Shown here in pieces: positions 1 to 64,000 of a stretch of DNA of 64,000 nt (the stretch's first letter is position 1; every line of letters begins with the position of its first letter). This DNA comes from Gammaproteobacteria bacterium (lineage in GTDB: Bacteria > Pseudomonadota > Gammaproteobacteria > UBA6429 > Thiohalophilaceae): assembly GCA_016194635.1 (NCBI GenBank), contig JACQBC010000017.1:62001-126000 (forward strand), read 5' to 3'. The notes beneath the pieces are model-generated. The model was not told the origin of the DNA. It searched no databases and saw only the letters and a list, made by a program, of their open reading frames with translations. The translations under genes and the position numbers were made by a program.

Positions 1-977
1 TTTTCGTGCTTGCGCTTGGTGAAATGACCGTCCCGTCTTTATTACGCTATCCCGTGTTGCCGGTTGAAAGTTTTATGCAGTTCGCCGCGTTCTACAACTT
101 CGGTGCTGCTACCGCGAGCGCGATGCCGTTGTTGTTTATATGTGCAATTATTCTTTACCTCGATGGGCTGATGGTAAACGACACCGATAGACCAATCCGA
201 CTTCGCAACAATAGCGTGCTAATGATTGACTTGCAGGTATGGGGTGTCGCCGCGTTCATCGTGGTGGCAGGCATCGTGGTGCTGAGTGTTGTGGCACCTT
301 TTTTCGCTTTGCTGGCGGACGTTGATTCACCGCGTCTTTATATTGATGCCTTTGTCAGTGCACGCGACAGTATCGTCCGCAGTCTCGCTTACGCAACGGC
401 CGGAGCAACAGTATTAACGCTGGTTGGATTCCTGTGCAGTTATATCGTGCACTTACGGCTGAGCCCTTGGTCGCGGGGCCTGGATTTCATTCTCCTGTTT
501 TTATTTTCATTGCCCAGTGGGGTGATTGCGATCGGACTCATCACCATTTGGAACACCGGCGCGACGCAATGGATCTACTCGACCCCGGTGATTGTACTAT
601 TTTCGTATCTTGCCCAATACAGCGCATTACCGAGCCGCTTATCCCAATCGGCCTTGTCTAACTTGCCGCCGAATTTGATCGACGCGGCCAAGCTCGCGGG
701 CGTTTCTTGGTTTTCGCGTACGTGGTATATCCTGTTGCCATTAGTCAAAGACGCTCTGTTATTGAGCTGGGCTGCGTCGTTTATATTTTGTCTACGCGAT
801 GTTGGACTTACACTCACGCTGCACCCACCCGGTGCCGATACGTTGCCCGTCTGGATATTTACCTTCATGCCAAACGCACCACCACGATTAATTTCCGCCT
901 TGTGCGTCATTGCGGTTGTCATCACGCTCGTTCCATTGGGTTTGTTTTACCGATCATTGCGGCGGATTCAGGCATGA
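1..977 (+). CDS. ABC transporter permease, iron(III)/thiamine type (5' end outside window)
   Basis: This is the C-terminal part of an inner-membrane permease of the FbpB/ThiP class. The reading frame is open back to base 3, so the start lies outside the window. Several hydrophobic segments are visible. The cytoplasmic EAA-type loop that docks on the ATPase reads LIDAAKLAGVSWFSR and sits near the C-terminus, followed by two more membrane spans. An earlier GEMTVPSLL segment resembles the equivalent part of the first permease half, which suggests a fused two-half permease. The stop codon overlaps the ATPase start (ATGA), so the two are translationally coupled. The substrate cannot be read from the sequence; ferric iron is the commonest for this class. 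Confidence 0.8.
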   Translation, partial: FVLALGEMTVPSLLRYPVLPVESFMQFAAFYNFGAATASAMPLLFICAIILYLDGLMVNDTDRPIRLRNNSVLMIDLQVWGVAAFIVVAGIVVLSVVAPFFALLADVDSPRLYIDAFVSARDSIVRSLAYATAGATVLTLVGFLCSYIVHLRLSPWSRGLDFILLFLFSLPSGVIAIGLITIWNTGATQWIYSTPVIVLFSYLAQYSALPSRLSQSALSNLPPNLIDAAKLAGVSWFSRTWYILLPLVKDALLLSWAASFIFCLRDVGLTLTLHPPGADTLPVWIFTFMPNAPPRLISALCVIAVVITLVPLGLFYRSLRRIQA

Positions 978-1636
978 GTCGCATTTGTCTCGAAACAGTA
1001 CACTATACGCATGGTACGCGCGACATTCTTCGCGGCATTTCGCTCGAGATTCCCCATGCCTCGCGCGTCACGATTGTCGGTCCGTCTGGTAGTGGCAAGA
1101 CCACACTCTTACGTATCATCGCCGGTTTGGAACGACCGTGGCACGGGCGTGTGTTTATCGGCCAGCGGCTGGTTTGCGCCGACGGACTAAATTTGGTCGA
1201 CCCTTCGCGGCGCGGCATCGCGATGGTATTCCAAGACCTGGCTTTGTGGCCACACTTCACGGTACGAGAGAATATCGAATTCGGCTTACGGCGACGCGGT
1301 TTAACCAGATTGCAGCGAGCGGTGCGAATCGATGACATTTTGCAGCGTATGCAACTCGAGCGTTACGCGAGTGTCTTCCCGACCCTACTCTCGGGCGGCG
1401 AACAACAGCGCGTCGCCATTGCGCGCGCACTGGTCCTGCACCCGGCGGTATTGCTGATGGACGAACCGTTTTCTAACGTCGACAAAGTACTGCGCGAACA
1501 CCTTATCCGTCAGATCACTGAGTTTCAGAGGGAATATGATTTCACGTTAGCGATGGTTACGCATGACGACAGCGACGCGGTGCGTTTTGAAGCACGTGTC
1601 ATTGGCTTAGCCGATGGTGTTATGATCCCGGCTTAG
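974..1636 (+). CDS. ABC transporter ATP-binding protein, FbpC/PotA-like
   Basis: ATPase partner of the permease just upstream. Walker [10 protein letters not shown] is at residues 36-44, the Q-loop glutamine at 87, the signature LSGGEQQ at 139-145, Walker B VLLMDEP at 159-165, and the switch histidine in MVTHDD near 195. The protein has 220 residues, against about 350 for full FbpC, because the C-terminal TOBE-type regulatory domain is missing. The ATG at 974 overlaps the permease stop and fits the family N-terminus; an in-frame extension further upstream lies inside the permease gene and was rejected. It probably energises uptake of iron or a similar ligand; the binding-protein gene is presumably beyond the left edge. 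Confidence 0.85.
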
Positions 1637-1748
1637 ACGGCTGTCGGGGTTATGGCGGGTTGAAGTACTCAGTAGAGACAATTTAATTACTCGTGGAAGA
1701 CATGTTGCTTACCTTTCCTAAAACAGTTGCTAACTGCGCGACACAACG

Positions 1749-2279
1749 ATGAAACATTTTCCGATCGGTCGTTTCCTGTGGTGTGCGCTGGGTATCGCGG
1801 TTGGCATCGCCTTGGCACTTTTCTTGGTGGCGCCTCCGGCGTCACCGTTGCTCTTGGCCTCTCTGGGGGGATCGGCGGTGTTTTTATTCGGACTGACACG
1901 TGCGCCCGCCGCACAACCGCGCGCTCTGTTTGGCGGTCACCTGGGTGGCGCCTTGATCGGTATCGCCTGTTACCAGCTTTGCGGTGATTCGCTCTGGGTT
2001 TATGCCTTGGCGCAAGTATTGACGTTAGGCTACATGCTTATTAGTAAAACGATGCACCCTCCTGCTGGCGCTAATCCACTTATAATGATCTATGTTCATT
2101 CGGGCTGGGGGGCGCTGTGGCAGCCAGTGTTTCTCGGAGTACTTAGCTTGGCGATGGTGGCCGCAATCTGGAGCCGGTTGTATCCGGGTTTAGTACATTA
2201 TCCTGTCACCTGGTTTGATCGTTCACCTCCATCTACCTTCTGGGGAGGTTGGGATGAGAGCGAACCGTCCGATGTTTAA
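1749..2279 (+). CDS. HPP family integral membrane protein
   Basis: Small four-helix membrane protein of the HPP family. The family signature is clear: KTMHPPAGANP at residues 100-110, and an earlier QPRALFGGHLGG stretch at 56-67. Hydrophobic segments lie at about 10-28, 33-50, 66-98 and 122-142. The length of 176 residues is typical. Plant and cyanobacterial members have been linked to nitrite transport; the bacterial role is not settled. It stands alone between the ABC operon and carbonic anhydrase with gaps on both sides, so an operon with either is not evident. Confidence 0.8.
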   Translation: MKHFPIGRFLWCALGIAVGIALALFLVAPPASPLLLASLGGSAVFLFGLTRAPAAQPRALFGGHLGGALIGIACYQLCGDSLWVYALAQVLTLGYMLISKTMHPPAGANPLIMIYVHSGWGALWQPVFLGVLSLAMVAAIWSRLYPGLVHYPVTWFDRSPPSTFWGGWDESEPSDV

Positions 2280-2528
2280 AAACCGTGCTGGCTTATTGCC
2301 CAATGAAAGTATGCTGGTCTTTGGTATAGGATGTAAACACTGCGTAGCCTATCGTAAATTTTTCTGTGATAGAATTCAGAACCTGTACATTACGAGTTAT
2401 TCTTTGTTGAATTAACGAGAACTCTATACCCCAGTTGAATTTAGATGGATAAAATACCCCATGAATAAACCAAGTTGGATACGCGCCATGCGCTTCTGTC
2501 GTACGATGCTGGACACGGCGTAGTATCA

Positions 2529-3158
2529 ATGTTATCAGCACAGGCAGCATTGCAACGCCTGATTGAGGGCAATCAGCGTTTTGTGTCGGACGTTCGCAGT
2601 CGCGACGCACTTATAAGCCAGACACGACGCAACGAGTTAACAACCGGTCAAGAGCCGTTCGCCACCATTCTTGGTTGTTCTGATTCGCGCGTTCCAGTCG
2701 AGATCGTCTTCGACCAAGGATTAGGTGATCTGTTCGTCATCCGGGTGGCCGGTAACATCGTCGCCCCGTCACAAATCGGTAGCGTCGAGTTCGCGGCGGA
2801 TCGGTTTGGAACGCGGCTGGTGGTTGTGCTTGGTCACTCACAGTGCGGAGCGATTCAAGCCACCCTTGAGGAGCTGCAACGTCCAACCGCGAATCAGTCA
2901 AAGAATTTATATTCGATTGTTGATCGCGTCCGGCCCGCCGTGGAAGGCTTGTTGGCGACGGAAATCCGGCACGACCCCGATACATTACTGCATCACGCGG
3001 TCCGCGCGAATATCCGCGCCTCGGCGAGCCACTTGCGTCATGGCTCACAGGTTATTGAACAGCTGATCCAGAACAATGGGCTTTTGGTGGTAGGCGCGGA
3101 ATATTCATTGGAGACCGGGGTCGTCGATTTCTTTGATGGCGTACCGGAAGCTGGTTGA
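2529..3158 (+). CDS. beta-class carbonic anhydrase
   Basis: Zinc enzyme interconverting CO2 and bicarbonate, cytoplasmic. Zinc and active-site residues are all present: Cys50, Asp52 and Arg54 in CSDSRVP, then His103 and Cys106 in GHSQCGA, giving the Cys2His site with the Asp-Arg dyad of beta enzymes. The 209-residue form from ATG 2529 begins with a typical AQAALQRLIEGNQRF helix. A TTG 54 bases upstream would add 18 residues with no family resemblance, so the ATG is preferred, though no strong ribosome site is visible. It belongs to the plant-like clade by the SVEFAADRFG and GHSQCG segments. It may supply bicarbonate to carboxylases or keep pH. Confidence 0.9.
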   Translation: MLSAQAALQRLIEGNQRFVSDVRSRDALISQTRRNELTTGQEPFATILGCSDSRVPVEIVFDQGLGDLFVIRVAGNIVAPSQIGSVEFAADRFGTRLVVVLGHSQCGAIQATLEELQRPTANQSKNLYSIVDRVRPAVEGLLATEIRHDPDTLLHHAVRANIRASASHLRHGSQVIEQLIQNNGLLVVGAEYSLETGVVDFFDGVPEAG

Positions 3159-3312
3159 CGACCCGTTTAACAAAACTTTGACCGTGGCATGGGTGGGGGT
3201 TAATTTTCGGCGTGAATAGCATGATAGACTAAGTCTTCGAGACAGGTCTTGTTACTCTCAACACGGGTGTTGAAAAGAAACCTAATCGGTAATGGTTGAT
3301 AATGGAGCAAGT

Positions 3313-3876
3313 ATGTCGAAATTTGAAGTTCAACGTTACACGACAACGGCAATCTCGCTGCATTGGTTGATTGCTTTACTGATTTTTGCCGGTTGGGGCT
3401 TAGGCTTCTATATGGCTGATCTACCCTTGTCCCCGGCAAAATTGCGTTATTTTAGCTGGCATAAGTGGATAGGGGTGACGGTTTTCTTGCTCGCGATGAT
3501 CCGCGTGGCATGGCTGGCGACCCATGCCGCACCACGCCTACCCAACGCGATATCTCCGTGGCAGGCGCGTACCGCGCGGGTTAGCCACAGTGCACTGTAC
3601 CTGTTAATGTTCGCAATCCCGGTAAGCGGCTGGCTGATGAGTTCAGCAAAGGGAGTGCAGACGATCTACTTTGGTATATTACCGATACCGAATCTGATCG
3701 GAAAGGATAAAGCCCTTGGACAGATCCTGAGTGATGTACACGAATCGCTGGCCTACGTTCTTGCAGCATTGGTGGTGGTTCACATTGCGGCCGCCCTCAA
3801 ACACCATTTCATTGAGCAGGACGGGGTGCTGAAACGTATGATCCCTTTTCTTGAATCACCCGGCTCGAATTCATAG
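3313..3876 (+). CDS. cytochrome b561 (YceJ-like)
   Basis: Four-helix inner-membrane dihaem b cytochrome of the bacterial b561 family, passing electrons between quinol and a periplasmic or membrane partner. Candidate haem histidines are His17 (SLHWLIAL), His50 (WHKWIGV), His143 (DVHESLAY) and His157 (VVHIAAAL), one pair on each membrane face. The start is the ATG at 3313, preceded by GGAG six bases upstream; an in-frame ATG seven codons earlier lacks such a site. The 187-residue length is usual. Two yceI genes follow, as yceJ-yceI in E. coli, so the three likely form one functional unit. Confidence 0.88.
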   Translation: MSKFEVQRYTTTAISLHWLIALLIFAGWGLGFYMADLPLSPAKLRYFSWHKWIGVTVFLLAMIRVAWLATHAAPRLPNAISPWQARTARVSHSALYLLMFAIPVSGWLMSSAKGVQTIYFGILPIPNLIGKDKALGQILSDVHESLAYVLAALVVVHIAAALKHHFIEQDGVLKRMIPFLESPGSNS

Positions 3877-3953
3877 GGTTGACAGGCGTGGGGCGAAAAC
3901 CGGATTTAAAAACCGCGGTCGATGATTTTGCTGAGGATACTACACGTTAAACA

Positions 3954-4517
3954 ATGAAGACTTCCGCTGTTAAATTCCTGTCTTACCTGGCGGCAGTGGT
4001 ATTGACCGCAACCATACCCGCCGTGGCTGCGTCGGGTAGTATCGATATCCCCCGCAGCCAGATTACCGCAACGTTTCGTCAAATGCACGTACCGGTCGAA
4101 GGTCGTTTCAAAACCATCCGCGGCACCATCAATTTCGATCCCGATCATGCCACGGCGGGCCGCGCGTCTATCGAAATAGATACCGCAAGTTTTGACGTTG
4201 GCGCTGAGGAATACAACTACGAACTGCATACTCAGGAGTGGTTTGATACCACCGCCTATCCACAGGCCAGTTTCGTTGCATCCCAAGTTGTGCCGCTGGG
4301 TCAGAACCGCTTCGAGGCCCAGGGTAGCTTGACGCTCAAAGGTAAAACCCAGGCGATCAAGGTGGCTTTCACACAGCACAGCGATGGCCCAGCTCAAGTC
4401 TTCGAAGGCGAAGTACCGATTTCGCGCAAAGCCTACGCGATCGGCAGCGCCCAATGGAATGATGTACTTGAAGATCAAGTGATTGTGAAATTTCGTATTA
4501 TTAACACGACCAAGTAA
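3954..4517 (+). CDS. YceI family periplasmic lipid-binding protein (first copy)
   Basis: Periplasmic lipocalin-like beta-barrel of the YceI family, which binds isoprenoid or other amphiphilic molecules. A signal peptide covers about residues 1-26, with a cleavable AVAA-type end. The barrel contains the family segments FKTIRGTINFDP, ASIEIDTASFDVG and WFDTTAYPQASF. The 187-residue length is normal. It follows cytochrome b561 by 77 bases and precedes a second yceI by 33. No good ribosome site is seen before ATG 3954. It shares only moderate identity with its neighbour, so this looks like an old duplication rather than a recent one. Ligand unknown. Confidence 0.88.
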   Translation: MKTSAVKFLSYLAAVVLTATIPAVAASGSIDIPRSQITATFRQMHVPVEGRFKTIRGTINFDPDHATAGRASIEIDTASFDVGAEEYNYELHTQEWFDTTAYPQASFVASQVVPLGQNRFEAQGSLTLKGKTQAIKVAFTQHSDGPAQVFEGEVPISRKAYAIGSAQWNDVLEDQVIVKFRIINTTK

Positions 4518-4550
4518 TCCTTTACCCAAACCAACAATAAGGAGCTCCGC

Positions 4551-5132
4551 ATGTTTTATCAAAAATGTATTATCGGCGCATTCATCATGGGCACAGCACT
4601 ACCCGCCTTGGCCATTGCCGACCACTACACAATCGACCCCGAACATACTTACCCAAGCTTGGAGTTTTCCCATATGGGACTGTCTATTTGGCGCGGCAAA
4701 TTCGACAAAACCACCGGTAAGATCGTGCTCGATCGTGCCGCCAAGACCGGCAGTGTCGAGATTCACATAGATACCGCCAGTATCGACTTCGGTCATCAAA
4801 AAATGAAGGAGCACGCGATTAGCGCGGATTGGCTTAACGTCGCGAAGTTTCCAACCATGGTGTACCAAGGGGCCATAAAATTCAACGGCGATGTGCCGTC
4901 GGCCGTCGATGGACAACTGACACTGCGTGGCGTCACCAAACCTGTGAATCTAAAAATCAACAGCTTCAAGTGCATGCCGCACCCGCTCTTTAAGAAAGAA
5001 GTCTGCGGTGCGGATGCCGAAGGCGATTTAAACCGCGCCGACTTCGGTATGACGCTGTACAGCGAAGGCGAGGCCGGGAAAATCCACCTGCGTATCCAGG
5101 TTGAAGCACTCAAGGATGACGCGCATCTATAA
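4551..5132 (+). CDS. YceI family periplasmic protein (second copy)
   Basis: Second periplasmic YceI protein, 193 residues. The signal peptide spans about residues 1-23. The barrel keeps SLEFSHMGLSIWRGKFDKT and VEIHIDTASIDFG, and ends with FGMTLYSEGEAGKIHLRIQVEAL. Unlike the first copy, it has a cysteine pair in the loop FKCMPHPLFKKEVC, which could form a disulfide in the periplasm. A strong ribosome site (AAGGAG) sits nine bases before ATG 4551. It is probably co-transcribed with the upstream yceI and the b561 gene. Confidence 0.9.
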   Translation: MFYQKCIIGAFIMGTALPALAIADHYTIDPEHTYPSLEFSHMGLSIWRGKFDKTTGKIVLDRAAKTGSVEIHIDTASIDFGHQKMKEHAISADWLNVAKFPTMVYQGAIKFNGDVPSAVDGQLTLRGVTKPVNLKINSFKCMPHPLFKKEVCGADAEGDLNRADFGMTLYSEGEAGKIHLRIQVEALKDDAHL

Positions 5133-5198
5133 TAGAGGTAGATACGCTAATCCAGAAGCAGGGGTATTCCACGGCATGGGTTACAAGCACAGGGCACA

Positions 5199-5420
5199 GT
5201 GAAAACGATTCAGATCAAGGTTAAACCCAACGCACGGGTGAGCGTCCTGGAAGAAATTACGCAGGGTGTATGGCTTGCGCGGCTCAAGTCACGTCCGGTA
5301 GAGGGCAAAGCCAACGCAGAATTGATCACGCTGGTTGCCCGGCATTTCAAGTGCCATAAATCGGCGATTGCTATCACCCATGGTACACGCGGATGCATCA
5401 AGCAAATCACGATTGAGTAA
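5199..5420 (+). CDS. YggU/DUF167 family protein
   Basis: Small conserved cytoplasmic protein, 73 residues, of the YggU (UPF0235/DUF167) family. The family core is visible: KVKPNARVS near the start, then LKSRPVEGKANAELITLVARHF. It begins at GTG 5199 with only a weak AGGG upstream. Function is unknown in the family; it is often found near yggT and proC, which is not so here. It stands alone between yceI and the MgtC-like gene. Confidence 0.85.
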   Translation: MKTIQIKVKPNARVSVLEEITQGVWLARLKSRPVEGKANAELITLVARHFKCHKSAIAITHGTRGCIKQITIE

Positions 5421-5474
5421 ACTTAAATCTTTTTCACAACCCGCTAGGCTTTGCCAGCGTACTATACTGCCTCA

Positions 5475-6167
5475 ATGAACAGTGATTTGGCCGTGATTGC
5501 CACACACCTCATTGGGGCGTTAGTGGCGGGTGGTGTGATCGGATTGGAACGTAGCTTCCACGGTCGCCCGGCAGGGTTTAGGACCCATGCCCTGGTGTGC
5601 CTGGCCTCAAGTTTATTGATGCTGGTTACTTTGTTTCAGTCAAAGTGGTTTATCGGTGCGCCGCTGGACACCGTGCGTACCGATCCAACGCGGATGGCGC
5701 AGGGCATTATGACCGGCATTGGTTTTCTGGGGGCGGGGGTTATATTTAAAGAAGGATTGAGCGTACGTGGCTTAACCACGGCGGCATCGATTTGGATCAC
5801 CGCAGCAATTGGTATTTTGATTGGTATCGGGTTTTATGCACCGGCGATTATCGCCACCGCCCTTACCCTGGGTACTCTCTCGGTATTTCGCTGGATCGAA
5901 GCCCGGCTACCCGCTCAATTCTACGCCCATCATTCGTTACGGTTTATGCGTGAGCAGACCCTGTCGGAAGACCAAGTGCGAATTTTGTTAAACCAACAAG
6001 GCTTCACGATTGCCAACGTGAGTTATCGGATAACCGACGATGGATTATTTTTTGAATACCATATGGTGATTCGTACCACGGATGCGCGTAATACCGCCCG
6101 GCTTGCCAATACCTTGCGTCAAATGTCGGCAGTACAAGGGTTTCAGATCTCGCCTACAGGTGATTGA
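5475..6167 (+). CDS. MgtC/SapB family membrane protein
   Basis: Inner-membrane protein of the MgtC/SapB family, about 230 residues. The N-terminal part holds four to five membrane segments and the family motif GVIGLERSFHGRPAGFRTH (about residues 20-38), then GIGFLGAGVIFKEG. The C-terminal 80 residues form a soluble, ACT-like domain. MgtC members are linked to magnesium limitation and virulence, but SapB-type proteins are widespread and mostly unstudied. ATG 5475 is chosen over a TTG eight codons upstream because the membrane region starts right after it. The 3' end meets the HDOD gene tail to tail with two bases between. Confidence 0.85.
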   Translation: MNSDLAVIATHLIGALVAGGVIGLERSFHGRPAGFRTHALVCLASSLLMLVTLFQSKWFIGAPLDTVRTDPTRMAQGIMTGIGFLGAGVIFKEGLSVRGLTTAASIWITAAIGILIGIGFYAPAIIATALTLGTLSVFRWIEARLPAQFYAHHSLRFMREQTLSEDQVRILLNQQGFTIANVSYRITDDGLFFEYHMVIRTTDARNTARLANTLRQMSAVQGFQISPTGD

Positions 6168-6169
6168 GA

Positions 6170-7006
6170 TTAACCAAACGCGACCTTGGCGGCTTCAATG
6201 GTTTCGCCGGCAACGTCGATCAGGTTCACTTCCGGATCAAGGCCAAGTTTACCGAAGGCTGGCACCGTATTAAAGTCGATGTTGTGGAGTTTATGTGAAT
6301 TACCGGCGTGACTTTCCAAATTGGCGACGATCACCAGGTCGACATAGTCCGCAGGACCATTGTGGTCGCGCGTGATGTTTTCGTGTTCGGAGGCAACGGC
6401 GACCAGTTGCGGCGCAAAATTCCATTTTTTCAATATCGCCTCGCCCACCGCAGGGTGTGCCTTTTCAATGATGTTTAGTAACATCTTTTCATTGACCAGC
6501 AATTCTGGAATATCCTCGGCACGGCTGATGATGGGTAATACCCCAATGTCGTGTACCAAGCCGGCCAACAAGGCCTCGTCGGGCTTAAGATTGGTGAATT
6601 GTTTGCACAGGGCATGGCTGATGGCCGCGACTTGAATGCTGTGCTGCCAGGTGTCGCGCAATTGTTTGTCGGTAACGTCGGAGGTAGCTTGGAACATTTG
6701 CTCCATGGCGATACTGGTGACCAAATTGCGTGTCATGGTGCCGCCCATGCGGGTAATTGCCGCTTCAACCGAATCAATATTGCGTGCCGCGCGTAATAAT
6801 GGGCTATTAGCAATCTGGATTAAACGCGCGGAGAGTGCAGTATCGGTGGTAATGACCTTCGCCACCTGTGCCATGCCGGCATTGGCGTTTTCCAAGGTCT
6901 CGCGTACCCGTAGTGCGACCTCGGGTAAGGTGGGCAAGATCAACTTACCACTTTCTAAATCGTCAAACAATCGGTCCAGTAATCGTTCTTCAAGCTTGCT
7001 AAACAC
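6170..7006 (-). CDS. HDOD domain protein
   Basis: Cytoplasmic signalling protein of 278 residues made almost wholly of one HDOD domain, a relative of HD hydrolases that usually lacks catalysis and acts in protein interaction. Family features are LPTLPEVALRVRETLENAN, the ANSPLLRAARNIDSVEAAI segment, and the degenerate HD region LAGLVHDIGVLPII. It follows ygfZ on the same strand after 58 bases. No partner output domain is attached. A role in regulating motility or stress, as for other HDOD proteins, is only a guess. Confidence 0.88.
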   Translation of the reverse strand: MFSKLEERLLDRLFDDLESGKLILPTLPEVALRVRETLENANAGMAQVAKVITTDTALSARLIQIANSPLLRAARNIDSVEAAITRMGGTMTRNLVTSIAMEQMFQATSDVTDKQLRDTWQHSIQVAAISHALCKQFTNLKPDEALLAGLVHDIGVLPIISRAEDIPELLVNEKMLLNIIEKAHPAVGEAILKKWNFAPQLVAVASEHENITRDHNGPADYVDLVIVANLESHAGNSHKLHNIDFNTVPAFGKLGLDPEVNLIDVAGETIEAAKVAFG

Positions 7007-7064
7007 GCGACATCCCCGGTGTATCTTGGTGACCTAGGATGTATCGGCCGGTATTGAACAAAAG

Positions 7065-8111
7065 TTAAGGTTCGGGATCCAGGCTATAAGGTAAGGATTG
7101 TAAGGTAATAATACCGTGGTGGGTCCCACCCAGTCGTAATCCGCCGGTGGCCGCCGCGTCGCGGTGTAACACGATCAACAGATCCGTTCCACCGTCGGGA
7201 GCAGGTTGTGCCACCACCACCTTCCCTATACTAGAACCCTGGGGATCGGCGGGGTAAATTTCGGCGCCGGGCTGCACTAAATCCATATGATCGGAATGGG
7301 CTTTGTATAAGCGTCGCTTTACCGTGCCGAGATAATGCGCGCGTGCCACGATTTCTTGACCGGGGTAACAGCCCTTGCTAAAGCTAACCGCGTCTACCCT
7401 GTCCAAGTTGAGCATCTGCGGGATGAATTCATCGCTGGTCGCGGACAAGACGGTCGCTAGGCCCGCCTGTATGTCAAGCCATTGCCAGGCCGAAGGGCCG
7501 GTAAGCGCCACTGCGTTGCTAAGCCTTGGCCACTGGCGGAGGGTATCGTCAACCGTAGTGAGTAGTAGAAAGCGGTTAGGCTCGCCCGGCATGCGTAGTA
7601 TCGCCGTAGTTCCCAGTGTGGTGACGTTATAGTTATTTTCCGGCACGATGGCATAAAGCGCCTGTAAATGTAACCGGCTTTGCGCGCCCGCACAGCCAAG
7701 ACAAAGGTGGGTACTGGTCAGATCCTCTAGTTGAACCTTGCTACGTAACACAAACATGCGTAGACGCTTGAGGATCGCTGTTAATAATTCACGCGGTAAG
7801 ATCATATAAAACTCATTCGCCATACGTACCACCAGCAACAGGGTCAATACGCGGCCCTTGGGGCTACACCAGGCGGTTAATTGTGCCTGTTTTGTGGTCA
7901 CCTGGGTGAGGTCATTGCTGAATTGGCCTTGTAGAAAAGCTTCACTGTCGGCACCTTGCACGCGAATCACGCCCAGGTGATCCAATATACTCAAGGTATT
8001 GCCGCGGGCAACGGCTTGTACCTCGGCGCGTAATTCCTGAAAATGCAGCGGGCTGCTATCCGATACGATGGCGCCGATATTTTGTAGGTGATTTAACCAA
8101 CGGGTATCCAT
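7065..8111 (-). CDS. ygfZ: YgfZ/GcvT-fold tRNA-modifying or Fe-S assembly factor
   Basis: Folate-binding YgfZ protein, 348 residues, needed in E. coli for certain Fe-S enzymes and for MiaB-dependent tRNA thiomethylation. The defining motif KGCYPGQE lies at residues 246-253, with the essential Cys248. The N-terminal half has the GcvT-like fold with the LQGQFSNDL segment at 60-68. The ATG at 8111 fits the family; a longer version starting at 8159 would run through the promoter region. The gene is divergent from the sdh operon, which encodes an Fe-S enzyme. A plausible promoter lies at 8148-8175. Confidence 0.9.
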   Translation of the reverse strand: MDTRWLNHLQNIGAIVSDSSPLHFQELRAEVQAVARGNTLSILDHLGVIRVQGADSEAFLQGQFSNDLTQVTTKQAQLTAWCSPKGRVLTLLLVVRMANEFYMILPRELLTAILKRLRMFVLRSKVQLEDLTSTHLCLGCAGAQSRLHLQALYAIVPENNYNVTTLGTTAILRMPGEPNRFLLLTTVDDTLRQWPRLSNAVALTGPSAWQWLDIQAGLATVLSATSDEFIPQMLNLDRVDAVSFSKGCYPGQEIVARAHYLGTVKRRLYKAHSDHMDLVQPGAEIYPADPQGSSIGKVVVAQPAPDGGTDLLIVLHRDAAATGGLRLGGTHHGIITLQSLPYSLDPEP

Positions 8112-8147
8112 AAACTCAGGCTCGAAAGATCGGGCAAACGGGTGAGA

Positions 8148-8175
8148 ATTGTATAGCATTGGACTAAATAGGCAA
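8148..8175 (-). promoter_or_regulatory. Predicted sigma-70 promoter for ygfZ
   Basis: On the minus strand, TTGCCT (8175-8170) and TACAAT (8153-8148) are separated by 16 bases. Predicted transcription starts near 8141, about 30 bases before the ygfZ ATG at 8111. It interleaves with the predicted sdhC promoter on the other strand, so the two could compete for polymerase. Seen by eye only. Confidence 0.45.
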
Positions 8176-8187
8176 TTCGGCTACACT
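8159..8187 (+). promoter_or_regulatory. Predicted sigma-70 promoter for sdhC
   Basis: TTGGAC (8159-8164) and TACACT (8182-8187) with a 17-base spacer form a good sigma-70 site. Transcription would start near 8194, only about three bases before the sdhC ATG at 8197, so the message would be almost leaderless. It overlaps the ygfZ promoter on the opposite strand. Confidence 0.45.
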
Positions 8188-8196
8188 TTTTATCCG

Positions 8197-8580
8197 ATGC
8201 TGCAACACCCACACCGTCCCAAATTTCTCAATCTTCTCAAGATTCACCTTCCGGTTACCGGGATCGTCTCGATCTTACACCGAGTCGCGGGCGCATTGTT
8301 GTTTCTGGCCGTCCCCGGACTCATCTACCTGTTTAATGTATCGCTCGACAGTGCGGCGAGTTTCCATGCCATTGGTGCGTGGTTGTCAACCCCGGGCACT
8401 AAAATAATTGTCACGCTATTCGCATGGGCCTTATTACACCATCTGCTAGGCGGGATCCGCTTTTTGTTGACTGATATTGGGATCGGCATGGAATTACGCC
8501 CGGCGCGCGCCAGCGCGTGGCTGGTTAATATCCTCAGTGGGCTGGGTTTTGTGGTGTTAGTCGTGGAGCTGTGGTTATGA
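8197..8580 (+). CDS. sdhC: Succinate dehydrogenase cytochrome b556 subunit
   Basis: Membrane anchor subunit C of respiratory complex II, 127 residues with three membrane helices. It keeps the quinone-site residues Ser25 and Arg29 in SILHRVAG and the haem-binding region HHLLGGIRFLLTD at 81-93. The ATG at 8197 fits E. coli SdhC well and lies just after a predicted promoter. The stop overlaps the sdhD start as ATGA. It heads the order sdhC-sdhD-sdhA-sdhB-sdhE-ygfX. Confidence 0.95.
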   Translation: MLQHPHRPKFLNLLKIHLPVTGIVSILHRVAGALLFLAVPGLIYLFNVSLDSAASFHAIGAWLSTPGTKIIVTLFAWALLHHLLGGIRFLLTDIGIGMELRPARASAWLVNILSGLGFVVLVVELWL

Positions 8581-8918
8581 GCTGGCGCGCCCATGGAATG
8601 CGCGCGTGGTTGCTACAACGGCTCAGTGCGTTGTACATGTTGTTATTCGCGATTAGTTTTCTTTTATATATCGCACCGAACCTGCCTATTACCTATGAAT
8701 ATTGGAGCGATCTCTTTACCCGCCCGTCGATTGCCGTTGCCACACTGGTTTTTTTTGCCGCCTTGTTATATCACGCCTGGATCGGGATCCGTGACATCAT
8801 AGTGGATTACATTCATGACACGACGTTGCGCTTTACGCTGTGGGTATTGGTCACCTTATTCCTCATCGGCTTGGGGATATGGGTGGCGCTGATTGTGTTG
8901 TCAGTGGTGGCGGTATGA
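8577..8918 (+). CDS. sdhD: Succinate dehydrogenase hydrophobic membrane anchor subunit
   Basis: Membrane anchor subunit D of complex II, 113 residues, three membrane helices. The haem ligand and quinone-site region [17 protein letters not shown] carries His66, Asp77 and Tyr78, matching HAWIGM..VLTDYV of E. coli. The ATG at 8577 overlaps the sdhC stop, and its own stop overlaps the sdhA start, so both junctions are translationally coupled. A GTG two codons upstream is less likely. Confidence 0.94.
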
Positions 8919-10675
8919 AGATTGCGCACCGTAAGTTCGATACTCTGGTGATCGGCGCTGGCGGGGGCGGGTTGCGCGCCGCCTTGCAGCTCGCCGAGGC
9001 CGATACCAGTGTCGCCGTGGTCTCAAAAGTATTTCCCACCCGGTCACATACCGTGGCCGCGCAGGGGGGGATTAACGCCGCCTTGGCCAATGTGCGTCCG
9101 GATAATTGGCACTGGCATATGTTCGATACCGTCAAGGGCAGCGATTATTTGGGTGATCAGGACGCGATTGAATATATGTGCCGTGCCGCGGCGCATTTGG
9201 TGATCGAATTGGAGCACGCCGGCGTACCTTTTTCACGGCTACCCGACGGCAAGATCTATCAACGCCCGTTTGGCGGCCAAAGCCAAAATTTCGGGGGTGC
9301 CCAAGCCGCGCGTACGTGCGCCGCGGCGGATCGCACCGGGCACGCGATGCTGCATGCGTTGTATCAACAAAATATTCGCGCCAAAACCCATTTCTTTGAC
9401 GAGTATTTTGCGATTGATATGCTGCAGGACAAAGAGGGCGTTATTTTGGGCGCGCTGATCATGGAAATTGAAACCGGCGAAGCTCTATTGATCGAAGCCA
9501 AGACCACGCTGCTGGCGACCGGTGGAGTAGGGCAGTTATTCCGCACCAATACCAATGCGCATATCAATACCGGCGATGGCATGGGCATGGCTTTACGCGC
9601 CGGCATTCCCCTGGAAGACATGGAGTTTTTCCAATTCCACCCCACCGGTATCGCGGGACGTGGCATGTTGATCACCGAGGGCGCACGCGGTGAAGGCGGT
9701 TATTTGCTGAATAAAGACGGCGAGCGTTTCATGGAACGGTATGCACCGCATGCGAAGGATCTTGCCAGCCGCGATGTGGTGAGCCGTGCGATCGCTACCG
9801 AGGTACGCGAAGGCCGTGGCTGTGGGCCGCAGGGGGATCACGTGATGTTGAAGCTCGATCACCTGGGTAAAGAAGTCCTGGACAAACGTCTACCGGGTAT
9901 TTCATCCATGGTACGCACGTTTTTAGGCATCGACCCCGCGCAAGAATCGATCCCGGTATTTCCAACCGCGCATTACACCATGGGTGGGATCCCCACCAAC
10001 CGTTATGGTCAGGTGGTGGTGCCGATTGCACAAGGCGAAGAGGCGATTCCCGGATTATATGCCGTGGGTGAATGCGCCTGTGTGTCGGTCCATGGCGCTA
10101 ACCGTCTGGGTGGTAACTCGTTGTTAGACATCGTGGTGTTCGGCCGCTCGGCGGGCAATCACATTATCGACTATTTACGTGAACATCGTTACCACCGTCC
10201 CATGGACGAAAGCAGTGTAGAGCAGGCACTGGCGCGTTTAGCCCGCTGGGATCAAAAAGGTGCCGGGGAGTCGGTGGCGAAATTAAAATACGATTTACAA
10301 ACCGCCATGGAGCATTATTGCGGTGTGTTCCGTACCGAGGAGGTATTGCAGGAAGGTGTTGTAAAAATTAAAGAACTAGAACAGCGTCTACAACACGCGC
10401 GGTTGCAAGATCATAGCAGGATATTTAATACCGCGCGGGTTGAGGCGTTAGAATTAGAAAATCTGATGGATGTGGCCCTGGCCACGGTGTGCTCGGCCGC
10501 GGCCCGCAAGGAAAGCCGCGGCGCCCATTCGCGGATTGATTATCCCAAACGCGACGACGCCCATTGGCTGAAACACAGTTTGTACTACAAGCAAGGCCAA
10601 CGTATGGCGTATAAACCGGTGCGCTTAAAACCACTGACGGTGGAGACTTTTCCACCGAAGGAACGGGTGTATTAA
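8915..10675 (+). CDS. sdhA: Succinate dehydrogenase flavoprotein subunit
   Basis: Catalytic flavoprotein of complex II, 586 residues, oxidising succinate to fumarate on the cytoplasmic face. The FAD-binding [11 protein letters not shown] is at residues 14-24, and His45 in [11 protein letters not shown] is the site of covalent FAD. The substrate-site segments [10 protein letters not shown] and the catalytic-arginine region are present, as is [13 protein letters not shown] near the C-terminal third. The ATG at 8915 overlaps the sdhD stop. Covalent flavin attachment is probably helped by the sdhE product encoded downstream. Confidence 0.97.
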
Positions 10676-10748
10676 CTGCAGGCCAAGTAGCGTGTGACCG
10701 CTTATAGTCTAAATAGTAATATAGAGGCATCAACCTAGGTGAATGACC

Positions 10749-11444
10749 ATGCGTTTTCAGGTGCAACGTTACAATCCAGAAACCGATAAGCTGCCGTATT
10801 TGAAAGAGTACGAGCTGAACACTATACCCACCGGCATGATGCTACGTGATGCATTGTTGCAAATCAAGGCGCAGGACGAGAGCTTTACCTTCCGGCATTC
10901 CTGCGGTGAGGGTGTCTGTGGATCGGACGCGATGAATATCAATGGCAGCAATGCCTTGGCCTGTTTAACCCCGCTGTCGACCTTGTCGCAACCGATTGTG
11001 GTGCGATCGGTGCCGGGAATGCCGATCATTCGCGATTTGGTGGTGGACATGAGCCAGTTCTACCACCATTATCGGGCGATTAAGCCTTATTTGATCGTCC
11101 ACGATCCCATGCCCGAAGTGGAATTACTGCAATCCCCCGAAGATCGCGACAAGCTCGATGGACTGTATGAATGTATTCTTTGTGGCTGTTGTACAACGGC
11201 GTGCCCGTCGTTTTGGTGGAATCCGGATAAATTCCGTGGCCCGGCGGCCTTATTGCAGGCTTATCGATTCTTGGCGGATAGCCGCGATCAGGCCACTAAC
11301 CAGCGATTGCAGGAATTGGACGGGCCTTACCGCATGTTTCGATGCCATACCATCATGAATTGCACCAGTGTATGCCCCAAGGGGCTGAATCCGTCGGCGG
11401 CGATTCACAAAATCAAAGAGCTGATGCTCAAGGAAATGATTTAG
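10749..11444 (+). CDS. sdhB: Succinate dehydrogenase iron-sulfur subunit
   Basis: Iron-sulfur subunit of complex II, 231 residues. The 2Fe-2S ligands are Cys52, Cys57, Asp60 and Cys72 in SCGEGVCGSD and LACLTP; the aspartate in place of a cysteine is the same as in E. coli. The 4Fe-4S and 3Fe-4S sites are in CILCGCCTTACPSFWW and CHTIMNCTSVCPKG. Two ATG codons lie close together; AGGTGA abuts the first (10743) but is well spaced from the second (10749), so the second is chosen. It is separated from sdhA by 73 bases. Confidence 0.95.
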   Translation: MRFQVQRYNPETDKLPYLKEYELNTIPTGMMLRDALLQIKAQDESFTFRHSCGEGVCGSDAMNINGSNALACLTPLSTLSQPIVVRSVPGMPIIRDLVVDMSQFYHHYRAIKPYLIVHDPMPEVELLQSPEDRDKLDGLYECILCGCCTTACPSFWWNPDKFRGPAALLQAYRFLADSRDQATNQRLQELDGPYRMFRCHTIMNCTSVCPKGLNPSAAIHKIKELMLKEMI

Positions 11445-11448
11445 TCGC

Positions 11449-11706
11449 ATGATTGCATCCGGCGATGAAGCACGCGCGCGCCTACGTTGGCAATGCCGAC
11501 GCGGCATGTTGGAGTTGGATTTGTTATTTGAACATTTTCTTGCAACTCAATTTGAACAGGCGGATAGCAAAACTCAAACGCTGTTTTACGAATTGCTGAC
11601 CTACGCCGATCAGGATTTGTTTGAATATTTCTTTGGTCACTCGCGACCGGATAATAAGGATATTGCCGATGTCATCGAACGAATTCGCCGCGCCGCTGCG
11701 GCTTGA
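11449..11706 (+). CDS. sdhE: FAD assembly factor SdhE
   Basis: Small helical protein of 85 residues that promotes covalent flavinylation of SdhA. The key motif RRGMLELD is at 17-24, giving the conserved RGxxE. It follows sdhB by four bases. Its 3' end overlaps ygfX by 38 bases, the same pair as in E. coli, where SdhE (CptB) was also proposed to counter YgfX (CptA). Confidence 0.93.
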   Translation: MIASGDEARARLRWQCRRGMLELDLLFEHFLATQFEQADSKTQTLFYELLTYADQDLFEYFFGHSRPDNKDIADVIERIRRAAAA

Positions 11707-12121
11707 ACTGGCCGCGTCACGCTTATACTCGCGTTATCTCCTGAGTATCCATTTACTGGGATTTATCACCGCGTGTACGCCCACCCAGTTTCCCTGGACT
11801 ATTAATTTATTCATCATGATTGTCGTGGCGGGATCTGCGGCACGCTACTGCCCAGTGTGGTTTCAAACAACAAAACCCACCGCGCTTTGGGTATGGCAAG
11901 ACACCTTGCATTGGCGGGAAACACAATCGGATATAACCTGGCGGTTAATGCCCAAGTATTTTCTTTCACGGTGGGTGATTATAGTGCGGTTACAATCCGG
12001 ACGTGGGCAGTGCCGTGTGGTGATTTGGCGCGATGCCTTGCCCATTGAGGTATTTACCGCATTATACCGTCGCTTGAAGTTCCAGCGTTATACCGTGCAA
12101 AGATCGGCTACAGGGGTGTAA
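11669..12121 (+). CDS. YgfX-like membrane protein (CptA family)
   Basis: Protein of 150 residues with a hydrophobic hairpin near the N-terminus (about 24-55), then a basic soluble part ending in [18 protein letters not shown]. Its place after sdhE and its shape match E. coli YgfX, reported as a membrane-bound inhibitor of cytoskeletal proteins paired with SdhE; that toxin role is debated. ATG 11669 lies within the sdhE gene. Its last 34 bases overlap the 3' end of nadB on the other strand. Confidence 0.75.
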
Positions 12122-13710
12122 CTAGGAGGGGTGAGGATTGTGTCCTGGGGCGGTTTACTATTATCGGTGTGTGGATAATCCAAGGTGTAGTGTAAACCAC
12201 GGCTTTCCTTGCGGCGTAACGCCGATTGAATCATTAAATGGGCACACACCGCTAAATTGCGCAGTTCTAATAAATCGTTGGTAACGCGAAAATTGCCGTA
12301 GTAGTCATCGATTTCCTGCAGTAATAAATTTACCCGGCGTTGTGCCCGTTCCAGACGCTTAGTGGTACGTACAATACCGACATAGTCCCACATAAAGCGG
12401 CGCAGTTCGTCCCAATTATGCGTGACCACGACTTCTTCATCCGAATCGGTGACACGCGATTCATCCCATTCGGGTAGTGGGTGGCTGACGGGCTGCCGTT
12501 TGCTGCGGGCGATGTGTTCGCTGGCGGCCTGGGCATAGACCAGACATTCAAGCAGCGAATTACTCGCGAGGCGATTGGCGCCGTGCAATCCCGTGTGGGC
12601 AACCTCGCCTATGGCGTATAAACCGGGGATATCGGTTTGTCCGTGTTTATCCGTGATCACACCCCCACAGGTATAATGCGCCGCGGGAACCACGGGGATC
12701 GGTTGTTTGGTCAGGTCGTAACCAAATTGTAAACACCGTGCGTAAATGGTCGGAAAATGGTTGGTAATAAATTCAGCGGGTTGGTGGCTGATATCCAGCA
12801 ATAAATGTTCGCTGCCCAGACGTTTCATTTCATGGTCAATCGCCCTGGCCACGACATCACGCGAGGCCAACTCACCACGGGGATCAAAACGCTGCATGAA
12901 TTCTTTGCCGTCCGGCAAGCGCAACTTTGCGCCTTCACCGCGTAAGGCTTCTGTCAACAAGAATGCCTTAGCATGAGGGTGATACAGACAGGTAGGATGA
13001 AATTGGTTAAATTCCAGGTTCGCTACCCGGCAACCGGCACGCCAGGCAATCGCGATCCCATCGCCCGAGGCCGTATCGGGATTTGTGGAGTATAAATATA
13101 CTTTGCTGGCTCCACCGGTTGCTAACACGGTCGCCGCGGCGCGAAATACCCGCACGTGGTTAGAGCGGCGGTCTAGGACATACACTCCCAGGCATTGTTG
13201 TGTGTTTTTACCCAGTTTGCTGGCAGTAATTAAATCAATAGCAATATGCTGTTCATAAATTTTTATATTCGGATGTCGGCGCACGCGCGAGGCGAGAGTG
13301 GTTTCAACCGCCCTGCCGGTGGCATCGGCGGCATGGATCACACGGCGATGTTGGTGGCCTCCTTCACGGGTTAAATGATAGTGCCCGTCGAGGCTATCCT
13401 GGTCACGGGTAAAAGGTACACCCAGTGAAATTAACCAATCGATATTTTCCTTGCCGTGGTTAACCACATACTGTACCACCTCAGGGTGGCACAAGCCCGC
13501 TCCAGCGATCTGGGTATCCTGGCTGTGCGACTCGGCAGAATCGGCGTCATCCAATACCGCCGCAATCCCTCCCTGCGCATAATAAGTGCTGCTTTCTTCC
13601 AAAAATACTTTTGTTATCAAAGAGATATGATTGCAATCGGCTAGACGCAAGGCTAAACTCAGGCCGGCGGCACCCCCACCGATAATAATCACGTCTGATT
13701 CAATTTGCAT
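12088..13710 (-). CDS. nadB: L-aspartate oxidase
   Basis: Cytoplasmic FAD enzyme of 540 residues that oxidises L-aspartate to iminoaspartate, the first step of NAD synthesis, passing the product to NadA. The FAD-binding [11 protein letters not shown] is at about 11-21, [13 protein letters not shown] follows at about 46-58, and [13 protein letters not shown] and [12 protein letters not shown] form the substrate region, as in the succinate dehydrogenase superfamily. It is divergent from rpoE, the same arrangement as in E. coli. The 3' end overlaps that of ygfX. Confidence 0.95.
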
Positions 13711-13837
13711 ACGTTAGGGCACAGATCACTCTATAATGGGTGGTTACGAACTAACTATTTACAAAAGATACTTTAGGTCTGAGAGTGCTTGCGTTTAAAA
13801 TGGGTGTGACAGGTAAACGAAAATTCTCCATCCCGGG

Positions 13838-13866
13838 CGAACTCTACCATGTTTAGTCGGTCAGAA
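13838..13866 (+). promoter_or_regulatory. Predicted sigma-E-type promoter upstream of rpoE
   Basis: GAACT at 13839-13843 and TCAGA at 13861-13865 are 17 bases apart, the same geometry as GAACT..TCTAA in the autoregulated E. coli rpoE promoter. Transcription would begin near 13872, about 45 bases before the rpoE ATG. A consensus TATAAT at 13732-13737 further upstream, with TTGCAT 21 bases before it, could be a weaker sigma-70 start. Pattern matched by eye. Confidence 0.55.
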
Positions 13867-13915
13867 GCTGAGATCTCCGGACACTTTAAAGGTATGAACA
13901 AGGTTGTAGTCCGGA

Positions 13916-14497
13916 ATGAGTGAGCGCGAAAGTGACCAGCTGCTGGTGGAACAGGTTTTACGTGGTGACAAACGGGCATTTGATGCCTTAGTTATTCGTT
14001 ATCAATCGCGCGTGGTGAAGGTTATTTCCCGCTACGTGCGCGACTCCGCCGAGTCACTGGATCTCGCGCAAGAGGCGTTTATCAAAGCCTACCGGGCTCT
14101 ACCGGATTTCCGAGGTGAGAGTGCGTTTTATACATGGTTGTACCGAATTGCAATTAACACCGCTAAAAATTTTCTTGCCTCACAAGGACGGCGCCCACCG
14201 CAAGAAGATGTGGCGATAGAAGATGCCGAATATTATGATGGTCCATCCGAACTTAAAGACACCGCTACTCCGGAGCAATATATGCTCCGCGACGAAATTG
14301 AACGTGTTATCTTTCAAACGATCGAATCTTTACCCGATGAACTACGTACTGCAATTACCTTGCGGGAGTTGGAAGATATGAGTTATGAGGAAATTGCCGA
14401 GGCCATGAATTGTCCAATAGGTACGGTGCGTTCTCGGATATTTCGTGCGCGTGAAGCCATCGATAAACAACTCAAGCCGTTATTGAGTGGGGAATGA
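13916..14497 (+). CDS. rpoE: RNA polymerase sigma factor RpoE/AlgU
   Basis: Extracytoplasmic-function sigma factor of 193 residues, the envelope-stress sigma-E. Region 2 is in DALVIRYQSRVVKVISRYV and DLAQEAFIKAYRALPDFRGES; region 4 is in LPDELRTAITLRELEDMSY and GTVRSRIFRAREAI. It leads rseA-rseB-mucD and is held at the membrane by RseA. A sigma-E-like promoter at 13838-13866 suggests it drives its own transcription. Confidence 0.96.
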   Translation: MSERESDQLLVEQVLRGDKRAFDALVIRYQSRVVKVISRYVRDSAESLDLAQEAFIKAYRALPDFRGESAFYTWLYRIAINTAKNFLASQGRRPPQEDVAIEDAEYYDGPSELKDTATPEQYMLRDEIERVIFQTIESLPDELRTAITLRELEDMSYEEIAEAMNCPIGTVRSRIFRAREAIDKQLKPLLSGE

Positions 14498-14525
14498 CCA
14501 GGTGTAGTGTTGTAGAGGTGATGCC

Positions 14526-15065
14526 ATGACTGACACAAACAATGAATTGCTTTCCGTGCTGATGGACGGTGAATTAACCGACGATTTTCGCCAGGTACTA
14601 CAGCAATTTAAAACCGATAGCCACTTGCGTTCCAAGTGGGCCCACTATCATCTGATTCGTGATACCCTCAAACAGCGGCATTTACCCCAAGCAACCACTC
14701 TCAGCGAACGGGTCACCAACGCCTTGGCGGATGAGCCAGTGTTACTTGCTCCTTTTGTAAGACGTCACGTGACGAAACAAACCCGTCGTTTGGTAGGTTG
14801 GTCGGTGGCCGCAAGTGTATTGCTGGCGGCGGTCGTGTGGGTCGGTCAGCAGACCATCTCGGGAACGAACGATGACACCTCCCAGGAATTGGTGGCTTTT
14901 AATCAAGAAGGCCAAGTTACACCCGAAGTGGAGCAGACCCTCAGCGATTATATTGTAAATCACAATGAATATTCAGCCAGCGCGCGCATGCAAGGTATGC
15001 TGCCCTATACGCGGCTGGTTAGTTATACTGCATCACAAGATCACACATCGAACCGGGTAGAATAG
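14526..15065 (+). CDS. rseA: Anti-sigma-E factor RseA/MucA
   Basis: Single-pass inner-membrane anti-sigma factor of 179 residues. The cytoplasmic N-terminal part begins NNELLSVLMDGELTDDFR, typical of the RseA sigma-binding domain. One membrane helix lies at about 89-107, then a periplasmic tail ends with SARMQGMLPYTRLVSYTA, characteristic of MucA. Stress-triggered cleavage of this protein by DegS- and RseP-type proteases releases sigma-E in relatives. Its stop abuts the rseB start. Confidence 0.93.
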   Translation: MTDTNNELLSVLMDGELTDDFRQVLQQFKTDSHLRSKWAHYHLIRDTLKQRHLPQATTLSERVTNALADEPVLLAPFVRRHVTKQTRRLVGWSVAASVLLAAVVWVGQQTISGTNDDTSQELVAFNQEGQVTPEVEQTLSDYIVNHNEYSASARMQGMLPYTRLVSYTASQDHTSNRVE

Positions 15066-16037
15066 ATGTTATTGCTACAGCGTGTCGCGTCAGCCGGGCT
15101 GATGCTGGCGACTACTTGTGTTTTTGCCACCGATACAAAACAAATCGAACAGTGGTTACAGCAAATGCATTCCGCTGCGCATACTCTCAACTACATTGGA
15201 ACCTTCGCCTACCAACAAGGGCGGCAACTCACTGCGATGCGTATTATTCATGCGGTTGATCCCGAGCATGGCGAACGCGCCCGCCTGATATCCCAAGATG
15301 CGATAGGTCGCGAGGTGATCCGCGACCGCGACCGTCTGCTGTGTATATTGCCGGATATACATTCTGTGATCGTTGAAAAAGGCAGGCAGGAATCGGAATT
15401 TCCTCCTGAGTTTCCCGTTGATATTGATGAATTAATGGACACCTACACTTTTGTCCTTGAGAAGCAAGAACGGGTTACAGGGCGTACTGCGCAAAAACTT
15501 GTGATTAAACCCAAAGATAAATTTCGTTACGAACACCGCCTATGGATTGACACTCAGACTGGATTATTACTGCAAAAGAAAATGTACGACGAACATAAGC
15601 ATTTGATCGAACATTTTGTATTCACCGAAATCCAGTTCCCAACCCAACCTATTGAAGATGAACAATTTGAACCAGGTATCACTAGCAAGGATTACAAATG
15701 GGTAGAAACAGGCGATGAATCTGATCCTGCGCAATCCAGAGGTGGTTGGACTGTATTGAATCTACCCGCTGGATTTTATGAAGACGTGGCGCGTCACCAC
15801 CGCATGCCAAATACAAAATCGTATATCGATCACTTAGTGTATACCGATGGTTTAGCCTCGGTATCGGTATTTATTGAGCCCTTAACTGCGAAATCCAAGA
15901 AACTCAACGGGGCGTCACGGCTAGGAGCGGTTAACGCCTACGGACGCGTCACGGAAAAATACCATATTCTTGCCGTGGGTGAAGTACCGCAATCCACGCT
16001 TAGAATGATTAATACATCGGTCTATTACAAAGAATAA
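15066..16037 (+). CDS. rseB: Sigma-E regulatory protein RseB/MucB
   Basis: Periplasmic protein of 323 residues with a signal peptide at about 1-21. The MucB/RseB N-terminal lipoprotein-like domain (YIGTFAYQQG, about 43-52) and the C-terminal domain (WTVLNLPAGFYE) are both present. RseB binds the RseA periplasmic tail and off-pathway lipopolysaccharide and gates RseA cleavage. It starts directly after the rseA stop. Confidence 0.93.
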   Translation: MLLLQRVASAGLMLATTCVFATDTKQIEQWLQQMHSAAHTLNYIGTFAYQQGRQLTAMRIIHAVDPEHGERARLISQDAIGREVIRDRDRLLCILPDIHSVIVEKGRQESEFPPEFPVDIDELMDTYTFVLEKQERVTGRTAQKLVIKPKDKFRYEHRLWIDTQTGLLLQKKMYDEHKHLIEHFVFTEIQFPTQPIEDEQFEPGITSKDYKWVETGDESDPAQSRGGWTVLNLPAGFYEDVARHHRMPNTKSYIDHLVYTDGLASVSVFIEPLTAKSKKLNGASRLGAVNAYGRVTEKYHILAVGEVPQSTLRMINTSVYYKE

Positions 16038-16067
16038 ATGTAACATCCATGAAAAAGGAGCTTAGCA

Positions 16068-17534
16068 GTGAATAGAACTAAACGATCCCTCCCCTATGTG
16101 GTAGGCCTCGCATTTTTATTGATTGGTTTAGTACCGTTGCAAGGATTTGCAACAGCGACAGCAGGACTCCCCGATTTTACCGAGTTAGTGGAAAAAGTTG
16201 GCCCCGCTGTGGTCAATATTAGTACCACCCAAAAGATCAAGCGCAAGAAATTACCCGCCTTACCGCAAGGCCGTGATCTCCCGGACATGCCCGAGGATTC
16301 CCCGTTTGGAGATTTATTCCGGCATTTTTTTGGGGACCCGGACGGTGGTGGCGGACCTAATGAATTTAATACCCAGTCCCTGGGTTCAGGGTTTATCGTT
16401 GACACCAGTGGTTATATCCTTACCAACCAGCATGTGGTGAAAGATGCCACCGAGATTGTGGTGCGTTTAAATGATCGACGCGAACTTAAGGCCAAGGTCA
16501 TCGGCAGTGATGCGCGCAGTGATATCGCCTTATTAAAAATTGATGCCACTAATCTGCCGGTGTTAAAACTGGGTAATTCCGAGAAAGAAAAGGTCGGCGA
16601 ATGGGTGATGGCGATAGGCTCGCCGTTTGGCTTTGATCATTCGGTATCCGTCGGTGTCATCAGCGCGATGGGACGTAGCTTGCCCAGTGAAAATTATGTG
16701 CCGTTTATCCAAACCGACGTCGCTATCAATCCGGGCAACTCCGGTGGTCCGTTGTTTAATTTACAAGGTGAGGTCATCGGGATTAATTCCCAAATATATA
16801 CCCGCTCCGGCGGTTTTATGGGCTTGTCGTTTGCGATCCCTATTAATGTGGCAATGGATGTCGTAAAACAAATTAAAGAGAAAGGTAAAGTGACCCGTGG
16901 TTGGTTGGGGATCTTAATCCAAGATGTCAACCGCGAGCTGGCCGAATCGTTTGGCATGGATAAACCCATGGGCGCCGCGGTATTACGTGTTCTTGAAAAT
17001 TCACCGGCGGAGAAAGCGGGGTTCAAAGTCGGGGATGTGGTGGTCGAATTCGACGGTAAAACCATCCATACGTCGTCCGATTTACCCTTAGCGGTGGGCA
17101 GTACGCCGATCGGTAAAAAGGTTAAGGTTAAAATTATCCGCGATGGTAAACCTACTTCACTGACCGTCAAGATTGCCGAGCTACCGGCCGAGGATCAACT
17201 GGCCGAACGCGGCGGCGGTGGCGATAACGACAGTGAAGAAAAACCCGCCGAGGTGAACCGTCTGGGGCTTTCGGTAGAAGAACTGTCCGCTGATATCCGC
17301 ACCCGCGAAGAGATCAAGCAGGGTGGTGTGGTAGTCACCAAGGTGAGTGACGGCCCCGCGAGTGATGCTGGAATACACCGTGGCGACATCATTTTGAAGC
17401 TCAACAATCAAGATGTAAAAGGCGTGGCAAATTTCCGCGAGATTGTCGAGGCCCTACCCAAGGGTAAATCCGTGGCCGTATTGATTCAGCGTCACCGATC
17501 GCCGATGTACATTCCCCTAAAGACCAGTGACTAA
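16068..17534 (+). CDS. mucD: Periplasmic serine protease DegP/MucD
   Basis: HtrA-family protease and chaperone of 488 residues. The signal peptide spans about 1-30. The catalytic triad is His122 (NQHVVKDA), Asp152 (DARSDIALL) and Ser225 (NPGNSGGPL). Two PDZ domains follow, at about 270-365 and 395-485. The GTG at 16068 has a strong AAAAAGGAG seven bases upstream. It takes the place in the operon held by rseC in E. coli; Pseudomonas likewise has mucD here. Known role: removes misfolded outer-membrane proteins and damps sigma-E. Confidence 0.95.
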   Translation: MNRTKRSLPYVVGLAFLLIGLVPLQGFATATAGLPDFTELVEKVGPAVVNISTTQKIKRKKLPALPQGRDLPDMPEDSPFGDLFRHFFGDPDGGGGPNEFNTQSLGSGFIVDTSGYILTNQHVVKDATEIVVRLNDRRELKAKVIGSDARSDIALLKIDATNLPVLKLGNSEKEKVGEWVMAIGSPFGFDHSVSVGVISAMGRSLPSENYVPFIQTDVAINPGNSGGPLFNLQGEVIGINSQIYTRSGGFMGLSFAIPINVAMDVVKQIKEKGKVTRGWLGILIQDVNRELAESFGMDKPMGAAVLRVLENSPAEKAGFKVGDVVVEFDGKTIHTSSDLPLAVGSTPIGKKVKVKIIRDGKPTSLTVKIAELPAEDQLAERGGGGDNDSEEKPAEVNRLGLSVEELSADIRTREEIKQGGVVVTKVSDGPASDAGIHRGDIILKLNNQDVKGVANFREIVEALPKGKSVAVLIQRHRSPMYIPLKTSD

Positions 17535-17811
17535 ACCGCGGCTGACACTTTACCTGCGGCCAGACTGTCATTTGTGCGAGGAATTTCTGCTGCAATTGCA
17601 GCAGTTTCTGGTCGGCAGGGACGTCGCGCTGCAGGTTATTGACGTGGACAGTGATTTGGACACGGCCGAACGTTTTGGTCCCCGGGTGCCGCTGCTGGCG
17701 GGTGACCAGGGTGAATTATGCCACTACGAATTTGATCAACTAGCCCTGCAGACGTATTTAAGCCCTGACCAATATCCGATAAAATGCCCCCTCAATAAAG
17801 GCACCGGCTAG
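17527..17811 (+). CDS. Glutaredoxin-like protein (DUF836 family)
   Basis: Small thioredoxin-fold protein of 94 residues. The redox motif is Cys14-His-Leu-Cys17 in LRPDCHLCEEF, and the cis-proline segment is RVPLLAG. The DUF836 family is annotated as glutaredoxin-like, with no defined substrate. The GTG start overlaps the last eight bases of mucD, so it is coupled to the protease gene; a redox helper for envelope stress is possible but unproven. The last codons and the stop lie inside a terminator hairpin. Confidence 0.85.
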   Translation: MTKPRLTLYLRPDCHLCEEFLLQLQQFLVGRDVALQVIDVDSDLDTAERFGPRVPLLAGDQGELCHYEFDQLALQTYLSPDQYPIKCPLNKGTG

Positions 17812-17820
17812 GTGCCTTTT
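17797..17820 (+). terminator. Rho-independent terminator overlapping the glutaredoxin-like stop codon
   Basis: AAAGGCACC (17797-17805) pairs perfectly with GGTGCCTTT (17811-17819) around a five-base loop, followed by a short T run. The TAG stop of the upstream gene (17809-17811) is in the loop and the first stem base. It would end the sigma-E operon before lepA, but a ribosome reaching the stop would disrupt it. Confidence 0.7.
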
Positions 17821-17844
17821 GCATAACATTGGCCAGGGGTTGCG

Positions 17845-19653
17845 GTGAGCGATTTATCACATATTCGTAATTTTTCCATTATTGCTCATATTGACCACGG
17901 CAAGTCCACCCTGGCGGATCGTTTTATTCAGCTCTGTGGTGGATTGAGCGCGCGTGAAATGTCCGAGCAGGTCCTGGATTCGATGGACCTGGAGAAAGAG
18001 CGCGGTATCACGATCAAGGCCCAGAGTGTCAGCTTGAACTACCAAGCCAAGGACGGGCGGCACTATTTACTCAATATGATCGATACCCCAGGCCATGTTG
18101 ATTTTGCTTATGAGGTGTCGCGGTCGCTGGCGGCCTGCGAAGGGGCATTATTAGTGGTGGATGCCTCGCAAGGTGTCGAGGCCCAAAGCGTCGCCAATTG
18201 TTATACCGCCCTTGAACAGGGACTGGAAGTGGTCCCGGTATTGAATAAAATCGATTTACCCCAGGCTGAACCCGCGCGCGTAATCCATGAAATCGAAGAG
18301 ATCATTGGTATTGCGGCGCAAGACGCCATCAGTGTCAGTGCCAAGACCGGTCAGGGGGTTGATCAACTTTTGGAAATTTTAGTAAAACGGATCCCCGCTC
18401 CCAGCGGCGAGATTAATACGTCCTTACAAGCCCTGATCATTGACTCGTGGTTTGATAATTATTTGGGGGTGGTGTCACTGGTGCGAGTGGTGAACGGAGA
18501 ATTAAAGGCTCGGCAGAAGATCACGGTAATGTCGATAGGCCGTCACTACGTCGTGGACAAAGTTGGTATTTTTACACCGAAGAAAAAAGCCACCGAGAGT
18601 TTGAAGGCCGGAGAAGTCGGCTATGTCATTGCCGGCATCAAGGAGATCGACGGTGCCCCGGTGGGGGATACCATTACCACCACTGATCGTCCCGCCGACA
18701 AATCCTTACCGGGGTTTAAATCCATAAAACCGCAGGTGTTTGCCGGGTTATTTCCCATCGACAGCGAACAATACGAAGCCTTGCGCGATGCCTTGGCCAA
18801 GCTGCGTCTCAACGACGCCGCATTGTTTTATGAACCGGAAACCTCGCAGGCCCTGGGTTTTGGTTTTCGTTGTGGGTTTTTGGGCATGCTGCACATGGAA
18901 ATCATTCAAGAACGTTTAGAACGTGAATATAATTTAAACCTGATTTCCACGGCCCCTACCGTGGTATTTGAACTGGTCACGAGTAAAGGCGAAACGATCC
19001 AGATCGATAACCCCGCTAAAATGCCCGACCCTGGGTTTTATACCGAAATTCGTGAACCGGTTATTATCGCCCATATTCTCGTGCCACACGACTACGTGGG
19101 AAACATTATCAGCCTGTGCATGGAAAAACGCGGCGTACAGAAAAAATTACAGTACCTAGGCAGTCAAGTCTCAATAAGTTACGAATTGCCGTTAAATGAG
19201 GTGGTGATGGATTTTTACGATCGTCTCAAATCGGTGAGTCGTGGTTATGCCTCGTTGGATTACGAATTCGCCCGTTTTCAAGCCTCGGACCTGGTTAAAC
19301 TGGATATCCTGATTAACGGTGACAAGGTGGATGCCTTGTCGTGTATCATTCATCGTTCGGTTTCCCAAACCCGCGGGCGCGAATTGGTGGAAAAGATGAA
19401 AGAACTTATTCCGCAACAGATGTTTGAGGTGGCGATACAAGCGGCGATTGGCGCCAAAGTGATTTCGCGTACCAATGTAAAGGCGCTGCGAAAGAACGTC
19501 ACCGCTAAATGTTACGGCGGGGATATTACCCGCAAACGCAAGCTGCTTGATAAACAAAAAGAAGGTAAACGCCGCATGAAACAGGTGGGCAAGGTTGAAA
19601 TACCGCAAGATGCGTTTTTGGCTGTACTCAATGTTGGAAAGGATCCTAAATGA
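17845..19653 (+). CDS. lepA: Elongation factor 4
   Basis: Ribosome-associated GTPase of 602 residues, promoting back-translocation or initiation fidelity. G1 AHIDHGKST is at 14-22, then DTPGHVDF (G3) and NKIDLP (G4). The LepA-specific C-terminal domain ends in [16 protein letters not shown]. It starts at GTG 17845, 25 bases after a terminator, and overlaps lepB by four bases (ATGA). The lepA-lepB pair is conserved across the class. Confidence 0.97.
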
Positions 19654-20669
19654 ATTTCGATCAATTATCGTACTTGTTATTGTTTGCAAGCATTGCTTCT
19701 GCGGTGGCTTGGGGTTATTACGCGTTTACTCAACGTAATAACACTGTGGCCAATACCACGGAAAACAATAAACCACCCCAGTGGGTTGAAACCTCACAAT
19801 TCATTTTTGCACTGGCCACGATCATCTTGTTGATTCGTTTATTTGACCTGGCCCTGGTATTAATGACGCTTAGCGTATTTACCGGACTGGTGTGGGGTGG
19901 ATATTTATTGCTGCGGCGACTCAAATTGTCCGTGCCTGCTACGCAAGCTGCGGCAACAACTACCCAGACCGGTGCCACGCCTGATACCGCCTCGAAAGTG
20001 AAAGAACCTATTATCGTAGAATTTTCACGATTTTTGTTTCCGGTGGTCATCATCGTGTTCATAGTGCGCGGTTTTGTCGTTGAGCCGTTTAAAATCCCAT
20101 CGGAATCCATGTTGCCTACCTTAGAGATAGGCGATTTTATCTTGGTCAATCGGTTTGCTTACGGGTTGCGTTTACCGGTATTTGACTACAAGTTACTTGA
20201 CTTGGGCTCACCCAAACGCGGCGATGTCATTGTATTTCGTTTCCCGCGCGATCCATCCGTTGATTATATTAAACGCGTGGTTGGTTTACCGGGTGACCGC
20301 ATTCGGTATGAAAATAAGCATATTTTTATCAACGATCAGCAGGTTAACTATACTCTACTTGGTACGTATATAAAACAACCCAAATACGAGGAATATGCCG
20401 AAAAACTCGGTGATGTTAACCACCATATATTGCTACTTGAAAACAGCTATTCATCACGCCCATTCCTCGCCGAAGGCCACGAGATCACCGTGCCTCCGAA
20501 TCAGTATTTCGCGATGGGGGATAACCGCGATAATAGCAGCGATGGCCGTGTGTGGGGTTTTGTGCCGGATGCAAACCTCAAAGGGCGGGCGTTTCTGGTG
20601 TGGTTTTCCTGGGCCTGGGAAGCCGGTGAAAGCCCGAAATGGTCGCGGATCGGCAATACAATTAAATGA
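19650..20669 (+). CDS. lepB: Signal peptidase I
   Basis: Inner-membrane protease of 339 residues that cleaves Sec signal peptides on the periplasmic side. The catalytic dyad is Ser153 in PSESMLPTL and Lys208 in [23 protein letters not shown] is the third box. Hydrophobic segments at about 5-25, 50-68, 68-88 and 127-145 suggest more helices before the catalytic part than the two of E. coli LepB. A Thr/Ala-rich linker lies at 97-116. ATG 19650 overlaps the lepA stop. Confidence 0.95.
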
Positions 20670-20698
20670 ACATATTTGTACCCCGACAGGAGTAACCC

Positions 20699-21076
20699 AT
20701 GTATAGACTCAAACAGCAACGTGGTATGACGGCCATTGGATGGTTATTGGTGTTGGCCATTATTATTTTGGCGTCATTGATTTTTATTAAACTGGTACCG
20801 ATGTACCTCAATACCTTCAAGATCACCAGCGCCCTGAATTCGCTCAAAAGTGACCCCATGGCACAGGGTAAACCGCCCAGTGAATTAAAAAAATTATTAT
20901 TAAACCGATTTAATATTGATATGTTGCCCGATATTACCGCCGATGAGATTACCGTTACCCACGGTGATCGCTCCTATAACGTGCGGGTTGAGCATCAATT
21001 CAAAGAACAGATGCTAGGGGATCTCTATGTGGTCCTGTTCGTTGATGAATCGGCGGATGTCCCCACCGGTCAGTAG
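20699..21076 (+). CDS. DUF4845 family single-pass membrane protein
   Basis: Protein of 125 residues with a pilin-like N-terminus: a short basic stretch, GMTAIG, then one hydrophobic helix at about 13-33. The rest is a small periplasmic domain. The family (DUF4845) is regularly found between lepB and rnc in gammaproteobacteria; function unknown, perhaps linked to signal peptidase. A good site (AGGAG) precedes ATG 20699. Confidence 0.85.
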   Translation: MYRLKQQRGMTAIGWLLVLAIIILASLIFIKLVPMYLNTFKITSALNSLKSDPMAQGKPPSELKKLLLNRFNIDMLPDITADEITVTHGDRSYNVRVEHQFKEQMLGDLYVVLFVDESADVPTGQ

Positions 21077-21081
21077 CCAGT

Positions 21082-21747
21082 ATGGTTGACACGTTGTATC
21101 CTCGTCTTGGGTACATCTTCCGTGATCCCGCTTTATTGACCTGCGCTCTGACCCACCGCAGCGCCGATCAGCTGCACAATGAACGTCTGGAATTTCTTGG
21201 AGATGCAGTATTGAATCTGGTGATCGGTAATGACTTATTCTTGCGTTTCCCTCAAGCCGACGAAGGCGAGTTAAGCCGACTGCGTGCGCAATTGGTAAAA
21301 GGTGATACCTTGGGAAAAATTGCCGTGGAATTACATTTGGGCGAGGTTTTGCGTTTAGGCAGTGGCGAACTTAAAAGTGGTGGCTTTCGCCGCCAGTCTA
21401 TCCTGGCGGACGCGGTGGAAGCGATTATTGGTGCGATCTACCTCGACGGTGGTTTGACTGCCGCACAGGAATTTATCAAGCGCATTTATGCCAGCAGACT
21501 AAGTGAAGCGCGTCTTGATCTGAATCTAAAAGATCCCAAAACCCGCTTACAGGAATATTTGCAAGCCCGTGGACTGGATCTCCCTAGCTATGACGTTGTG
21601 CACACGGTTGGCCATGCCCACGCCCAGATCTTTGAAGTTGCATGCCGTGTGGTGTTATTAAGCGCGCCGGTGCACGGCAGTGGCAGTAGCCGACGTAAGG
21701 CGGAACAAGCGGCGGCTCAACACACCTTGGAATTATTGCATGAATGA
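21082..21747 (+). CDS. rnc: Ribonuclease III
   Basis: Double-strand RNA endonuclease of 221 residues for rRNA and mRNA maturation. The catalytic signature ERLEFLGDAVL is at 34-44, with Glu37 and Asp41, and a second acidic pair in ADAVEAIIGAIYLDGG. A C-terminal dsRNA-binding domain ends GSGSSRRKAEQAAAQHTLELL. It overlaps era by eight bases. In E. coli rnc-era-recO is controlled by RNase III cleavage of its own leader; no such leader was examined here. Confidence 0.96.
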   Translation: MVDTLYPRLGYIFRDPALLTCALTHRSADQLHNERLEFLGDAVLNLVIGNDLFLRFPQADEGELSRLRAQLVKGDTLGKIAVELHLGEVLRLGSGELKSGGFRRQSILADAVEAIIGAIYLDGGLTAAQEFIKRIYASRLSEARLDLNLKDPKTRLQEYLQARGLDLPSYDVVHTVGHAHAQIFEVACRVVLLSAPVHGSGSSRRKAEQAAAQHTLELLHE

Positions 21748-22654
21748 AACCCTCGTGACAGAGGATTTCCGCTGCGGTCATATCGCCCTGATCGGCCGAC
21801 CCAACGTGGGTAAATCCACCCTGTTGAATCACTTGATCGGCCAGAAGATCAGCATCACCGCACGTAAACCGCAAACCACCCGCCACCGGGTATTGGGCAT
21901 AAAAACCACCCCACAGTGTCAATACGTTTACGTTGACACTCCGGGTATTCATCACGGTGAGTCGCGCGCCTTGCACCGCTATTTGAATCGCGCCGCGCGC
22001 AGTATTCTTCCCGATATGCAGGTAATTGTATTCGTCATCGAGGCCCTGAAGTGGACCGATGAAGATGATTTAGTGATCGCCGCGTTGCAATCGATCACTG
22101 CTCCGGTAATTGCCGTGATCAATAAAATTGATCGGATCACGGACAAATCCAAATTATTGCCGATTCTTGAACAGATTAGTCAACGGCGTCAATTTGCCGC
22201 CCTGGTGCCCATCTCGGCATTAAAATCACAGCACTTGGAGCAATTACAAACCGCCATACTAAACTATTTACCCAAATCGCCACCGTTGTTTCCCGACGAC
22301 GCCTTAACCGATAAGAGTTCACGTTTTGTGGCCACGGAATTTATCCGTGAAAAACTGATCCGTAACCTCGCCGCGGAATTGCCCTATGCGACCAGTGTGG
22401 AAATCGAACAATTCGATGACACTGAGAAATTATTAAGGATCCATGCGACTATTTGGGTAGAACGCGATACACAAAAAGCCATCGTTATCGGCAAGGACGG
22501 CGCAACATTAAAACGTATTGGTCAACAGGCACGTATCGACCTGGAACATTTTTTTGCAAAGAAGGTGTTTATTCAAACCTGGGTAAAGGTAAAATCCGGC
22601 TGGTCGGACGACGAACGCGCCTTACAACAATTGGGTTACCGTGATGAGCACTAG
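21740..22654 (+). CDS. era: GTPase Era
   Basis: Essential GTPase of 304 residues for 30S ribosome maturation. G1 is GRPNVGKST at 19-27, followed by DTPGI (G3) and NKID (G4). The C-terminal KH domain has AIVIGKDGATLKRIGQQAR. The start at ATG 21740 lies within the end of rnc; a longer in-frame start 60 bases upstream lies deeper in rnc and adds non-family residues. The stop overlaps recO. Confidence 0.96.
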   Translation: MNETLVTEDFRCGHIALIGRPNVGKSTLLNHLIGQKISITARKPQTTRHRVLGIKTTPQCQYVYVDTPGIHHGESRALHRYLNRAARSILPDMQVIVFVIEALKWTDEDDLVIAALQSITAPVIAVINKIDRITDKSKLLPILEQISQRRQFAALVPISALKSQHLEQLQTAILNYLPKSPPLFPDDALTDKSSRFVATEFIREKLIRNLAAELPYATSVEIEQFDDTEKLLRIHATIWVERDTQKAIVIGKDGATLKRIGQQARIDLEHFFAKKVFIQTWVKVKSGWSDDERALQQLGYRDEH

Positions 22655-23363
22655 ACAGGCTGTTTCTGACCATGCGTATGTCTTGCATAGCCGTGCCTAC
22701 CGTAATACCAGTGTGATCATCGAAGTGTTATCGCAACAGCAAGGGCGCATCGGTTTGCTGGCCAAAGGCGCACGCACGCCGAAATCGCCGTTTTACGGCG
22801 TATTGCAACCGTTTAACCCCCTCTACATTCACTACGCGGGCAGCGGCGAACTCGCGCTGTTATACAAAGCCGAAACCATGCCGGCGGGCCCGGGCCTGCA
22901 CGGTGAACAATTATTTCATGGCATTTACTTCAATGAATTATTAATGCGTTTATTGCATCGACATGATCCCCATGCCGGTTTGTTTATTTTGTACCGCGAT
23001 AGTTTGCAACAACTGGCCACTCACCCCCAGCCCGAAGTGGTATTGCGCTATTTTGAAGTGCAGCTGTTAGAACAATTGGGTTATGGGCTCAATTTAACCA
23101 CTGATTGCGTAACCTCCATTCCAGTACAATCCGATCAGCAGTATCATTACCAATTAGAACAAGGACCGCGCCGCGCGGGTGTATCGCCCTCCACTGCACT
23201 AGTCGTCGCGGGACATACCTTGTTAGCCTTGGCGACACGCGCGCTTATCACCGCGGAACAACGTTCCCAGGCCAAAGCCCTGATGCGCACCGTGTTGGAA
23301 TATTACTTAGGACAACAACCCGTCAAGGCACGCGAGTTGTACCGACACTTTCGTCACGGCTAG
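22644..23363 (+). CDS. recO: DNA repair protein RecO
   Basis: Recombination mediator of 239 residues that loads RecA at gaps with RecR. The N-terminal OB fold begins YVLHSRAYRNTSVIIEVLS, with GRIGLLAKGARTPKS next. The C-terminal part lacks an obvious four-cysteine zinc site, as in E. coli RecO. ATG 22644 overlaps the era stop; GTG 22641 is one codon upstream. Confidence 0.93.
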   Translation: MSTRQAVSDHAYVLHSRAYRNTSVIIEVLSQQQGRIGLLAKGARTPKSPFYGVLQPFNPLYIHYAGSGELALLYKAETMPAGPGLHGEQLFHGIYFNELLMRLLHRHDPHAGLFILYRDSLQQLATHPQPEVVLRYFEVQLLEQLGYGLNLTTDCVTSIPVQSDQQYHYQLEQGPRRAGVSPSTALVVAGHTLLALATRALITAEQRSQAKALMRTVLEYYLGQQPVKARELYRHFRHG

Positions 23364-23372
23364 ATCGACCCT

Positions 23373-24116
23373 ATGAACACATTCAATGCAATTTTATTGG
23401 GGGTAAACATTGATCATGTTGCCACATTGCGCCAAGCCAGGCATAGCCGCTATCCTGAACCCATCCAGGCCGCTTTGATTGCTGAACAAGCCGGTGCGGA
23501 TTCGATCACCTTGCATCTGCGCGAAGACCGGCGCCATATTCAGGAGCGTGATGTCCGCATGCTCAAGGATATTTTACAAACGCGAATGAATTTAGAAATG
23601 GCGGTGACTCCGGCCATGCTGCAATTTGCCCGTGAAATACAACCCGCCGACTGTTGCTTGGTCCCGGAGCGGCGCGAGGAACTTACCACTGAAGGTGGGC
23701 TCGATGTAATCGGACAACGCGAGAAAATCGCCGCGGCCTGTCAACAACTTGCCCAGGCGCAGATACGGGTATCGTTATTTATTGATCCGGACGAACAGCA
23801 AATCGAGGCCGCGGCGGGGTGCCAGGCGCCGGCGATTGAAATCCATACCGGACATTATGCCAATGCGCAAACACCTCATGAACGCCAGCGTGAACTGGCG
23901 CGTATCACCCGCGCCGTGGAATTAGGCGTGGAACTGAACCTGCAAGTGAATGCGGGGCATGGACTGGATTACCACAATGTCGCGGCCATCGCCGCCATTC
24001 CGGCGTTGCGTGAATTAAATATCGGTCATGCGATTATTTGCCAGGCGATCTTTGATGGGTTACACCGCGCAGTGGCGAGGATGAAACGTTGCATGCAACT
24101 GGCGCGAACCGCATGA
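23373..24116 (+). CDS. pdxJ: Pyridoxine 5'-phosphate synthase
   Basis: TIM-barrel enzyme of 247 residues that condenses 3-amino-1-hydroxyacetone phosphate with deoxyxylulose 5-phosphate to give pyridoxine 5'-phosphate. Family segments: [49 protein letters not shown] and [16 protein letters not shown]. It sits between recO and acpS, overlapping acpS as ATGA. Confidence 0.97.
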
Positions 24117-24493
24117 TCCACGGCATTGGCACCGATATTGTTTATGTGCCGCGGATGGCGAAAAATATCCAGCGTTTCGGAAAACGTTTTGCCCAGCGTT
24201 TATTGGATCCCCAGGAATATGCCGAGTTTGACCGGCAATTACGACCAGCACATTTTTTAGCAAAACGGTTTGCCGCCAAAGAAGCCGCCGCCAAGGCGCT
24301 GGGTACCGGCTTTCGGGATGGGATCCATTTTCAAGATATTAGCGTAGTGCATGACGCGTACGGAAAACCGGGTTTACAGTTCAGTGGCGCGGCTGCGCAA
24401 CTGTTGCGCAGCCGATCGGTATCCACTTGGCACCTAAGTTTAGCGGACGAAGCAGAGTACGCCGTCGCCTTTGTAGTTTTAGCCCAGGGTTGA
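24113..24493 (+). CDS. acpS: Holo-[acyl-carrier-protein] synthase
   Basis: Transfers the phosphopantetheine arm from CoA to apo-acyl carrier protein; 126 residues. Magnesium-binding Asp8 is in [12 protein letters not shown], and the conserved Glu lies in [16 protein letters not shown]. The ATG at 24113 overlaps the pdxJ stop; a longer in-frame start inside pdxJ is rejected. It ends five bases from the convergent Hpt gene. Confidence 0.95.
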
Positions 24494-24498
24494 TGGCA

Positions 24499-24858
24499 TC
24501 ACGTGGCGTTTTGCCAGGTCCGGCCCATCCAGCTAGGGCCTTCTTGGATAAGTTGTTTAATTTGTTGGTCGAGGGTTGCGTAACTGCGTTGGATGCGTTG
24601 CACGTCCGCGGTTTTTATAGCGTCTTCCATGGCCTTGCTGGCCTGGCGCAGCCAGGGTACGCCACAATAAGCAGTGGACCCATAAAGTTTGTGGGCCTGT
24701 TCCCACATGGCAATGTGATCGCCGCGGGTAATGGCCTGCCGAAGTTTGGTACTTAATACCGGTAACTCTTGTAGCAACATCGCAAATAATTCTTTGGCCA
24801 ACTCTTCATTGCCCGCCGCTTGTTCCAAAGCCAGATTAATATCAATTATTGTTGTCAT
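24499..24858 (-). CDS. Free-standing histidine phosphotransfer (Hpt) protein, BarA/GacS-like
   Basis: Helical phosphorelay protein of 119 residues. The phosphorylatable histidine is His56 in AHKLYGSTAYCGVPWL. The YCGVP continuation is what the C-terminal Hpt domain of BarA/GacS sensor kinases looks like. No kinase or receiver domain is attached. barA/gacS lies near cysM-rlmD-relA in relatives, so this gene sits about where that kinase would. It may be a surviving fragment or a split-off module serving a kinase encoded elsewhere. It has its own ATG and is intact as a domain. The 3' end meets acpS. Confidence 0.85.
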   Translation of the reverse strand: MTTIIDINLALEQAAGNEELAKELFAMLLQELPVLSTKLRQAITRGDHIAMWEQAHKLYGSTAYCGVPWLRQASKAMEDAIKTADVQRIQRSYATLDQQIKQLIQEGPSWMGRTWQNAT

Positions 24859-24941
24859 GTGTACTTAATCCTTGCCTCGTCGAACAGAATGATAATCTGT
24901 TAGAATCAACTTAGCAAAACTCAACTGCCCAGTAAGCATCG

Positions 24942-25832
24942 ATGAATTACCCCACCATAGAAAATTTTGTTGGCAACACACCCTTGGTACGGCTGCAACG
25001 GCTGGCAGGTACAACGTCTAATACACTTTTGGTGAAATTGGAAGGGAATAATCCGGCGGGATCGGTGAAAGATCGCCCAGCGCTGAGCATGATCAGCCGG
25101 GCCGAGGCACGCGGGGAGATTAAACCCGGCGACACCTTAATCGAGGCCACCAGTGGCAACACCGGTATTGCCCTGGCCATGGCCGCCGCGATCAAAGGTT
25201 ATCGCTTGGTGTTGATCATGCCGGATAATATGAGCCTGGAACGCCGTGCCAGCATGAAGGCGTTTGGCGCCGAATTGGTGCTCGTTACCGAGAGAATCGG
25301 TATGGAAGGAGCGCGTGATCTGGCCTCCCAAATGCAGCGTGAGGGGAAGGGGAAGGTTCTGGATCAATTCGCCAATCCCGATAACCCGGCCGCACATTAT
25401 CACGGTACCGGGCCAGAGATCTGGCGCGATACCCGGGGCAGCATCACTCATTTCGTCAGTTCCATGGGCACCACCGGGACGATCATGGGGACATCGACCT
25501 TCCTTAAGGAAAAAAACCCTCAGATCCAGATCATCGGTGTACACCCGGCGGAAGGGGCTAAAATCCCAGGCATTCGGCGTTGGTCGAAAGAGTATGTACC
25601 CTTGATTTTTGATCCCACGCGGGTGGATCGCGTGATGGAAGTGACCCAAGCCGAAGCGGAAGAAATGACACGACAACTGGCAGCACGCGAGGGGATATTT
25701 TGCGGTATTTCCTCCGGGGGCGCGGTTGCCGCGGCCTTGCGTTTATCGCAGCAGGTGGCCAACGCGGTGATGGTTGCGATTATCTGTGATCGCGGTGATC
25801 GCTATTTGTCGACCAATGTTTTCCCTCCTTGA
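24942..25832 (+). CDS. cysM: Cysteine synthase B
   Basis: PLP enzyme of 296 residues making cysteine from O-acetylserine and sulfide or thiosulfate. Lys43 in NPAGSVKDRPAL holds PLP, and TSGNTGIAL binds the substrate carboxylate. The segment GTTGTIMGTSTFLKEKNP and the length (about 295, shorter than CysK) place it with CysM. The next gene starts about eight bases after its stop. Confidence 0.94.
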   Translation: MNYPTIENFVGNTPLVRLQRLAGTTSNTLLVKLEGNNPAGSVKDRPALSMISRAEARGEIKPGDTLIEATSGNTGIALAMAAAIKGYRLVLIMPDNMSLERRASMKAFGAELVLVTERIGMEGARDLASQMQREGKGKVLDQFANPDNPAAHYHGTGPEIWRDTRGSITHFVSSMGTTGTIMGTSTFLKEKNPQIQIIGVHPAEGAKIPGIRRWSKEYVPLIFDPTRVDRVMEVTQAEAEEMTRQLAAREGIFCGISSGGAVAAALRLSQQVANAVMVAIICDRGDRYLSTNVFPP

Positions 25833-25840
25833 GTATCCAC

Positions 25841-26617
25841 ATGACCGTCTTTGTATTTGATATTGAAACCGTACCGGACGTTGAGACCGGTCGCAGACTA
25901 TTGGGTTTAGACGGTCTGAGTGATAAAGACGTTGCCAATGTCATGTTTCAACAACGCCGTCAAGAAACCGGCCACGAATTTTTACGTCACCATTTGCAAC
26001 GTATCGTGGCGATTTCGGTGGCGATGCGCGGTCCCGACAAATTTACCGTGTGGACCCTGGGCGATATACACTCCACTGAAAAAGAACTGGTGGAGCGTTT
26101 TTTTCATGGCATTGAAAAATACACACCTACGCTGGTGTCGTGGAACGGTAAAAGTTTTGATCTGCCGGTGTTGCATTACCGCGCCTTACTCCACGGTGTG
26201 AATGCCCAGCGTTACTGGGAGACCGGTGAGCAGGATAATAATTTTCGTTGGAATAATTACTTAAATCGTTTTCATTATCGCCACACGGATTTAATGGATG
26301 TGTTGGCTGGCTACGAATTACGCGCCGTCGCGCCGTTACACGAAATCGCTTTGATGTTGGGTCTGCCGGGCAAACTTGGCATGGACGGTGCTCAGGTATG
26401 GCCGGCATTCCAGGCCGGGGAACTGCAACGGATCCGCGATTACTGCGAGACCGATGTGATCAACACCTACCTCGTCTATTTACGTTTTCAACGCATGCGC
26501 GGCGTGATGGATACACACGAGTATCAACAGGAATGTGCGGTAGTGCGTGAGGCCTTACGTGCCGATGGCCGCGACCACTTGCAAGCCTTTATCCACGCCT
26601 GGCAAGGGGGGTCGTAG
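25841..26617 (+). CDS. Predicted 3'-5' exonuclease, DNA polymerase B-like (PF10108 type)
   Basis: RNase H-fold protein of 258 residues. The first exonuclease motif FDIETVPD (Asp7, Glu9) opens the protein, WNGKSFDLPVLHYRAL forms the second, and YCETDVINTYLVYLRF the third; all acidic residues are present. It resembles the exonuclease domain of family B polymerases without the polymerase. The ATG at 25841 is preferred to a TTG overlapping the cysM stop because FVFDIE follows immediately. It precedes rlmD by two bases. The substrate is not known. Confidence 0.85.
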   Translation: MTVFVFDIETVPDVETGRRLLGLDGLSDKDVANVMFQQRRQETGHEFLRHHLQRIVAISVAMRGPDKFTVWTLGDIHSTEKELVERFFHGIEKYTPTLVSWNGKSFDLPVLHYRALLHGVNAQRYWETGEQDNNFRWNNYLNRFHYRHTDLMDVLAGYELRAVAPLHEIALMLGLPGKLGMDGAQVWPAFQAGELQRIRDYCETDVINTYLVYLRFQRMRGVMDTHEYQQECAVVREALRADGRDHLQAFIHAWQGGS

Positions 26618-26619
26618 CC

Positions 26620-27942
26620 ATGCGCCGACGAAAATCGTTATCGAAACAACCGCAGCAAGCGACGGTGCACGATTTAACCCATGAAGGCCACGGCGTGGCA
26701 CGGGTAAACGATAAAACGGTATTCATCCCTGGGACCTTGCCCGGTGAGGAAATACAGTTCGTCTATACCGATCGCAAACGCAACTATGACACCGGCCAGC
26801 TGCTGACGATTCTGCGTCCCTCGGCGGATCGGATCACACCGCAGTGTCGCCATTTCGATCGCTGCGGCGGATGCAATCTGCAGCACCTCACTACCGATCA
26901 ACAACTCACATTCAAGCAAAAAATCGTGTTGGACAACCTCCGGCGGATTGGACACGTGGTTCCTGCAACACTATTGCCCCCGATCACGGGACCGAGCTGG
27001 GGCTATCGCCGACGGGCGCGTTTAGGGGTTAAATACGTGTCCAAGAAACAAAGAATGTTGTTAGGGTTTCGTGAACGCGCCAGCCATTTATTAGCGGATC
27101 TTAGCCAGTGTGAAACCCTCGACCCGCGCGTCGGGCATGCCTTGACCACCATGGCGCAGGTATTAAAAGGCTTATCGTGTTATACCTTGATACCCCAGGT
27201 GGAAGTGGCTGTGGCCGATAACGCCACCGCGTGGGTGATTCGCCATCTGCAGCCGTTTACCGCGGCCGATATCGAGGTGTTAAAACATGCGGCGCAGCAG
27301 CACGGATGGCAGGTATACCAACAACCGGCGGGGGTGGAAAGTATCACGCCGATCTGGCCGCCCGACGCCACCCTTTTCTACCGTGTGGATGCGGACGCGA
27401 TTGAAATCCAGTTTGCTCCGGCGGATTTTATCCAAGTGAACCGTGAGGTGAATGTAGCGCTGATAGACGCGGCGATTGACGCCTTGCAACTCACTACCGA
27501 TACCACGGTATTGGAATTATTCAGCGGTTTGGGCAATTTTAGCCTGCCGATCGCACGCCGCGCCAAAAATGTTGTGGCGGTGGAAGGCGATGCCGGCCTG
27601 GTGAAACGCGCGCAACAAAATACACTGCACAACCAAGTGGCGAATATTACCCACTACGTTGCGGACCTCAGCAAGACGACCCCCCTCTTGCCGTGGATGC
27701 GGTCGCAGTATGATCGTATTTTATTGGATCCGCCGCGTACCGGGGCGGCGGATATTTTGCCCACCCTGGCTACATCTCACGCGACCCGTATCGTTTATAT
27801 TTCCTGTAATCCGGCCACTTTGGCCCGTGACGCGGGGATATTGGTAAATCAATTGAATTATCGGCTCGATCAAATACGCGTGGTCGACATGTTCCCGCAT
27901 ACGGCCCATGTTGAAACCCTGGCGGTATTTATCCACACGTAA
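26620..27942 (+). CDS. rlmD: 23S rRNA (uracil-1939-C5)-methyltransferase
   Basis: Fe-S methyltransferase of 440 residues modifying U1939 of 23S rRNA with SAM. An N-terminal TRAM domain lies at about 12-66. The 4Fe-4S cysteines are Cys76, Cys82, Cys85 and Cys164. LELFSGLGNFSLPIA binds SAM, and the catalytic Cys396 is in YISCNPATLARD. Length and order match E. coli RlmD (RumA). It is followed by a CYTH gene after two bases. Confidence 0.95.
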   Translation: MRRRKSLSKQPQQATVHDLTHEGHGVARVNDKTVFIPGTLPGEEIQFVYTDRKRNYDTGQLLTILRPSADRITPQCRHFDRCGGCNLQHLTTDQQLTFKQKIVLDNLRRIGHVVPATLLPPITGPSWGYRRRARLGVKYVSKKQRMLLGFRERASHLLADLSQCETLDPRVGHALTTMAQVLKGLSCYTLIPQVEVAVADNATAWVIRHLQPFTAADIEVLKHAAQQHGWQVYQQPAGVESITPIWPPDATLFYRVDADAIEIQFAPADFIQVNREVNVALIDAAIDALQLTTDTTVLELFSGLGNFSLPIARRAKNVVAVEGDAGLVKRAQQNTLHNQVANITHYVADLSKTTPLLPWMRSQYDRILLDPPRTGAADILPTLATSHATRIVYISCNPATLARDAGILVNQLNYRLDQIRVVDMFPHTAHVETLAVFIHT

Positions 27943-27944
27943 CC

Positions 27945-28415
27945 ATGGGAGTCGAAATCGAGCGTAAGTTTTTAGTGCAAAACAACCATTGGCGGCTGTC
28001 CGCCGACGGCGGGACGCGTTTTATACAAGGTTATCTCCTCGGTGCTAAACACGCGTCGGTACGGGTGCGGATTGAAGGGCCAGCGGCGTTGCTCAATATT
28101 AAAAGCGCCACCCTGGGGATGCGTCGCCAAGAGTATGAATACACGATACCTATGGATGACGCCCGCGCGATGTTAAAGGATCTGTGCGAGCAGCCTTTGA
28201 TTGAAAAAATTCGTTACCGTGTTAGCCATCAAAGTACGCACTGGGAAGTGGACGTGTTTGAGGGTGATAATGCCGGGCTGATCGTTGCGGAGATTGAGCT
28301 ACACGACGAGCAGCAAGCGATTGTTTTGCCGCCATGGGTAGGTAAGGAAGTCACCGCCGATCCGCGTTATTATAACGTTAACCTGGTAAAACTGCCGTAT
28401 AAGTTATGGTCATGA
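27945..28415 (+). CDS. CYTH domain protein, putative triphosphatase
   Basis: Cytoplasmic protein of 156 residues from the CYTH (triphosphate tunnel metalloenzyme) fold. The ExExK metal/phosphate motif is EIERKFL near the N-terminus, followed by the RFIQGYLL and VRVRIEGPAALLNIKS strands and VDVFEGDNAGLIVAEIEL. Relatives are short-chain tripolyphosphatases or adenylate cyclases; a triphosphatase is more likely at this length. It overlaps the YkuD-type gene by an ATGA junction. Confidence 0.85.
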   Translation: MGVEIERKFLVQNNHWRLSADGGTRFIQGYLLGAKHASVRVRIEGPAALLNIKSATLGMRRQEYEYTIPMDDARAMLKDLCEQPLIEKIRYRVSHQSTHWEVDVFEGDNAGLIVAEIELHDEQQAIVLPPWVGKEVTADPRYYNVNLVKLPYKLWS

Positions 28416-28903
28416 CACCGGCCGCCGCTAAAATCCATATAGATGTATCAACACAAACCTTGCGCGTGTCACGCGCCGATACATTACTATTCGAGACTAC
28501 CATTGCCACAGCGAATAAGGGGGTGGGTGAAGAAAACGGTAGCGAATGCACTCCACGCGGATGGCATGTCGTGCGTGCAAAGATAGGCGCCAACCAGCCT
28601 ATTAATACCGTGTTTCGTGGGCGCCGACCGACGGGTGAATTCTATAACCCGCAATTACGCCAACAATTTCCCGAACGGGATTGGATCTTGACGCGGATTT
28701 TGTGGCTAAGCGGACTTGAGCCTGGGTTTAATCGTTTATACGCGGTGGACACCATGCGCCGCTATATCTATATACACGGCTGTCCCGACGATGATGTAAT
28801 GGGCATGCCCAGCTCCCATGGCTGCATTAAAATGAAAAATCAGGACATTGTCCGGTTATATGATGTAACAGCGGTCGGCACGCGCGTGTTGATCTCGGCC
28901 TAG
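28412..28903 (+). CDS. YkuD-family L,D-transpeptidase or L,D-carboxypeptidase without signal peptide
   Basis: YkuD-fold protein of 163 residues. The catalytic cysteine is Cys138 in MPSSHGCIKM, with His122 in YIYIHGCP. No signal peptide or membrane helix is visible, unlike periplasmic cross-linking transpeptidases. It lies directly before nagZ, a cytosolic peptidoglycan-recycling enzyme. The Acinetobacter protein ElsL is a cytoplasmic YkuD enzyme that trims tetrapeptides in recycling, and this protein has the same properties. ATG 28412 overlaps the CYTH stop; ATG 28406 is an alternative. Confidence 0.85.
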   Translation: MTPAAAKIHIDVSTQTLRVSRADTLLFETTIATANKGVGEENGSECTPRGWHVVRAKIGANQPINTVFRGRRPTGEFYNPQLRQQFPERDWILTRILWLSGLEPGFNRLYAVDTMRRYIYIHGCPDDDVMGMPSSHGCIKMKNQDIVRLYDVTAVGTRVLISA

Positions 28904-28907
28904 TTGC

Positions 28908-29948
28908 ATGATCCCAGGTCCCATCATGCTCGATCTTACGGGGGTCGAACTTACCGCCGAAGAACGCGAGATCTTACGCCATCCCTTGGTGGGGGGAGTG
29001 ATCTTGTTTACACGAAATTTTGTTGACCCCGCACAACTCGCCGAATTGGTGCGGGCCATCCATGCGCTGCGCAGCCCTGCGTTATTGGTCGCTGTCGACC
29101 ACGAAGGCGGGCGGGTGCAACGCTTCCGCACCGGTTTTAGCCGACTCCCCGCGTTACGACTGCTGGGTGAATTGCACGATCGTCAGCCGGCACGGGCGCT
29201 GCAACTGGCCGAGGATCTGGGTTGGTTAATGGCCGTGGAATTACGCGCGGTGAGCGTGGATTTTAGTTTCGCGCCGGTGGTGGATCTTAACCACGGGGTT
29301 AGTGAAGTGATTGGCGATCGGGCTTTGCACCGTACTCCCGAGGTTGTATTTGCATTGGCCTATGCCTACATGAAGGGCATGCACAGCGCCGGTATGGCCG
29401 CCACCGCTAAGCATTTTCCCGGTCACGGGGCGGTGGTGGCTGACTCCCATGTCGCGATTGCGCACGATAATCGCGATTTTGACACGCTCTGGAACCACGA
29501 CATTGTACCGTTCCGGCGTTTGATCGATAACCGCTTGGCCGCCATTATGCCGGCCCATGTGATTTACGATCAGGTCGATTCCGCGCCGGCGGGCTTTTCT
29601 AAGCGATGGTTACAAGCTATTTTACGTGACCAATTACACTTCCACGGCGTTATTTTTAGCGATGATCTGAACATGCAAGGCGCAAGCGTGGCGGGGGAGG
29701 TGTATTCGTCACGGGCGCGCGCCGCCTTTGAAGCGGGGTGTGACATGGCCGTAATCTGTAATAATCGCGCCGGGGCCTTGCAGATCCTCGATCACCTGGA
29801 TTCGACGGTGAACCCGGTCGCGCGCACGCGCCTGGCACGCATGCACGGTCAGCACCAGTACCGTTTTAACGAATTACACTACCTGCCGCGTTGGACGCAA
29901 GCGCGGCAGAATTTGCAACAGCTTAATGAAAATTTTCTGCTATCTTAG
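28908..29948 (+). CDS. nagZ: Beta-N-acetylhexosaminidase NagZ
   Basis: Cytosolic glycoside hydrolase family 3 enzyme of 346 residues, removing GlcNAc from anhydro-muropeptides during cell-wall recycling; its products signal AmpC induction in relatives. KHFPGHG is at 168-174, with the catalytic His in VADSHVAI, and the nucleophile aspartate in FSDDLNMQG at about 250-258. It starts five bases after the YkuD-type gene. Confidence 0.95.
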   Translation: MIPGPIMLDLTGVELTAEEREILRHPLVGGVILFTRNFVDPAQLAELVRAIHALRSPALLVAVDHEGGRVQRFRTGFSRLPALRLLGELHDRQPARALQLAEDLGWLMAVELRAVSVDFSFAPVVDLNHGVSEVIGDRALHRTPEVVFALAYAYMKGMHSAGMAATAKHFPGHGAVVADSHVAIAHDNRDFDTLWNHDIVPFRRLIDNRLAAIMPAHVIYDQVDSAPAGFSKRWLQAILRDQLHFHGVIFSDDLNMQGASVAGEVYSSRARAAFEAGCDMAVICNNRAGALQILDHLDSTVNPVARTRLARMHGQHQYRFNELHYLPRWTQARQNLQQLNENFLLS

Positions 29949-29968
29949 GGCTTTAGCGGCCAGGGTCA

Positions 29969-29997
29969 TTGGCAAGACTAAGCTGAAGCCGTATACT
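29969..29997 (+). promoter_or_regulatory. Predicted sigma-70 promoter for the purine salvage pair
   Basis: TTGGCA (29969-29974) and TATACT (29992-29997) are 17 bases apart. Transcription would begin near 30004. This excludes the in-frame GTG at 30003 as the start of the next gene and supports ATG 30030 or 30033, with a leader of about 26 bases. Confidence 0.6.
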
Positions 29998-30029
29998 GCT
30001 GCGTGTTACATATAAATCCTATAAAGCCG

Positions 30030-30578
30030 ATGATGAACGCCGATGAAGCCCAACGTACCTTGGCCGAAGCCGAGTGTCTTTATACCGATACCCAAGTCCA
30101 ACACGCATTAGACACAATGGCGCGAGCAATCAGCGCTAAACTCGCCAACAGCGATCCACTTATTTTATGCGTGATGACCGGCGGTGTGATTCCTGCCGGG
30201 CATTTATTAACCCGCTTGAATTTTCCCCTCCAAATCGACTATATCCATGCCACCCGTTATCGTGGCGATACCCAAGGGGGACGGCTACACTGGATCGTGC
30301 GCCCCCAACACCCCCTAAAAGGACGTACTGTATTGATCATCGACGATATCTTGGATGAAGGGGTTACCTTAAACGCCATTATCGAGCATTGCTGGTCGGA
30401 AGGTGCCCATGAAGTGTATACGGCGGTGCTAATCAATAAAAAACATACCCGCAAAGAACCCGTAACGGTGAATTTCGTTGGGCTGGAAACCGCTGATCGC
30501 TATTTATTCGGCTACGGCATGGATTATAAAGGCTATTTGCGCAATGCGCCGGGCATCTACGCGGTCAAGGGGCTGTAA
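30030..30578 (+). CDS. Hypoxanthine-guanine phosphoribosyltransferase
   Basis: Cytoplasmic type I phosphoribosyltransferase of 182 residues, converting hypoxanthine (or guanine) and PRPP into nucleotides. The PRPP loop is VLIIDDILDEGVTL, and the base-binding and flexible-loop parts include HATRYRGDTQGG. It is followed six bases later by a methylthioinosine phosphorylase, which makes hypoxanthine, so the two form a salvage pathway. A promoter lies just upstream. Confidence 0.9.
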   Translation: MMNADEAQRTLAEAECLYTDTQVQHALDTMARAISAKLANSDPLILCVMTGGVIPAGHLLTRLNFPLQIDYIHATRYRGDTQGGRLHWIVRPQHPLKGRTVLIIDDILDEGVTLNAIIEHCWSEGAHEVYTAVLINKKHTRKEPVTVNFVGLETADRYLFGYGMDYKGYLRNAPGIYAVKGL

Positions 30579-30584
30579 GTTTTA

Positions 30585-31325
30585 ATGTCAAAAGTCGCGA
30601 TTATCGGCGGTACCGGGCTTACCAAACTTACCAATCTTACGATCACCGGCCGCGAGGTCCACGTCAGTAAATACGGAGAACCTTCCGCGCCCCTGACGCG
30701 CGGTTTGCTGGTGGGTAAAGAAGTAATTTTTTTACCGCGCCACGGCGCCGGGCATACCATTCCACCGCATAAGGTTAATTACCGGGCCAATATCACGGTT
30801 TTAAAAAATGTGGGGGTGGAAAAGGTAATTTCGATCAATGCGGTCGGCGGGATCACAACGGCCATGGAAGCGCAGCGCATTGTCATTCCGGATCAAATCA
30901 TCGACTATACTTGGTCGCGCCATCATACCTTCTTTGATGAGGGTTTGAACCAGGTGGTGCATGTCGATTTTACCTCCCCGTATTGCGAGGAATTACGCCA
31001 ATCGATAATCGCCGCGGCGCGGCGCGATAAACTGCCTATCATCGACACCGCGACCTATGCCGCGACCCAAGGCCCACGGCTGGAGAGCGCCGCGGAGATT
31101 GATCGGTTTGAGCGCGACGGTTGTCATATTGTCGGTATGACCGGCATGCCAGAAGCCGCTTTAGCACGCGAACGCGGCTTATGTTACGCCAGTATCGCCG
31201 TGGTGGTGAATAAAGCCGCCGGCCGGGGTAAGGGGGTGATCACCATGGAGGAGATCGAACATAATCTGGTCGCCGGTGTGGATCAAGTCAAACGCATCCT
31301 CGAGGCAGTGATCCCGAGCCTGTAA
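30585..31325 (+). CDS. S-methyl-5'-thioinosine phosphorylase (MTAP family)
   Basis: Purine nucleoside phosphorylase-fold enzyme of 246 residues. Family segments are GGTGL at the N-terminus, LPRHGAGHTIPPHKVNYRAN, and VGMTGMPEAALARERGLCYA. The 246-residue form matches the Pseudomonas aeruginosa enzyme that splits methylthioinosine to hypoxanthine, rather than the longer MTA phosphorylase. The neighbouring hypoxanthine phosphoribosyltransferase fits that. A general methylthioadenosine phosphorylase is the alternative. Confidence 0.85.
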   Translation: MSKVAIIGGTGLTKLTNLTITGREVHVSKYGEPSAPLTRGLLVGKEVIFLPRHGAGHTIPPHKVNYRANITVLKNVGVEKVISINAVGGITTAMEAQRIVIPDQIIDYTWSRHHTFFDEGLNQVVHVDFTSPYCEELRQSIIAAARRDKLPIIDTATYAATQGPRLESAAEIDRFERDGCHIVGMTGMPEAALARERGLCYASIAVVVNKAAGRGKGVITMEEIEHNLVAGVDQVKRILEAVIPSL

Positions 31326-31328
31326 CGG

Positions 31329-32009
31329 CTACTGCAGTGGAATAATATAAATCAGCATCCCCAGGACGGGACTATCCAGGTAATGCAATTCCTTGCTACG
31401 CATCTTGCGGGATTGTTTTAACTCAAAGATCGGCGGTAGGTTTGTTTCACTCAACTTGAGTGAGGGGGAAGCAGCAGGTAAGACCGGCGGCAGCGGTGTT
31501 GGACTAGGAGTATTGCTGACATCGTGGTAGATAAGATCCACGTCGGCGTGTAGATATTTGGCCAAAATAATCTTTATGTAACCGTCTAAGACTTTCTGGG
31601 TCTCCACCACGGGCGAACCGGGTATAGCAGGATCGTTACTCGGCACCACAATGGTCGCGGATAAATGCACCGGCAGAGCGGCTTGAGCATCCAAACCCGG
31701 CTGACGCCAGCTACTATGTAACAAGATCCGGTAGTTATTCGAGGCCTCCAGGTTTTTTATTTCCTGGGTAAGCTTCGTACCTGCCACCGGACGAAATCCA
31801 AATTTGAGATCATTACCGGATCCCAATTCTACCATGTTGGAGGGTAGGGTAAAGTTGAGTTGGGTCGGCCAAATTTCGCTTTGTCGGTTGCTGAGATCTA
31901 GATTCTCGAATACCACCAGTTCAATTTGATAATTTCGCGCTTCCTCGGCCAACACGATGGTACTGCTGAATAGGCATAAAAAAAGCCAAGCGCGCTTCCT
32001 TAACCACAT
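31329..32009 (-). CDS. CsiV-like peptidoglycan-binding protein
   Basis: Exported protein of 226 residues with a signal peptide at 1-21. The region YQIELVVFENLD and the RILLHSSWRQPGLD segment are hallmarks of the CsiV family, named for Shewanella LpoA/CsiV-type chitinase regulators that bind peptidoglycan. A Pro/Ser-rich linker (TPSPTPLPPVLPAA) is near residue 170. csiV is near mfd in many gammaproteobacteria, as here. Divergent from def. Confidence 0.75.
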   Translation of the reverse strand: MWLRKRAWLFLCLFSSTIVLAEEARNYQIELVVFENLDLSNRQSEIWPTQLNFTLPSNMVELGSGNDLKFGFRPVAGTKLTQEIKNLEASNNYRILLHSSWRQPGLDAQAALPVHLSATIVVPSNDPAIPGSPVVETQKVLDGYIKIILAKYLHADVDLIYHDVSNTPSPTPLPPVLPAASPSLKLSETNLPPIFELKQSRKMRSKELHYLDSPVLGMLIYIIPLQ

Positions 32010-32061
32010 ATCTTCGTTTATCCTGCTCTATAAGGTTGTTGAGAAAATTATCAGGCTCAGT

Positions 32062-32595
32062 ATGGCGATTCGAGAAATCTTGCGTATGGGGCATCCGTTG
32101 CTGAAAGCCGTGGCTAAACCGGTAACCCAGTTTAACACACCTGAGCTGCAGTCGTTAATTACCGACATGCGTGATACCATGGTGGCGAATTTCGGCGCGG
32201 GCCTGGCGGCCCCTCAAATCGGTGTGGGCTTGCGGGTGGTGATCTTCGCCATTCAGCACAATCCACGTTATCCCAAGGTTGAAGCCATACCCGAAACGAT
32301 TCTGATTAATCCCGAGATCCTGCTCGAAGAGCATACCCAAATCGCTGGTTGGGAAGGTTGCCTGAGTGTGCCGGGCTTGCGCGGCTGGGTGCCACGTTAT
32401 CAACAGATCCGCTACCGCGCTTATAACCTTCAGGGCGATAGTATCGATCGGGTCGTAACCGATTTCCATGCCCGAGTGGTGCAGCATGAAGTGGATCATC
32501 TCGATGGTATTTTATATCCACAACGCATTACCGACATGCGTCAATTCGGTTTTGAGCAAGCGTTATTTCCACAACAAGAGGGGTTAAGCGTATGA
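32062..32595 (+). CDS. def: Peptide deformylase
   Basis: Metal-dependent deformylase of 177 residues that removes the formyl group from nascent chains. Motifs: GAGLAAPQIG at 45-54, WEGCLSVPG with metal-binding Cys100, and QHEVDHLDG with His142, Glu143 and His146. The ATG at 32062 fits the family; a 35-residue extension through the csiV promoter region is rejected. Here def is beside csiV, not fmt, so this could be a second deformylase. Its stop overlaps the next gene. Confidence 0.94.
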   Translation: MAIREILRMGHPLLKAVAKPVTQFNTPELQSLITDMRDTMVANFGAGLAAPQIGVGLRVVIFAIQHNPRYPKVEAIPETILINPEILLEEHTQIAGWEGCLSVPGLRGWVPRYQQIRYRAYNLQGDSIDRVVTDFHARVVQHEVDHLDGILYPQRITDMRQFGFEQALFPQQEGLSV

Positions 32596-33476
32596 GCAGG
32601 TGGCATGGGTATTTTACCGTTACTTTGAGCGGAATAGTGTTCATATTGTTGGGATGTAGCACCCCGCTGATTAACGATACACCCAAAACCTTGGCGTTGA
32701 TCCCAGGAGAGGCGAGTATCATCGCTATACATGTGCCGTTAGCACAGTTAGCATTTCCCCCGTCAGAGCGATTAACCACGGGCAGCGTCTTGATGTTTTC
32801 ACCGATTGAATTTCGCAGCGATAAGGATCGTTACAATATCGACTCGGTGTCATTGCCGTTGGGGCGTTATGTGGCGTTGCGCCATTCCGAAGAAGGATTG
32901 TTGGCCAATCTTCCTGCTCATGAGGTAACCTCGTTTGAGGTTCACTATAAGGCCCACTACCCGAACCTCGCTCAAGCGCAGCGCGATTTCCCCAAGCTCA
33001 CGGCGGATCGTTTTAGCAGCCGTGTTAAGGATGGAAAATCGATTATCCAGGTTGAACAATGGCAGATGCGGCTTAGCATGGTGGTTTCACATGATCGCCA
33101 AGCCTTTCGGGTGTTGTTGGACAATATAGAATATATTCCGCCAGCGGAGCCGCCGAATCTCAACATGAATCCGGATGATGCTCCTGTTGTTGAGGTTCCC
33201 AAGCGATTACCCGTGGTGGTTGCGTTTAGCTACCGTCACCCGGATAGTGATACAGAGAGTTTAATTCAACAAAATGTGATCTATGAATTCATCGTCGCCA
33301 CTGAAAATGGTGTTTTCCACGGCGCTCCGCAAATTACCGGTTGGTTGCCGTTAAACAAACACGCCGATACTCAACCCTATAGCGTGAGTGTGGTGGTGGC
33401 GGAGGTGCATGCGCATGAAGAGCAATTCTATAAAAAGATTTTTGATTTTGTTAAAACGGTACGCGGGGTGTTGTAG
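32592..33476 (+). CDS. Putative lipoprotein of unknown function
   Basis: Protein of 294 residues with a lipoprotein signal peptide; the lipobox FILLGC places the acylated Cys at 22. The mature part begins STPLINDTPKTLALIPGEASII and is predicted mostly beta, with a Pro-rich linker near residue 180. No family is recognised. It starts at ATGA overlapping def, so is co-translated, and ends 18 bases from the convergent mfd. No acidic or cysteine-rich catalytic motif stands out. Confidence 0.8.
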   Translation: MSRWHGYFTVTLSGIVFILLGCSTPLINDTPKTLALIPGEASIIAIHVPLAQLAFPPSERLTTGSVLMFSPIEFRSDKDRYNIDSVSLPLGRYVALRHSEEGLLANLPAHEVTSFEVHYKAHYPNLAQAQRDFPKLTADRFSSRVKDGKSIIQVEQWQMRLSMVVSHDRQAFRVLLDNIEYIPPAEPPNLNMNPDDAPVVEVPKRLPVVVAFSYRHPDSDTESLIQQNVIYEFIVATENGVFHGAPQITGWLPLNKHADTQPYSVSVVVAEVHAHEEQFYKKIFDFVKTVRGVL

Positions 33477-33494
33477 CGGTTGGAAATAGCTAAA

Positions 33495-36400
33495 TCACGC
33501 GGCTTCTTTAAGCTTCAACGCGTTCAGCAACATCTCCAATTCCAGCAGCCGTGCCTCCTTGCTGCTGAGGTTTTTATTAATGCGCAACTTGTCCTTGCCA
33601 TCCAACCGGTAGGGACTGTTCTTGGCTTGGATCAATTGAATCACCTTGGCGGGATCGATATTGGGCTGTTCGGTGAAAATGATCCGGCCGCCGTGTTCAC
33701 CCAGATCAATTTTACGTATGCCTAACGCCGTGGCTTTTTGTTTTAGCGAGCTGAGATGGAATAACAATTTGGTTGGGTCCGGTAACAGACCGAAACGGTC
33801 GATCATCTCCACCTGTAGATCGCGCAGGGCTTCTTGGCTGTCGGCATGGGCGATACGTTTGTACAACACCAGGCGTTCATGCACATCCGGCAGGTAATCT
33901 TCGGGAATCAACGCGGGCAGGTGCAGGTCAATTTCCGCGTGGGGGTGTAACGGCTGATCCAAGTCGATGGTTTTGCCTTGTTTTAGCGCTGCCACGGCGC
34001 GGTTGAGTAGATCGATATACAGGCTATAGCCGATTTCCGTCATCTGTCCGCTCTGCTCATCGCCCAGTAATTCACCCGCGCCGCGAATTTCTAAGTCATG
34101 GGTGGCCAGGGTAAAACCGGTCCCCAAGGTTTCAATTGAGGCGATGGCCTCTAAGCGTCGCCGTGCATCATCGGTCATGAGCGTGGCGGGGGGGACGATC
34201 AAATATGCATAAGCACGGTGATGGGAGCGTCCCACCCGGCCCCGCAGTTGGTATAACTGTGCCAAACCGAAATGATCGGCGCGGTTGATGACCATGGTAT
34301 TGGCATTGGGGATGTCGATACCGGTTTCGATGATCGTGGTACAGACTAAGATATTAAATCGCTGATGATAAAAATCCGACATCACTTTTTCAAGTTCACG
34401 TTCGCGCATTTGGCCATGGGCAAAATGTACCCGTGCCTCGGGCAATAATTCGGCGAGCTTCGTGGTTTGTAACTCGATATTGTCGACTTCGTTGTGAACA
34501 AAATACACCTGGCCACCGCGGCGGATTTCACGCAGGCAGGCTTCTTTGATCAAATCTTCGTTCCAAGGTGAAACGAAAGTCTTGATGGCTAAACGTTTGG
34601 CGGGAGGGGTGGCGATGATGGAAAGATCGCGCAGTCCGGATACCGCCATGTTTAACGTGCGCGGGATCGGGGTGGCGGTCAGGGTCAAGACATCGATCTC
34701 GGCACGCAAAGCCTTGAACTGATCTTTCTGACGCACGCCGAAGCGGTGTTCTTCGTCGATAATGACCAGACCGAGGTTCTTATACTTCACATCGTCTTGT
34801 AATAATTTATGCGTACCGATAATGATATCGATCTTGCCCTGTTCCAATTCCTTCAAGAGTTGTGTTTGCTCTTTCTTACTGACAAAACGCGATAAGGCCG
34901 CAATCCGGATCGGCCACTCGGCGAAACGATCGCGGAAGGTTTGTAAATGTTGTTGGGTTAATAAGGTGGTCGGTGTCAAGATCGCGACTTGTTTACCCGC
35001 TAGGGCGGCGATAAACGCGGCGCGCATCGCCACCTCGGTTTTGCCAAACCCAACGTCGCCGCAGACCAAATGATCCATCGGTTGCGGGTCGCGCATGCTA
35101 CGTAACACATTATCAATCGCGGTTTGTTGATCCGGCGTTTCTTCAAAGGGAAATTCGGCGGCAAAGGCGCGGTATTGTGCCTCGTCAAAGGGATAGGCAA
35201 AGCCACTGCGCGCCTGCCGTTTGGCATAGATGGCGAGCAATTCGGCGGCGACATCGCGCACCCGTTCGCTGGCCTTGCGTTTGGCTCGCTCCCATTGACC
35301 GCTGCCCAGTTTATGTAACGGCGCACTTTCCGGTGACATGCCGGTATAACGGCTGATCAAGTGCAAGGCGGCGACGGGCACATAGAGTTTATCGTGGTCG
35401 GCGTATTCCAGGGCAAGAAATTCAGTTTGAATCCCGCCCACGGTGAGGGTTTGCAATCCCACATAACGCCCGACACCGTATTCTTCATGTACCACCGCTG
35501 CGCCGACATTGAGTTCGGCTAAGTCGCGAATGATATTGTCGGCGTCGCGCTGGCCACGTTGCCGCCGGCGCCGTTGTAACACCTGCTCACCGAATAATTG
35601 CGGTTCGGCAATAATCGCCAGCGGCGGGTCTTGCAATAGCAACCCTTGCTCCAGCGGCGCCACGGTTAATCCGATGGGCGCATCGCTGTGTAAAAACGCT
35701 TGCCAACTTTCCACTGCGCTGGGGCTAATACCATGACTACGGAGTAATTCTAATAATGTCTCACGCCGTCCCACGGTTTCGGCGGTGAACAGTACCCGAC
35801 CCTCAAACTCCGCTAAGAATTTTAATAACGCCGCGGCGGGATGTTCGGCGCGGGCTTGAAAGGTAAAATTTCCGGGCACGGAGGTCGCGAAGTGAATGGC
35901 GTGGGGGTTGTCGTACTCAAAGGGTTGCCATTCGATTCGTGCAAAGCGTTTTAATGCCTCGAACAATTCATTGCTGTGTATGAACAACTGCGTGGGCGTA
36001 AGTAAGGGGCGCTCGATATTGTGCCGGTACTGCTCATAACGTGCGGTGATTTCAGACCAGAACTGTTGCGCTGAATCATGGGTATTACTGTCCGCGATAA
36101 TCAGGGTGGTGTTCGGCAAAAAATCCAATAAACTGCTGGTTTGCTGGTAAAACAGCGGTATGTAGTATTCAATCCCGGCCGGAGTGAGACCGGCGCTGAC
36201 ATCGCGATAAATACGCGCGGCTTGGGGATCACCCTCAAACTGGCTGCGAAATTGCTGCCGGAATAGACGGATCGCCGCTTCATCAAACGGAAACTCCTTG
36301 GCCGGCAATAACCGGATGGCCGTGGTTTTTTCCAAGGTGCGCTGGGTCTCGGGGTTAAAACTGCGGATAGCCTCCACCTCGTCGTCGAATAACTCCAGGC

Positions 36401-36965
36401 GGTAGGGGTAGGGGCTGCCCATGGGGTATAAATCGATCAGGTTGCCCCGCACGGCGAATTCACCGTGTTCCATCACCGTGGAAACCGATTGGTAGCCGTG
36501 TTGTACTAAGCGCGCTCGGAACTGATCACGGTTTAAGGTTTGACCGGTCTGCAGCAGCAAGCTGTTTTGCTCCACGTGCTGGCGCGGGCAGAGCCGATGC
36601 AGGAGGGTTTGCACCGGTACCACTAATAGACCCCGTTGGATCTCCGGCAAGCGGTACAGGGTTTCAATACGCTCTGAGATAATGTCTTGGTGGGGGGAAA
36701 ACTGATCGTAGGGCAGGATTTCCCAATCGGGGAAATGCAATAGGGGAAAGTCGCTGCCTTGAAAATAAAAGTGTAAGGCGTCGTTCAAACGCTGGGCAGC
36801 CGCGGTATTTTCGGTAATCACCAGCAACAAGCCCGTATGGCGTAAACTGGCTTGATGCAAGGCCAAGGCCAGGCTATTGCCGTACAAGTGGCCCCAGTGC
36901 TGCCGTTGCCCCGGTTGCTGCGGGAGCGGCGGATTAAATATGGACTGTAAGTGGGGTCCGGTCAT
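33495..36965 (-). CDS. mfd: Transcription-repair coupling factor
   Basis: Large ATP-dependent translocase of 1156 residues that removes stalled RNA polymerase and recruits UvrA. An N-terminal UvrB-like region is followed by the RNA polymerase-interaction domain (VHEEYGVGRYVGLQTL), the SF2 helicase motifs CGDVGFGKTEVAMRAAF and IIDEEHRFGVRQKD, and the TRCF C-terminal domain. Full length, no frameshift. It is preceded by a membrane gene 14 bases upstream, probably in one transcript. Confidence 0.96.
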   Translation of the reverse strand: MTGPHLQSIFNPPLPQQPGQRQHWGHLYGNSLALALHQASLRHTGLLLVITENTAAAQRLNDALHFYFQGSDFPLLHFPDWEILPYDQFSPHQDIISERIETLYRLPEIQRGLLVVPVQTLLHRLCPRQHVEQNSLLLQTGQTLNRDQFRARLVQHGYQSVSTVMEHGEFAVRGNLIDLYPMGSPYPYRLELFDDEVEAIRSFNPETQRTLEKTTAIRLLPAKEFPFDEAAIRLFRQQFRSQFEGDPQAARIYRDVSAGLTPAGIEYYIPLFYQQTSSLLDFLPNTTLIIADSNTHDSAQQFWSEITARYEQYRHNIERPLLTPTQLFIHSNELFEALKRFARIEWQPFEYDNPHAIHFATSVPGNFTFQARAEHPAAALLKFLAEFEGRVLFTAETVGRRETLLELLRSHGISPSAVESWQAFLHSDAPIGLTVAPLEQGLLLQDPPLAIIAEPQLFGEQVLQRRRRQRGQRDADNIIRDLAELNVGAAVVHEEYGVGRYVGLQTLTVGGIQTEFLALEYADHDKLYVPVAALHLISRYTGMSPESAPLHKLGSGQWERAKRKASERVRDVAAELLAIYAKRQARSGFAYPFDEAQYRAFAAEFPFEETPDQQTAIDNVLRSMRDPQPMDHLVCGDVGFGKTEVAMRAAFIAALAGKQVAILTPTTLLTQQHLQTFRDRFAEWPIRIAALSRFVSKKEQTQLLKELEQGKIDIIIGTHKLLQDDVKYKNLGLVIIDEEHRFGVRQKDQFKALRAEIDVLTLTATPIPRTLNMAVSGLRDLSIIATPPAKRLAIKTFVSPWNEDLIKEACLREIRRGGQVYFVHNEVDNIELQTTKLAELLPEARVHFAHGQMRERELEKVMSDFYHQRFNILVCTTIIETGIDIPNANTMVINRADHFGLAQLYQLRGRVGRSHHRAYAYLIVPPATLMTDDARRRLEAIASIETLGTGFTLATHDLEIRGAGELLGDEQSGQMTEIGYSLYIDLLNRAVAALKQGKTIDLDQPLHPHAEIDLHLPALIPEDYLPDVHERLVLYKRIAHADSQEALRDLQVEMIDRFGLLPDPTKLLFHLSSLKQKATALGIRKIDLGEHGGRIIFTEQPNIDPAKVIQLIQAKNSPYRLDGKDKLRINKNLSSKEARLLELEMLLNALKLKEAA

Positions 36966-36979
36966 CGGTGGCTATAAAA

Positions 36980-37915
36980 TTATACAGAGGCCGGGGCCTT
37001 CTTGTTAATAAACCACGCCAGGCCGCCACTGATGACCGTGGCAGTAAGCAAAAATAAATGCAGGTTCACCGCGGCGGGCAGGGTCTGGGCAAAGCTGAAT
37101 CCCCATGACGCTAATCCCGAGGCCACCCCGGCCTCGTAGGTACCCAAACCGGCAGGGGCATTGACAGGTAATACACTGGTCAGATCCCCGGCCATAACAC
37201 CGACCCAGGCGGCCGGGTAGGGCATCGGCAAAAATTGTTGCAGTATCCACGCCAGTGCAACCAGTTTAATCAACCAATTGATCCAGGTTAACGCCCACGC
37301 ACGCCCTAAACTCGGGGTCGATTGCGGCAGAGCATCGAGCACCTCCACGGCGATCCGCGCCAGACGCCGCGTGGTGTATTTTTTTAAATACTGTACCAGG
37401 CGGGTGTGAACCACGAATAACAGCCAGGGTGCGGGGAAAAGGACTATCAATCCTGCATACAGCCACGTGTCCGGGGTTTTACCATGCGCAGCGTAGGCAA
37501 CTAAGCCCAGACACAGCAAGGTGTGTAAATCCATGAGCCGGTACCAAATCAAAATCGCACTGGAACGCACCATCCCCACCTGAAAATAACGCGACATCAA
37601 CCATGGGAAGCTCACCTCGCCGCTACGCACGGGGAGCAGGTTATTCAATACATTGTGATAAAACGTCATTTTTATACATAGCCAAAACCGCCCGTGCATC
37701 GCCGCGCGGAAGTAATCATAGAATCGATACGCACGCACGAGGTAGCTCAGCAGTACCAGGCTCAATGCCAACAGCGCCGTCGTCGTTGGGATACTCGACC
37801 AGGCCATCAACAAGCCCCGCCAACCGACTAACCAGTGCACGGCGAGGCCATACAACAGCAACAATATACTGCTTACCAGGAGCGGCAGCCACCTACGGCT
37901 CTTGTTATTATACAT
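36980..37915 (-). CDS. Lysylphosphatidylglycerol synthase TM-region/UPF0104-like membrane protein
   Basis: Integral membrane protein of 311 residues with about eight helices and no soluble domain. The family segments LNNLLPVRSGEVSFPWLMSR and SVLPVNAPAGLGTYEAGV resemble the flippase part of MprF and the AglD/YbhN proteins. The synthase domain of MprF is absent. It is divergent from the glycosyltransferase genes at 38103, which suggests a part in lipid-linked sugar or phospholipid translocation. It is upstream of mfd by 14 bases on the same strand. Confidence 0.75.
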   Translation of the reverse strand: MYNNKSRRWLPLLVSSILLLLYGLAVHWLVGWRGLLMAWSSIPTTTALLALSLVLLSYLVRAYRFYDYFRAAMHGRFWLCIKMTFYHNVLNNLLPVRSGEVSFPWLMSRYFQVGMVRSSAILIWYRLMDLHTLLCLGLVAYAAHGKTPDTWLYAGLIVLFPAPWLLFVVHTRLVQYLKKYTTRRLARIAVEVLDALPQSTPSLGRAWALTWINWLIKLVALAWILQQFLPMPYPAAWVGVMAGDLTSVLPVNAPAGLGTYEAGVASGLASWGFSFAQTLPAAVNLHLFLLTATVISGGLAWFINKKAPASV

Positions 37916-38102
37916 AGTATTATCAATGAGTTATGCTATTACCGCGGTATTTAGTGTCCCATGAATATGCTTGTCAGTACGCGGACCGCATATTAGAATT
38001 CGCGCTTCAATTTGTGCAGCCACCGAATCCAATCTACTCGTGTGCCTGTCCATTCCGGGGCGCAATGGTATCGCCTCTGTAGTCAACTGGCGAGTAAATA
38101 CA

Positions 38103-39074
38103 GTGCCCACCGGCGTAAAAATATCGATTATCATCCCCTTGTATAACGAGGTGGAAAACGTCGAACCCTTGTTAGCGCATACCCACAAGGTATTGGCGGA
38201 CTGGCAGCATCCGTGGGAATTAATCCTGGTGGACGACGGCAGCTCAGACGGTACCATCGATCAACTCCATCACACGGTGCAACACTACAACTCTGAGATT
38301 CATATTGTCGAGCTGCAACGCAATTTCGGCCAAACCGCGGCCATGCAGGCCGGTATCGATCAGGCCGATGGCGAGTTGATCGTCACCCTGGACGGTGACA
38401 TGCAGAACGACCCGGCGGATATTCCCCGTATGGTGGAGATAGTATTAACCAAGGATTTAGATCTGCTCTCGGGTTGGCGGCGTCACCGGCAAGATAAATT
38501 AATCATCCGCAAGATCCCGTCCAAGATTGCGAATTTTATTATTCGCCGTGTCACCGGGGTACAGATCAACGATTACGGTTGTAGTTTGAAGGTATACCGT
38601 ACCAGCGTGTTACGCCAAGTGCGGCTGTTCGGTGAGATGCACCGTTTTATCCCAGCGTGGTTCGCGTCGGTCACCCGGCCTTCGCGCATTGCTGAGGTGG
38701 AAGTAAAACATAATCCACGCACCCTCGGCAGTTCGAAATACGGCATCTCGCGGGTATTTCGTGTCATTATCGATCTGTTGACGGTATTATTTTTCTTGCG
38801 TTACCAGGCGCGTCCCGGACATTTTTTCGGTGCGTTTGGTTTGGTCATCGGTATTCTCGGGACGGTGATTCTAAGCTATTTGGCAGGCATAAAATTTATC
38901 CTCGGTGAACCCATCGGCTCGCGTCCTTTATTGTTTGTCGGCGTATTATGCGTGATTGCCTCGTTACAATTCCTTACCACCGGGGTACTGGCGGAAGTGA
39001 TGTCGCGCAATTATTTCGGGTCCACCGGCAAAACACCCTATGCGATTCGCGCCGTTACCCACCACAAAAAATAA
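38103..39074 (+). CDS. Family 2 glycosyltransferase, ArnC/DPM1-like
   Basis: Membrane-anchored glycosyltransferase of 323 residues, expected to move a sugar from a nucleotide onto polyprenyl phosphate. The GT-A domain has ISIIIPLYNEVENVEPLL, LVDDGSSDGT and LDGDMQNDP (metal-binding DxD region). Two membrane helices lie at about 237-258 and 272-297. The start at GTG 38103 places IPLYNE near the N-terminus as in relatives; longer in-frame starts add unrelated sequence. The GT39 transferase next to it is the likely acceptor partner. Confidence 0.85.
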   Translation: MPTGVKISIIIPLYNEVENVEPLLAHTHKVLADWQHPWELILVDDGSSDGTIDQLHHTVQHYNSEIHIVELQRNFGQTAAMQAGIDQADGELIVTLDGDMQNDPADIPRMVEIVLTKDLDLLSGWRRHRQDKLIIRKIPSKIANFIIRRVTGVQINDYGCSLKVYRTSVLRQVRLFGEMHRFIPAWFASVTRPSRIAEVEVKHNPRTLGSSKYGISRVFRVIIDLLTVLFFLRYQARPGHFFGAFGLVIGILGTVILSYLAGIKFILGEPIGSRPLLFVGVLCVIASLQFLTTGVLAEVMSRNYFGSTGKTPYAIRAVTHHKK

Positions 39075-39083
39075 TCCCTCGCT

Positions 39084-40559
39084 GTGATACGCACCTGGTT
39101 GTCCGATCGGTATCTGCTCGCCAGCGGTGGGGTGATTCTGTTGCTGTCGCTGTATCGGCTGCTGGTGTTAGTCACCGGTCAATATAACCTGGGCATCGAC
39201 GAAGCGTATTACTGGTATTGGGCACAGCATCTCGATTTTGGTTATTACTCTAAACCACCGATGCTGGCGTGGCTAATTGCGGCTACGACAGCGGTGTGTG
39301 GCGACGGTGAGGTATGCGTGAGAACGGGATCACTGCTATTGTATCCCGTCATTAGCCTGATTATTTATTATATTACCCGGCGGTTATTCAACCCCAAGGC
39401 AGCATTCTTCGCCGCGACATTATTTTTCAGCATGCCGGGTGTTGCGCTGGGCAACATATTGATCACCACGGACGGGGTATTGTTATTTTTCTGGGCTCTC
39501 AGCCTAGGTATGTTTTTTATCGCCATCACCGCGAACCGCCCCTGGCAATGGTTGACCGTAGGGGTAACCGCAGGACTGGGGTTGTTAAGTAAATATACGA
39601 TGATTATCTTCGCCCCGTCGGCATTGTTATTCTTAGCGCTCGATAAATCTCAACGCCGGCATCTACGCAATCCATGGTTATACGTCGCAGCGCTGATCGC
39701 CTTGCTGGTATTTATGCCGAATATCATTTGGAATCTACACCACCATAACCCCACGCTGCATCATACCTTGGAGATTTCACATCTCGACCACGCCTGGTTG
39801 CAACTTGACGAGTTAGCGGTATTCATCCTCGGGCAATTGGGTGTGTTTGGAATTGTTTCGTTTATGCTATTGATTGCAGCTTGCGTCTGGTATTACCGGC
39901 AACCAGACCAAGCCACGGTTAGACCCTTGAGCGTGTTTGTCCTGGTCTATCTTGGGATTATTGCGTTGCAGGCGCTACTGGCAGGCGCGAACGCCAATTG
40001 GGCCGTGCCTGCGTATATCATGGCATCGATGCTGGTGGGCAATTATTTAGCCCAGCACCACCGGCATAAGATCTTTGCGCTCGCCGTCGGCTTCAATGTG
40101 TTGTTGGTGTTGCCGCTGTACCATTTTGATGCGGTGTTAAATCTTTTCGGCGTGGAATTAACCCGCGACAATGACGCCTATTATGTTATTCGCGGTTGGC
40201 GCCAACTGACCACGCAATTACAACCCATTCTAAAAGCCTATCCGCAGACAACGCTGTTGTTTGACTCGCGTCACGAAATGGCCGAGGTTATTTATTATCT
40301 GCAACCCCATCCCTTCACGGCGGTGAAATGGAATCCCAAGTCAGAGCAACACGATCAATTCGATTTAGCCACCACCTTAACCGATAAACAAGGCCGTGAT
40401 TTTATTTATATTACCAGCGGCGATACACCCTCGGCCGACATGCTCAAGGCGTTTACCCGGGTGGAGCCCTTGCAATCCGTGACACTCGAATTTACACCCC
40501 GCTATCACCGACGCCTACGGTTGTTTTTACTGCACGGGTTCTTAGGTTATGCAAGCTGA
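39084..40559 (+). CDS. Family 39 (PMT/ArnT-like) glycosyltransferase
   Basis: Polytopic membrane protein of 491 residues from the ArnT/PMT superfamily, which transfers sugars from polyprenyl-phosphate donors. The catalytic acidic loop appears in NLGIDEAYYWYWAQHLDFGYYS (about 33-54), and SKPPMLAWLI follows. About ten helices fill 10-370, with a soluble periplasmic tail from 380. Lipid A (as for ArnT) or another envelope glycolipid is the probable acceptor. It starts nine bases after the family 2 gene and overlaps the PAP2 gene. Confidence 0.85.
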   Translation: MIRTWLSDRYLLASGGVILLLSLYRLLVLVTGQYNLGIDEAYYWYWAQHLDFGYYSKPPMLAWLIAATTAVCGDGEVCVRTGSLLLYPVISLIIYYITRRLFNPKAAFFAATLFFSMPGVALGNILITTDGVLLFFWALSLGMFFIAITANRPWQWLTVGVTAGLGLLSKYTMIIFAPSALLFLALDKSQRRHLRNPWLYVAALIALLVFMPNIIWNLHHHNPTLHHTLEISHLDHAWLQLDELAVFILGQLGVFGIVSFMLLIAACVWYYRQPDQATVRPLSVFVLVYLGIIALQALLAGANANWAVPAYIMASMLVGNYLAQHHRHKIFALAVGFNVLLVLPLYHFDAVLNLFGVELTRDNDAYYVIRGWRQLTTQLQPILKAYPQTTLLFDSRHEMAEVIYYLQPHPFTAVKWNPKSEQHDQFDLATTLTDKQGRDFIYITSGDTPSADMLKAFTRVEPLQSVTLEFTPRYHRRLRLFLLHGFLGYAS

Positions 40560-41805
40560 CAACATGACCCAGCCCGCCAATAACAGCACATCGTCTGCGC
40601 CGCCGTGGCGTTTTGAATTATTGATATTGGTGGGTTTAATGCTCGTTACCACCCTTATTTTCTGGACCAGCAGGGCCGATATCATCGTATCCGCATGGTT
40701 TTACCAACCGCACAATCCACACCACCCTTGGAACGAAGGCCAACAACCCCTGTGGCAATTTTTCTATAACGGCGCGCCGTATATCACCGGAATATTATTG
40801 TTAGGCAGTTTATCGGTCTTGGTATTCGCCCGCCAGGCCACCACACGCGTACATCACTTACGTCTGTATGCGTTATACCTCGTATTGTTAGTGGTGGTGG
40901 GCCCGGGGCTGGTGATCAACGGTGTGTTTAAAGGCTATTGGGGCCGGCCGCGTCCTAGTGAAACGCAACAATTGGGCGGGACGCAAGTGTATCATCCGCC
41001 ACTGATGATAGGGGCAAGCAAGATGTATAAATCGTTTCCCGCCGGACATTCTTCAACGGGGTTTGTGTATGTCGGTTTTTGGTTCATCTTCCGACAACGC
41101 CGCCGCCGGCTTGCAATAGCGTGTTTATTAGGGTCAACGGGTTTTGGGTTATTGATGGGGGCAGGGCGAATCGTCGCGGGTGGACATTTTCTTTCGGATG
41201 TAATCTGGGCGGGGTTGCTAACCTACTTGTCGGCTTTTGTTTTATATTATTTCGTGTTGCAGTTTCCTCAACGGGAATACCGTATAACCCAGCGCGGCGA
41301 CGCTCCGATTCCCAAACTGGGAATAGTGAAGTCGTTGGCGTATTTAACCGTGGCCGCGGTCATGGTGTTTGCCTCGCTGTTGGCCAGTCCCTACAGCGAG
41401 CAAATTCATTTGCAAGTGCCAGCGCAAACCTCAGCTGCAACAGCCGCCATACTCGACTATGAAATCGATCAGGGTGAGTTGACCATTGAGTTCGATAGCC
41501 ACGCTCCTCAAGCCGTTAAGTTCGAAGGTAACGCGGATGGCTTTGGCTTACCGACGAATACGGTAAGCGCCGTATTAGATGACGACGACAACCATCTTAT
41601 CGGCCGCGTTCTGCACCATGGTCTGTATACCGAATTTGTATCCCATTATATACTGCGGATTAATCCTGATCAGCTTAAAGCGATCCGCGTGACGCTGCAC
41701 ACAGGTACTATCACCGTTATGGGTGAGCTCCCGCCGGTTATTAAACAAAAACTGCAGCTAAAGGTAAACACGGGAAAAATTATCTATATTCCCCAAAACC
41801 TGTGA
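40549..41805 (+). CDS. PAP2-family lipid phosphatase with C-terminal extension
   Basis: Membrane phosphatase of 418 residues. The three PAP2 motifs are KGYWGRPRP (128-136), SFPAGHSS (162-169) and GRIVAGGHFLSD (206-217), with catalytic His167 and His213. These enzymes act on lipid A 1-phosphate, undecaprenyl pyrophosphate or phosphatidylglycerol phosphate. About 130 residues follow the membrane domain, from residue 285, rich in beta strands (ILDYEIDQGELTIEFDS) and likely periplasmic; I do not recognise this part. An alternative start is ATG 40564. It overlaps the GT39 gene by 11 bases. Confidence 0.85.
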   Translation: MQADNMTQPANNSTSSAPPWRFELLILVGLMLVTTLIFWTSRADIIVSAWFYQPHNPHHPWNEGQQPLWQFFYNGAPYITGILLLGSLSVLVFARQATTRVHHLRLYALYLVLLVVVGPGLVINGVFKGYWGRPRPSETQQLGGTQVYHPPLMIGASKMYKSFPAGHSSTGFVYVGFWFIFRQRRRRLAIACLLGSTGFGLLMGAGRIVAGGHFLSDVIWAGLLTYLSAFVLYYFVLQFPQREYRITQRGDAPIPKLGIVKSLAYLTVAAVMVFASLLASPYSEQIHLQVPAQTSAATAAILDYEIDQGELTIEFDSHAPQAVKFEGNADGFGLPTNTVSAVLDDDDNHLIGRVLHHGLYTEFVSHYILRINPDQLKAIRVTLHTGTITVMGELPPVIKQKLQLKVNTGKIIYIPQNL

Positions 41806-41928
41806 TCCCACTAACGTATTTAAAATTAAAGCCTGAAAATAGCTATTTTTACTCGGATCCCACCGCTCGATCAATGCTTGCCAAACTTTCGCCATACCCC
41901 ATCTTAGATCGGCTAAACACCTGAAACC

Positions 41929-41961
41929 AGGCCGCCAAATTTAGGACGGCCTTTATTTTTA
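41929..41961 (+). terminator. Rho-independent terminator after the PAP2 gene
   Basis: AGGCCG (41929-41934) pairs with CGGCCT (41947-41952), with inner CC/GG pairs, followed by TTATTTTTA. It stands 120 bases after the PAP2 stop and 58 before the PagP-like gene, so the latter probably has its own promoter. Confidence 0.7.
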
Positions 41962-42018
41962 AGACATTAAAACTGCAACCGATACAGGAATCACGTCACA
42001 AAGATAAGGTTGCTGTCT

Positions 42019-42498
42019 ATGCGGGTACTACTGGGTTTGATTTGTATCGTTGCAATGAATATGCCCGTAATGGCGGATGAATTGGATCTGGTGCTCAACG
42101 GCAAGGCGCTCCATTTGCGCGATGGCAAGTATAACGAAAAAAATTGGGGTCTGGGCTTTAATTATGATTTCGACGAACACCATCACTGGATCAATTTTCT
42201 GCACGGCAGTGTGTTTAAGGACAGTAATAATCAAACTTCAAACTACCTTGGGGGCGGGATGAAGCGGCGTTACCACTTGGACAGAGATCCGAATGGCTGG
42301 CGCGTGGATGGCGGCTTTATCGCGTTTTTAATGACACGACAGGATTTTCATAACAATAATCCGTTTTTCGGTGCGTTACCGTTTGTCGCCGTCGGCAAAG
42401 GGTGGTTTACACTCAATGCCACTTACATTCCAGCGATTTCACCCAAGCATACGGATTTATTTTTCTTTCAAGCCATGGTGCGCGTCGCGCAGTTTTAA
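42019..42498 (+). CDS. PagP-like outer-membrane beta-barrel protein, putative lipid A acyltransferase
   Basis: Exported protein of 159 residues with a signal peptide at about 1-19. The mature chain is short (about 140) and resembles PagP: NEKNWGLGFNYDF (39-51) corresponds to NERPWGGGF, VFKDS (65-69) to AFKDS, and TRQDF...PFFGALPFVAVG to the second half of PagP. PagP uses a His-Asp-Ser set; Asp68 and Ser69 are kept, and His32 is a candidate for the His, although its spacing is shorter. ATG 42019 follows an AAGG site. It lies 3' of ArnT-like and PAP2 genes, which suits lipid A remodelling. Palmitoyltransfer is inferred. Confidence 0.7.
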   Translation: MRVLLGLICIVAMNMPVMADELDLVLNGKALHLRDGKYNEKNWGLGFNYDFDEHHHWINFLHGSVFKDSNNQTSNYLGGGMKRRYHLDRDPNGWRVDGGFIAFLMTRQDFHNNNPFFGALPFVAVGKGWFTLNATYIPAISPKHTDLFFFQAMVRVAQF

Positions 42499-42789
42499 AT
42501 CGAATACATCACAGTGCGTACCCTGTGCAATTCATGCGGTGGAGGCGCTGATAACGTCTGACATCACCCTGACTACAGAAAAAATAAGGTACAGTGATAC
42601 GCGGCTAACGGTTAGAAATAATTTCTTGTCGCACTAAGAGTGTCGTGTAAAAGACAGCATGGAAGAAGAAAACTGTGCGCTAATTCTAAGTCTAAGCGAT
42701 TACTTAATCCCCCGATTGACAAAATCCGGCGACCTATCCAGACTAAATTTGCTTCTTTAGGAATATAGAAGCCGTTAAACACACTTAAC
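42499..42789. other. Gene-free stretch before the palindromic repeat
   Basis: I see no coding region, tRNA or clear terminator here. A TTGACA at 42716-42721 has no good -10 sequence at the usual spacing. The rest of the 769-base gap up to the DAHP synthase gene holds the two palindromic elements listed separately, at 42790-42920 and 43060-43218. Confidence 0.6.
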
Positions 42790-42920
42790 TAATGAGGCGT
42801 ATGGAAAGGATACCCCCCCACCAAGACCGTCAGCCGCAGGGATGCTGCTGTCGAGCCTACGGGATGTATTGACGGCGTGTCTTGGTGGGGAGGTATCCTT
42901 TCCATGTGACTCAGTAATAA
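42790..42920 (+). repeat. Palindromic intergenic repeat, copy A
   Basis: A 131-base near-palindrome. The left arm from ATGGAAAGGATACC (42801-42828) pairs with the right arm (42880-42905) with one mismatch over 26 bases, and the outer TAATGAG and GACTCAGTAA ends also pair partly. The loop of about 45 bases holds GCAGGGATGC and the core GGGATGTATTGACGGCG (42861-42877). A second copy with the same orientation lies at 51737-51869. Non-coding; open frames through it are translations of the hairpin. Confidence 0.9.
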
Positions 42921-43059
42921 TGCCGTCAGCATAAGTCAGATTAACAAGATGACAAGGAGATAAAATATGGTTACACGATTTATACCACGAGGATTCTGAC
43001 ATGATGGCGAACATGCAAATTATCTAGCCATCACTACGACGTTGCAGTTATGTTCAAGC

Positions 43060-43218
43060 GGTTGCCGGGTTCAGCGCTGCGAGTGGCTGTTGGTGACAGG
43101 GACGATGCGCAGGGAAGTGCAAGTGTCGCACGAGGCAGGATGCCGGGAGCGACTGCCGCCATCAAGTCTACACGGAGGTATACACGGCGAGTCGCTCGCA
43201 GCGCTGAACCCGGCAACC
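43060..43218 (+). repeat. Palindromic element C: shares the repeat core, different stems
   Basis: A 159-base element whose first 24 bases (43060-43083) and last 24 (43195-43218) are perfect inverted repeats. Its 111-base interior contains a 25-base block (43165-43189) that matches the core of copy B (51802-51826) at 21 of 25 positions, and a GCAGGATGC resembling the GCAGGGATGC of copies A and B. The stems are unrelated to those of A and B. Several short open frames run through it on both strands, but none has a family resemblance. Confidence 0.85.
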
Positions 43219-43267
43219 CACCTACCTTACCCTCCACGAGCAAGGAGAGTGATGTTCGCATGATGGT

Positions 43268-44386
43268 TTAAATTAATCGCTTCGCAGTGGCGAGCGCAAC
43301 ACGTTGTTCGTAAGCGCGGCGCGCAATCTGCACGTCCTGGATAAAATACCCCAGCTCGTCCAGCGTTAGCGCTTGCGGCCCGTCCACCAAGGCCAAGTTC
43401 GGATGGGGATGGAAGTCCACCAGGATCATGTTCGCTCCGGCAATCACCCCTTGCGCGGTTACCTGCAAGATCTCCAGAATATGATCCGGTCCGCTGTGGC
43501 GTGAACCCACCGAGTGCGAAGGGTCGATACACACCGGCATACGGGTCAGGCGTTTTACCACCGGCACATGGGCGAAATCGACAAAATTACGGTGTGGATC
43601 GGCCAGGTTGGTCTTCATGCCGCGCAATCCAAAAATCACTCGCGCATTGCCTTCACTGGCCAAATATTCCGCCGCGTTGAGGGATTCTTCCAAGGTGATA
43701 CCAAAACCGCGTTTAATCAATACGGGAAACTGCCGTTGTCGGCCCACGGCCTTGAGTAATTCAAAATTTTGCGTGTTGCGGGTACCGATTTGGAGTAACA
43801 CCCCGGTGGGATTGCCGGTGAGTTGCAGGGCTTGTTGAATTTCCAGCACATGGTTTTCATGCGTCACCTCCATGGCGATAACTTTAATAGCATATTTACC
43901 CGCCAACTCGAAGACATAGGGTAAACAGGATTTACCGTGCCCTTGGAATGAATACGGATTGGTACGGGGCTTATAAGCGCCCATGCGGGTGCAGACTTGG
44001 CCATGATCGCGTAATGCGCGCAGCATCTGTTCCACATGCGTGGGATTATCCACGGCGCACAACCCGGCAAAAATTGTCAGCGTGTCTTGCGAAAAGGTTA
44101 CGCCGTTGTATTCAAACGCCGTGGGGCGGTGATCGTCACGGTGCCTGCCCAAGATCCGGTATTCCTTGGAGATACGTACCACCCGATCCACGCCGGGCAG
44201 GTTTTCCAGGGTTTCCTTGGACAAGGCCGCCGTGTCGCCGATCAAATAAAATTCGGTGAGCACCTGTTGGGCGCCATGCTCTTGATGCTCGCGCAGGGTA
44301 ATATTGGGCAGGGATTGTAAATACTGGCGCACCGATTGGTATTCGGCGCTAGCAGGGGTGAGATTCGGTTCGAGGATGACGATCAT
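43268..44386 (-). CDS. 3-deoxy-7-phosphoheptulonate synthase, type I-beta
   Basis: DAHP synthase of 372 residues, first step of aromatic amino-acid synthesis, condensing PEP with erythrose 4-phosphate. The N-terminal region (1-90) has a ferredoxin-like domain used for feedback control in the Bacillus/Thermotoga type. The barrel has GAYKPRTNPYSFQGHG, FPVLIKRGFG and CIDPSHSVGSRH. This differs from AroG/AroF/AroH of E. coli (type I-alpha). It follows the agmatine pathway gene aguB by 15 bases on the same strand. Confidence 0.85.
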   Translation of the reverse strand: MIVILEPNLTPASAEYQSVRQYLQSLPNITLREHQEHGAQQVLTEFYLIGDTAALSKETLENLPGVDRVVRISKEYRILGRHRDDHRPTAFEYNGVTFSQDTLTIFAGLCAVDNPTHVEQMLRALRDHGQVCTRMGAYKPRTNPYSFQGHGKSCLPYVFELAGKYAIKVIAMEVTHENHVLEIQQALQLTGNPTGVLLQIGTRNTQNFELLKAVGRQRQFPVLIKRGFGITLEESLNAAEYLASEGNARVIFGLRGMKTNLADPHRNFVDFAHVPVVKRLTRMPVCIDPSHSVGSRHSGPDHILEILQVTAQGVIAGANMILVDFHPHPNLALVDGPQALTLDELGYFIQDVQIARRAYEQRVALATAKRLI

Positions 44387-44401
44387 GGGTTACTAACGAC
44401 T

Positions 44402-45295
44402 TTATTTATCGCGGTAACGTAGCAATAGGTCGTGATAGGCATCGATACGTCGGTCGCGAAGATACGGCCAGATACGCCGCACCTGGTCGATACGTTGCTG
44501 ATCAAGCGTCGTCACCAGAACTTGCGGGGTATCGGTGGCCGCCTGCGCCAGTAGTTCACCCTGCGGCCCGCATACAAAGCTGCCACCCCAAAACTGGATG
44601 CCGCTGTTGGCAAGGCTTGGGTTGGGTTCAAATCCCACACGGTTGCAAGCCAAGACCGGAATCCCATTACAAATGGCATGCGCGCGTTGCGCGGTGATCC
44701 AGGCATCGCGTTGACGCTGTTGTTCTTGATGCGTATCGCTACGATCCCAGCCGATCGCGGTGGGATAGAGCAGCAGTTCGGCGCCGGCGAGTGTCATCAG
44801 CCGTGCCGCCTCGGGAAACCATTGATCCCAGCACACCAAGACACCCAGTTTGCCCAAGGAGGTAGGAATCGGTTGAAAGCCTAAATCTCCCGGGGTGAAA
44901 TAGAATTTTTCATAATAGGCGGGATCATCGGGGATGTGCATTTTGCGGTAGGTACCGGCAATCGAGCCATCGGTTTCAAAAACAACCGCGGTATTGTGGT
45001 ATAAACCCGGCGCGCGTTTCTCGAACAGTGAGGCGACGATAACGATACCCAGTGAGCGCGCCTGCTGGGCGAGTTGTTCGCTGCTAGGACCGGGAATGGT
45101 TTCTGCGAGATCAAATTGCTGGGTATCTTCGGTTTGGCAAAAATACACGCTGCCGTGTAATTCTTGCAGCAATACCAACCGTGCCCCTTGCGCGGCAGCT
45201 TGTTGTAAGCCATCGATCGTCGCCGCAAGATTTACTTCCCGTCGTGAATAACAGGCGTGTTGCACTAGGCCGACGGTAAGTGGGTGGGTTGCCAT
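44402..45295 (-). CDS. aguB: N-carbamoylputrescine amidohydrolase
   Basis: Nitrilase-superfamily enzyme of 297 residues, splitting N-carbamoylputrescine into putrescine, CO2 and ammonia. The catalytic triad is Glu45 (LQELHGSVYF), Lys118 (YRKMHIPDD) and Cys155 (VLVCWDQWFPEAARL). YFTPGDLGF and TAIGWDRSDTHQ are typical of this group. aguA is encoded about 480 bases away on the same strand, behind an inverted small gene. A promoter with a consensus -10 is just upstream at 45322-45350. Confidence 0.93.
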   Translation of the reverse strand: MATHPLTVGLVQHACYSRREVNLAATIDGLQQAAAQGARLVLLQELHGSVYFCQTEDTQQFDLAETIPGPSSEQLAQQARSLGIVIVASLFEKRAPGLYHNTAVVFETDGSIAGTYRKMHIPDDPAYYEKFYFTPGDLGFQPIPTSLGKLGVLVCWDQWFPEAARLMTLAGAELLLYPTAIGWDRSDTHQEQQRQRDAWITAQRAHAICNGIPVLACNRVGFEPNPSLANSGIQFWGGSFVCGPQGELLAQAATDTPQVLVTTLDQQRIDQVRRIWPYLRDRRIDAYHDLLLRYRDK

Positions 45296-45321
45296 GGGGT
45301 ATCCGTTATTTTGAAGTACGC

Positions 45322-45350
45322 ATTATAACGCAAAAACTGCTACCATCGAA
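45322..45350 (-). promoter_or_regulatory. Predicted sigma-70 promoter for aguB and the DAHP synthase gene
   Basis: On the minus strand TTCGAT (45350-45345) and a consensus TATAAT (45327-45322) are 17 bases apart. Predicted start near 45315, giving a leader of about 20 bases to the aguB ATG. Faces away from the lipoprotein gene at 45376. Confidence 0.55.
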
Positions 45351-45375
45351 CCCATGTTCAGAAGGAGACGCGCTG

Positions 45376-45774
45376 GTGAAATCTTTTCGTAGCATGGTAT
45401 ACCTAATGGTGTTGGGCGTAGCGAGTTGCGCCAGTATGTCCGACAGTGCAATAAAATTTAAAGAAACCACCTTGGCGTATGAACGCGCCTTACGCTGGGG
45501 AAATTATGATATGGCCCTGGCACTCCACAGCAACGAAACAACACCGTTATCCGAGCAAGAACGTAAACGCTTATCCCATATTCGAGTGACCGGTTATAAT
45601 GTCATTAATACCACTAACGATCCGCCGCACTCACGGATTATCCAGTTGGTGGAATTACGCTATTACAACGAAGATTACGCCGTGGAGCATAAATTCAACA
45701 CCCGCATGGAGTGGGAACAGATTAAAGACAGCATTCAGTGGCATATTATTAGCCCTTTCCCCAAATTCAAATAA
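45376..45774 (+). CDS. Small lipoprotein of unknown function
   Basis: Protein of 132 residues with a lipoprotein signal peptide; the lipobox is VASC with Cys18. The mature part is helical then beta, with ETTLAYERALRWGNYDMALAL and a C-terminal strand set. GTG 45376 has GAAGGAG eight bases upstream, which decides the start over longer frames. It lies inverted between aguB and aguA, ending one base from the aguA end. Family not recognised. Confidence 0.8.
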   Translation: MKSFRSMVYLMVLGVASCASMSDSAIKFKETTLAYERALRWGNYDMALALHSNETTPLSEQERKRLSHIRVTGYNVINTTNDPPHSRIIQLVELRYYNEDYAVEHKFNTRMEWEQIKDSIQWHIISPFPKFK

Positions 45775-45775
45775 T

Positions 45776-46825
45776 TTATGCGGCGTTTAACGCCGCGAGT
45801 TGCATCGTCAAACAATGCAGGCTGCCGTTTTGTTCGATAATCGGCAGGCAATCGATACCGATAATATTTCGCGCCGGGAAACACGACTGTAAATTTTCCA
45901 AGGCAATCGCGTCCGCCGGATCATTATACGTGGGCACTAACAGCGCGCCATTGATAATCAGGAAATTGGCGTAACTGGCCGGTAACCGGCGGCCGGCGTG
46001 GCTGTATTTGGCCCTGGGTAAGGGTAAGGGGATTAATGTGTAGGGAGTGGCGGTAGGTGTGCGTAATTGCTCTAGTTCCTGCCGCATCTTGGTCAAGGAT
46101 GGATAATGGTCGTCCTGTTGATCGCTACACTGCACATAGGCAAGGGTAGTGGCATCGCAAAAACGCGCCAGCATATCAATATGTCCATCCGTGTCATCCC
46201 CCTGCAGTTCACCGTGGCTCAACCAAAATACCCGCTCAATGCCCAACCGGGTTTTAAACAACTGTTGGTAATCCGTTTTGGTCATGGAAGGATTGCGACG
46301 GGGGCTGAGCAGGCAGCGTTCGGTGGTTAATACGCTACCTTGACCATCGGTATCGATCGCGCCGCCTTCGAGTATCACGGCGGAGGTATGCAGGGGCAGG
46401 TTACCCAAGCCCCCTTGGGCATGAAGCCGTTGACTGACAGTATCATCAAGCGTGGACGGGTATTTGCCACCCCAGCCGTTAAAACGGAAATCCAATAAGT
46501 AATCTCCGTGTTGGTCACGCAGGGACAGTGGACCGTAGTCGCGTACCCAGGTGTCATTGGTTTCGATCACCCAAAGTTGTACCGCCGCGAGGTTCACCTG
46601 ATTAATTTGCAGTAGGTGGTGTACCTGCTGACGGTGGGCTTCATTCAGGCAATTGACGATCACCGACTCATAGTCAGCGATAGCTTTAACAATGGCGATA
46701 AAGACGGGCTCAACCAGGGCTAAACGCTCGGCCCAATCACTGCGTGAATGTGGCCAGGTAAGGATTACCGCCGCTTGTCGACTCCATTCCGCCGGCCAGT
46801 GCGGAACACCGCGCACCCCTGGCAT
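45776..46825 (-). CDS. aguA: Agmatine deiminase
   Basis: Hydrolase of 349 residues converting agmatine to N-carbamoylputrescine and ammonia, first step of the agmatine route to putrescine. The family segments are WPAEWSRQAAVILTWPH, TNDTWVRDYGPL, DFRFNGWGGKYP, GELQGDDTDGHIDM and the catalytic Cys338 in NGSLHCLTMQ. The ATG at 46825 overlaps the stop of the preceding gene (TGATG), so it is coupled to that exported proline-rich protein. Confidence 0.94.
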   Translation of the reverse strand: MPGVRGVPHWPAEWSRQAAVILTWPHSRSDWAERLALVEPVFIAIVKAIADYESVIVNCLNEAHRQQVHHLLQINQVNLAAVQLWVIETNDTWVRDYGPLSLRDQHGDYLLDFRFNGWGGKYPSTLDDTVSQRLHAQGGLGNLPLHTSAVILEGGAIDTDGQGSVLTTERCLLSPRRNPSMTKTDYQQLFKTRLGIERVFWLSHGELQGDDTDGHIDMLARFCDATTLAYVQCSDQQDDHYPSLTKMRQELEQLRTPTATPYTLIPLPLPRAKYSHAGRRLPASYANFLIINGALLVPTYNDPADAIALENLQSCFPARNIIGIDCLPIIEQNGSLHCLTMQLAALNAA

Positions 46826-47298
46826 CAGGGCTCGTTCACCACGGCGTGTAATACCACATCGTTTTCAAAGAACACGGTAAAGTCCTTATATACCCAGCGT
46901 GAGATGGGAGGCTTACCGACCGGATCTACCTTTTCTATCGGAGTGCCAAATTTTGCCTCCACCTCGGGTTTTTTCATCCCGCGCCCGGGCAGGGTCACAC
47001 TGACGGATGGGCTGGGTGCCGGCAGGGTGAGCACATCACCACGGTGGGGCGTAGTAGCCGGGACCGCAGGTTCGGGAGCAGCCGAGGGGGTCTGTGCCTC
47101 GGGAGTGGGGGGTGAGGGGGTTACCGCGGCACCCTCTACCTCGGGAGGCGCTGATTCAGGATCTTGATCGCTGTCCGCCGCCGGGGTTTGTTCATCCTTG
47201 GGGAGGAGTTGGTCCATATCCAACGGCTCTGCGCTGGAACTCGGTGCGAGGACCGCAACACATAAACTCAGGAAAATTAATTGTATTAATAAACGCAT
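46825..47298 (-). CDS. Exported proline-rich protein, SmpA/OmlA-like tail, unknown function
   Basis: Periplasmic protein of 157 residues with a signal peptide at about 1-23. Residues 30-95 are Pro/Ala/Glu/Asp-rich and probably unfolded. The last 45 residues (LPGRGMKKPEVEAKFGTPIE, then ISRWVYKDFTVFFEN) form a compact conserved unit like the short SmpA/OmlA-type fold. ATG 47298 has AAGGAG well spaced before it; an in-frame ATG 21 codons upstream is less likely. Its end is coupled to aguA. Divergent from relA. Confidence 0.8.
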   Translation of the reverse strand: MRLLIQLIFLSLCVAVLAPSSSAEPLDMDQLLPKDEQTPAADSDQDPESAPPEVEGAAVTPSPPTPEAQTPSAAPEPAVPATTPHRGDVLTLPAPSPSVSVTLPGRGMKKPEVEAKFGTPIEKVDPVGKPPISRWVYKDFTVFFENDVVLHAVVNEP

Positions 47299-47328
47299 CG
47301 CCAACTCCTTCGTGCCCGGGTGGATAGG

Positions 47329-47357
47329 ATTGTTGTTAATTAAATTTAGGCTGTCAA
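47329..47357 (-). promoter_or_regulatory. Predicted sigma-70 promoter for the proline-rich protein and aguA
   Basis: On the minus strand a consensus TTGACA (47357-47352) and AACAAT (47334-47329) are 17 bases apart. Start near 47322, giving a leader of about 24 bases before the ATG at 47298. A TATACT at 47396-47401 on the other strand may serve relA. Confidence 0.5.
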
Positions 47358-47439
47358 TCACTTAGCCACTACTGTGAAAGCAGATGTTTAAAATCTATAC
47401 TGTTTGATAATCCTTAAGCCTGCCCCCACGTCCGCTAGT

Positions 47440-49653
47440 ATGGTTTATGTTGATACACGTTTTGTGACCCGCGAAGATGCTACCCAAGAACAGGTGGAGT
47501 CGTGGCTGCGTTCGCTGGGGTTTGGTCCCGAAACCGCGGATGCAGAGCAGATCCGGCGTGCCTTCACGGTGGCCAACCAAGCCCACAATCACCAACAACG
47601 CGCCTCCGGCGAACCTTATATCACACACGCCTTGGCGGTGGCGGAAATCTTGGTCCAACTGCGCTTGGATACCGATGCCATTGTCGCGGCGATTTTGCAC
47701 GATGTGGTGGAGGATACCGGGGTTAAATTAGCCGAGATCGAACAAATGTTCGGGGTTAATGTCGCGCGTCTGGTGGACGGGGTGACCAAGATGGGGGTCA
47801 TCGAACAACACGATTTGAATGAAAAAGCCGGCAAGGAACGCCTGCGGGTGGAGAACCTGCGTAAATTATTGCTCGCCATGGCCGAGGACGTGCGCGTGGT
47901 ATTGATTAAACTGGCGGATCGCCTGCACAACATGCGTACTCTCAAACACCTGCCAGAAGAAAAACAATTGCGGATCGCACGGGAAACCGCCGATATCTTT
48001 GCGCCCCTGGCCAACCGCTTGGGCATTTGGCAACTCAAATGGGAACTGGAGGATTTAGCATTTCGTTATCTAGAACCGGAAAATTATAAAAAAGTCGCGT
48101 TATTCCTCGATGAGCGGCGGGTTGACCGTGAGCGTTATATCAATAATGTCATTCTGATTATCAAATCCGAATTACGCAAGGCCGGGGTTGAGGCCGAGGT
48201 CAGTGGCCGACCTAAGCACCTGTGTAGCATCTGGCGCAAGATGCAGCGCAAGGGCGTGGATTTTCATGCTTTGCACGATGTGCGCGCGGTGCGGATCTTG
48301 GTGCCGCGGGTGCAGGATTGTTATGCGGCGCTGGGGGTGATCCACACCCTGTGGCGGCATATCCCGCGCGAATTTGATGACTACATTGCCACGCCGAAAG
48401 AAAATATGTACCAGTCGATCCACAGTGCTGTGATCGGCCCGGACGGTAAAACGCTGGAAGTGCAGATCCGTACCCACGATATGCACAAACAGGCCGAATT
48501 AGGCGTGGCGGCGCACTGGACGTATAAAGAAGGTAAACGCAGTGACGCCGGCTATGAACAAAAGATTACCTGGTTACGCCAGCTACTCGAATGGAAGGAT
48601 GAATCCAATGACGCCGGTGATTTTATCGACCGCTTCAAGTCGGAAGTCTTCCAAGACCGGGTTTACGTCATTACTCCACAAGGCGACATCATCGATCTGC
48701 CGCAAGGCGCCACCCCCTTGGATTTTGCCTACCACATCCATACGGACGTTGGACACCGATGCCGCGGCGCGCGCGTTAATGGGCGTATGGTGCAACTCAC
48801 CTATGAATTGAAAAACGGTGAGCAGGTGGAAATTATCACCACCCACCACGGACAACCCAGCCGGGATTGGTTAAATCCCTTATTGGGTTATTTAAAAACC
48901 TCACGGGCGCGATCCAAGGTTCAACATTGGTTTAAACAACAAGACCACTCGCTGCATATTGAAATGGGCCGTGAGGCCCTCGATAAGGACCTGCGGCGCA
49001 TCGGTATCCAGGGTAGCAATCACAGCACACTCGCCGAACAATTAAAATTTCCTAACGTTGAGGAATTTTACGCGGCCTATGGCCGGGGTGATATCACCAC
49101 CAATCAAATTGCCGCGCGTGGGCAGGTGTTGGTCGCCCCGGCAACACCGGCAAAACCGCCCAGCGGTGAAAGCGTTGCGAAACGCAGCGCGATTAATTCA
49201 ACCATACAAATCCAAGGTGTCGGTAATTTATTAACCCATCTTGGGCGGTGTTGTTCGCCCGCCCCCGGTGATACCATTGTCGGGTTTATTACCCGTGGAC
49301 GCGGGGTTACGATTCACCGCCATGATTGCCGCAATATAGTCCATATGGACGATGAAAAACGCACACGGCTTATTACCGTGGAGTGGGGTGGAGGTGCGCC
49401 CACCGAGACTTATTCGATTGATATTCGCATCGACGCTATCGATCGACAAGGATTGTTACGCGACATCCTCACAGTGTTGAGCAATGAAAAAGTAAATGTA
49501 ACCGCGGTGAATACCTTGTCGAATAAATCCGACAGCACCGCACAAATGAATCTGACCCTGGAAGTCACCGGCGTAGAACAATTAAACCGGGTCTTAACAC
49601 GTTTATCGCAACTCAACAATATCCAAGAAATCCGCCGCATGAGTCGTAGCTAA
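47440..49653 (+). CDS. relA: RelA/SpoT-family (p)ppGpp synthetase, RelA-type with intact HD domain
   Basis: Alarmone enzyme of 737 residues, close to the 744 of E. coli RelA, with the same MVYV-like start. The synthetase domain has EFDD at 311-314, the motif of RelA-type enzymes. Unlike E. coli RelA, the hydrolase domain keeps His63, His87, Asp88, Glu91, Asp92, Asp160 and Asn164 (HDVVEDTG, ADRLHNMRT). TGS, zinc-finger-like (CC...HRHDC) and ACT regions follow. ATG 47440 is chosen over a TTG upstream. It is probably able both to make and to degrade (p)ppGpp. Confidence 0.88.
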   Translation: MVYVDTRFVTREDATQEQVESWLRSLGFGPETADAEQIRRAFTVANQAHNHQQRASGEPYITHALAVAEILVQLRLDTDAIVAAILHDVVEDTGVKLAEIEQMFGVNVARLVDGVTKMGVIEQHDLNEKAGKERLRVENLRKLLLAMAEDVRVVLIKLADRLHNMRTLKHLPEEKQLRIARETADIFAPLANRLGIWQLKWELEDLAFRYLEPENYKKVALFLDERRVDRERYINNVILIIKSELRKAGVEAEVSGRPKHLCSIWRKMQRKGVDFHALHDVRAVRILVPRVQDCYAALGVIHTLWRHIPREFDDYIATPKENMYQSIHSAVIGPDGKTLEVQIRTHDMHKQAELGVAAHWTYKEGKRSDAGYEQKITWLRQLLEWKDESNDAGDFIDRFKSEVFQDRVYVITPQGDIIDLPQGATPLDFAYHIHTDVGHRCRGARVNGRMVQLTYELKNGEQVEIITTHHGQPSRDWLNPLLGYLKTSRARSKVQHWFKQQDHSLHIEMGREALDKDLRRIGIQGSNHSTLAEQLKFPNVEEFYAAYGRGDITTNQIAARGQVLVAPATPAKPPSGESVAKRSAINSTIQIQGVGNLLTHLGRCCSPAPGDTIVGFITRGRGVTIHRHDCRNIVHMDDEKRTRLITVEWGGGAPTETYSIDIRIDAIDRQGLLRDILTVLSNEKVNVTAVNTLSNKSDSTAQMNLTLEVTGVEQLNRVLTRLSQLNNIQEIRRMSRS

Positions 49654-49734
49654 CCCGCTTTCATCCGCACGCAGCTGCTACAAGCTGTTCAGCCTTGTGG
49701 AACACCGCTGGAGGATATGGTTTAATACGGCCCC

Positions 49735-50979
49735 ATGTATTTGCCGTTAGAGCTGTTCGTAGGTTTACGTTATACCCGTGCCAGACGCCGCAACGGGTTT
49801 ATTTCACTGATATCCTTCATTTCAATCCTGTGTATTATTCTTGGGGTGATGACCCTGATCATCGTGCTGTCGGTGATGAACGGCTTTGAAAAAGAAGTAC
49901 GCGAACGTATCCTGAATATGATTGCCCATATCACCGTATCCAATTTTGAAGGTCAGTTAACCCAATGGCCGCAAGTTATCGCCCAGGTACGTAAAAATCC
50001 CGCGGTTGTCGGCGCCGCGCCGTATGTGCAAGCCGAAGGCATGTTGATCAATCGCAATAACGTCCGTGGCGCTATTTTTCGCGGCATCGACCCAACCCAG
50101 GAGCAGGCCGTATCGAAGGTTGCCGAACATATGACGGCTGGAAAATTAGAAAATTTACATCCGGGTGAATTTGGCATTATCCTAGGCCATAATCTAGCGC
50201 AAACCCTCGGGGTTGATCTCGGTGATAAAGTCACCGTTGTCACCCCCAGCGCGAATATCACACCGGCCGGCGTCATGCCGCGTTTGAAGCGTTTTACGGT
50301 GGTGGGGATTTTTCAAGTCAATTACTACGAATATGACAGCGCCGTCGGCTTAATAAATTTGGACGATGCGCGGCGCGTGTTTCAGCTTGGGGATAATGTC
50401 AGCGGTATACAGGTGCAGGTACAAAATCTATTGCAAGTCAATTCAGTGACTCAATCACTGCGCGAGCAGTTACCCGATTATTGGGTGCGGGATTGGAGTT
50501 ACTACCATGCTAATTGGTTTAAAGCAGTTAAGATGGAAAAAACCATGATATCGCTGTTATTGTTTTTGGTGATATTGGTGGCGGCAATCAATATTATCTC
50601 CACCCTGGTGATGGTGGTCACTGAAAAACGATCCGATATCGCTATTCTGCGCACCTTTGGCGCCCCCACCGCCACCATCATGCGAATTTTTATCGTGCAA
50701 GGCAGCATCATCGGAATTGCGGGAACATTATTAGGAGGTATCACGGGTGTAGTGATCGCGCTAAATATAGAATCGATGTACCACTGGGTGGGGACACATT
50801 GGGGATTTCAGCCGATCGATCCCTCGGTTTACCTTATTCCCGATTTACCCAGCGATCTCCATTGGGATCAAGTGATCTATATATGCACCGCCTCGTTGAT
50901 CACCTCCATCGTCGCAACCATTCTTCCCGCCTTGCGCGCCAGCCGCACCCAACCTGCCGACGCGCTGCGTTACGAATAG
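49735..50979 (+). CDS. Lipoprotein-releasing permease LolC/LolE-type (LolF-like)
   Basis: Inner-membrane permease of 414 residues extracting lipoproteins from the inner membrane for LolA. One N-terminal helix (RNGFISLISFISILCIILGVM) is followed by a large periplasmic domain and three C-terminal helices, the MacB/LolC layout. Only one such gene is seen with lolD, and no lolE follows, so it may act as a homodimer as reported for LolF in some gammaproteobacteria. It precedes lolD by nine bases. Confidence 0.9.
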   Translation: MYLPLELFVGLRYTRARRRNGFISLISFISILCIILGVMTLIIVLSVMNGFEKEVRERILNMIAHITVSNFEGQLTQWPQVIAQVRKNPAVVGAAPYVQAEGMLINRNNVRGAIFRGIDPTQEQAVSKVAEHMTAGKLENLHPGEFGIILGHNLAQTLGVDLGDKVTVVTPSANITPAGVMPRLKRFTVVGIFQVNYYEYDSAVGLINLDDARRVFQLGDNVSGIQVQVQNLLQVNSVTQSLREQLPDYWVRDWSYYHANWFKAVKMEKTMISLLLFLVILVAAINIISTLVMVVTEKRSDIAILRTFGAPTATIMRIFIVQGSIIGIAGTLLGGITGVVIALNIESMYHWVGTHWGFQPIDPSVYLIPDLPSDLHWDQVIYICTASLITSIVATILPALRASRTQPADALRYE

Positions 50980-50988
50980 ATTCCACCC

Positions 50989-51657
50989 ATGGTGATTCAA
51001 TGCCGCAATCTCTCTAAAACGTTCACCGAAGGGCCAACTCCAGTGGAGGTGTTGCGTTCAATTGATTTGGATATTGGCAGTGGTGAGCAAGTTGCGATTG
51101 TCGGGGCCTCAGGCTCAGGTAAAAGTACCTTATTGCACCTGCTGGGAGGGCTGGATTTACCTACCGCGGGCGAGGTAACGGTCGACGGCCAGCGCATGCA
51201 TCAATTAAATGACAACGCGCGCGGTGCACTGCGCAACCGGACCTTGGGATTTGTGTATCAGTTTCATCACTTGTTGATGGAATTTACCGCCTTAGAAAAC
51301 GTCGCGATGCCGCTGCTGGTGCGTGGTACAGGGGTTGCGTCAACCGTCCAAGCCGCCACCACATTATTACAGCGTGTCGGCTTAGAGCATCGCCTGCAGC
51401 ATAAGCCCAATGAGCTGTCCGGCGGAGAGCGGCAACGGGTCGCCGTGGCCCGTGCGTTGATCACCCAACCTAAATGTGTCCTGGCCGATGAACCCACCGG
51501 CAACCTCGACACTACCACGGCCGACCAGGTGTACGAACTCATGCTTGAATTGAATCGCGACTATCAAACCAGTTTTTTGGTGGTTACCCATGACACCCGT
51601 TTTGCAGCGAAAATGGATCGCGTATTGCACTTGAATAATGGAAGACTCCAACAATAA
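50989..51657 (+). CDS. lolD: Lipoprotein-releasing system ATP-binding protein
   Basis: ATPase of 222 residues powering lipoprotein release with the permease just upstream. Walker [10 protein letters not shown] is at 39-47, the signature [12 protein letters not shown] about 144-155, and Walker [10 protein letters not shown] near 165. [18 protein letters not shown] is a LolD-like segment. Its end is followed by 256 bases holding palindromic repeat copy B. Confidence 0.95.
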
Positions 51658-51736
51658 TAAATAGATAGAGCCTTTATTTAAAGTAAAATAAATACAGCTG
51701 CGCGAAACGGCATGGCAGAGTCAACCCATTACATAC

Positions 51737-51869
51737 TAATGAGTCGCATGGAAAGGGATACCCTCCCACCAAGACCGTCAGCCGCAGGGATGCTGCTGTC
51801 GAGTCTACAAGGATGTATTGACGGCGTGTCTTGGTGGGAGGGTATCCTGTCGATGTGACTCCGTAATAA
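51737..51869 (+). repeat. Palindromic intergenic repeat, copy B
   Basis: A 133-base near-palindrome closely matching copy A at 42790-42920, in the same orientation. GGATACCCTCCCACCAAGAC on the left arm pairs perfectly with the right arm, and the outer GAGTC parts pair too. Relative to A, the C-run/G-run differs on both arms in a way that keeps pairing. It lies between lolD and comEC. Short open frames through it are hairpin translations. Confidence 0.9.
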
Positions 51870-51913
51870 GCATTGTGTAGGGTGCTGGGCTGTACTAGGA
51901 TGGCCGCAGGCAC

Positions 51914-54244
51914 ATGGATTGTGAGCAAGAGATGCGAACTGGAGCCCTGGCATGGCTGTGTGGGATTTTGCTCTTACAGCAATTACCGACCCAGCCCGCG
52001 TTATTTTCTCTAATCTTTTTCCCTGTATTGCTCCTCGGATTATACCGTGCACGCTCGTCAATACTGCGTTTATTGGCCTGGGCAGGTGCTGGATTTTTAT
52101 GGGCCTTGTTTTACACCCTGCTGTTGGCCCCCATTCCCCTGGCAAACGAGCTGGTGGGTAAAGATCTACAGGTAGAAGGCTATGTCGCCTCGCTTCCGGA
52201 GATCCAGGCGGAGATAACCCGGTTTAAGTTTGACGTGGTGAAAGTGATCGTCCCCTCGACGGCCAAACTTTCTCATACCCTGCGTTTGAGCTGGCGGCTG
52301 CCGCCGGCAACCGTCCTGCACCCGGGGGACTATTGGCGTTTAACAGTGCGATTAAAACCACCGCATAATTTTCACAACCCCGGCGGTTTTGATCACCAAG
52401 CCTGGTTGTACGAACAGGGTATCGGGGCAACCGGTTACGTGCGCAATGCGACCGGCACGCTGCGCGTCGCCGAAGCGGGTTGGGTGTATCCGGTGCAGTG
52501 TATCCGGGCTGTCCTACGTGAGCGTATTCGCCAAGCCTTAGCCGAACAGCCTTACCGTCGCGTGGTGATCGCATTGGTACTGGGGGAACAGGCCGGATTG
52601 AACGGTAGCGATTGGCGTTTGTTGCGCACCACCGGAACGGCACATCTGCTCGCGATTTCGGGGTTACATATCAGTTTGCTGGCAGGGCTGTGTTTTATCT
52701 TGGCCCGTTGGGGGTGGAGCTGTTCGTACCGCTTGACCCAGCGATTGGCGGCCCCCCGTGCGGCGGCACTCATCGCGCTGGTGGTCGCTGTGGGGTATTC
52801 GGCCCTGGCGGGATTTTCCATTCCCACCCAACGTTCCTGCGTAATGTTATGCCTGGGGTTTATGGCCCTCTTTTTCGGACGGCCGATCCGCGCCAGTGAT
52901 TTGCTGGCCCTGGCCTTGCTTGTGCTCTTGGGCTGGGATCCCTTTGCCGTGGTCACCAGTGGGTTCTGGCTGTCGTTTGTGGCCGTAGCGATTATTTTTT
53001 ACGTCTTGGTGGGGCATTCGCATTACAAACACTCCCTGTGGCGAAACGCGCTGTGGATGCAGGTGTGCATCAGTGTCGGCTTGATCCCGTTATTGGTAAT
53101 GCTTTTTGAACAGGTACCGGTGTATTCACCCCTGGTGAATCTGATCGCCGCGCCGTTGGTGACGTATCTGATTGTGCCGCTGTTAATGGCGGGCACCGGG
53201 CTGTTGTTCCTCTGGTCCAGCGCCGGTCAAACCGTGTTGCTGGCAGGCTGCGGCCTGCTCGAGCTACTGTGGCGGCTACTAGGGTGGTTCGATCAGCTAC
53301 CCTACGCAACCCTAGGTTTTCCAAGCCCGACCTGGCTAAGCGTGGTGCTGGCGCTGCTGGGTTTGGGGTTGATGGTGCTTCCCCGGGGAATTCCGGCCCG
53401 GTGGCTTGGCCTGCTACCCTTGTTAGCACTGTTTTTCCCTGCCGTGAAACTCCCCGCGGCGAGGGAGGCGTATCTCACGTTATTAGACGTGGGGCAGGGA
53501 CTTAGTATTGTGGTTCAAACCCAGCAGCACCTGTTGGTCTTTGATACCGGGCCTAAATTCTCGGATCAATTTAATACCGGTGAAGCGGTTATCGCCCCGT
53601 TTTTGCGTCATAACGGCTACTCGCGGATTGATCGTTTAATTATCAGCCATGCGGATAATGATCACTTGGGAGGTGCCGAAGGTTTAAGCAAGCAGTTAGC
53701 TGTGTTATCGGTTTTATCCAGCGTGCCACAGCGCCTGCCTTGGACAGTGGCGGAGCGTTGCGAGGCCGGTCAAGCGTGGACCTGGGATGGCGTACGGTTT
53801 GAGATTGTCCATCCCTGGGCGGTGGACTATCGCAATAAAACCAAGGAAAATAACCTGTCATGCGTACTGCGGATCAGCAGCGGTAGCCACGTGCTCTTGC
53901 TCACCGGCGATATCGAGGCCGCGGCCGAACAACAGCTGCTCGAACGCTCGCGGGGGTTGCTGGCCGCGGATATCGTGGTGGTTCCCCACCATGGCAGCCT
54001 TACTTCCTCAACAGCGGCCTTTGTCCAGGCGGTGCACCCGCGTTATGCTTTATTCGCGACCGGACAATTCAATCGTTTTGGGTTTCCACGCGCGGCGGTG
54101 GTCGAACGTTATTACCGCGTTAATGCGCAATTACTTAACACGGCTAACGAAGGGGCAATCCGCGTATGGCTTCGCCCCGAGGTCCCCGTGGAAGCGCCAC
54201 AGACCTACCGTGCCACACAGCAACGTTTCTGGCATCCCCCTTAA
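51914..54244 (+). CDS. comEC: DNA internalization protein ComEC/Rec2
   Basis: Competence channel of 776 residues. Several N-terminal helices and a soluble OB-like domain (about 75-170) precede the competence membrane domain (LLRTTGTAHLLAISGLHISLL). The C-terminal metallo-beta-lactamase-like domain has ISHADNDHLGG and VVPHHGSLTS, the putative single-strand nuclease. ATG 51914 is used; ATG 51932 is an alternative. A full-length reading frame suggests DNA uptake is possible if pilus genes exist elsewhere. Confidence 0.92.
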   Translation: MDCEQEMRTGALAWLCGILLLQQLPTQPALFSLIFFPVLLLGLYRARSSILRLLAWAGAGFLWALFYTLLLAPIPLANELVGKDLQVEGYVASLPEIQAEITRFKFDVVKVIVPSTAKLSHTLRLSWRLPPATVLHPGDYWRLTVRLKPPHNFHNPGGFDHQAWLYEQGIGATGYVRNATGTLRVAEAGWVYPVQCIRAVLRERIRQALAEQPYRRVVIALVLGEQAGLNGSDWRLLRTTGTAHLLAISGLHISLLAGLCFILARWGWSCSYRLTQRLAAPRAAALIALVVAVGYSALAGFSIPTQRSCVMLCLGFMALFFGRPIRASDLLALALLVLLGWDPFAVVTSGFWLSFVAVAIIFYVLVGHSHYKHSLWRNALWMQVCISVGLIPLLVMLFEQVPVYSPLVNLIAAPLVTYLIVPLLMAGTGLLFLWSSAGQTVLLAGCGLLELLWRLLGWFDQLPYATLGFPSPTWLSVVLALLGLGLMVLPRGIPARWLGLLPLLALFFPAVKLPAAREAYLTLLDVGQGLSIVVQTQQHLLVFDTGPKFSDQFNTGEAVIAPFLRHNGYSRIDRLIISHADNDHLGGAEGLSKQLAVLSVLSSVPQRLPWTVAERCEAGQAWTWDGVRFEIVHPWAVDYRNKTKENNLSCVLRISSGSHVLLLTGDIEAAAEQQLLERSRGLLAADIVVVPHHGSLTSSTAAFVQAVHPRYALFATGQFNRFGFPRAAVVERYYRVNAQLLNTANEGAIRVWLRPEVPVEAPQTYRATQQRFWHPP

Positions 54245-54251
54245 TACCAAA

Positions 54252-54280
54252 TCCTCCCTATCGGTGAAGGGAGGAGTTTT
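54252..54280 (+). terminator. Rho-independent terminator after comEC
   Basis: TCCTCCCT (54252-54259) pairs perfectly with AGGGAGGA (54268-54275) around an eight-base loop, followed by GTTTTG. It separates comEC from the ExbB-type gene. Confidence 0.65.
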
Positions 54281-54327
54281 GTTAAAGTACTCCGGGTTGT
54301 TTATGGTGCACAAAAGGGGTCGTTTCG

Positions 54328-54942
54328 GTGTTTGAAATCTTACTGGCAGGCGGTTGGGTCTTGTATTTCGGTCTGTTGCCATTATCGGTGTTGGGGATGG
54401 CGATTATTGCAGAACGGTTTTGGTCACTGCGCAGTGCGCGTATCGCACCCGCAGGGCTGATTTCTCAGGTGTGGCAATGGTATAAGTCCAATTCCTTGGA
54501 TGAGCAACGGATTCAGTCGCTGGGAAATAACTCACCGCTGGGCCGGGTGCTGGCGGCCGGGATCGCAAACCGGCAATTTTCACGGGAGGTCATGCGTGAA
54601 AGTATGGAAACCGTCGGCCGCCAAGTGGCTCACGAGTTAAATCGTTATCTCACCATGTTAGGCAGTATTGCCGCCGGCGCGCCCTTGGTAGGTTTATTGG
54701 GCACGGTGTTTGGTATGATCCGCGCGTTCGCCGACATCAGCGCGCATGGGGTGGGTAATCCCCAGATCGTGGGTGGCGGTATCTCCGAAGCCTTGATTAA
54801 CACGGCGGCCGGTTTGACGATTGCGATTCCAGCGTTATTCTTTTATCGGTTTTTCCGCGCCCGGGTGGAAACCATGGTCATGAAAATGGAAGACGAAGCC
54901 GGCAAATTAGTCGATATCTTTTATAGTGAAAAGAAGAAATAA
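54328..54942 (+). CDS. ExbB/TolQ-family proton channel subunit
   Basis: Inner-membrane protein of 204 residues with three helices: the first near 8-30, and two in the conserved region around YLTMLGSIAAGAPLVGLLGTVFGMI (about 110-140) and ISEALINTAAGLTIAIPALFFY. This region forms the proton channel with ExbD. Starts at GTG 54328. Ordered exbB-exbD-msbA, as in Pseudomonas; the real energised partner (TonB, Tol or lipid export) is unknown. Confidence 0.9.
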   Translation: MFEILLAGGWVLYFGLLPLSVLGMAIIAERFWSLRSARIAPAGLISQVWQWYKSNSLDEQRIQSLGNNSPLGRVLAAGIANRQFSREVMRESMETVGRQVAHELNRYLTMLGSIAAGAPLVGLLGTVFGMIRAFADISAHGVGNPQIVGGGISEALINTAAGLTIAIPALFFYRFFRARVETMVMKMEDEAGKLVDIFYSEKKK

Positions 54943-54945
54943 CCC

Positions 54946-55368
54946 ATGAAATTCTCCAGCAAACGCGCTGATGAGGTTGAAATCGCGATTATCCCCATGG
55001 TGGACATCATGTTGTTGTTACTTATATTTTTTATGGTAACAACCACCTTTCAGCGCGATGCGGAAATTCAAATCGACCTGCCCGAGGCAAAAGCGCAATC
55101 CGTTCCAAAGGAAAATTTTGTCGTCGAAATCGTGATCGATAATCAAGGACGTTATTTCGTTAACCAACAACGCTTGAAGGATGGTCGTGTTGAAACCTTG
55201 CTGAGCGCGCTCAAACTTACTATCGCCAATAATACCAAGCCGCACGTGATTATCAGTTCCGATCGTAGTACTCCCTATCAAGCGGTAGTGACGGCCATGG
55301 ACGCGGTACGGCAAGCCGGGCTGAACAAATTCAGCCTGACCACCAAACAAACCAGTGAAGAAAAATAA
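54946..55368 (+). CDS. ExbD/TolR-family proton channel subunit
   Basis: Single-pass protein of 140 residues. Asp20 in IPMVDIMLLLLIFFMV is the proton-binding residue in the helix, and the C-terminal periplasmic domain ends HVIISSDRSTPYQAVVTAMDAVRQAG. It is three bases after exbB and six before msbA. Confidence 0.92.
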   Translation: MKFSSKRADEVEIAIIPMVDIMLLLLIFFMVTTTFQRDAEIQIDLPEAKAQSVPKENFVVEIVIDNQGRYFVNQQRLKDGRVETLLSALKLTIANNTKPHVIISSDRSTPYQAVVTAMDAVRQAGLNKFSLTTKQTSEEK

Positions 55369-55374
55369 GCCGTG

Positions 55375-57150
55375 ATGCCTGCCGCGAACGACACCAGCGG
55401 TGGTGTGGCGATCTACCGCCGTTTGCTGGCGTACGCCATGGTCTATTGGCGGGTTTTTTTGCTGGCGATTTTTGGCATGATTATTTATTCCACCACGGAT
55501 GTGGCGTTTTCGAGTGTGATTAAACCCATGCTCGATAAAGGTTTTAGCCAAAAAGATGGCCAGGCCTTGTATAACGTGGCGCTGTTGATCATTGTGATCT
55601 TCGCGGTACGGGTAGTGGGGAATTTCCTATCCAATTTTTTCATGGTCAAAGTAGCGCGTAACGTGGTGTGGGATCTGCGCGCGGTTATGTTTAAACATCT
55701 GTTGCGTTTGCCGTCGGCGTATTACGACCGCACCTCTTCTGGAGGATTGGTGTCGAAAATGGTCTATGACATCGAACAAGTGGCCGATGCTTCATCACAG
55801 GTGATCATTGTATTTGTCCAAGATAGCTTGGCCATTATCGGTCTGCTGCTTTATATGTTTTACCAAAGCGTGCAACTCACCCTCATCTTGCTGGTAATCA
55901 CCCCGCTGCTTGCGGCGGTGGTTGTGTCTGTAAGCCGGCGCTTTCGCAAGCTTAGCAAACGTATCCAAAGTTCAATGGGCAATGTGTCAACGGTTACCGA
56001 GGAAACCATCGATGCCAACCGTGAAATTAAGATATTTGGCGGCCAAGCCTATGAACTACGCCAGTTTCACGAGATTAACACCTATAATCGCAAGCAGTAT
56101 TTAAAATACGCGGCGACCAATGCCATCAGTTCGCCGATTATTGAATTTATGGTCGCGCTGGCGTTCGCGGCGATCCTGTTGTTCGCCTCAAAACCCGCGG
56201 TGTTAGCCTCGATGAGTTCAGGAAAATTTACTTCCTTTATGGTCGCCATGTTATTGCTGATGCAACACGCGCGCAAGCTCACCACGATCAATGCCAGTTT
56301 GCAGCGCGGCGTGGCGGCAGCGGAAAGTATTTTCAAATTCTTGGATGAAAAAACCGAAAATGATACCGGCACTAATACACTCGCCCGCGTCCAGGGGCGG
56401 GTTGAATTTCACACTATCAATTTTGGCTATACCGCGACGGCTTCGCCAGTACTGCAGCATATCGATTTGGTTATTGAGGCCGGTAAGAGTGTTGCCTTGG
56501 TGGGGCGATCTGGCGCGGGCAAAACTAGTTTAATAAGTTTGCTGCCGCGATTTTATGAGTATCACTCCGGTAGGATTACCATTGACGGTCATGATATCAA
56601 ACAGCTATCACTTGAGAATCTACGTTCACATATTGCGCTGGTAAGCCAGCATGTGACCTTGTTTAACGACACGATCGCGCACAACCTGGCTTATGGCGCA
56701 TTGGGTAAAGCCTCGCTCGTGGATATTCACCGTGCCGCCCAGGCCGCCCATGCAATGGAGTTTATCGATAAACTACCGGCGGGATTTGATACCATTGTGG
56801 GAGAAAACGGTGTGTTGCTTTCCGGCGGCCAACGCCAGCGTTTGGCGATCGCCCGCGCTATCTTAAAAAACGCTCCTATCTTGATCCTCGATGAAGCCAC
56901 CTCCGCCTTGGACACCGAGTCAGAACGGCATATCCAAGCGGCACTGGAAGAACTGATGAAAAATAGGACCAGCCTGATCATCGCACATCGACTCTCGACC
57001 ATTGAAAAAGTCGATAGTATTGTGGTGCTGCAAGAGGGCAAGATCATCGAACAAGGCAACCACCGGCAATTACTCGCTGCCAACGGCGCATACGCGCGTT
57101 TACATAAATTGCAATTTACGCTGCAGTCAACCCAAGGAAATGCACGGTGA
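55375..57150 (+). CDS. msbA: Lipid A export ATP-binding/permease protein
   Basis: ABC exporter half-molecule of 591 residues, flipping lipid A-core across the inner membrane. Six helices cover about 12-310, followed by a nucleotide-binding domain with GRSGAGKTS, LLSGGQRQRLAIARA and LILDEATSALD. ATG 55375 is preferred to GTG 55372 one codon earlier. Its stop overlaps the lpxK start as GTGA. The neighbours lpxK and kdsB support lipid A as substrate. Confidence 0.94.
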   Translation: MPAANDTSGGVAIYRRLLAYAMVYWRVFLLAIFGMIIYSTTDVAFSSVIKPMLDKGFSQKDGQALYNVALLIIVIFAVRVVGNFLSNFFMVKVARNVVWDLRAVMFKHLLRLPSAYYDRTSSGGLVSKMVYDIEQVADASSQVIIVFVQDSLAIIGLLLYMFYQSVQLTLILLVITPLLAAVVVSVSRRFRKLSKRIQSSMGNVSTVTEETIDANREIKIFGGQAYELRQFHEINTYNRKQYLKYAATNAISSPIIEFMVALAFAAILLFASKPAVLASMSSGKFTSFMVAMLLLMQHARKLTTINASLQRGVAAAESIFKFLDEKTENDTGTNTLARVQGRVEFHTINFGYTATASPVLQHIDLVIEAGKSVALVGRSGAGKTSLISLLPRFYEYHSGRITIDGHDIKQLSLENLRSHIALVSQHVTLFNDTIAHNLAYGALGKASLVDIHRAAQAAHAMEFIDKLPAGFDTIVGENGVLLSGGQRQRLAIARAILKNAPILILDEATSALDTESERHIQAALEELMKNRTSLIIAHRLSTIEKVDSIVVLQEGKIIEQGNHRQLLAANGAYARLHKLQFTLQSTQGNAR

Positions 57151-58160
57151 GTAGCTTACGACAAAAAATCTCTAGCGGTTTTGATGGCATCTGGTACGGT
57201 AAAAGCCCCTGGACGATTCTGCTACGGCCGCTAGCGTGGCTATTTATTGCCACCATGACCTTGCGGCGCACGGCCTACCGGCTTGGGATTTTAAAAACGT
57301 CGGCGCTGGCTGTACCGGTTGTCGTGGTGGGTAATATATCGGTCGGCGGGACGGGTAAAACCCCCTTGGTAATTTGGTTGGCAAATTATTTAAAAGCCGC
57401 GGGTTTTCAACCGGGTATAATCAGTCGCGGCTATACAGGCCAGGCGCGCCGTTGGCCACAGCAGGTGCGTCCGGATGCAGATCCGCGGATTGTCGGCGAC
57501 GAGGCCCTGGTTATTGCGCGCCGCACCCACTGTCCGATGGCGGTGGGGCCCAACCGTGTGGCCTGCGCCAATGCCTTGTTAAAGTACGCGACCCTTGACA
57601 TCATCATCAGCGATGATGGATTACAACACTACGCCTTGGATCGGCAGGTTGAAATCGCGGTGATCGATGGGGTACGGCGCTTGGGTAATGGATTTTGTTT
57701 ACCTGCAGGACCGTTACGCGAAGGCAAATCACGCTTAGATAAAGTCGATATGGTGGTAACCAACGGCACCGCTCTGCAGCAGGAATATGCCATGCGTTAT
57801 GGTGGCAAGACCATGATTAATCTCATTTCCGGAGAAACACGTGAATTAGATTCTTTTAAGTCGGAAACCGTCATGGCGATTGCGGCCATCGGCAATCCCG
57901 ATCGTTTCTTCAATTTTATCCGGGCTTACGGCGTCCGTATCAGCACCTGTACCTTTCCCGATCACCATTTCTATACGCCGAATGAATTAATGTTTGACGC
58001 AAAACAAGCCGTGTTAATGACGGAAAAAGACGCGGTGAAATGCGAACGCTTCGCCCAGCCAAATTGGTGGTACCTGCCGATTGAAGTACAATTGCCAGAT
58101 GAATTTGGCGCAAAGTTGTTAACCCTATTGGAGAAATCCCATGGACAAAAAGTTACTTGA
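57147..58160 (+). CDS. lpxK: Tetraacyldisaccharide 4'-kinase
   Basis: Membrane-associated kinase of 337 residues adding the 4'-phosphate of lipid A. The Walker A region is [11 protein letters not shown] at 62-72, and [12 protein letters not shown] contains the catalytic Asp. FPDHHFYT is a C-terminal family segment. The GTG at 57147 overlaps msbA, and the end overlaps ycaR by 20 bases. Confidence 0.95.
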
Positions 58161-58323
58161 TATTTTAGTTTGTCCGATTTGCAAAGGCCCGCTGCTGCTG
58201 CGTAAAGACCCGCAGGAACTTATCTGCAAAGTTGATCGGCTAGGTTATCCGATACGCGATGGTTTTCCAGTGATGTTGGCCGAAGATGCCCGGCAATTAC
58301 CCGCCGACGAGGAAGTGGTGTAG
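58141..58323 (+). CDS. ycaR: YcaR/UPF0434 (Trm112-like) protein
   Basis: Small protein of 60 residues with a zinc-ribbon-like N-terminus: [10 protein letters not shown] (Cys11, Cys14) and [21 protein letters not shown]. Only three cysteines are present, typical of the family. It is related to Trm112, an activator of methyltransferases. It overlaps lpxK by 20 bases and kdsB by one. Confidence 0.9.
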
Positions 58324-59102
58324 TGGATTTTTTGGTGGTGATCCCGGCACGCTATCAATCCACGCGCCTGCCAGGCAAACCGTTACGTCTGCTTGCGGGT
58401 AAACCCCTGTTACAGCATGTGTACGAATGTGTCAGTTCAATCCCCAATATTCGAAGTATTATCGCCACCGATGACGAGCGAATTGCCCGCGTGGCGCGTG
58501 AATTCGGTGCCGATGTGTGTATGACCAGTGCTCACCATGAATCCGGAACACAACGGGTTGGTGAAGTCATCCAACAACGCAATATTCCTGCGCAGACTAT
58601 CGTGGTTAATTTGCAAGGCGATGAACCCCTGATGCCGGCGGCTTGTATACAGCAAGTGGCCGCCGTATTAATCACGGATCCCACGGCCGATATTGCAACC
58701 TTATCCGCGCCACTCTACGACATCGACAGCGTAACTAATGCCAATGTCGTCAAGGTGGTATGCGATCAGAAGGGATACGCGCTGTACTTTAGCCGCGCGG
58801 TAATTCCTCATATGCGTGAGGCCGCTCCAGCCCGGTGCGCTGCGGTGCTCGCGCAGGGTATCTATCAACGCCATATCGGCCTCTATGCGTATCGGGCGGG
58901 CTATGTACAAAAATACACTGGCCTTCCGCCCAGTCCGTACGAGCCATTAGAGTATCTGGAACAATTACGGGTATTGTGGCACGGTGGACGGATCCGGGTG
59001 GCAACCAGCGTACAACTGCCGGGACCTGGGGTAGATACCGAACAAGAATTACGCCAAGTTGAATCTATTTTGCAAGCGCGTAATACAATCAGTCGAGTCT
59101 AA
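58323..59102 (+). CDS. kdsB: 3-deoxy-manno-octulosonate cytidylyltransferase
   Basis: Activates Kdo with CTP to CMP-Kdo for the lipopolysaccharide inner core; 259 residues. The nucleotide-binding part is IPARYQSTRLPGKPL and ATDDERIARVAREFGADV; NLQGDEPLMP and GVDTEQELRQVE are also family segments. Starts at GTG 58323, overlapping the ycaR stop. Confidence 0.95.
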   Translation: MDFLVVIPARYQSTRLPGKPLRLLAGKPLLQHVYECVSSIPNIRSIIATDDERIARVAREFGADVCMTSAHHESGTQRVGEVIQQRNIPAQTIVVNLQGDEPLMPAACIQQVAAVLITDPTADIATLSAPLYDIDSVTNANVVKVVCDQKGYALYFSRAVIPHMREAAPARCAAVLAQGIYQRHIGLYAYRAGYVQKYTGLPPSPYEPLEYLEQLRVLWHGGRIRVATSVQLPGPGVDTEQELRQVESILQARNTISRV

Positions 59103-59158
59103 TACGGTACAAAATATTCGATACAATTGCGGTTCAAAGCCACGCATGACGGGGATAT

Positions 59159-59644
59159 ATGCACGAAAAAATTTCAGTATTGTTTGTCTGTATGGGCAAC
59201 ATCTGCCGTTCGCCGATGGCGGAGGGCGTGTTCCGTAAACTGGTTGCGACGGCGAATTTATCGCAGCATATCGTCACCGACTCTGCAGGCACCCATGCCT
59301 ACCATGTCGGGGAACCCGCGGATCGGCGTGCCCAGGAGACCGCATTAAAACACGGGGTTGATATTAGTGATTTGCATGCGCGTAAAGTGCTGCCCCAGGA
59401 TTTTGGGCAATTCCAGTATATTTTGGCCATGGATAATGATAATTTACAGCGCTTACGTTCATTGTGTCCTCCTGCCTATCAACCGCGCCTGCATTTATTT
59501 TTGGAGTTCGCAGCCGAGCTTACACAACGCCAAGTTCCCGATCCTTATTATGGCGGTCCGCAAGGATTTGAACAGGTTTATACACTGGTAGAGGCCGCGG
59601 CGCGCGGCTTGTTGCACGATATCCAGCAGCGTTATTTGGTGTAA
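59159..59644 (+). CDS. Low molecular weight protein tyrosine phosphatase
   Basis: Phosphatase of 161 residues. The P-loop CMGNICRS has nucleophile Cys11 and Arg17, and the general-acid loop is VPDPYYGG. Such enzymes regulate exopolysaccharide tyrosine kinases or protein phosphotyrosine. It follows kdsB by 56 bases; in Pseudomonas the same gene is followed by murB, which is absent here. Confidence 0.92.
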   Translation: MHEKISVLFVCMGNICRSPMAEGVFRKLVATANLSQHIVTDSAGTHAYHVGEPADRRAQETALKHGVDISDLHARKVLPQDFGQFQYILAMDNDNLQRLRSLCPPAYQPRLHLFLEFAAELTQRQVPDPYYGGPQGFEQVYTLVEAAARGLLHDIQQRYLV

Positions 59645-59655
59645 GGCAGCAACCG

Positions 59656-60054
59656 TTATTGGATAATAAAACCCGTAAATAATACTTCGGCGACCACCGG
59701 CTCACCGGTTTCTTTTTCTAATACGGTTTGAATTTCCTTAAGGGCTTGTTCGCGCAATTTTTGTTTGCCCTCGACACTGCGTATGACTTTAGCATCCTGT
59801 TCACTGAGTAACAACATCATGCTGTGTTGTATCATGGGGAGATAACGGGTGACTTGGGATTTTAGATCGGGCCGGTTTAAGCGCAATTGAGCGTTGACTT
59901 GCAGAAATTTTGTCGCGGTTTCGTCTTGTAGATTCACCACAAAGGGGGTGGTGATTTCATAATAGGGACTCGCACCGGCTTCCCCTGAACCACTGCTGGC
60001 TTGAACCACCACACAAAATACCCCGGCGGTAATCGTCAAGAATATTCGTAACAC
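59656..60054 (-). CDS. FliL-domain protein, stand-alone
   Basis: Exported or membrane-anchored protein of 132 residues with one hydrophobic N-terminal segment (1-20), then a FliL-like periplasmic domain: ITTPFVVNLQDETATKFLQVNAQLRL and MIQHSMMLLLSEQDAKVIRS. FliL controls flagellar stators. No flagellar gene is nearby. GTG 60054 has GGAGG well spaced before it, which decides the start over a longer frame. It lies between ptp and rne, in the slot of murB. Confidence 0.8.
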   Translation of the reverse strand: MLRIFLTITAGVFCVVVQASSGSGEAGASPYYEITTPFVVNLQDETATKFLQVNAQLRLNRPDLKSQVTRYLPMIQHSMMLLLSEQDAKVIRSVEGKQKLREQALKEIQTVLEKETGEPVVAEVLFTGFIIQ

Positions 60055-60112
60055 CACCCCACCTCCGTACAGATCGCACGTAGGGAGGTTATCGGTCGTC
60101 ACCCGTTGCGCT

Positions 60113-62416
60113 TTAGTTATTACCTTCGACCGGGCCCTTGGTTGATTCGGGCCGTGCGCTTACCGTGCCGGACGAGCTTTCTTGCACAGACGGCGTGGCT
60201 GACCAGGTGTTTGATGACCACTCCGGGGCCGCGGCCATCTCGCGCGTGGGGACCGGTTCCGCTGACGGTTGATGATGAACCTCACTAGGATAACTCGCGT
60301 GCGCGGTTGTTGGCGCTGTGCTCGTATCCGTGGTGGGCGAACCGACCGTTTCGGGCCCTGTCCCGGTAGCCGTATCACTGGTATGGATAGGACGTTGACC
60401 ACGGCGGCGGCGGCTGCGGCGCGAACGCCGTTGATTACCGTTTTGTTGACTGGGGGTTGAGGGGCGCGATGCCATTGATTGTGACGGTTCAGCGGATACT
60501 ACGGTGTCGACAACCACCGCCGGTGCGGGTGTCGCCGCGGCAGGGATTGGACTCGCCGCAACAGGGGGGACGGGGCGACGTGGATGTCCGGATGTCGATG
60601 GACGCGGCGCTGAGCGATCACGCTGGCGCGGATCGCGGCCGCGCTCCCGATCCCGCGGGCGGCGTTGTGACGGCTGCACGGGCCGAACAGGCCGCGCGGG
60701 GTTGTTTGTCGCAGACACGCCACTCCCAAATAACGCGCGCCACAGGCGTACCAACAGTCCTACGGTGGGTTTGGGAGGGGTAGGTGTCACCGCCGGTTGG
60801 GGAACATCGGGTAATATATTTTTTACCGCGGGTTGCTCAGCCGGTTGTTGTGCGGCTTTTTGTGCGCTGGATACCTCGGTCTTGGTTTCGGGTGTGGTGG
60901 CCAATTCGTAACTGGGCTGTGGGGTATCCTCTGCGGCGGTTTCGCTATCGCGTACCCGGTTAATTTCATAGTGCGGCGACTGCAAATGGGTGTTTGGTAT
61001 TAACACCACGCTCATTTCATGGCGGGTTTCAATATTGGCCAGGGCGTGGCGTTTTTCATTCAACAAAAAGGTCGCCACTTCGACCGGGAGTTGCGCAATG
61101 ACCTTGGCGGTATTTTCTTTCATGGCGTCTTCTTCGATCATACGTAAGACCGACAGGGCCATCGACTCGATCCCGCGGATCGAACCCTGGCCATTACAAC
61201 GCGGGCATACCACTTTACTGGATTCCCCCAGAGATGGACGCAACCGTTGGCGAGACATCTCCAGCAGACCAAAGCGGGAGATGCGACCGATTTGTACACG
61301 GGCGCGATCTAATTTGAGGGCGTCGCGCAGGCGATTTTCAACTTCGCGTTGATTCCGTGACGGCGTCATGTCGATAAAATCAATCACGATTAACCCGCCG
61401 ATATCACGCAAGCGCAATTGCCGAGCGATTTCATCCGCCGCTTCAAGATTGGTCATTAAGGCGGTTTCTTCGATATCGCCGCCCTTGGTAGCTTTGGAAG
61501 AATTGATATCCACGGTGACCAAGGCTTCGGTATGATCAATAACAATGGCGCCCCCGGACGTAAGGCGCACTTCGCGCTGAAACGCCGTTTCAATTTGCGA
61601 CTCGATTTGATAACGGGTAAACAGCGGCACGGGATCGGCATACAATTTAACCCGGCTGACGAATTGCGGCATGACCTGTTCAACGAATTGCCGCGCTTGG
61701 TTATGCAGATTGGGTTCATCAATGATGATTTCATTGATGTCATTACGGAAATAATCCCGGATCGCGCGGGTGATGAGGTTACTTTCTTGGTATACCAGAA
61801 ACGGGGCAGGGCGTTGCTGTGCCGCGGTTTCAATCGCCTTCCAGACTTTAATTAAATAATCTAAATCCCATTGCAACTCTTCAGCGCTTTTACCGACCCC
61901 GGCGGTGCGTAAAATCGTGCCCATGTCATCGGGTATCGTCAGCGAGCTCAGGGCATCGCGGGCTTCGGTGCGGTCTTCACCTTCAATCCGGCGTGAAACC
62001 CCACCAGCACGTGGGTTATTTGGCATCAGGACTAAATACCGTCCGGCCATGCTGATGAACGTGGTCAAGGCAGCGCCTTTGTTGCCGCGTTCCTCTTTAC
62101 CCACCTGAACGACTAATTCCTGGCCTTCTTTAAGGACATCCTTAATATTGATCTTTCCCTGGGCGGTATCCACCGCGGGATCGAAATACTCCCGCGAGAT
62201 TTCTTTGAGGGGCAGAAACCCATGGCGCTCGGCACCATAATCGACGAAGGCGGCTTCGAGGCTGGGTTCAATGCGGGTAATGCGGCCTTTGTAAATATTG
62301 GCTTTGCGCGATTCGCGTTGTGTTGTTTCAATGTCCAGGTCATATAACCACTGACCATCGACCAGTGCAACCCGCAACTCTTCACGCTGAGTTGCGTTAA
62401 ATAACATTCTTTTCAT
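60113..62416 (-). CDS. rne: Ribonuclease E
   Basis: Endoribonuclease of 767 residues for mRNA decay and rRNA/tRNA processing. The S1 domain is at about 39-120 ([24 protein letters not shown]), with metal-binding aspartates in [10 protein letters not shown] and VIDFIDM, and the zinc-link CPRCNGQG near 405. The C-terminal 250 residues are Pro/Ala-rich with arginine clusters ([15 protein letters not shown]), shorter than the 550-residue tail of E. coli RNase E; helicase and enolase sites cannot be judged. Confidence 0.95.
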
Positions 62417-62757
62417 GTGATAAACCTTAGCTGTGGTACTCGACCATCAGACAAGGCAATAAAAGGTAAGGCGGACCTCTAACCACTCGCGGTGAACAGT
62501 GACTCGCGAGGGTCCATCGTAGCGTATGATGTCGTGTCCGCCCCCCAGGCCATGTCGCAATGGGAGCGCGGTTAAACCAGTGTCCGTGTAGTGGTGCAGA
62601 CACTCCCTATCTCAAGCGGTTGGCTGTCGTAACAGCTAACGCAAATTCGGTAGCAACTCGCACCAAATAAGGGCATTGGTGTGCTGTTGCGTACAAATCA
62701 AACTATATCAGTGATTTGCCACGCCAGCAATGAGTTAGCCTGATAAGATCGCGTCCC
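62417..62757 (-). promoter_or_regulatory. Long structured 5' leader of rne (gene-free stretch)
   Basis: 341 bases separate rne and rluC, with no coding sign. On the rne strand a promoter at 62702-62730 would give a leader of about 279 bases. It can fold: GGCGGAC (62470-62476) pairs with GTCCGCC (62536-62542) around an inner CTCGCG/CGCGAG hairpin (62486-62510). RNase E represses its own mRNA through such a leader in E. coli. The same is plausible here. Confidence 0.55.
62702..62730 (-). promoter_or_regulatory. Predicted sigma-70 promoter for rne
   Basis: On the minus strand TTGCTG (62730-62725) and TATAGT (62707-62702) are 17 bases apart. Predicted start near 62695. Confidence 0.55.
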
Positions 62758-63750
62758 ATGCCCGAATTGCTTAAACCCCCGACTAATCCCGTGGAATGGA
62801 TCGACGTTGAACCCGATGTCGCCGGGCAACGAATTGACAATTTTTTACTAACCTACCTCAAAGGGGTGCCGCGTAGTCAGGTCTACCGGATCCTCCGGCG
62901 CGGTGAAGTGCGTGTCAACAAAGGCCGTATCAAACCTCACTACCGCCTGCAAGCAGGGGATCGTGTCCGTATCCCGCCGCTGAGTCGTAGCGAACCGCAA
63001 CCCAGTGGCCAACCGTCCAATAAAACCCTTGAGCGTCTGGAAAGTGCAGTGCTCTATGAAGATGCAAGGATAATTATTTTAAATAAACCCAGCGGCATGG
63101 CGGTGCACGGGGGCAGCGGATTGAGTTATGGGGTGATCGAAGCGGTGCGTGCTTGGCGTAGCGAACTGACCTTTGTTGAATTGGTGCACCGTCTGGATCG
63201 CGACACCTCCGGTTGTTTAGTGCTGGCCAAAACCCGTGCAGCCTTACGGCAATTGCACAGCCTGTTGCGTGAAGAGGGATCGGCGGGAATCGATAAGCGT
63301 TATTTAGCCTTGGTTCAGGGATCATGGCGTGCAGGCAAACGTGATGTTAATTTACCGCTGCATAAAAATGTGCTCTCCTCGGGTGAACGCCGGGTAAAAG
63401 TCAGCCGGGAAGGTAAGGCATCATTAAGCGTATTTAGGCCGATCGTGGCCACTTCCCTGGCCAGTTTGATGGAGATACAGCTGCTGACGGGCCGAACGCA
63501 CCAAGCGCGGGTACACGCCGCGCAGCTTAATTTTCCCATTGCCGGTGATGATAAATATGGCGAGGAGGTATTTAACCGTCAGTTACGCGAACAGGGGCTG
63601 AAACGCCTGTTTCTGCACGCCTGGCGGCTGGAATTTAGCTTGCAAGACCCACACCAGACCATTAGCGTTTGCGCTCCGCTCGACGAACAGTTACAACAGG
63701 TGTTGCAGCGGCTTGGCATTAGCTTCGATATAACCGGTTTGATTCAATGA
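62758..63750 (+). CDS. rluC: 23S rRNA pseudouridine synthase RluC
   Basis: RluA-family pseudouridine synthase of 330 residues, acting on 23S rRNA positions 955, 2504 and 2580 in E. coli. An S4 domain is at 20-78, and the catalytic Asp147 is in HRLDRDTSG. The C-terminal RTHQARVHAAQLNFPIAGDDKYG is typical. It is divergent from rne, as in E. coli and Pseudomonas, which fixes the RluC rather than RluD assignment. Confidence 0.93.
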   Translation: MPELLKPPTNPVEWIDVEPDVAGQRIDNFLLTYLKGVPRSQVYRILRRGEVRVNKGRIKPHYRLQAGDRVRIPPLSRSEPQPSGQPSNKTLERLESAVLYEDARIIILNKPSGMAVHGGSGLSYGVIEAVRAWRSELTFVELVHRLDRDTSGCLVLAKTRAALRQLHSLLREEGSAGIDKRYLALVQGSWRAGKRDVNLPLHKNVLSSGERRVKVSREGKASLSVFRPIVATSLASLMEIQLLTGRTHQARVHAAQLNFPIAGDDKYGEEVFNRQLREQGLKRLFLHAWRLEFSLQDPHQTISVCAPLDEQLQQVLQRLGISFDITGLIQ

Positions 63751-63817
63751 AGCAAGTATCTCAGACCGTAACGGCAACGCTATGTTATGCTTTCGCAAGT
63801 CTATCCATAGGTGCGCT

Positions 63818-64000
63818 ATGAACGAAAATTCTACTACGACACAACCGGCCGATAATTCCAACAACCAGTGGCAACAAGAGGTTCTTTCCAAACTGGTTTT
63901 TGCCTCCCTCAATGAACAACGCCGTACCCGCCGCTGGAATATATTCTTTAAAGCGATGTTTCTCGCCTACTTATTTATCCTACTGGCGGTGGTGTTGATC
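63818..64000 (+). CDS. sppA: Signal peptide peptidase SppA (N-terminus, truncated by window)
   Basis: First 61 residues of a membrane protein: a soluble start, then EVLSKLVFASLNEQRRTRRWN and one hydrophobic segment from about 43 to the window edge. This matches the N-terminus of SppA, which removes released signal peptides and lies after rluC in relatives. AGGTG sits five bases before ATG 63818. The catalytic part is outside the window, so this rests on N-terminus and position. Confidence 0.7.
   Translation, partial: MNENSTTTQPADNSNNQWQQEVLSKLVFASLNEQRRTRRWNIFFKAMFLAYLFILLAVVLI

Follow-up and report, generated by a model that had tools for sequence, protein, structure and literature searches.

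The 64,000-nt stretch of DNA analysed here (the window) carries three copies of a long hairpin, and the copy at 43060-43218 on the + strand raises a simple question: why should a nearly constant apex be held on stems that differ from copy to copy, and what might recognise it? An earlier note, made from the sequence alone, had described this hairpin and proposed that its apex is the recognised part, for example by a protein or a processing enzyme. In this study, we compared the element with the other copies in the window, in its source genome and across many gammaproteobacterial genomes, and weighed the possible explanations of its conserved tip.

The Hairpin at 43060-43218 and Its Neighbours

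The element at 43060-43218 was classified, on its inverted repeat, its fold and its family membership, as a class III element, a variable-arm long hairpin whose first apical hairpin is enlarged. Its stem, P1, is built from a left arm at 43060-43088 and a right arm at 43190-43218 (+ strand), of which GGTTGCCGGGTTCAGCGCTGCGAG (43060-43083) and CTCGCAGCGCTGAACCCGGCAACC (43195-43218) are exact reverse complements over 24 nt; the inverted repeat can be extended to 29 nt at 93%. The predicted fold of the + strand RNA had a minimum free energy of -94.4 kcal/mol and a z-score of -8.6. The core at 43165-43189 was identical to copy B (51802-51826) at 21 of 25 positions, and the best matches in 60 dinucleotide shuffles of the 64-kb window reached only 15-19 of 25. 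Moreover, the core pattern TACANGGANGTATTNACGGCG, allowing up to three mismatches, had exactly two matches in the window, namely this copy and copy B, against 0.08 expected.

Several claims of the earlier note were confirmed by these results. A third hairpin with 24-base perfect arms and a 21/25 core match to copy B held, as the arms are exact and no shuffle exceeded 19 of 25; its distance of 139 bases from copy A held as well (139-143 nt, depending on where copy A is taken to end), and so did the statement that its arms share nothing with copies A and B. The description of the stems as unrelated was true between classes and only partly true inside the variable-arm class, where the arms resemble those of other non-A/B copies. 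The left arm GGTTGCCGG recurs in three copies of the same genome (L011, L012 and L326).

Copies A (42790-42916, + strand) and B (51756-51847, + strand) both belong to a fixed-arm class, class I. In copy B, two CsrA-type sites (51785-51792 and 51808-51815) are spaced 23 nt apart. Copy A has one CANGGANG site, at 42837-42844; its second apical hairpin (HP2, about 42857-42870) has lost one base (TACGGGATGTA) and with it the fit to CANGGANG, and the site in its first apical hairpin (HP1) is intact. All three window copies have the core on the + strand and lie downstream of a + strand gene; a PagP-like gene (42010-42498, +) and an ABC ATPase gene (50989-51657, +) are the genes upstream of the repeat copies in the window.

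A Dispersed Repeat Family of Gammaproteobacteria

The hairpin at 43060-43218 belongs to a family of dispersed palindromic repeats found in Gammaproteobacteria. Searches of the source genome (3.7 Mb, 37 contigs) found 22 places with the core of this copy as query and 41 with the core of copy B, where scoring covered only 40 of 108 candidates. A covariance model, R1, built from 69 copies of many species, matched at least 95 copies in the source genome; two relatives have at least 59 each, and matches occurred in 18 of 40 relatives overall. Among 398 sampled genomes of the phylum, matches were present in 33, every one of them in the same class. Matches occur in many gammaproteobacterial orders, and the genera with the core include Stenotrophomonas, Methylotuvimicrobium, Microbulbifer, Rheinheimera, Alcanivorax, Marinobacter, Ectothiorhodospira and Yersinia. 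The core pattern was counted 498 times in M. buryatense (Methylotuvimicrobium), 127 times in Methylomicrobium sp. wino1 and 64 times in Yersinia similis. In Yersinia, the repeat has been published as YPAL/RU-2 (RU-2 sequence, PMC2759123); a family spanning the whole class is new as far as the literature searched shows.

The consensus core had no match in either the phage or the plasmid collection, and only one match was found among 2.9 million viral contigs; a Yersinia-type query found 28 plasmids. Enterobacterial plasmids, as well as one E. coli chromosome, carry a YPAL-type copy (L355:6001-6136, L357:6001-6136 and L356:8001-8136) about 60 nt downstream of the stop codon of a gene for an iron-containing alcohol dehydrogenase, with insertion sequences nearby. 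A phage or plasmid origin of the family was rejected on these results; in the two plasmids and the one E. coli chromosome inspected, the copy is a passenger.

A Constant Junction on a Nearly Free Stem

In the alignment of 69 copies, the family layout consists of stem P1 of about 28 bp, HP1, the linker AGCC, HP2 (of TACA-N-GGA-N-GTA type) and an unpaired strand TTYACGGCG. Compensated changes were observed in 38 of 39 pairs across these copies of many species, and P1 had no sequence consensus except beside the junction. In each copy, a stem of about 28 bp with nearly free sequence bears the constant three-way junction and its two short hairpins. The earlier note would have been refuted had the shared core arisen by chance; this was not the case, and a chance origin was rejected by the 60 shuffles, the 0.08 expected pattern matches and the 38/39 covarying pairs.

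Three forms were recognised in the source genome. Class I, to which A and B belong, has fixed arms and numbers about 40 copies or more; the arms of class II are variable; and in class III, the type at 43060-43218, further small hairpins enlarge HP1 by about 51 nt. This third class was also found in another genus of the family, and its extra hairpins bear GGA loops in both genera. The copy at 43060-43218 has four CsrA-type sites in all (+ strand). The first, CAGGGACG at 43097-43104, lies in the enlarged HP1 and is conserved when class III copies of two genera are aligned. The second, CAGGGAAG at 43110-43117, presents in the predicted fold a hexaloop AGGGAA with C-G closing. CAGGATG at 43136-43142, in the hairpin GGCAGGATGCC, is conserved in class III, and its sequence follows CAGGA(U/A/C)G, the motif repeated in CsrB (PMC7652899). 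The fourth site, CACGGAGG at 43171-43178, lies in the apical hairpin HP2, TACACGGAGGTA (43169-43180).

The junction's 3' strand, conserved and unpaired (TTYACGGCG in the family consensus), follows at 43181-43189; this strand and the AGCC linker are unpaired and nearly invariant class-wide, and to our knowledge no role has been described for either. In three further copies of the source genome (L003, L016 and L020), HP2 as well as HP1 is enlarged with small GGA-loop hairpins, and these doubly enlarged copies suggest that the apex grows by nesting. Outside the left arm, the flanking base is A in 60% of copies from other genomes (L083-L201), often as GA or GAA, and the partner on the right side is G in 44%; the outer A might mark an insertion point or form a closing A.G mismatch. 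No T-run follows the right arm, a feature required of an intrinsic terminator, and this candidate was rejected.

Arms Change as Paired Modules

Comparison of arms and cores across genomes supported the claim of a constant apex on interchangeable stems. Among the non-A/B copies of the source genome, the arms within a copy were complementary at a median of 97%, left arms of different copies were only 47% identical, and the cores were 87.5% identical; the arms of the A/B class matched those of the other class at 33%. The check that the earlier note had suggested, comparing the arms that flank each core match, showed them to be mostly self-complementary and different between copies: a strong flanking inverted repeat was present at 170 of 195 copies of many species and at 15 of 398 random places. 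Cores without flanking inverted repeats, which would have spoken against the claim, were met at only about 13% of copies, and several of those inspected were truncated or rearranged.

The Stenotrophomonas maltophilia complex showed the same pattern: a core of about 60 nt was 97-100% identical, with arms that were different yet each self-complementary, and in these regions 590 cells had changed on both sides versus 189 in shuffles. We further examined 80 kb of synteny in ten Stenotrophomonas genomes with seven orthologous intergenic sites. Most of these sites were occupied in most of the genomes, the types of arms, HP1 and HP2 differed by strain at the same site, and arms and hairpins changed as paired modules. 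Stem cells at these sites comprised 1021 compensated Watson-Crick differences, 159 one-sided wobbles and 222 one-sided breaks (381 one-sided in all), these counts being cells and not independent events. Selection for pairing and recombination between copies would each suffice to explain the excess of compensated changes, and the two cannot be separated on the present data. Insertion into an existing hairpin, or an inverted target duplication, was sought at the seven sites as a source of variable arms, and no clean empty site was found among them in the ten genomes. Interchangeable arms are new as far as the literature searched shows.

Two side observations concern this complex. Copies often stand as divergent pairs 260-400 nt apart (L284-L323; near 24, 34 and 40.5 kb along the joined stretches). 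In some other strains, a different, SMAG/REP-like palindrome occupies the 40-kb site instead of the repeat.

The Apical Loops Fit the CsrA/RsmA Consensus

Both apical loops, HP1 and HP2, read C-A-N-G-G-A-N-G. The columns of HP1 were conserved at C 94, A 96, G 100, G 97, A 99 and G 91 percent, with both N positions free, and HP2 showed the same eight-position pattern. The conservation of HP2 was partly built in by the search pattern; HP1 was in no query for that genome set. CANGGANG was present in 76 of 85 hexaloop hairpins adjoining the core versus 14 of 1095 other hexaloop hairpins at the same loci. The RsmE/CsrA consensus is A/UCANGGANGU/A (PMC6849547), and the free positions of the apical loops are exactly its Ns. 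CsrA ligands selected by SELEX have the consensus RUACARGGAUGU, mostly with loops of six nucleotides in which AC and GU are paired (PMC7652899); HP2 is close to this consensus, and an A-N-G-G-A-N hexaloop closed by C-G was met in both apical hairpins (columns 56-64 and 81-88 of alignment A1). The apical loops are of CsrA type in that they fit the CsrA/RsmA consensus CANGGANG.

The arrangement of the two sites was also regular. Their spacing was 23 nt from start to start in 93 of 98 two-site copies (alignments A3 and A4), which is within the range that a CsrA dimer bridges, at least 10 and at most 63 nt with an optimum above 18 (PMC7652899). In addition, csrA was encoded in all ten genomes tested, including the source genome. 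Some features fit less well. SELEX is said to have disfavoured very stable stems among its winners (PMC7652899), and the HP1 stems of the repeats are long; HP2 was not always formed in single-sequence folds (L110 and L158); and CsrA does not account for AGCC and TTYACGGCG, whose conservation equals that of the loops. Binding by CsrA and transcription of the core strand remain inferences, with no binding or expression data. The claim that the apex is recognised by a protein accordingly stays inferential, now with CsrA/RsmA as its specific candidate. No paper joining YPAL and CsrA was found in the literature searched, and an apex matching a CsrA site is new within that scope.

Which Strand Is Likely to Be Used

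Arm mismatches on the core strand were mostly of the G.T kind, with G.T to A.C counts of 143:26 in a species-diverse set and of 89:41 and 34:12 in two other alignments; the source genome alone was weakly skewed (40:25, p = 0.08). Because G.T exceeds A.C in the arms, the core strand appears to act as a folded single strand, most simply RNA. Strand-biased mutation could possibly contribute to this excess. Relative to neighbouring genes, copies occurred in both orientations with no clear sense bias under crude gene calls, and hence many copies would be transcribed from the wrong strand.

Discussion

We propose that the apex serves as a CsrA/RsmA docking module within a dispersed repeat family, a reading that we favour by a modest margin only, as neither binding nor expression data support it. 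In an RNA read from the core strand, the apex would form a two-site docking module for CsrA/RsmA: each apical hairpin would offer an A-N-G-G-A-N hexaloop closed by C-G, and the 23-nt spacing would suit one CsrA dimer. The stem would lift both hairpins, may shield the RNA and would otherwise be a neutral holder. Because it would merely hold the hairpins and perhaps shield the RNA, only pairing would be kept, and its letters could drift or be swapped. In the copy at 43060-43218, the enlarged first hairpin comes with additional sites, four in total. Copies transcribed from neighbouring genes would tether or titrate CsrA.

A possible alternative is that the apex is recognised by a transposition or recombination enzyme acting on single-stranded DNA, like those of IS200/IS605, RAYT or integron attC systems, in which case the fold alone would be read and the stems would be free. 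This would account for dispersed copies with 92-98% identity, and the strand-specific wobble tolerance fits a folded DNA strand too; the fixed stem length, the purine-rich GA just outside the left arm, and the target duplications and empty sites published for YPAL (PMC2229807) point the same way. Against it, a Y1 transposase is absent from the source genome despite at least 95 copies, and 21 of 22 Y1 loci in the genomes searched had no core in the fetched flanks, the exception being L267 with a core at 2108; mobilisation by a Y1 transposase was rejected, as none exists in the source genome and no association was seen elsewhere. A parent IS sharing the class I terminal repeats, as a MITE would have, was not evident among the 90 listed end matches in the source genome, and an enzyme does not predict that both loops equal the CsrA consensus.

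Two other explanations find less support. The repeat might be a generic 3'-UTR stabiliser or processing site of RNA, as proposed for YPAL, working through its stem without a specific protein. YPAL reportedly is co-expressed with upstream genes and possibly affects transcript stability (PMC2229807), and copies A, B and 43060-43218 lie downstream of a + strand gene in the core-sense direction. We consider this unlikely, as a stem alone needs no apex conserved across orders, an overall sense bias is absent and no T-run follows the right arm. Least likely of all is a functionless, selfish palindrome in which DNA repair or template switching copies arm onto arm and gene conversion evens the cores. 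Such a process would fit the large excess of compensated over one-sided changes at orthologous sites, including G-C to C-G without a wobble step, as well as the near-identical cores on different arms and the module swaps; the bias of G.T over A.C and the conservation of loop and junction across distant orders would nevertheless be left unexplained.

If the apex does bind CsrA, as in the docking reading that we prefer, then the free stems and fixed tip would be explained, an abundant repeat of many gamma-proteobacteria would gain a specific and easily tested function, and there would be a route by which the targets of a global regulator spread through a genome. Although YPAL and other palindromic repeats of its kind have long been known, no role has been settled for them. 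A bolder reading, which we regard as less likely than not, is that these class-wide and probably mobile repeats are a portable CsrA/RsmA landing site, placing genes under CsrA or forming a distributed sponge, and swapping their stems with the apex kept. In that case, up to hundreds of copies with two to four sites each would be spread over a genome.

Comparison With Known Systems

The nearest known relative is YPAL/RU-2, with the same apical core (RU-2 reads gcgccaaggatggcgcggctcgagcctacatggatgtatttacggcgtc; PMC2759123) and a dispersed, intergenic, long hairpin. YPAL has, however, been described as one 168-bp family of Yersinia and Erwinia, whereas a fixed unit with common arms was not found here; the present arms are unrelated to those of Yersinia, HP1 can be enlarged, and many gammaproteobacterial orders are involved. 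A review of YPAL reports that targets are duplicated over 3-26 bp and lie at dyad symmetry, and that empty sites exist (PMC2229807). The Yersinia repeat is also covered by the Rfam family Ysr224 (RF02770), with 126 bits at L147, and RF02770 weakly matched four source-genome copies (L010, L011, L012 and L019); Ysr224 differs in that it models the opposite strand and describes a Yersinia sRNA, and at L147:7888-7994 it is the antisense strand of a YPAL-type repeat. REP/REPIN sequences with RAYT and TIR repeats with TIRYT (PMC3733652) are likewise short, high-copy palindromes of gamma-proteobacteria, S. maltophilia included, but the present repeats have another architecture, without a Y1 transposase in the source genome or an association with one elsewhere.

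On the side of CsrA, no known Rfam RNA was found on the core strand of the repeats. CsrB/CsrC and RsmX/Y/Z similarly contain several GGA hairpins of CAGGA(U/A/C)G or CANGGANG type (PMC7652899); those are single sRNA genes with many sites, whereas the repeats have two to four sites in tens to hundreds of copies. TwoAYGGAY RNA (RF01731), a candidate CsrA-binding RNA (PMC4333381) listed for gut, gamma-proteobacteria and Clostridiales, resembles the repeats in having two CsrA-type hairpins in its core and an outer stem described as poorly conserved, but is not known as a high-copy dispersed repeat. The RF01731 covariance model gave no match to the repeats even at permissive thresholds, and we therefore do not file them under TwoAYGGAY; it is nonetheless the closest precedent.
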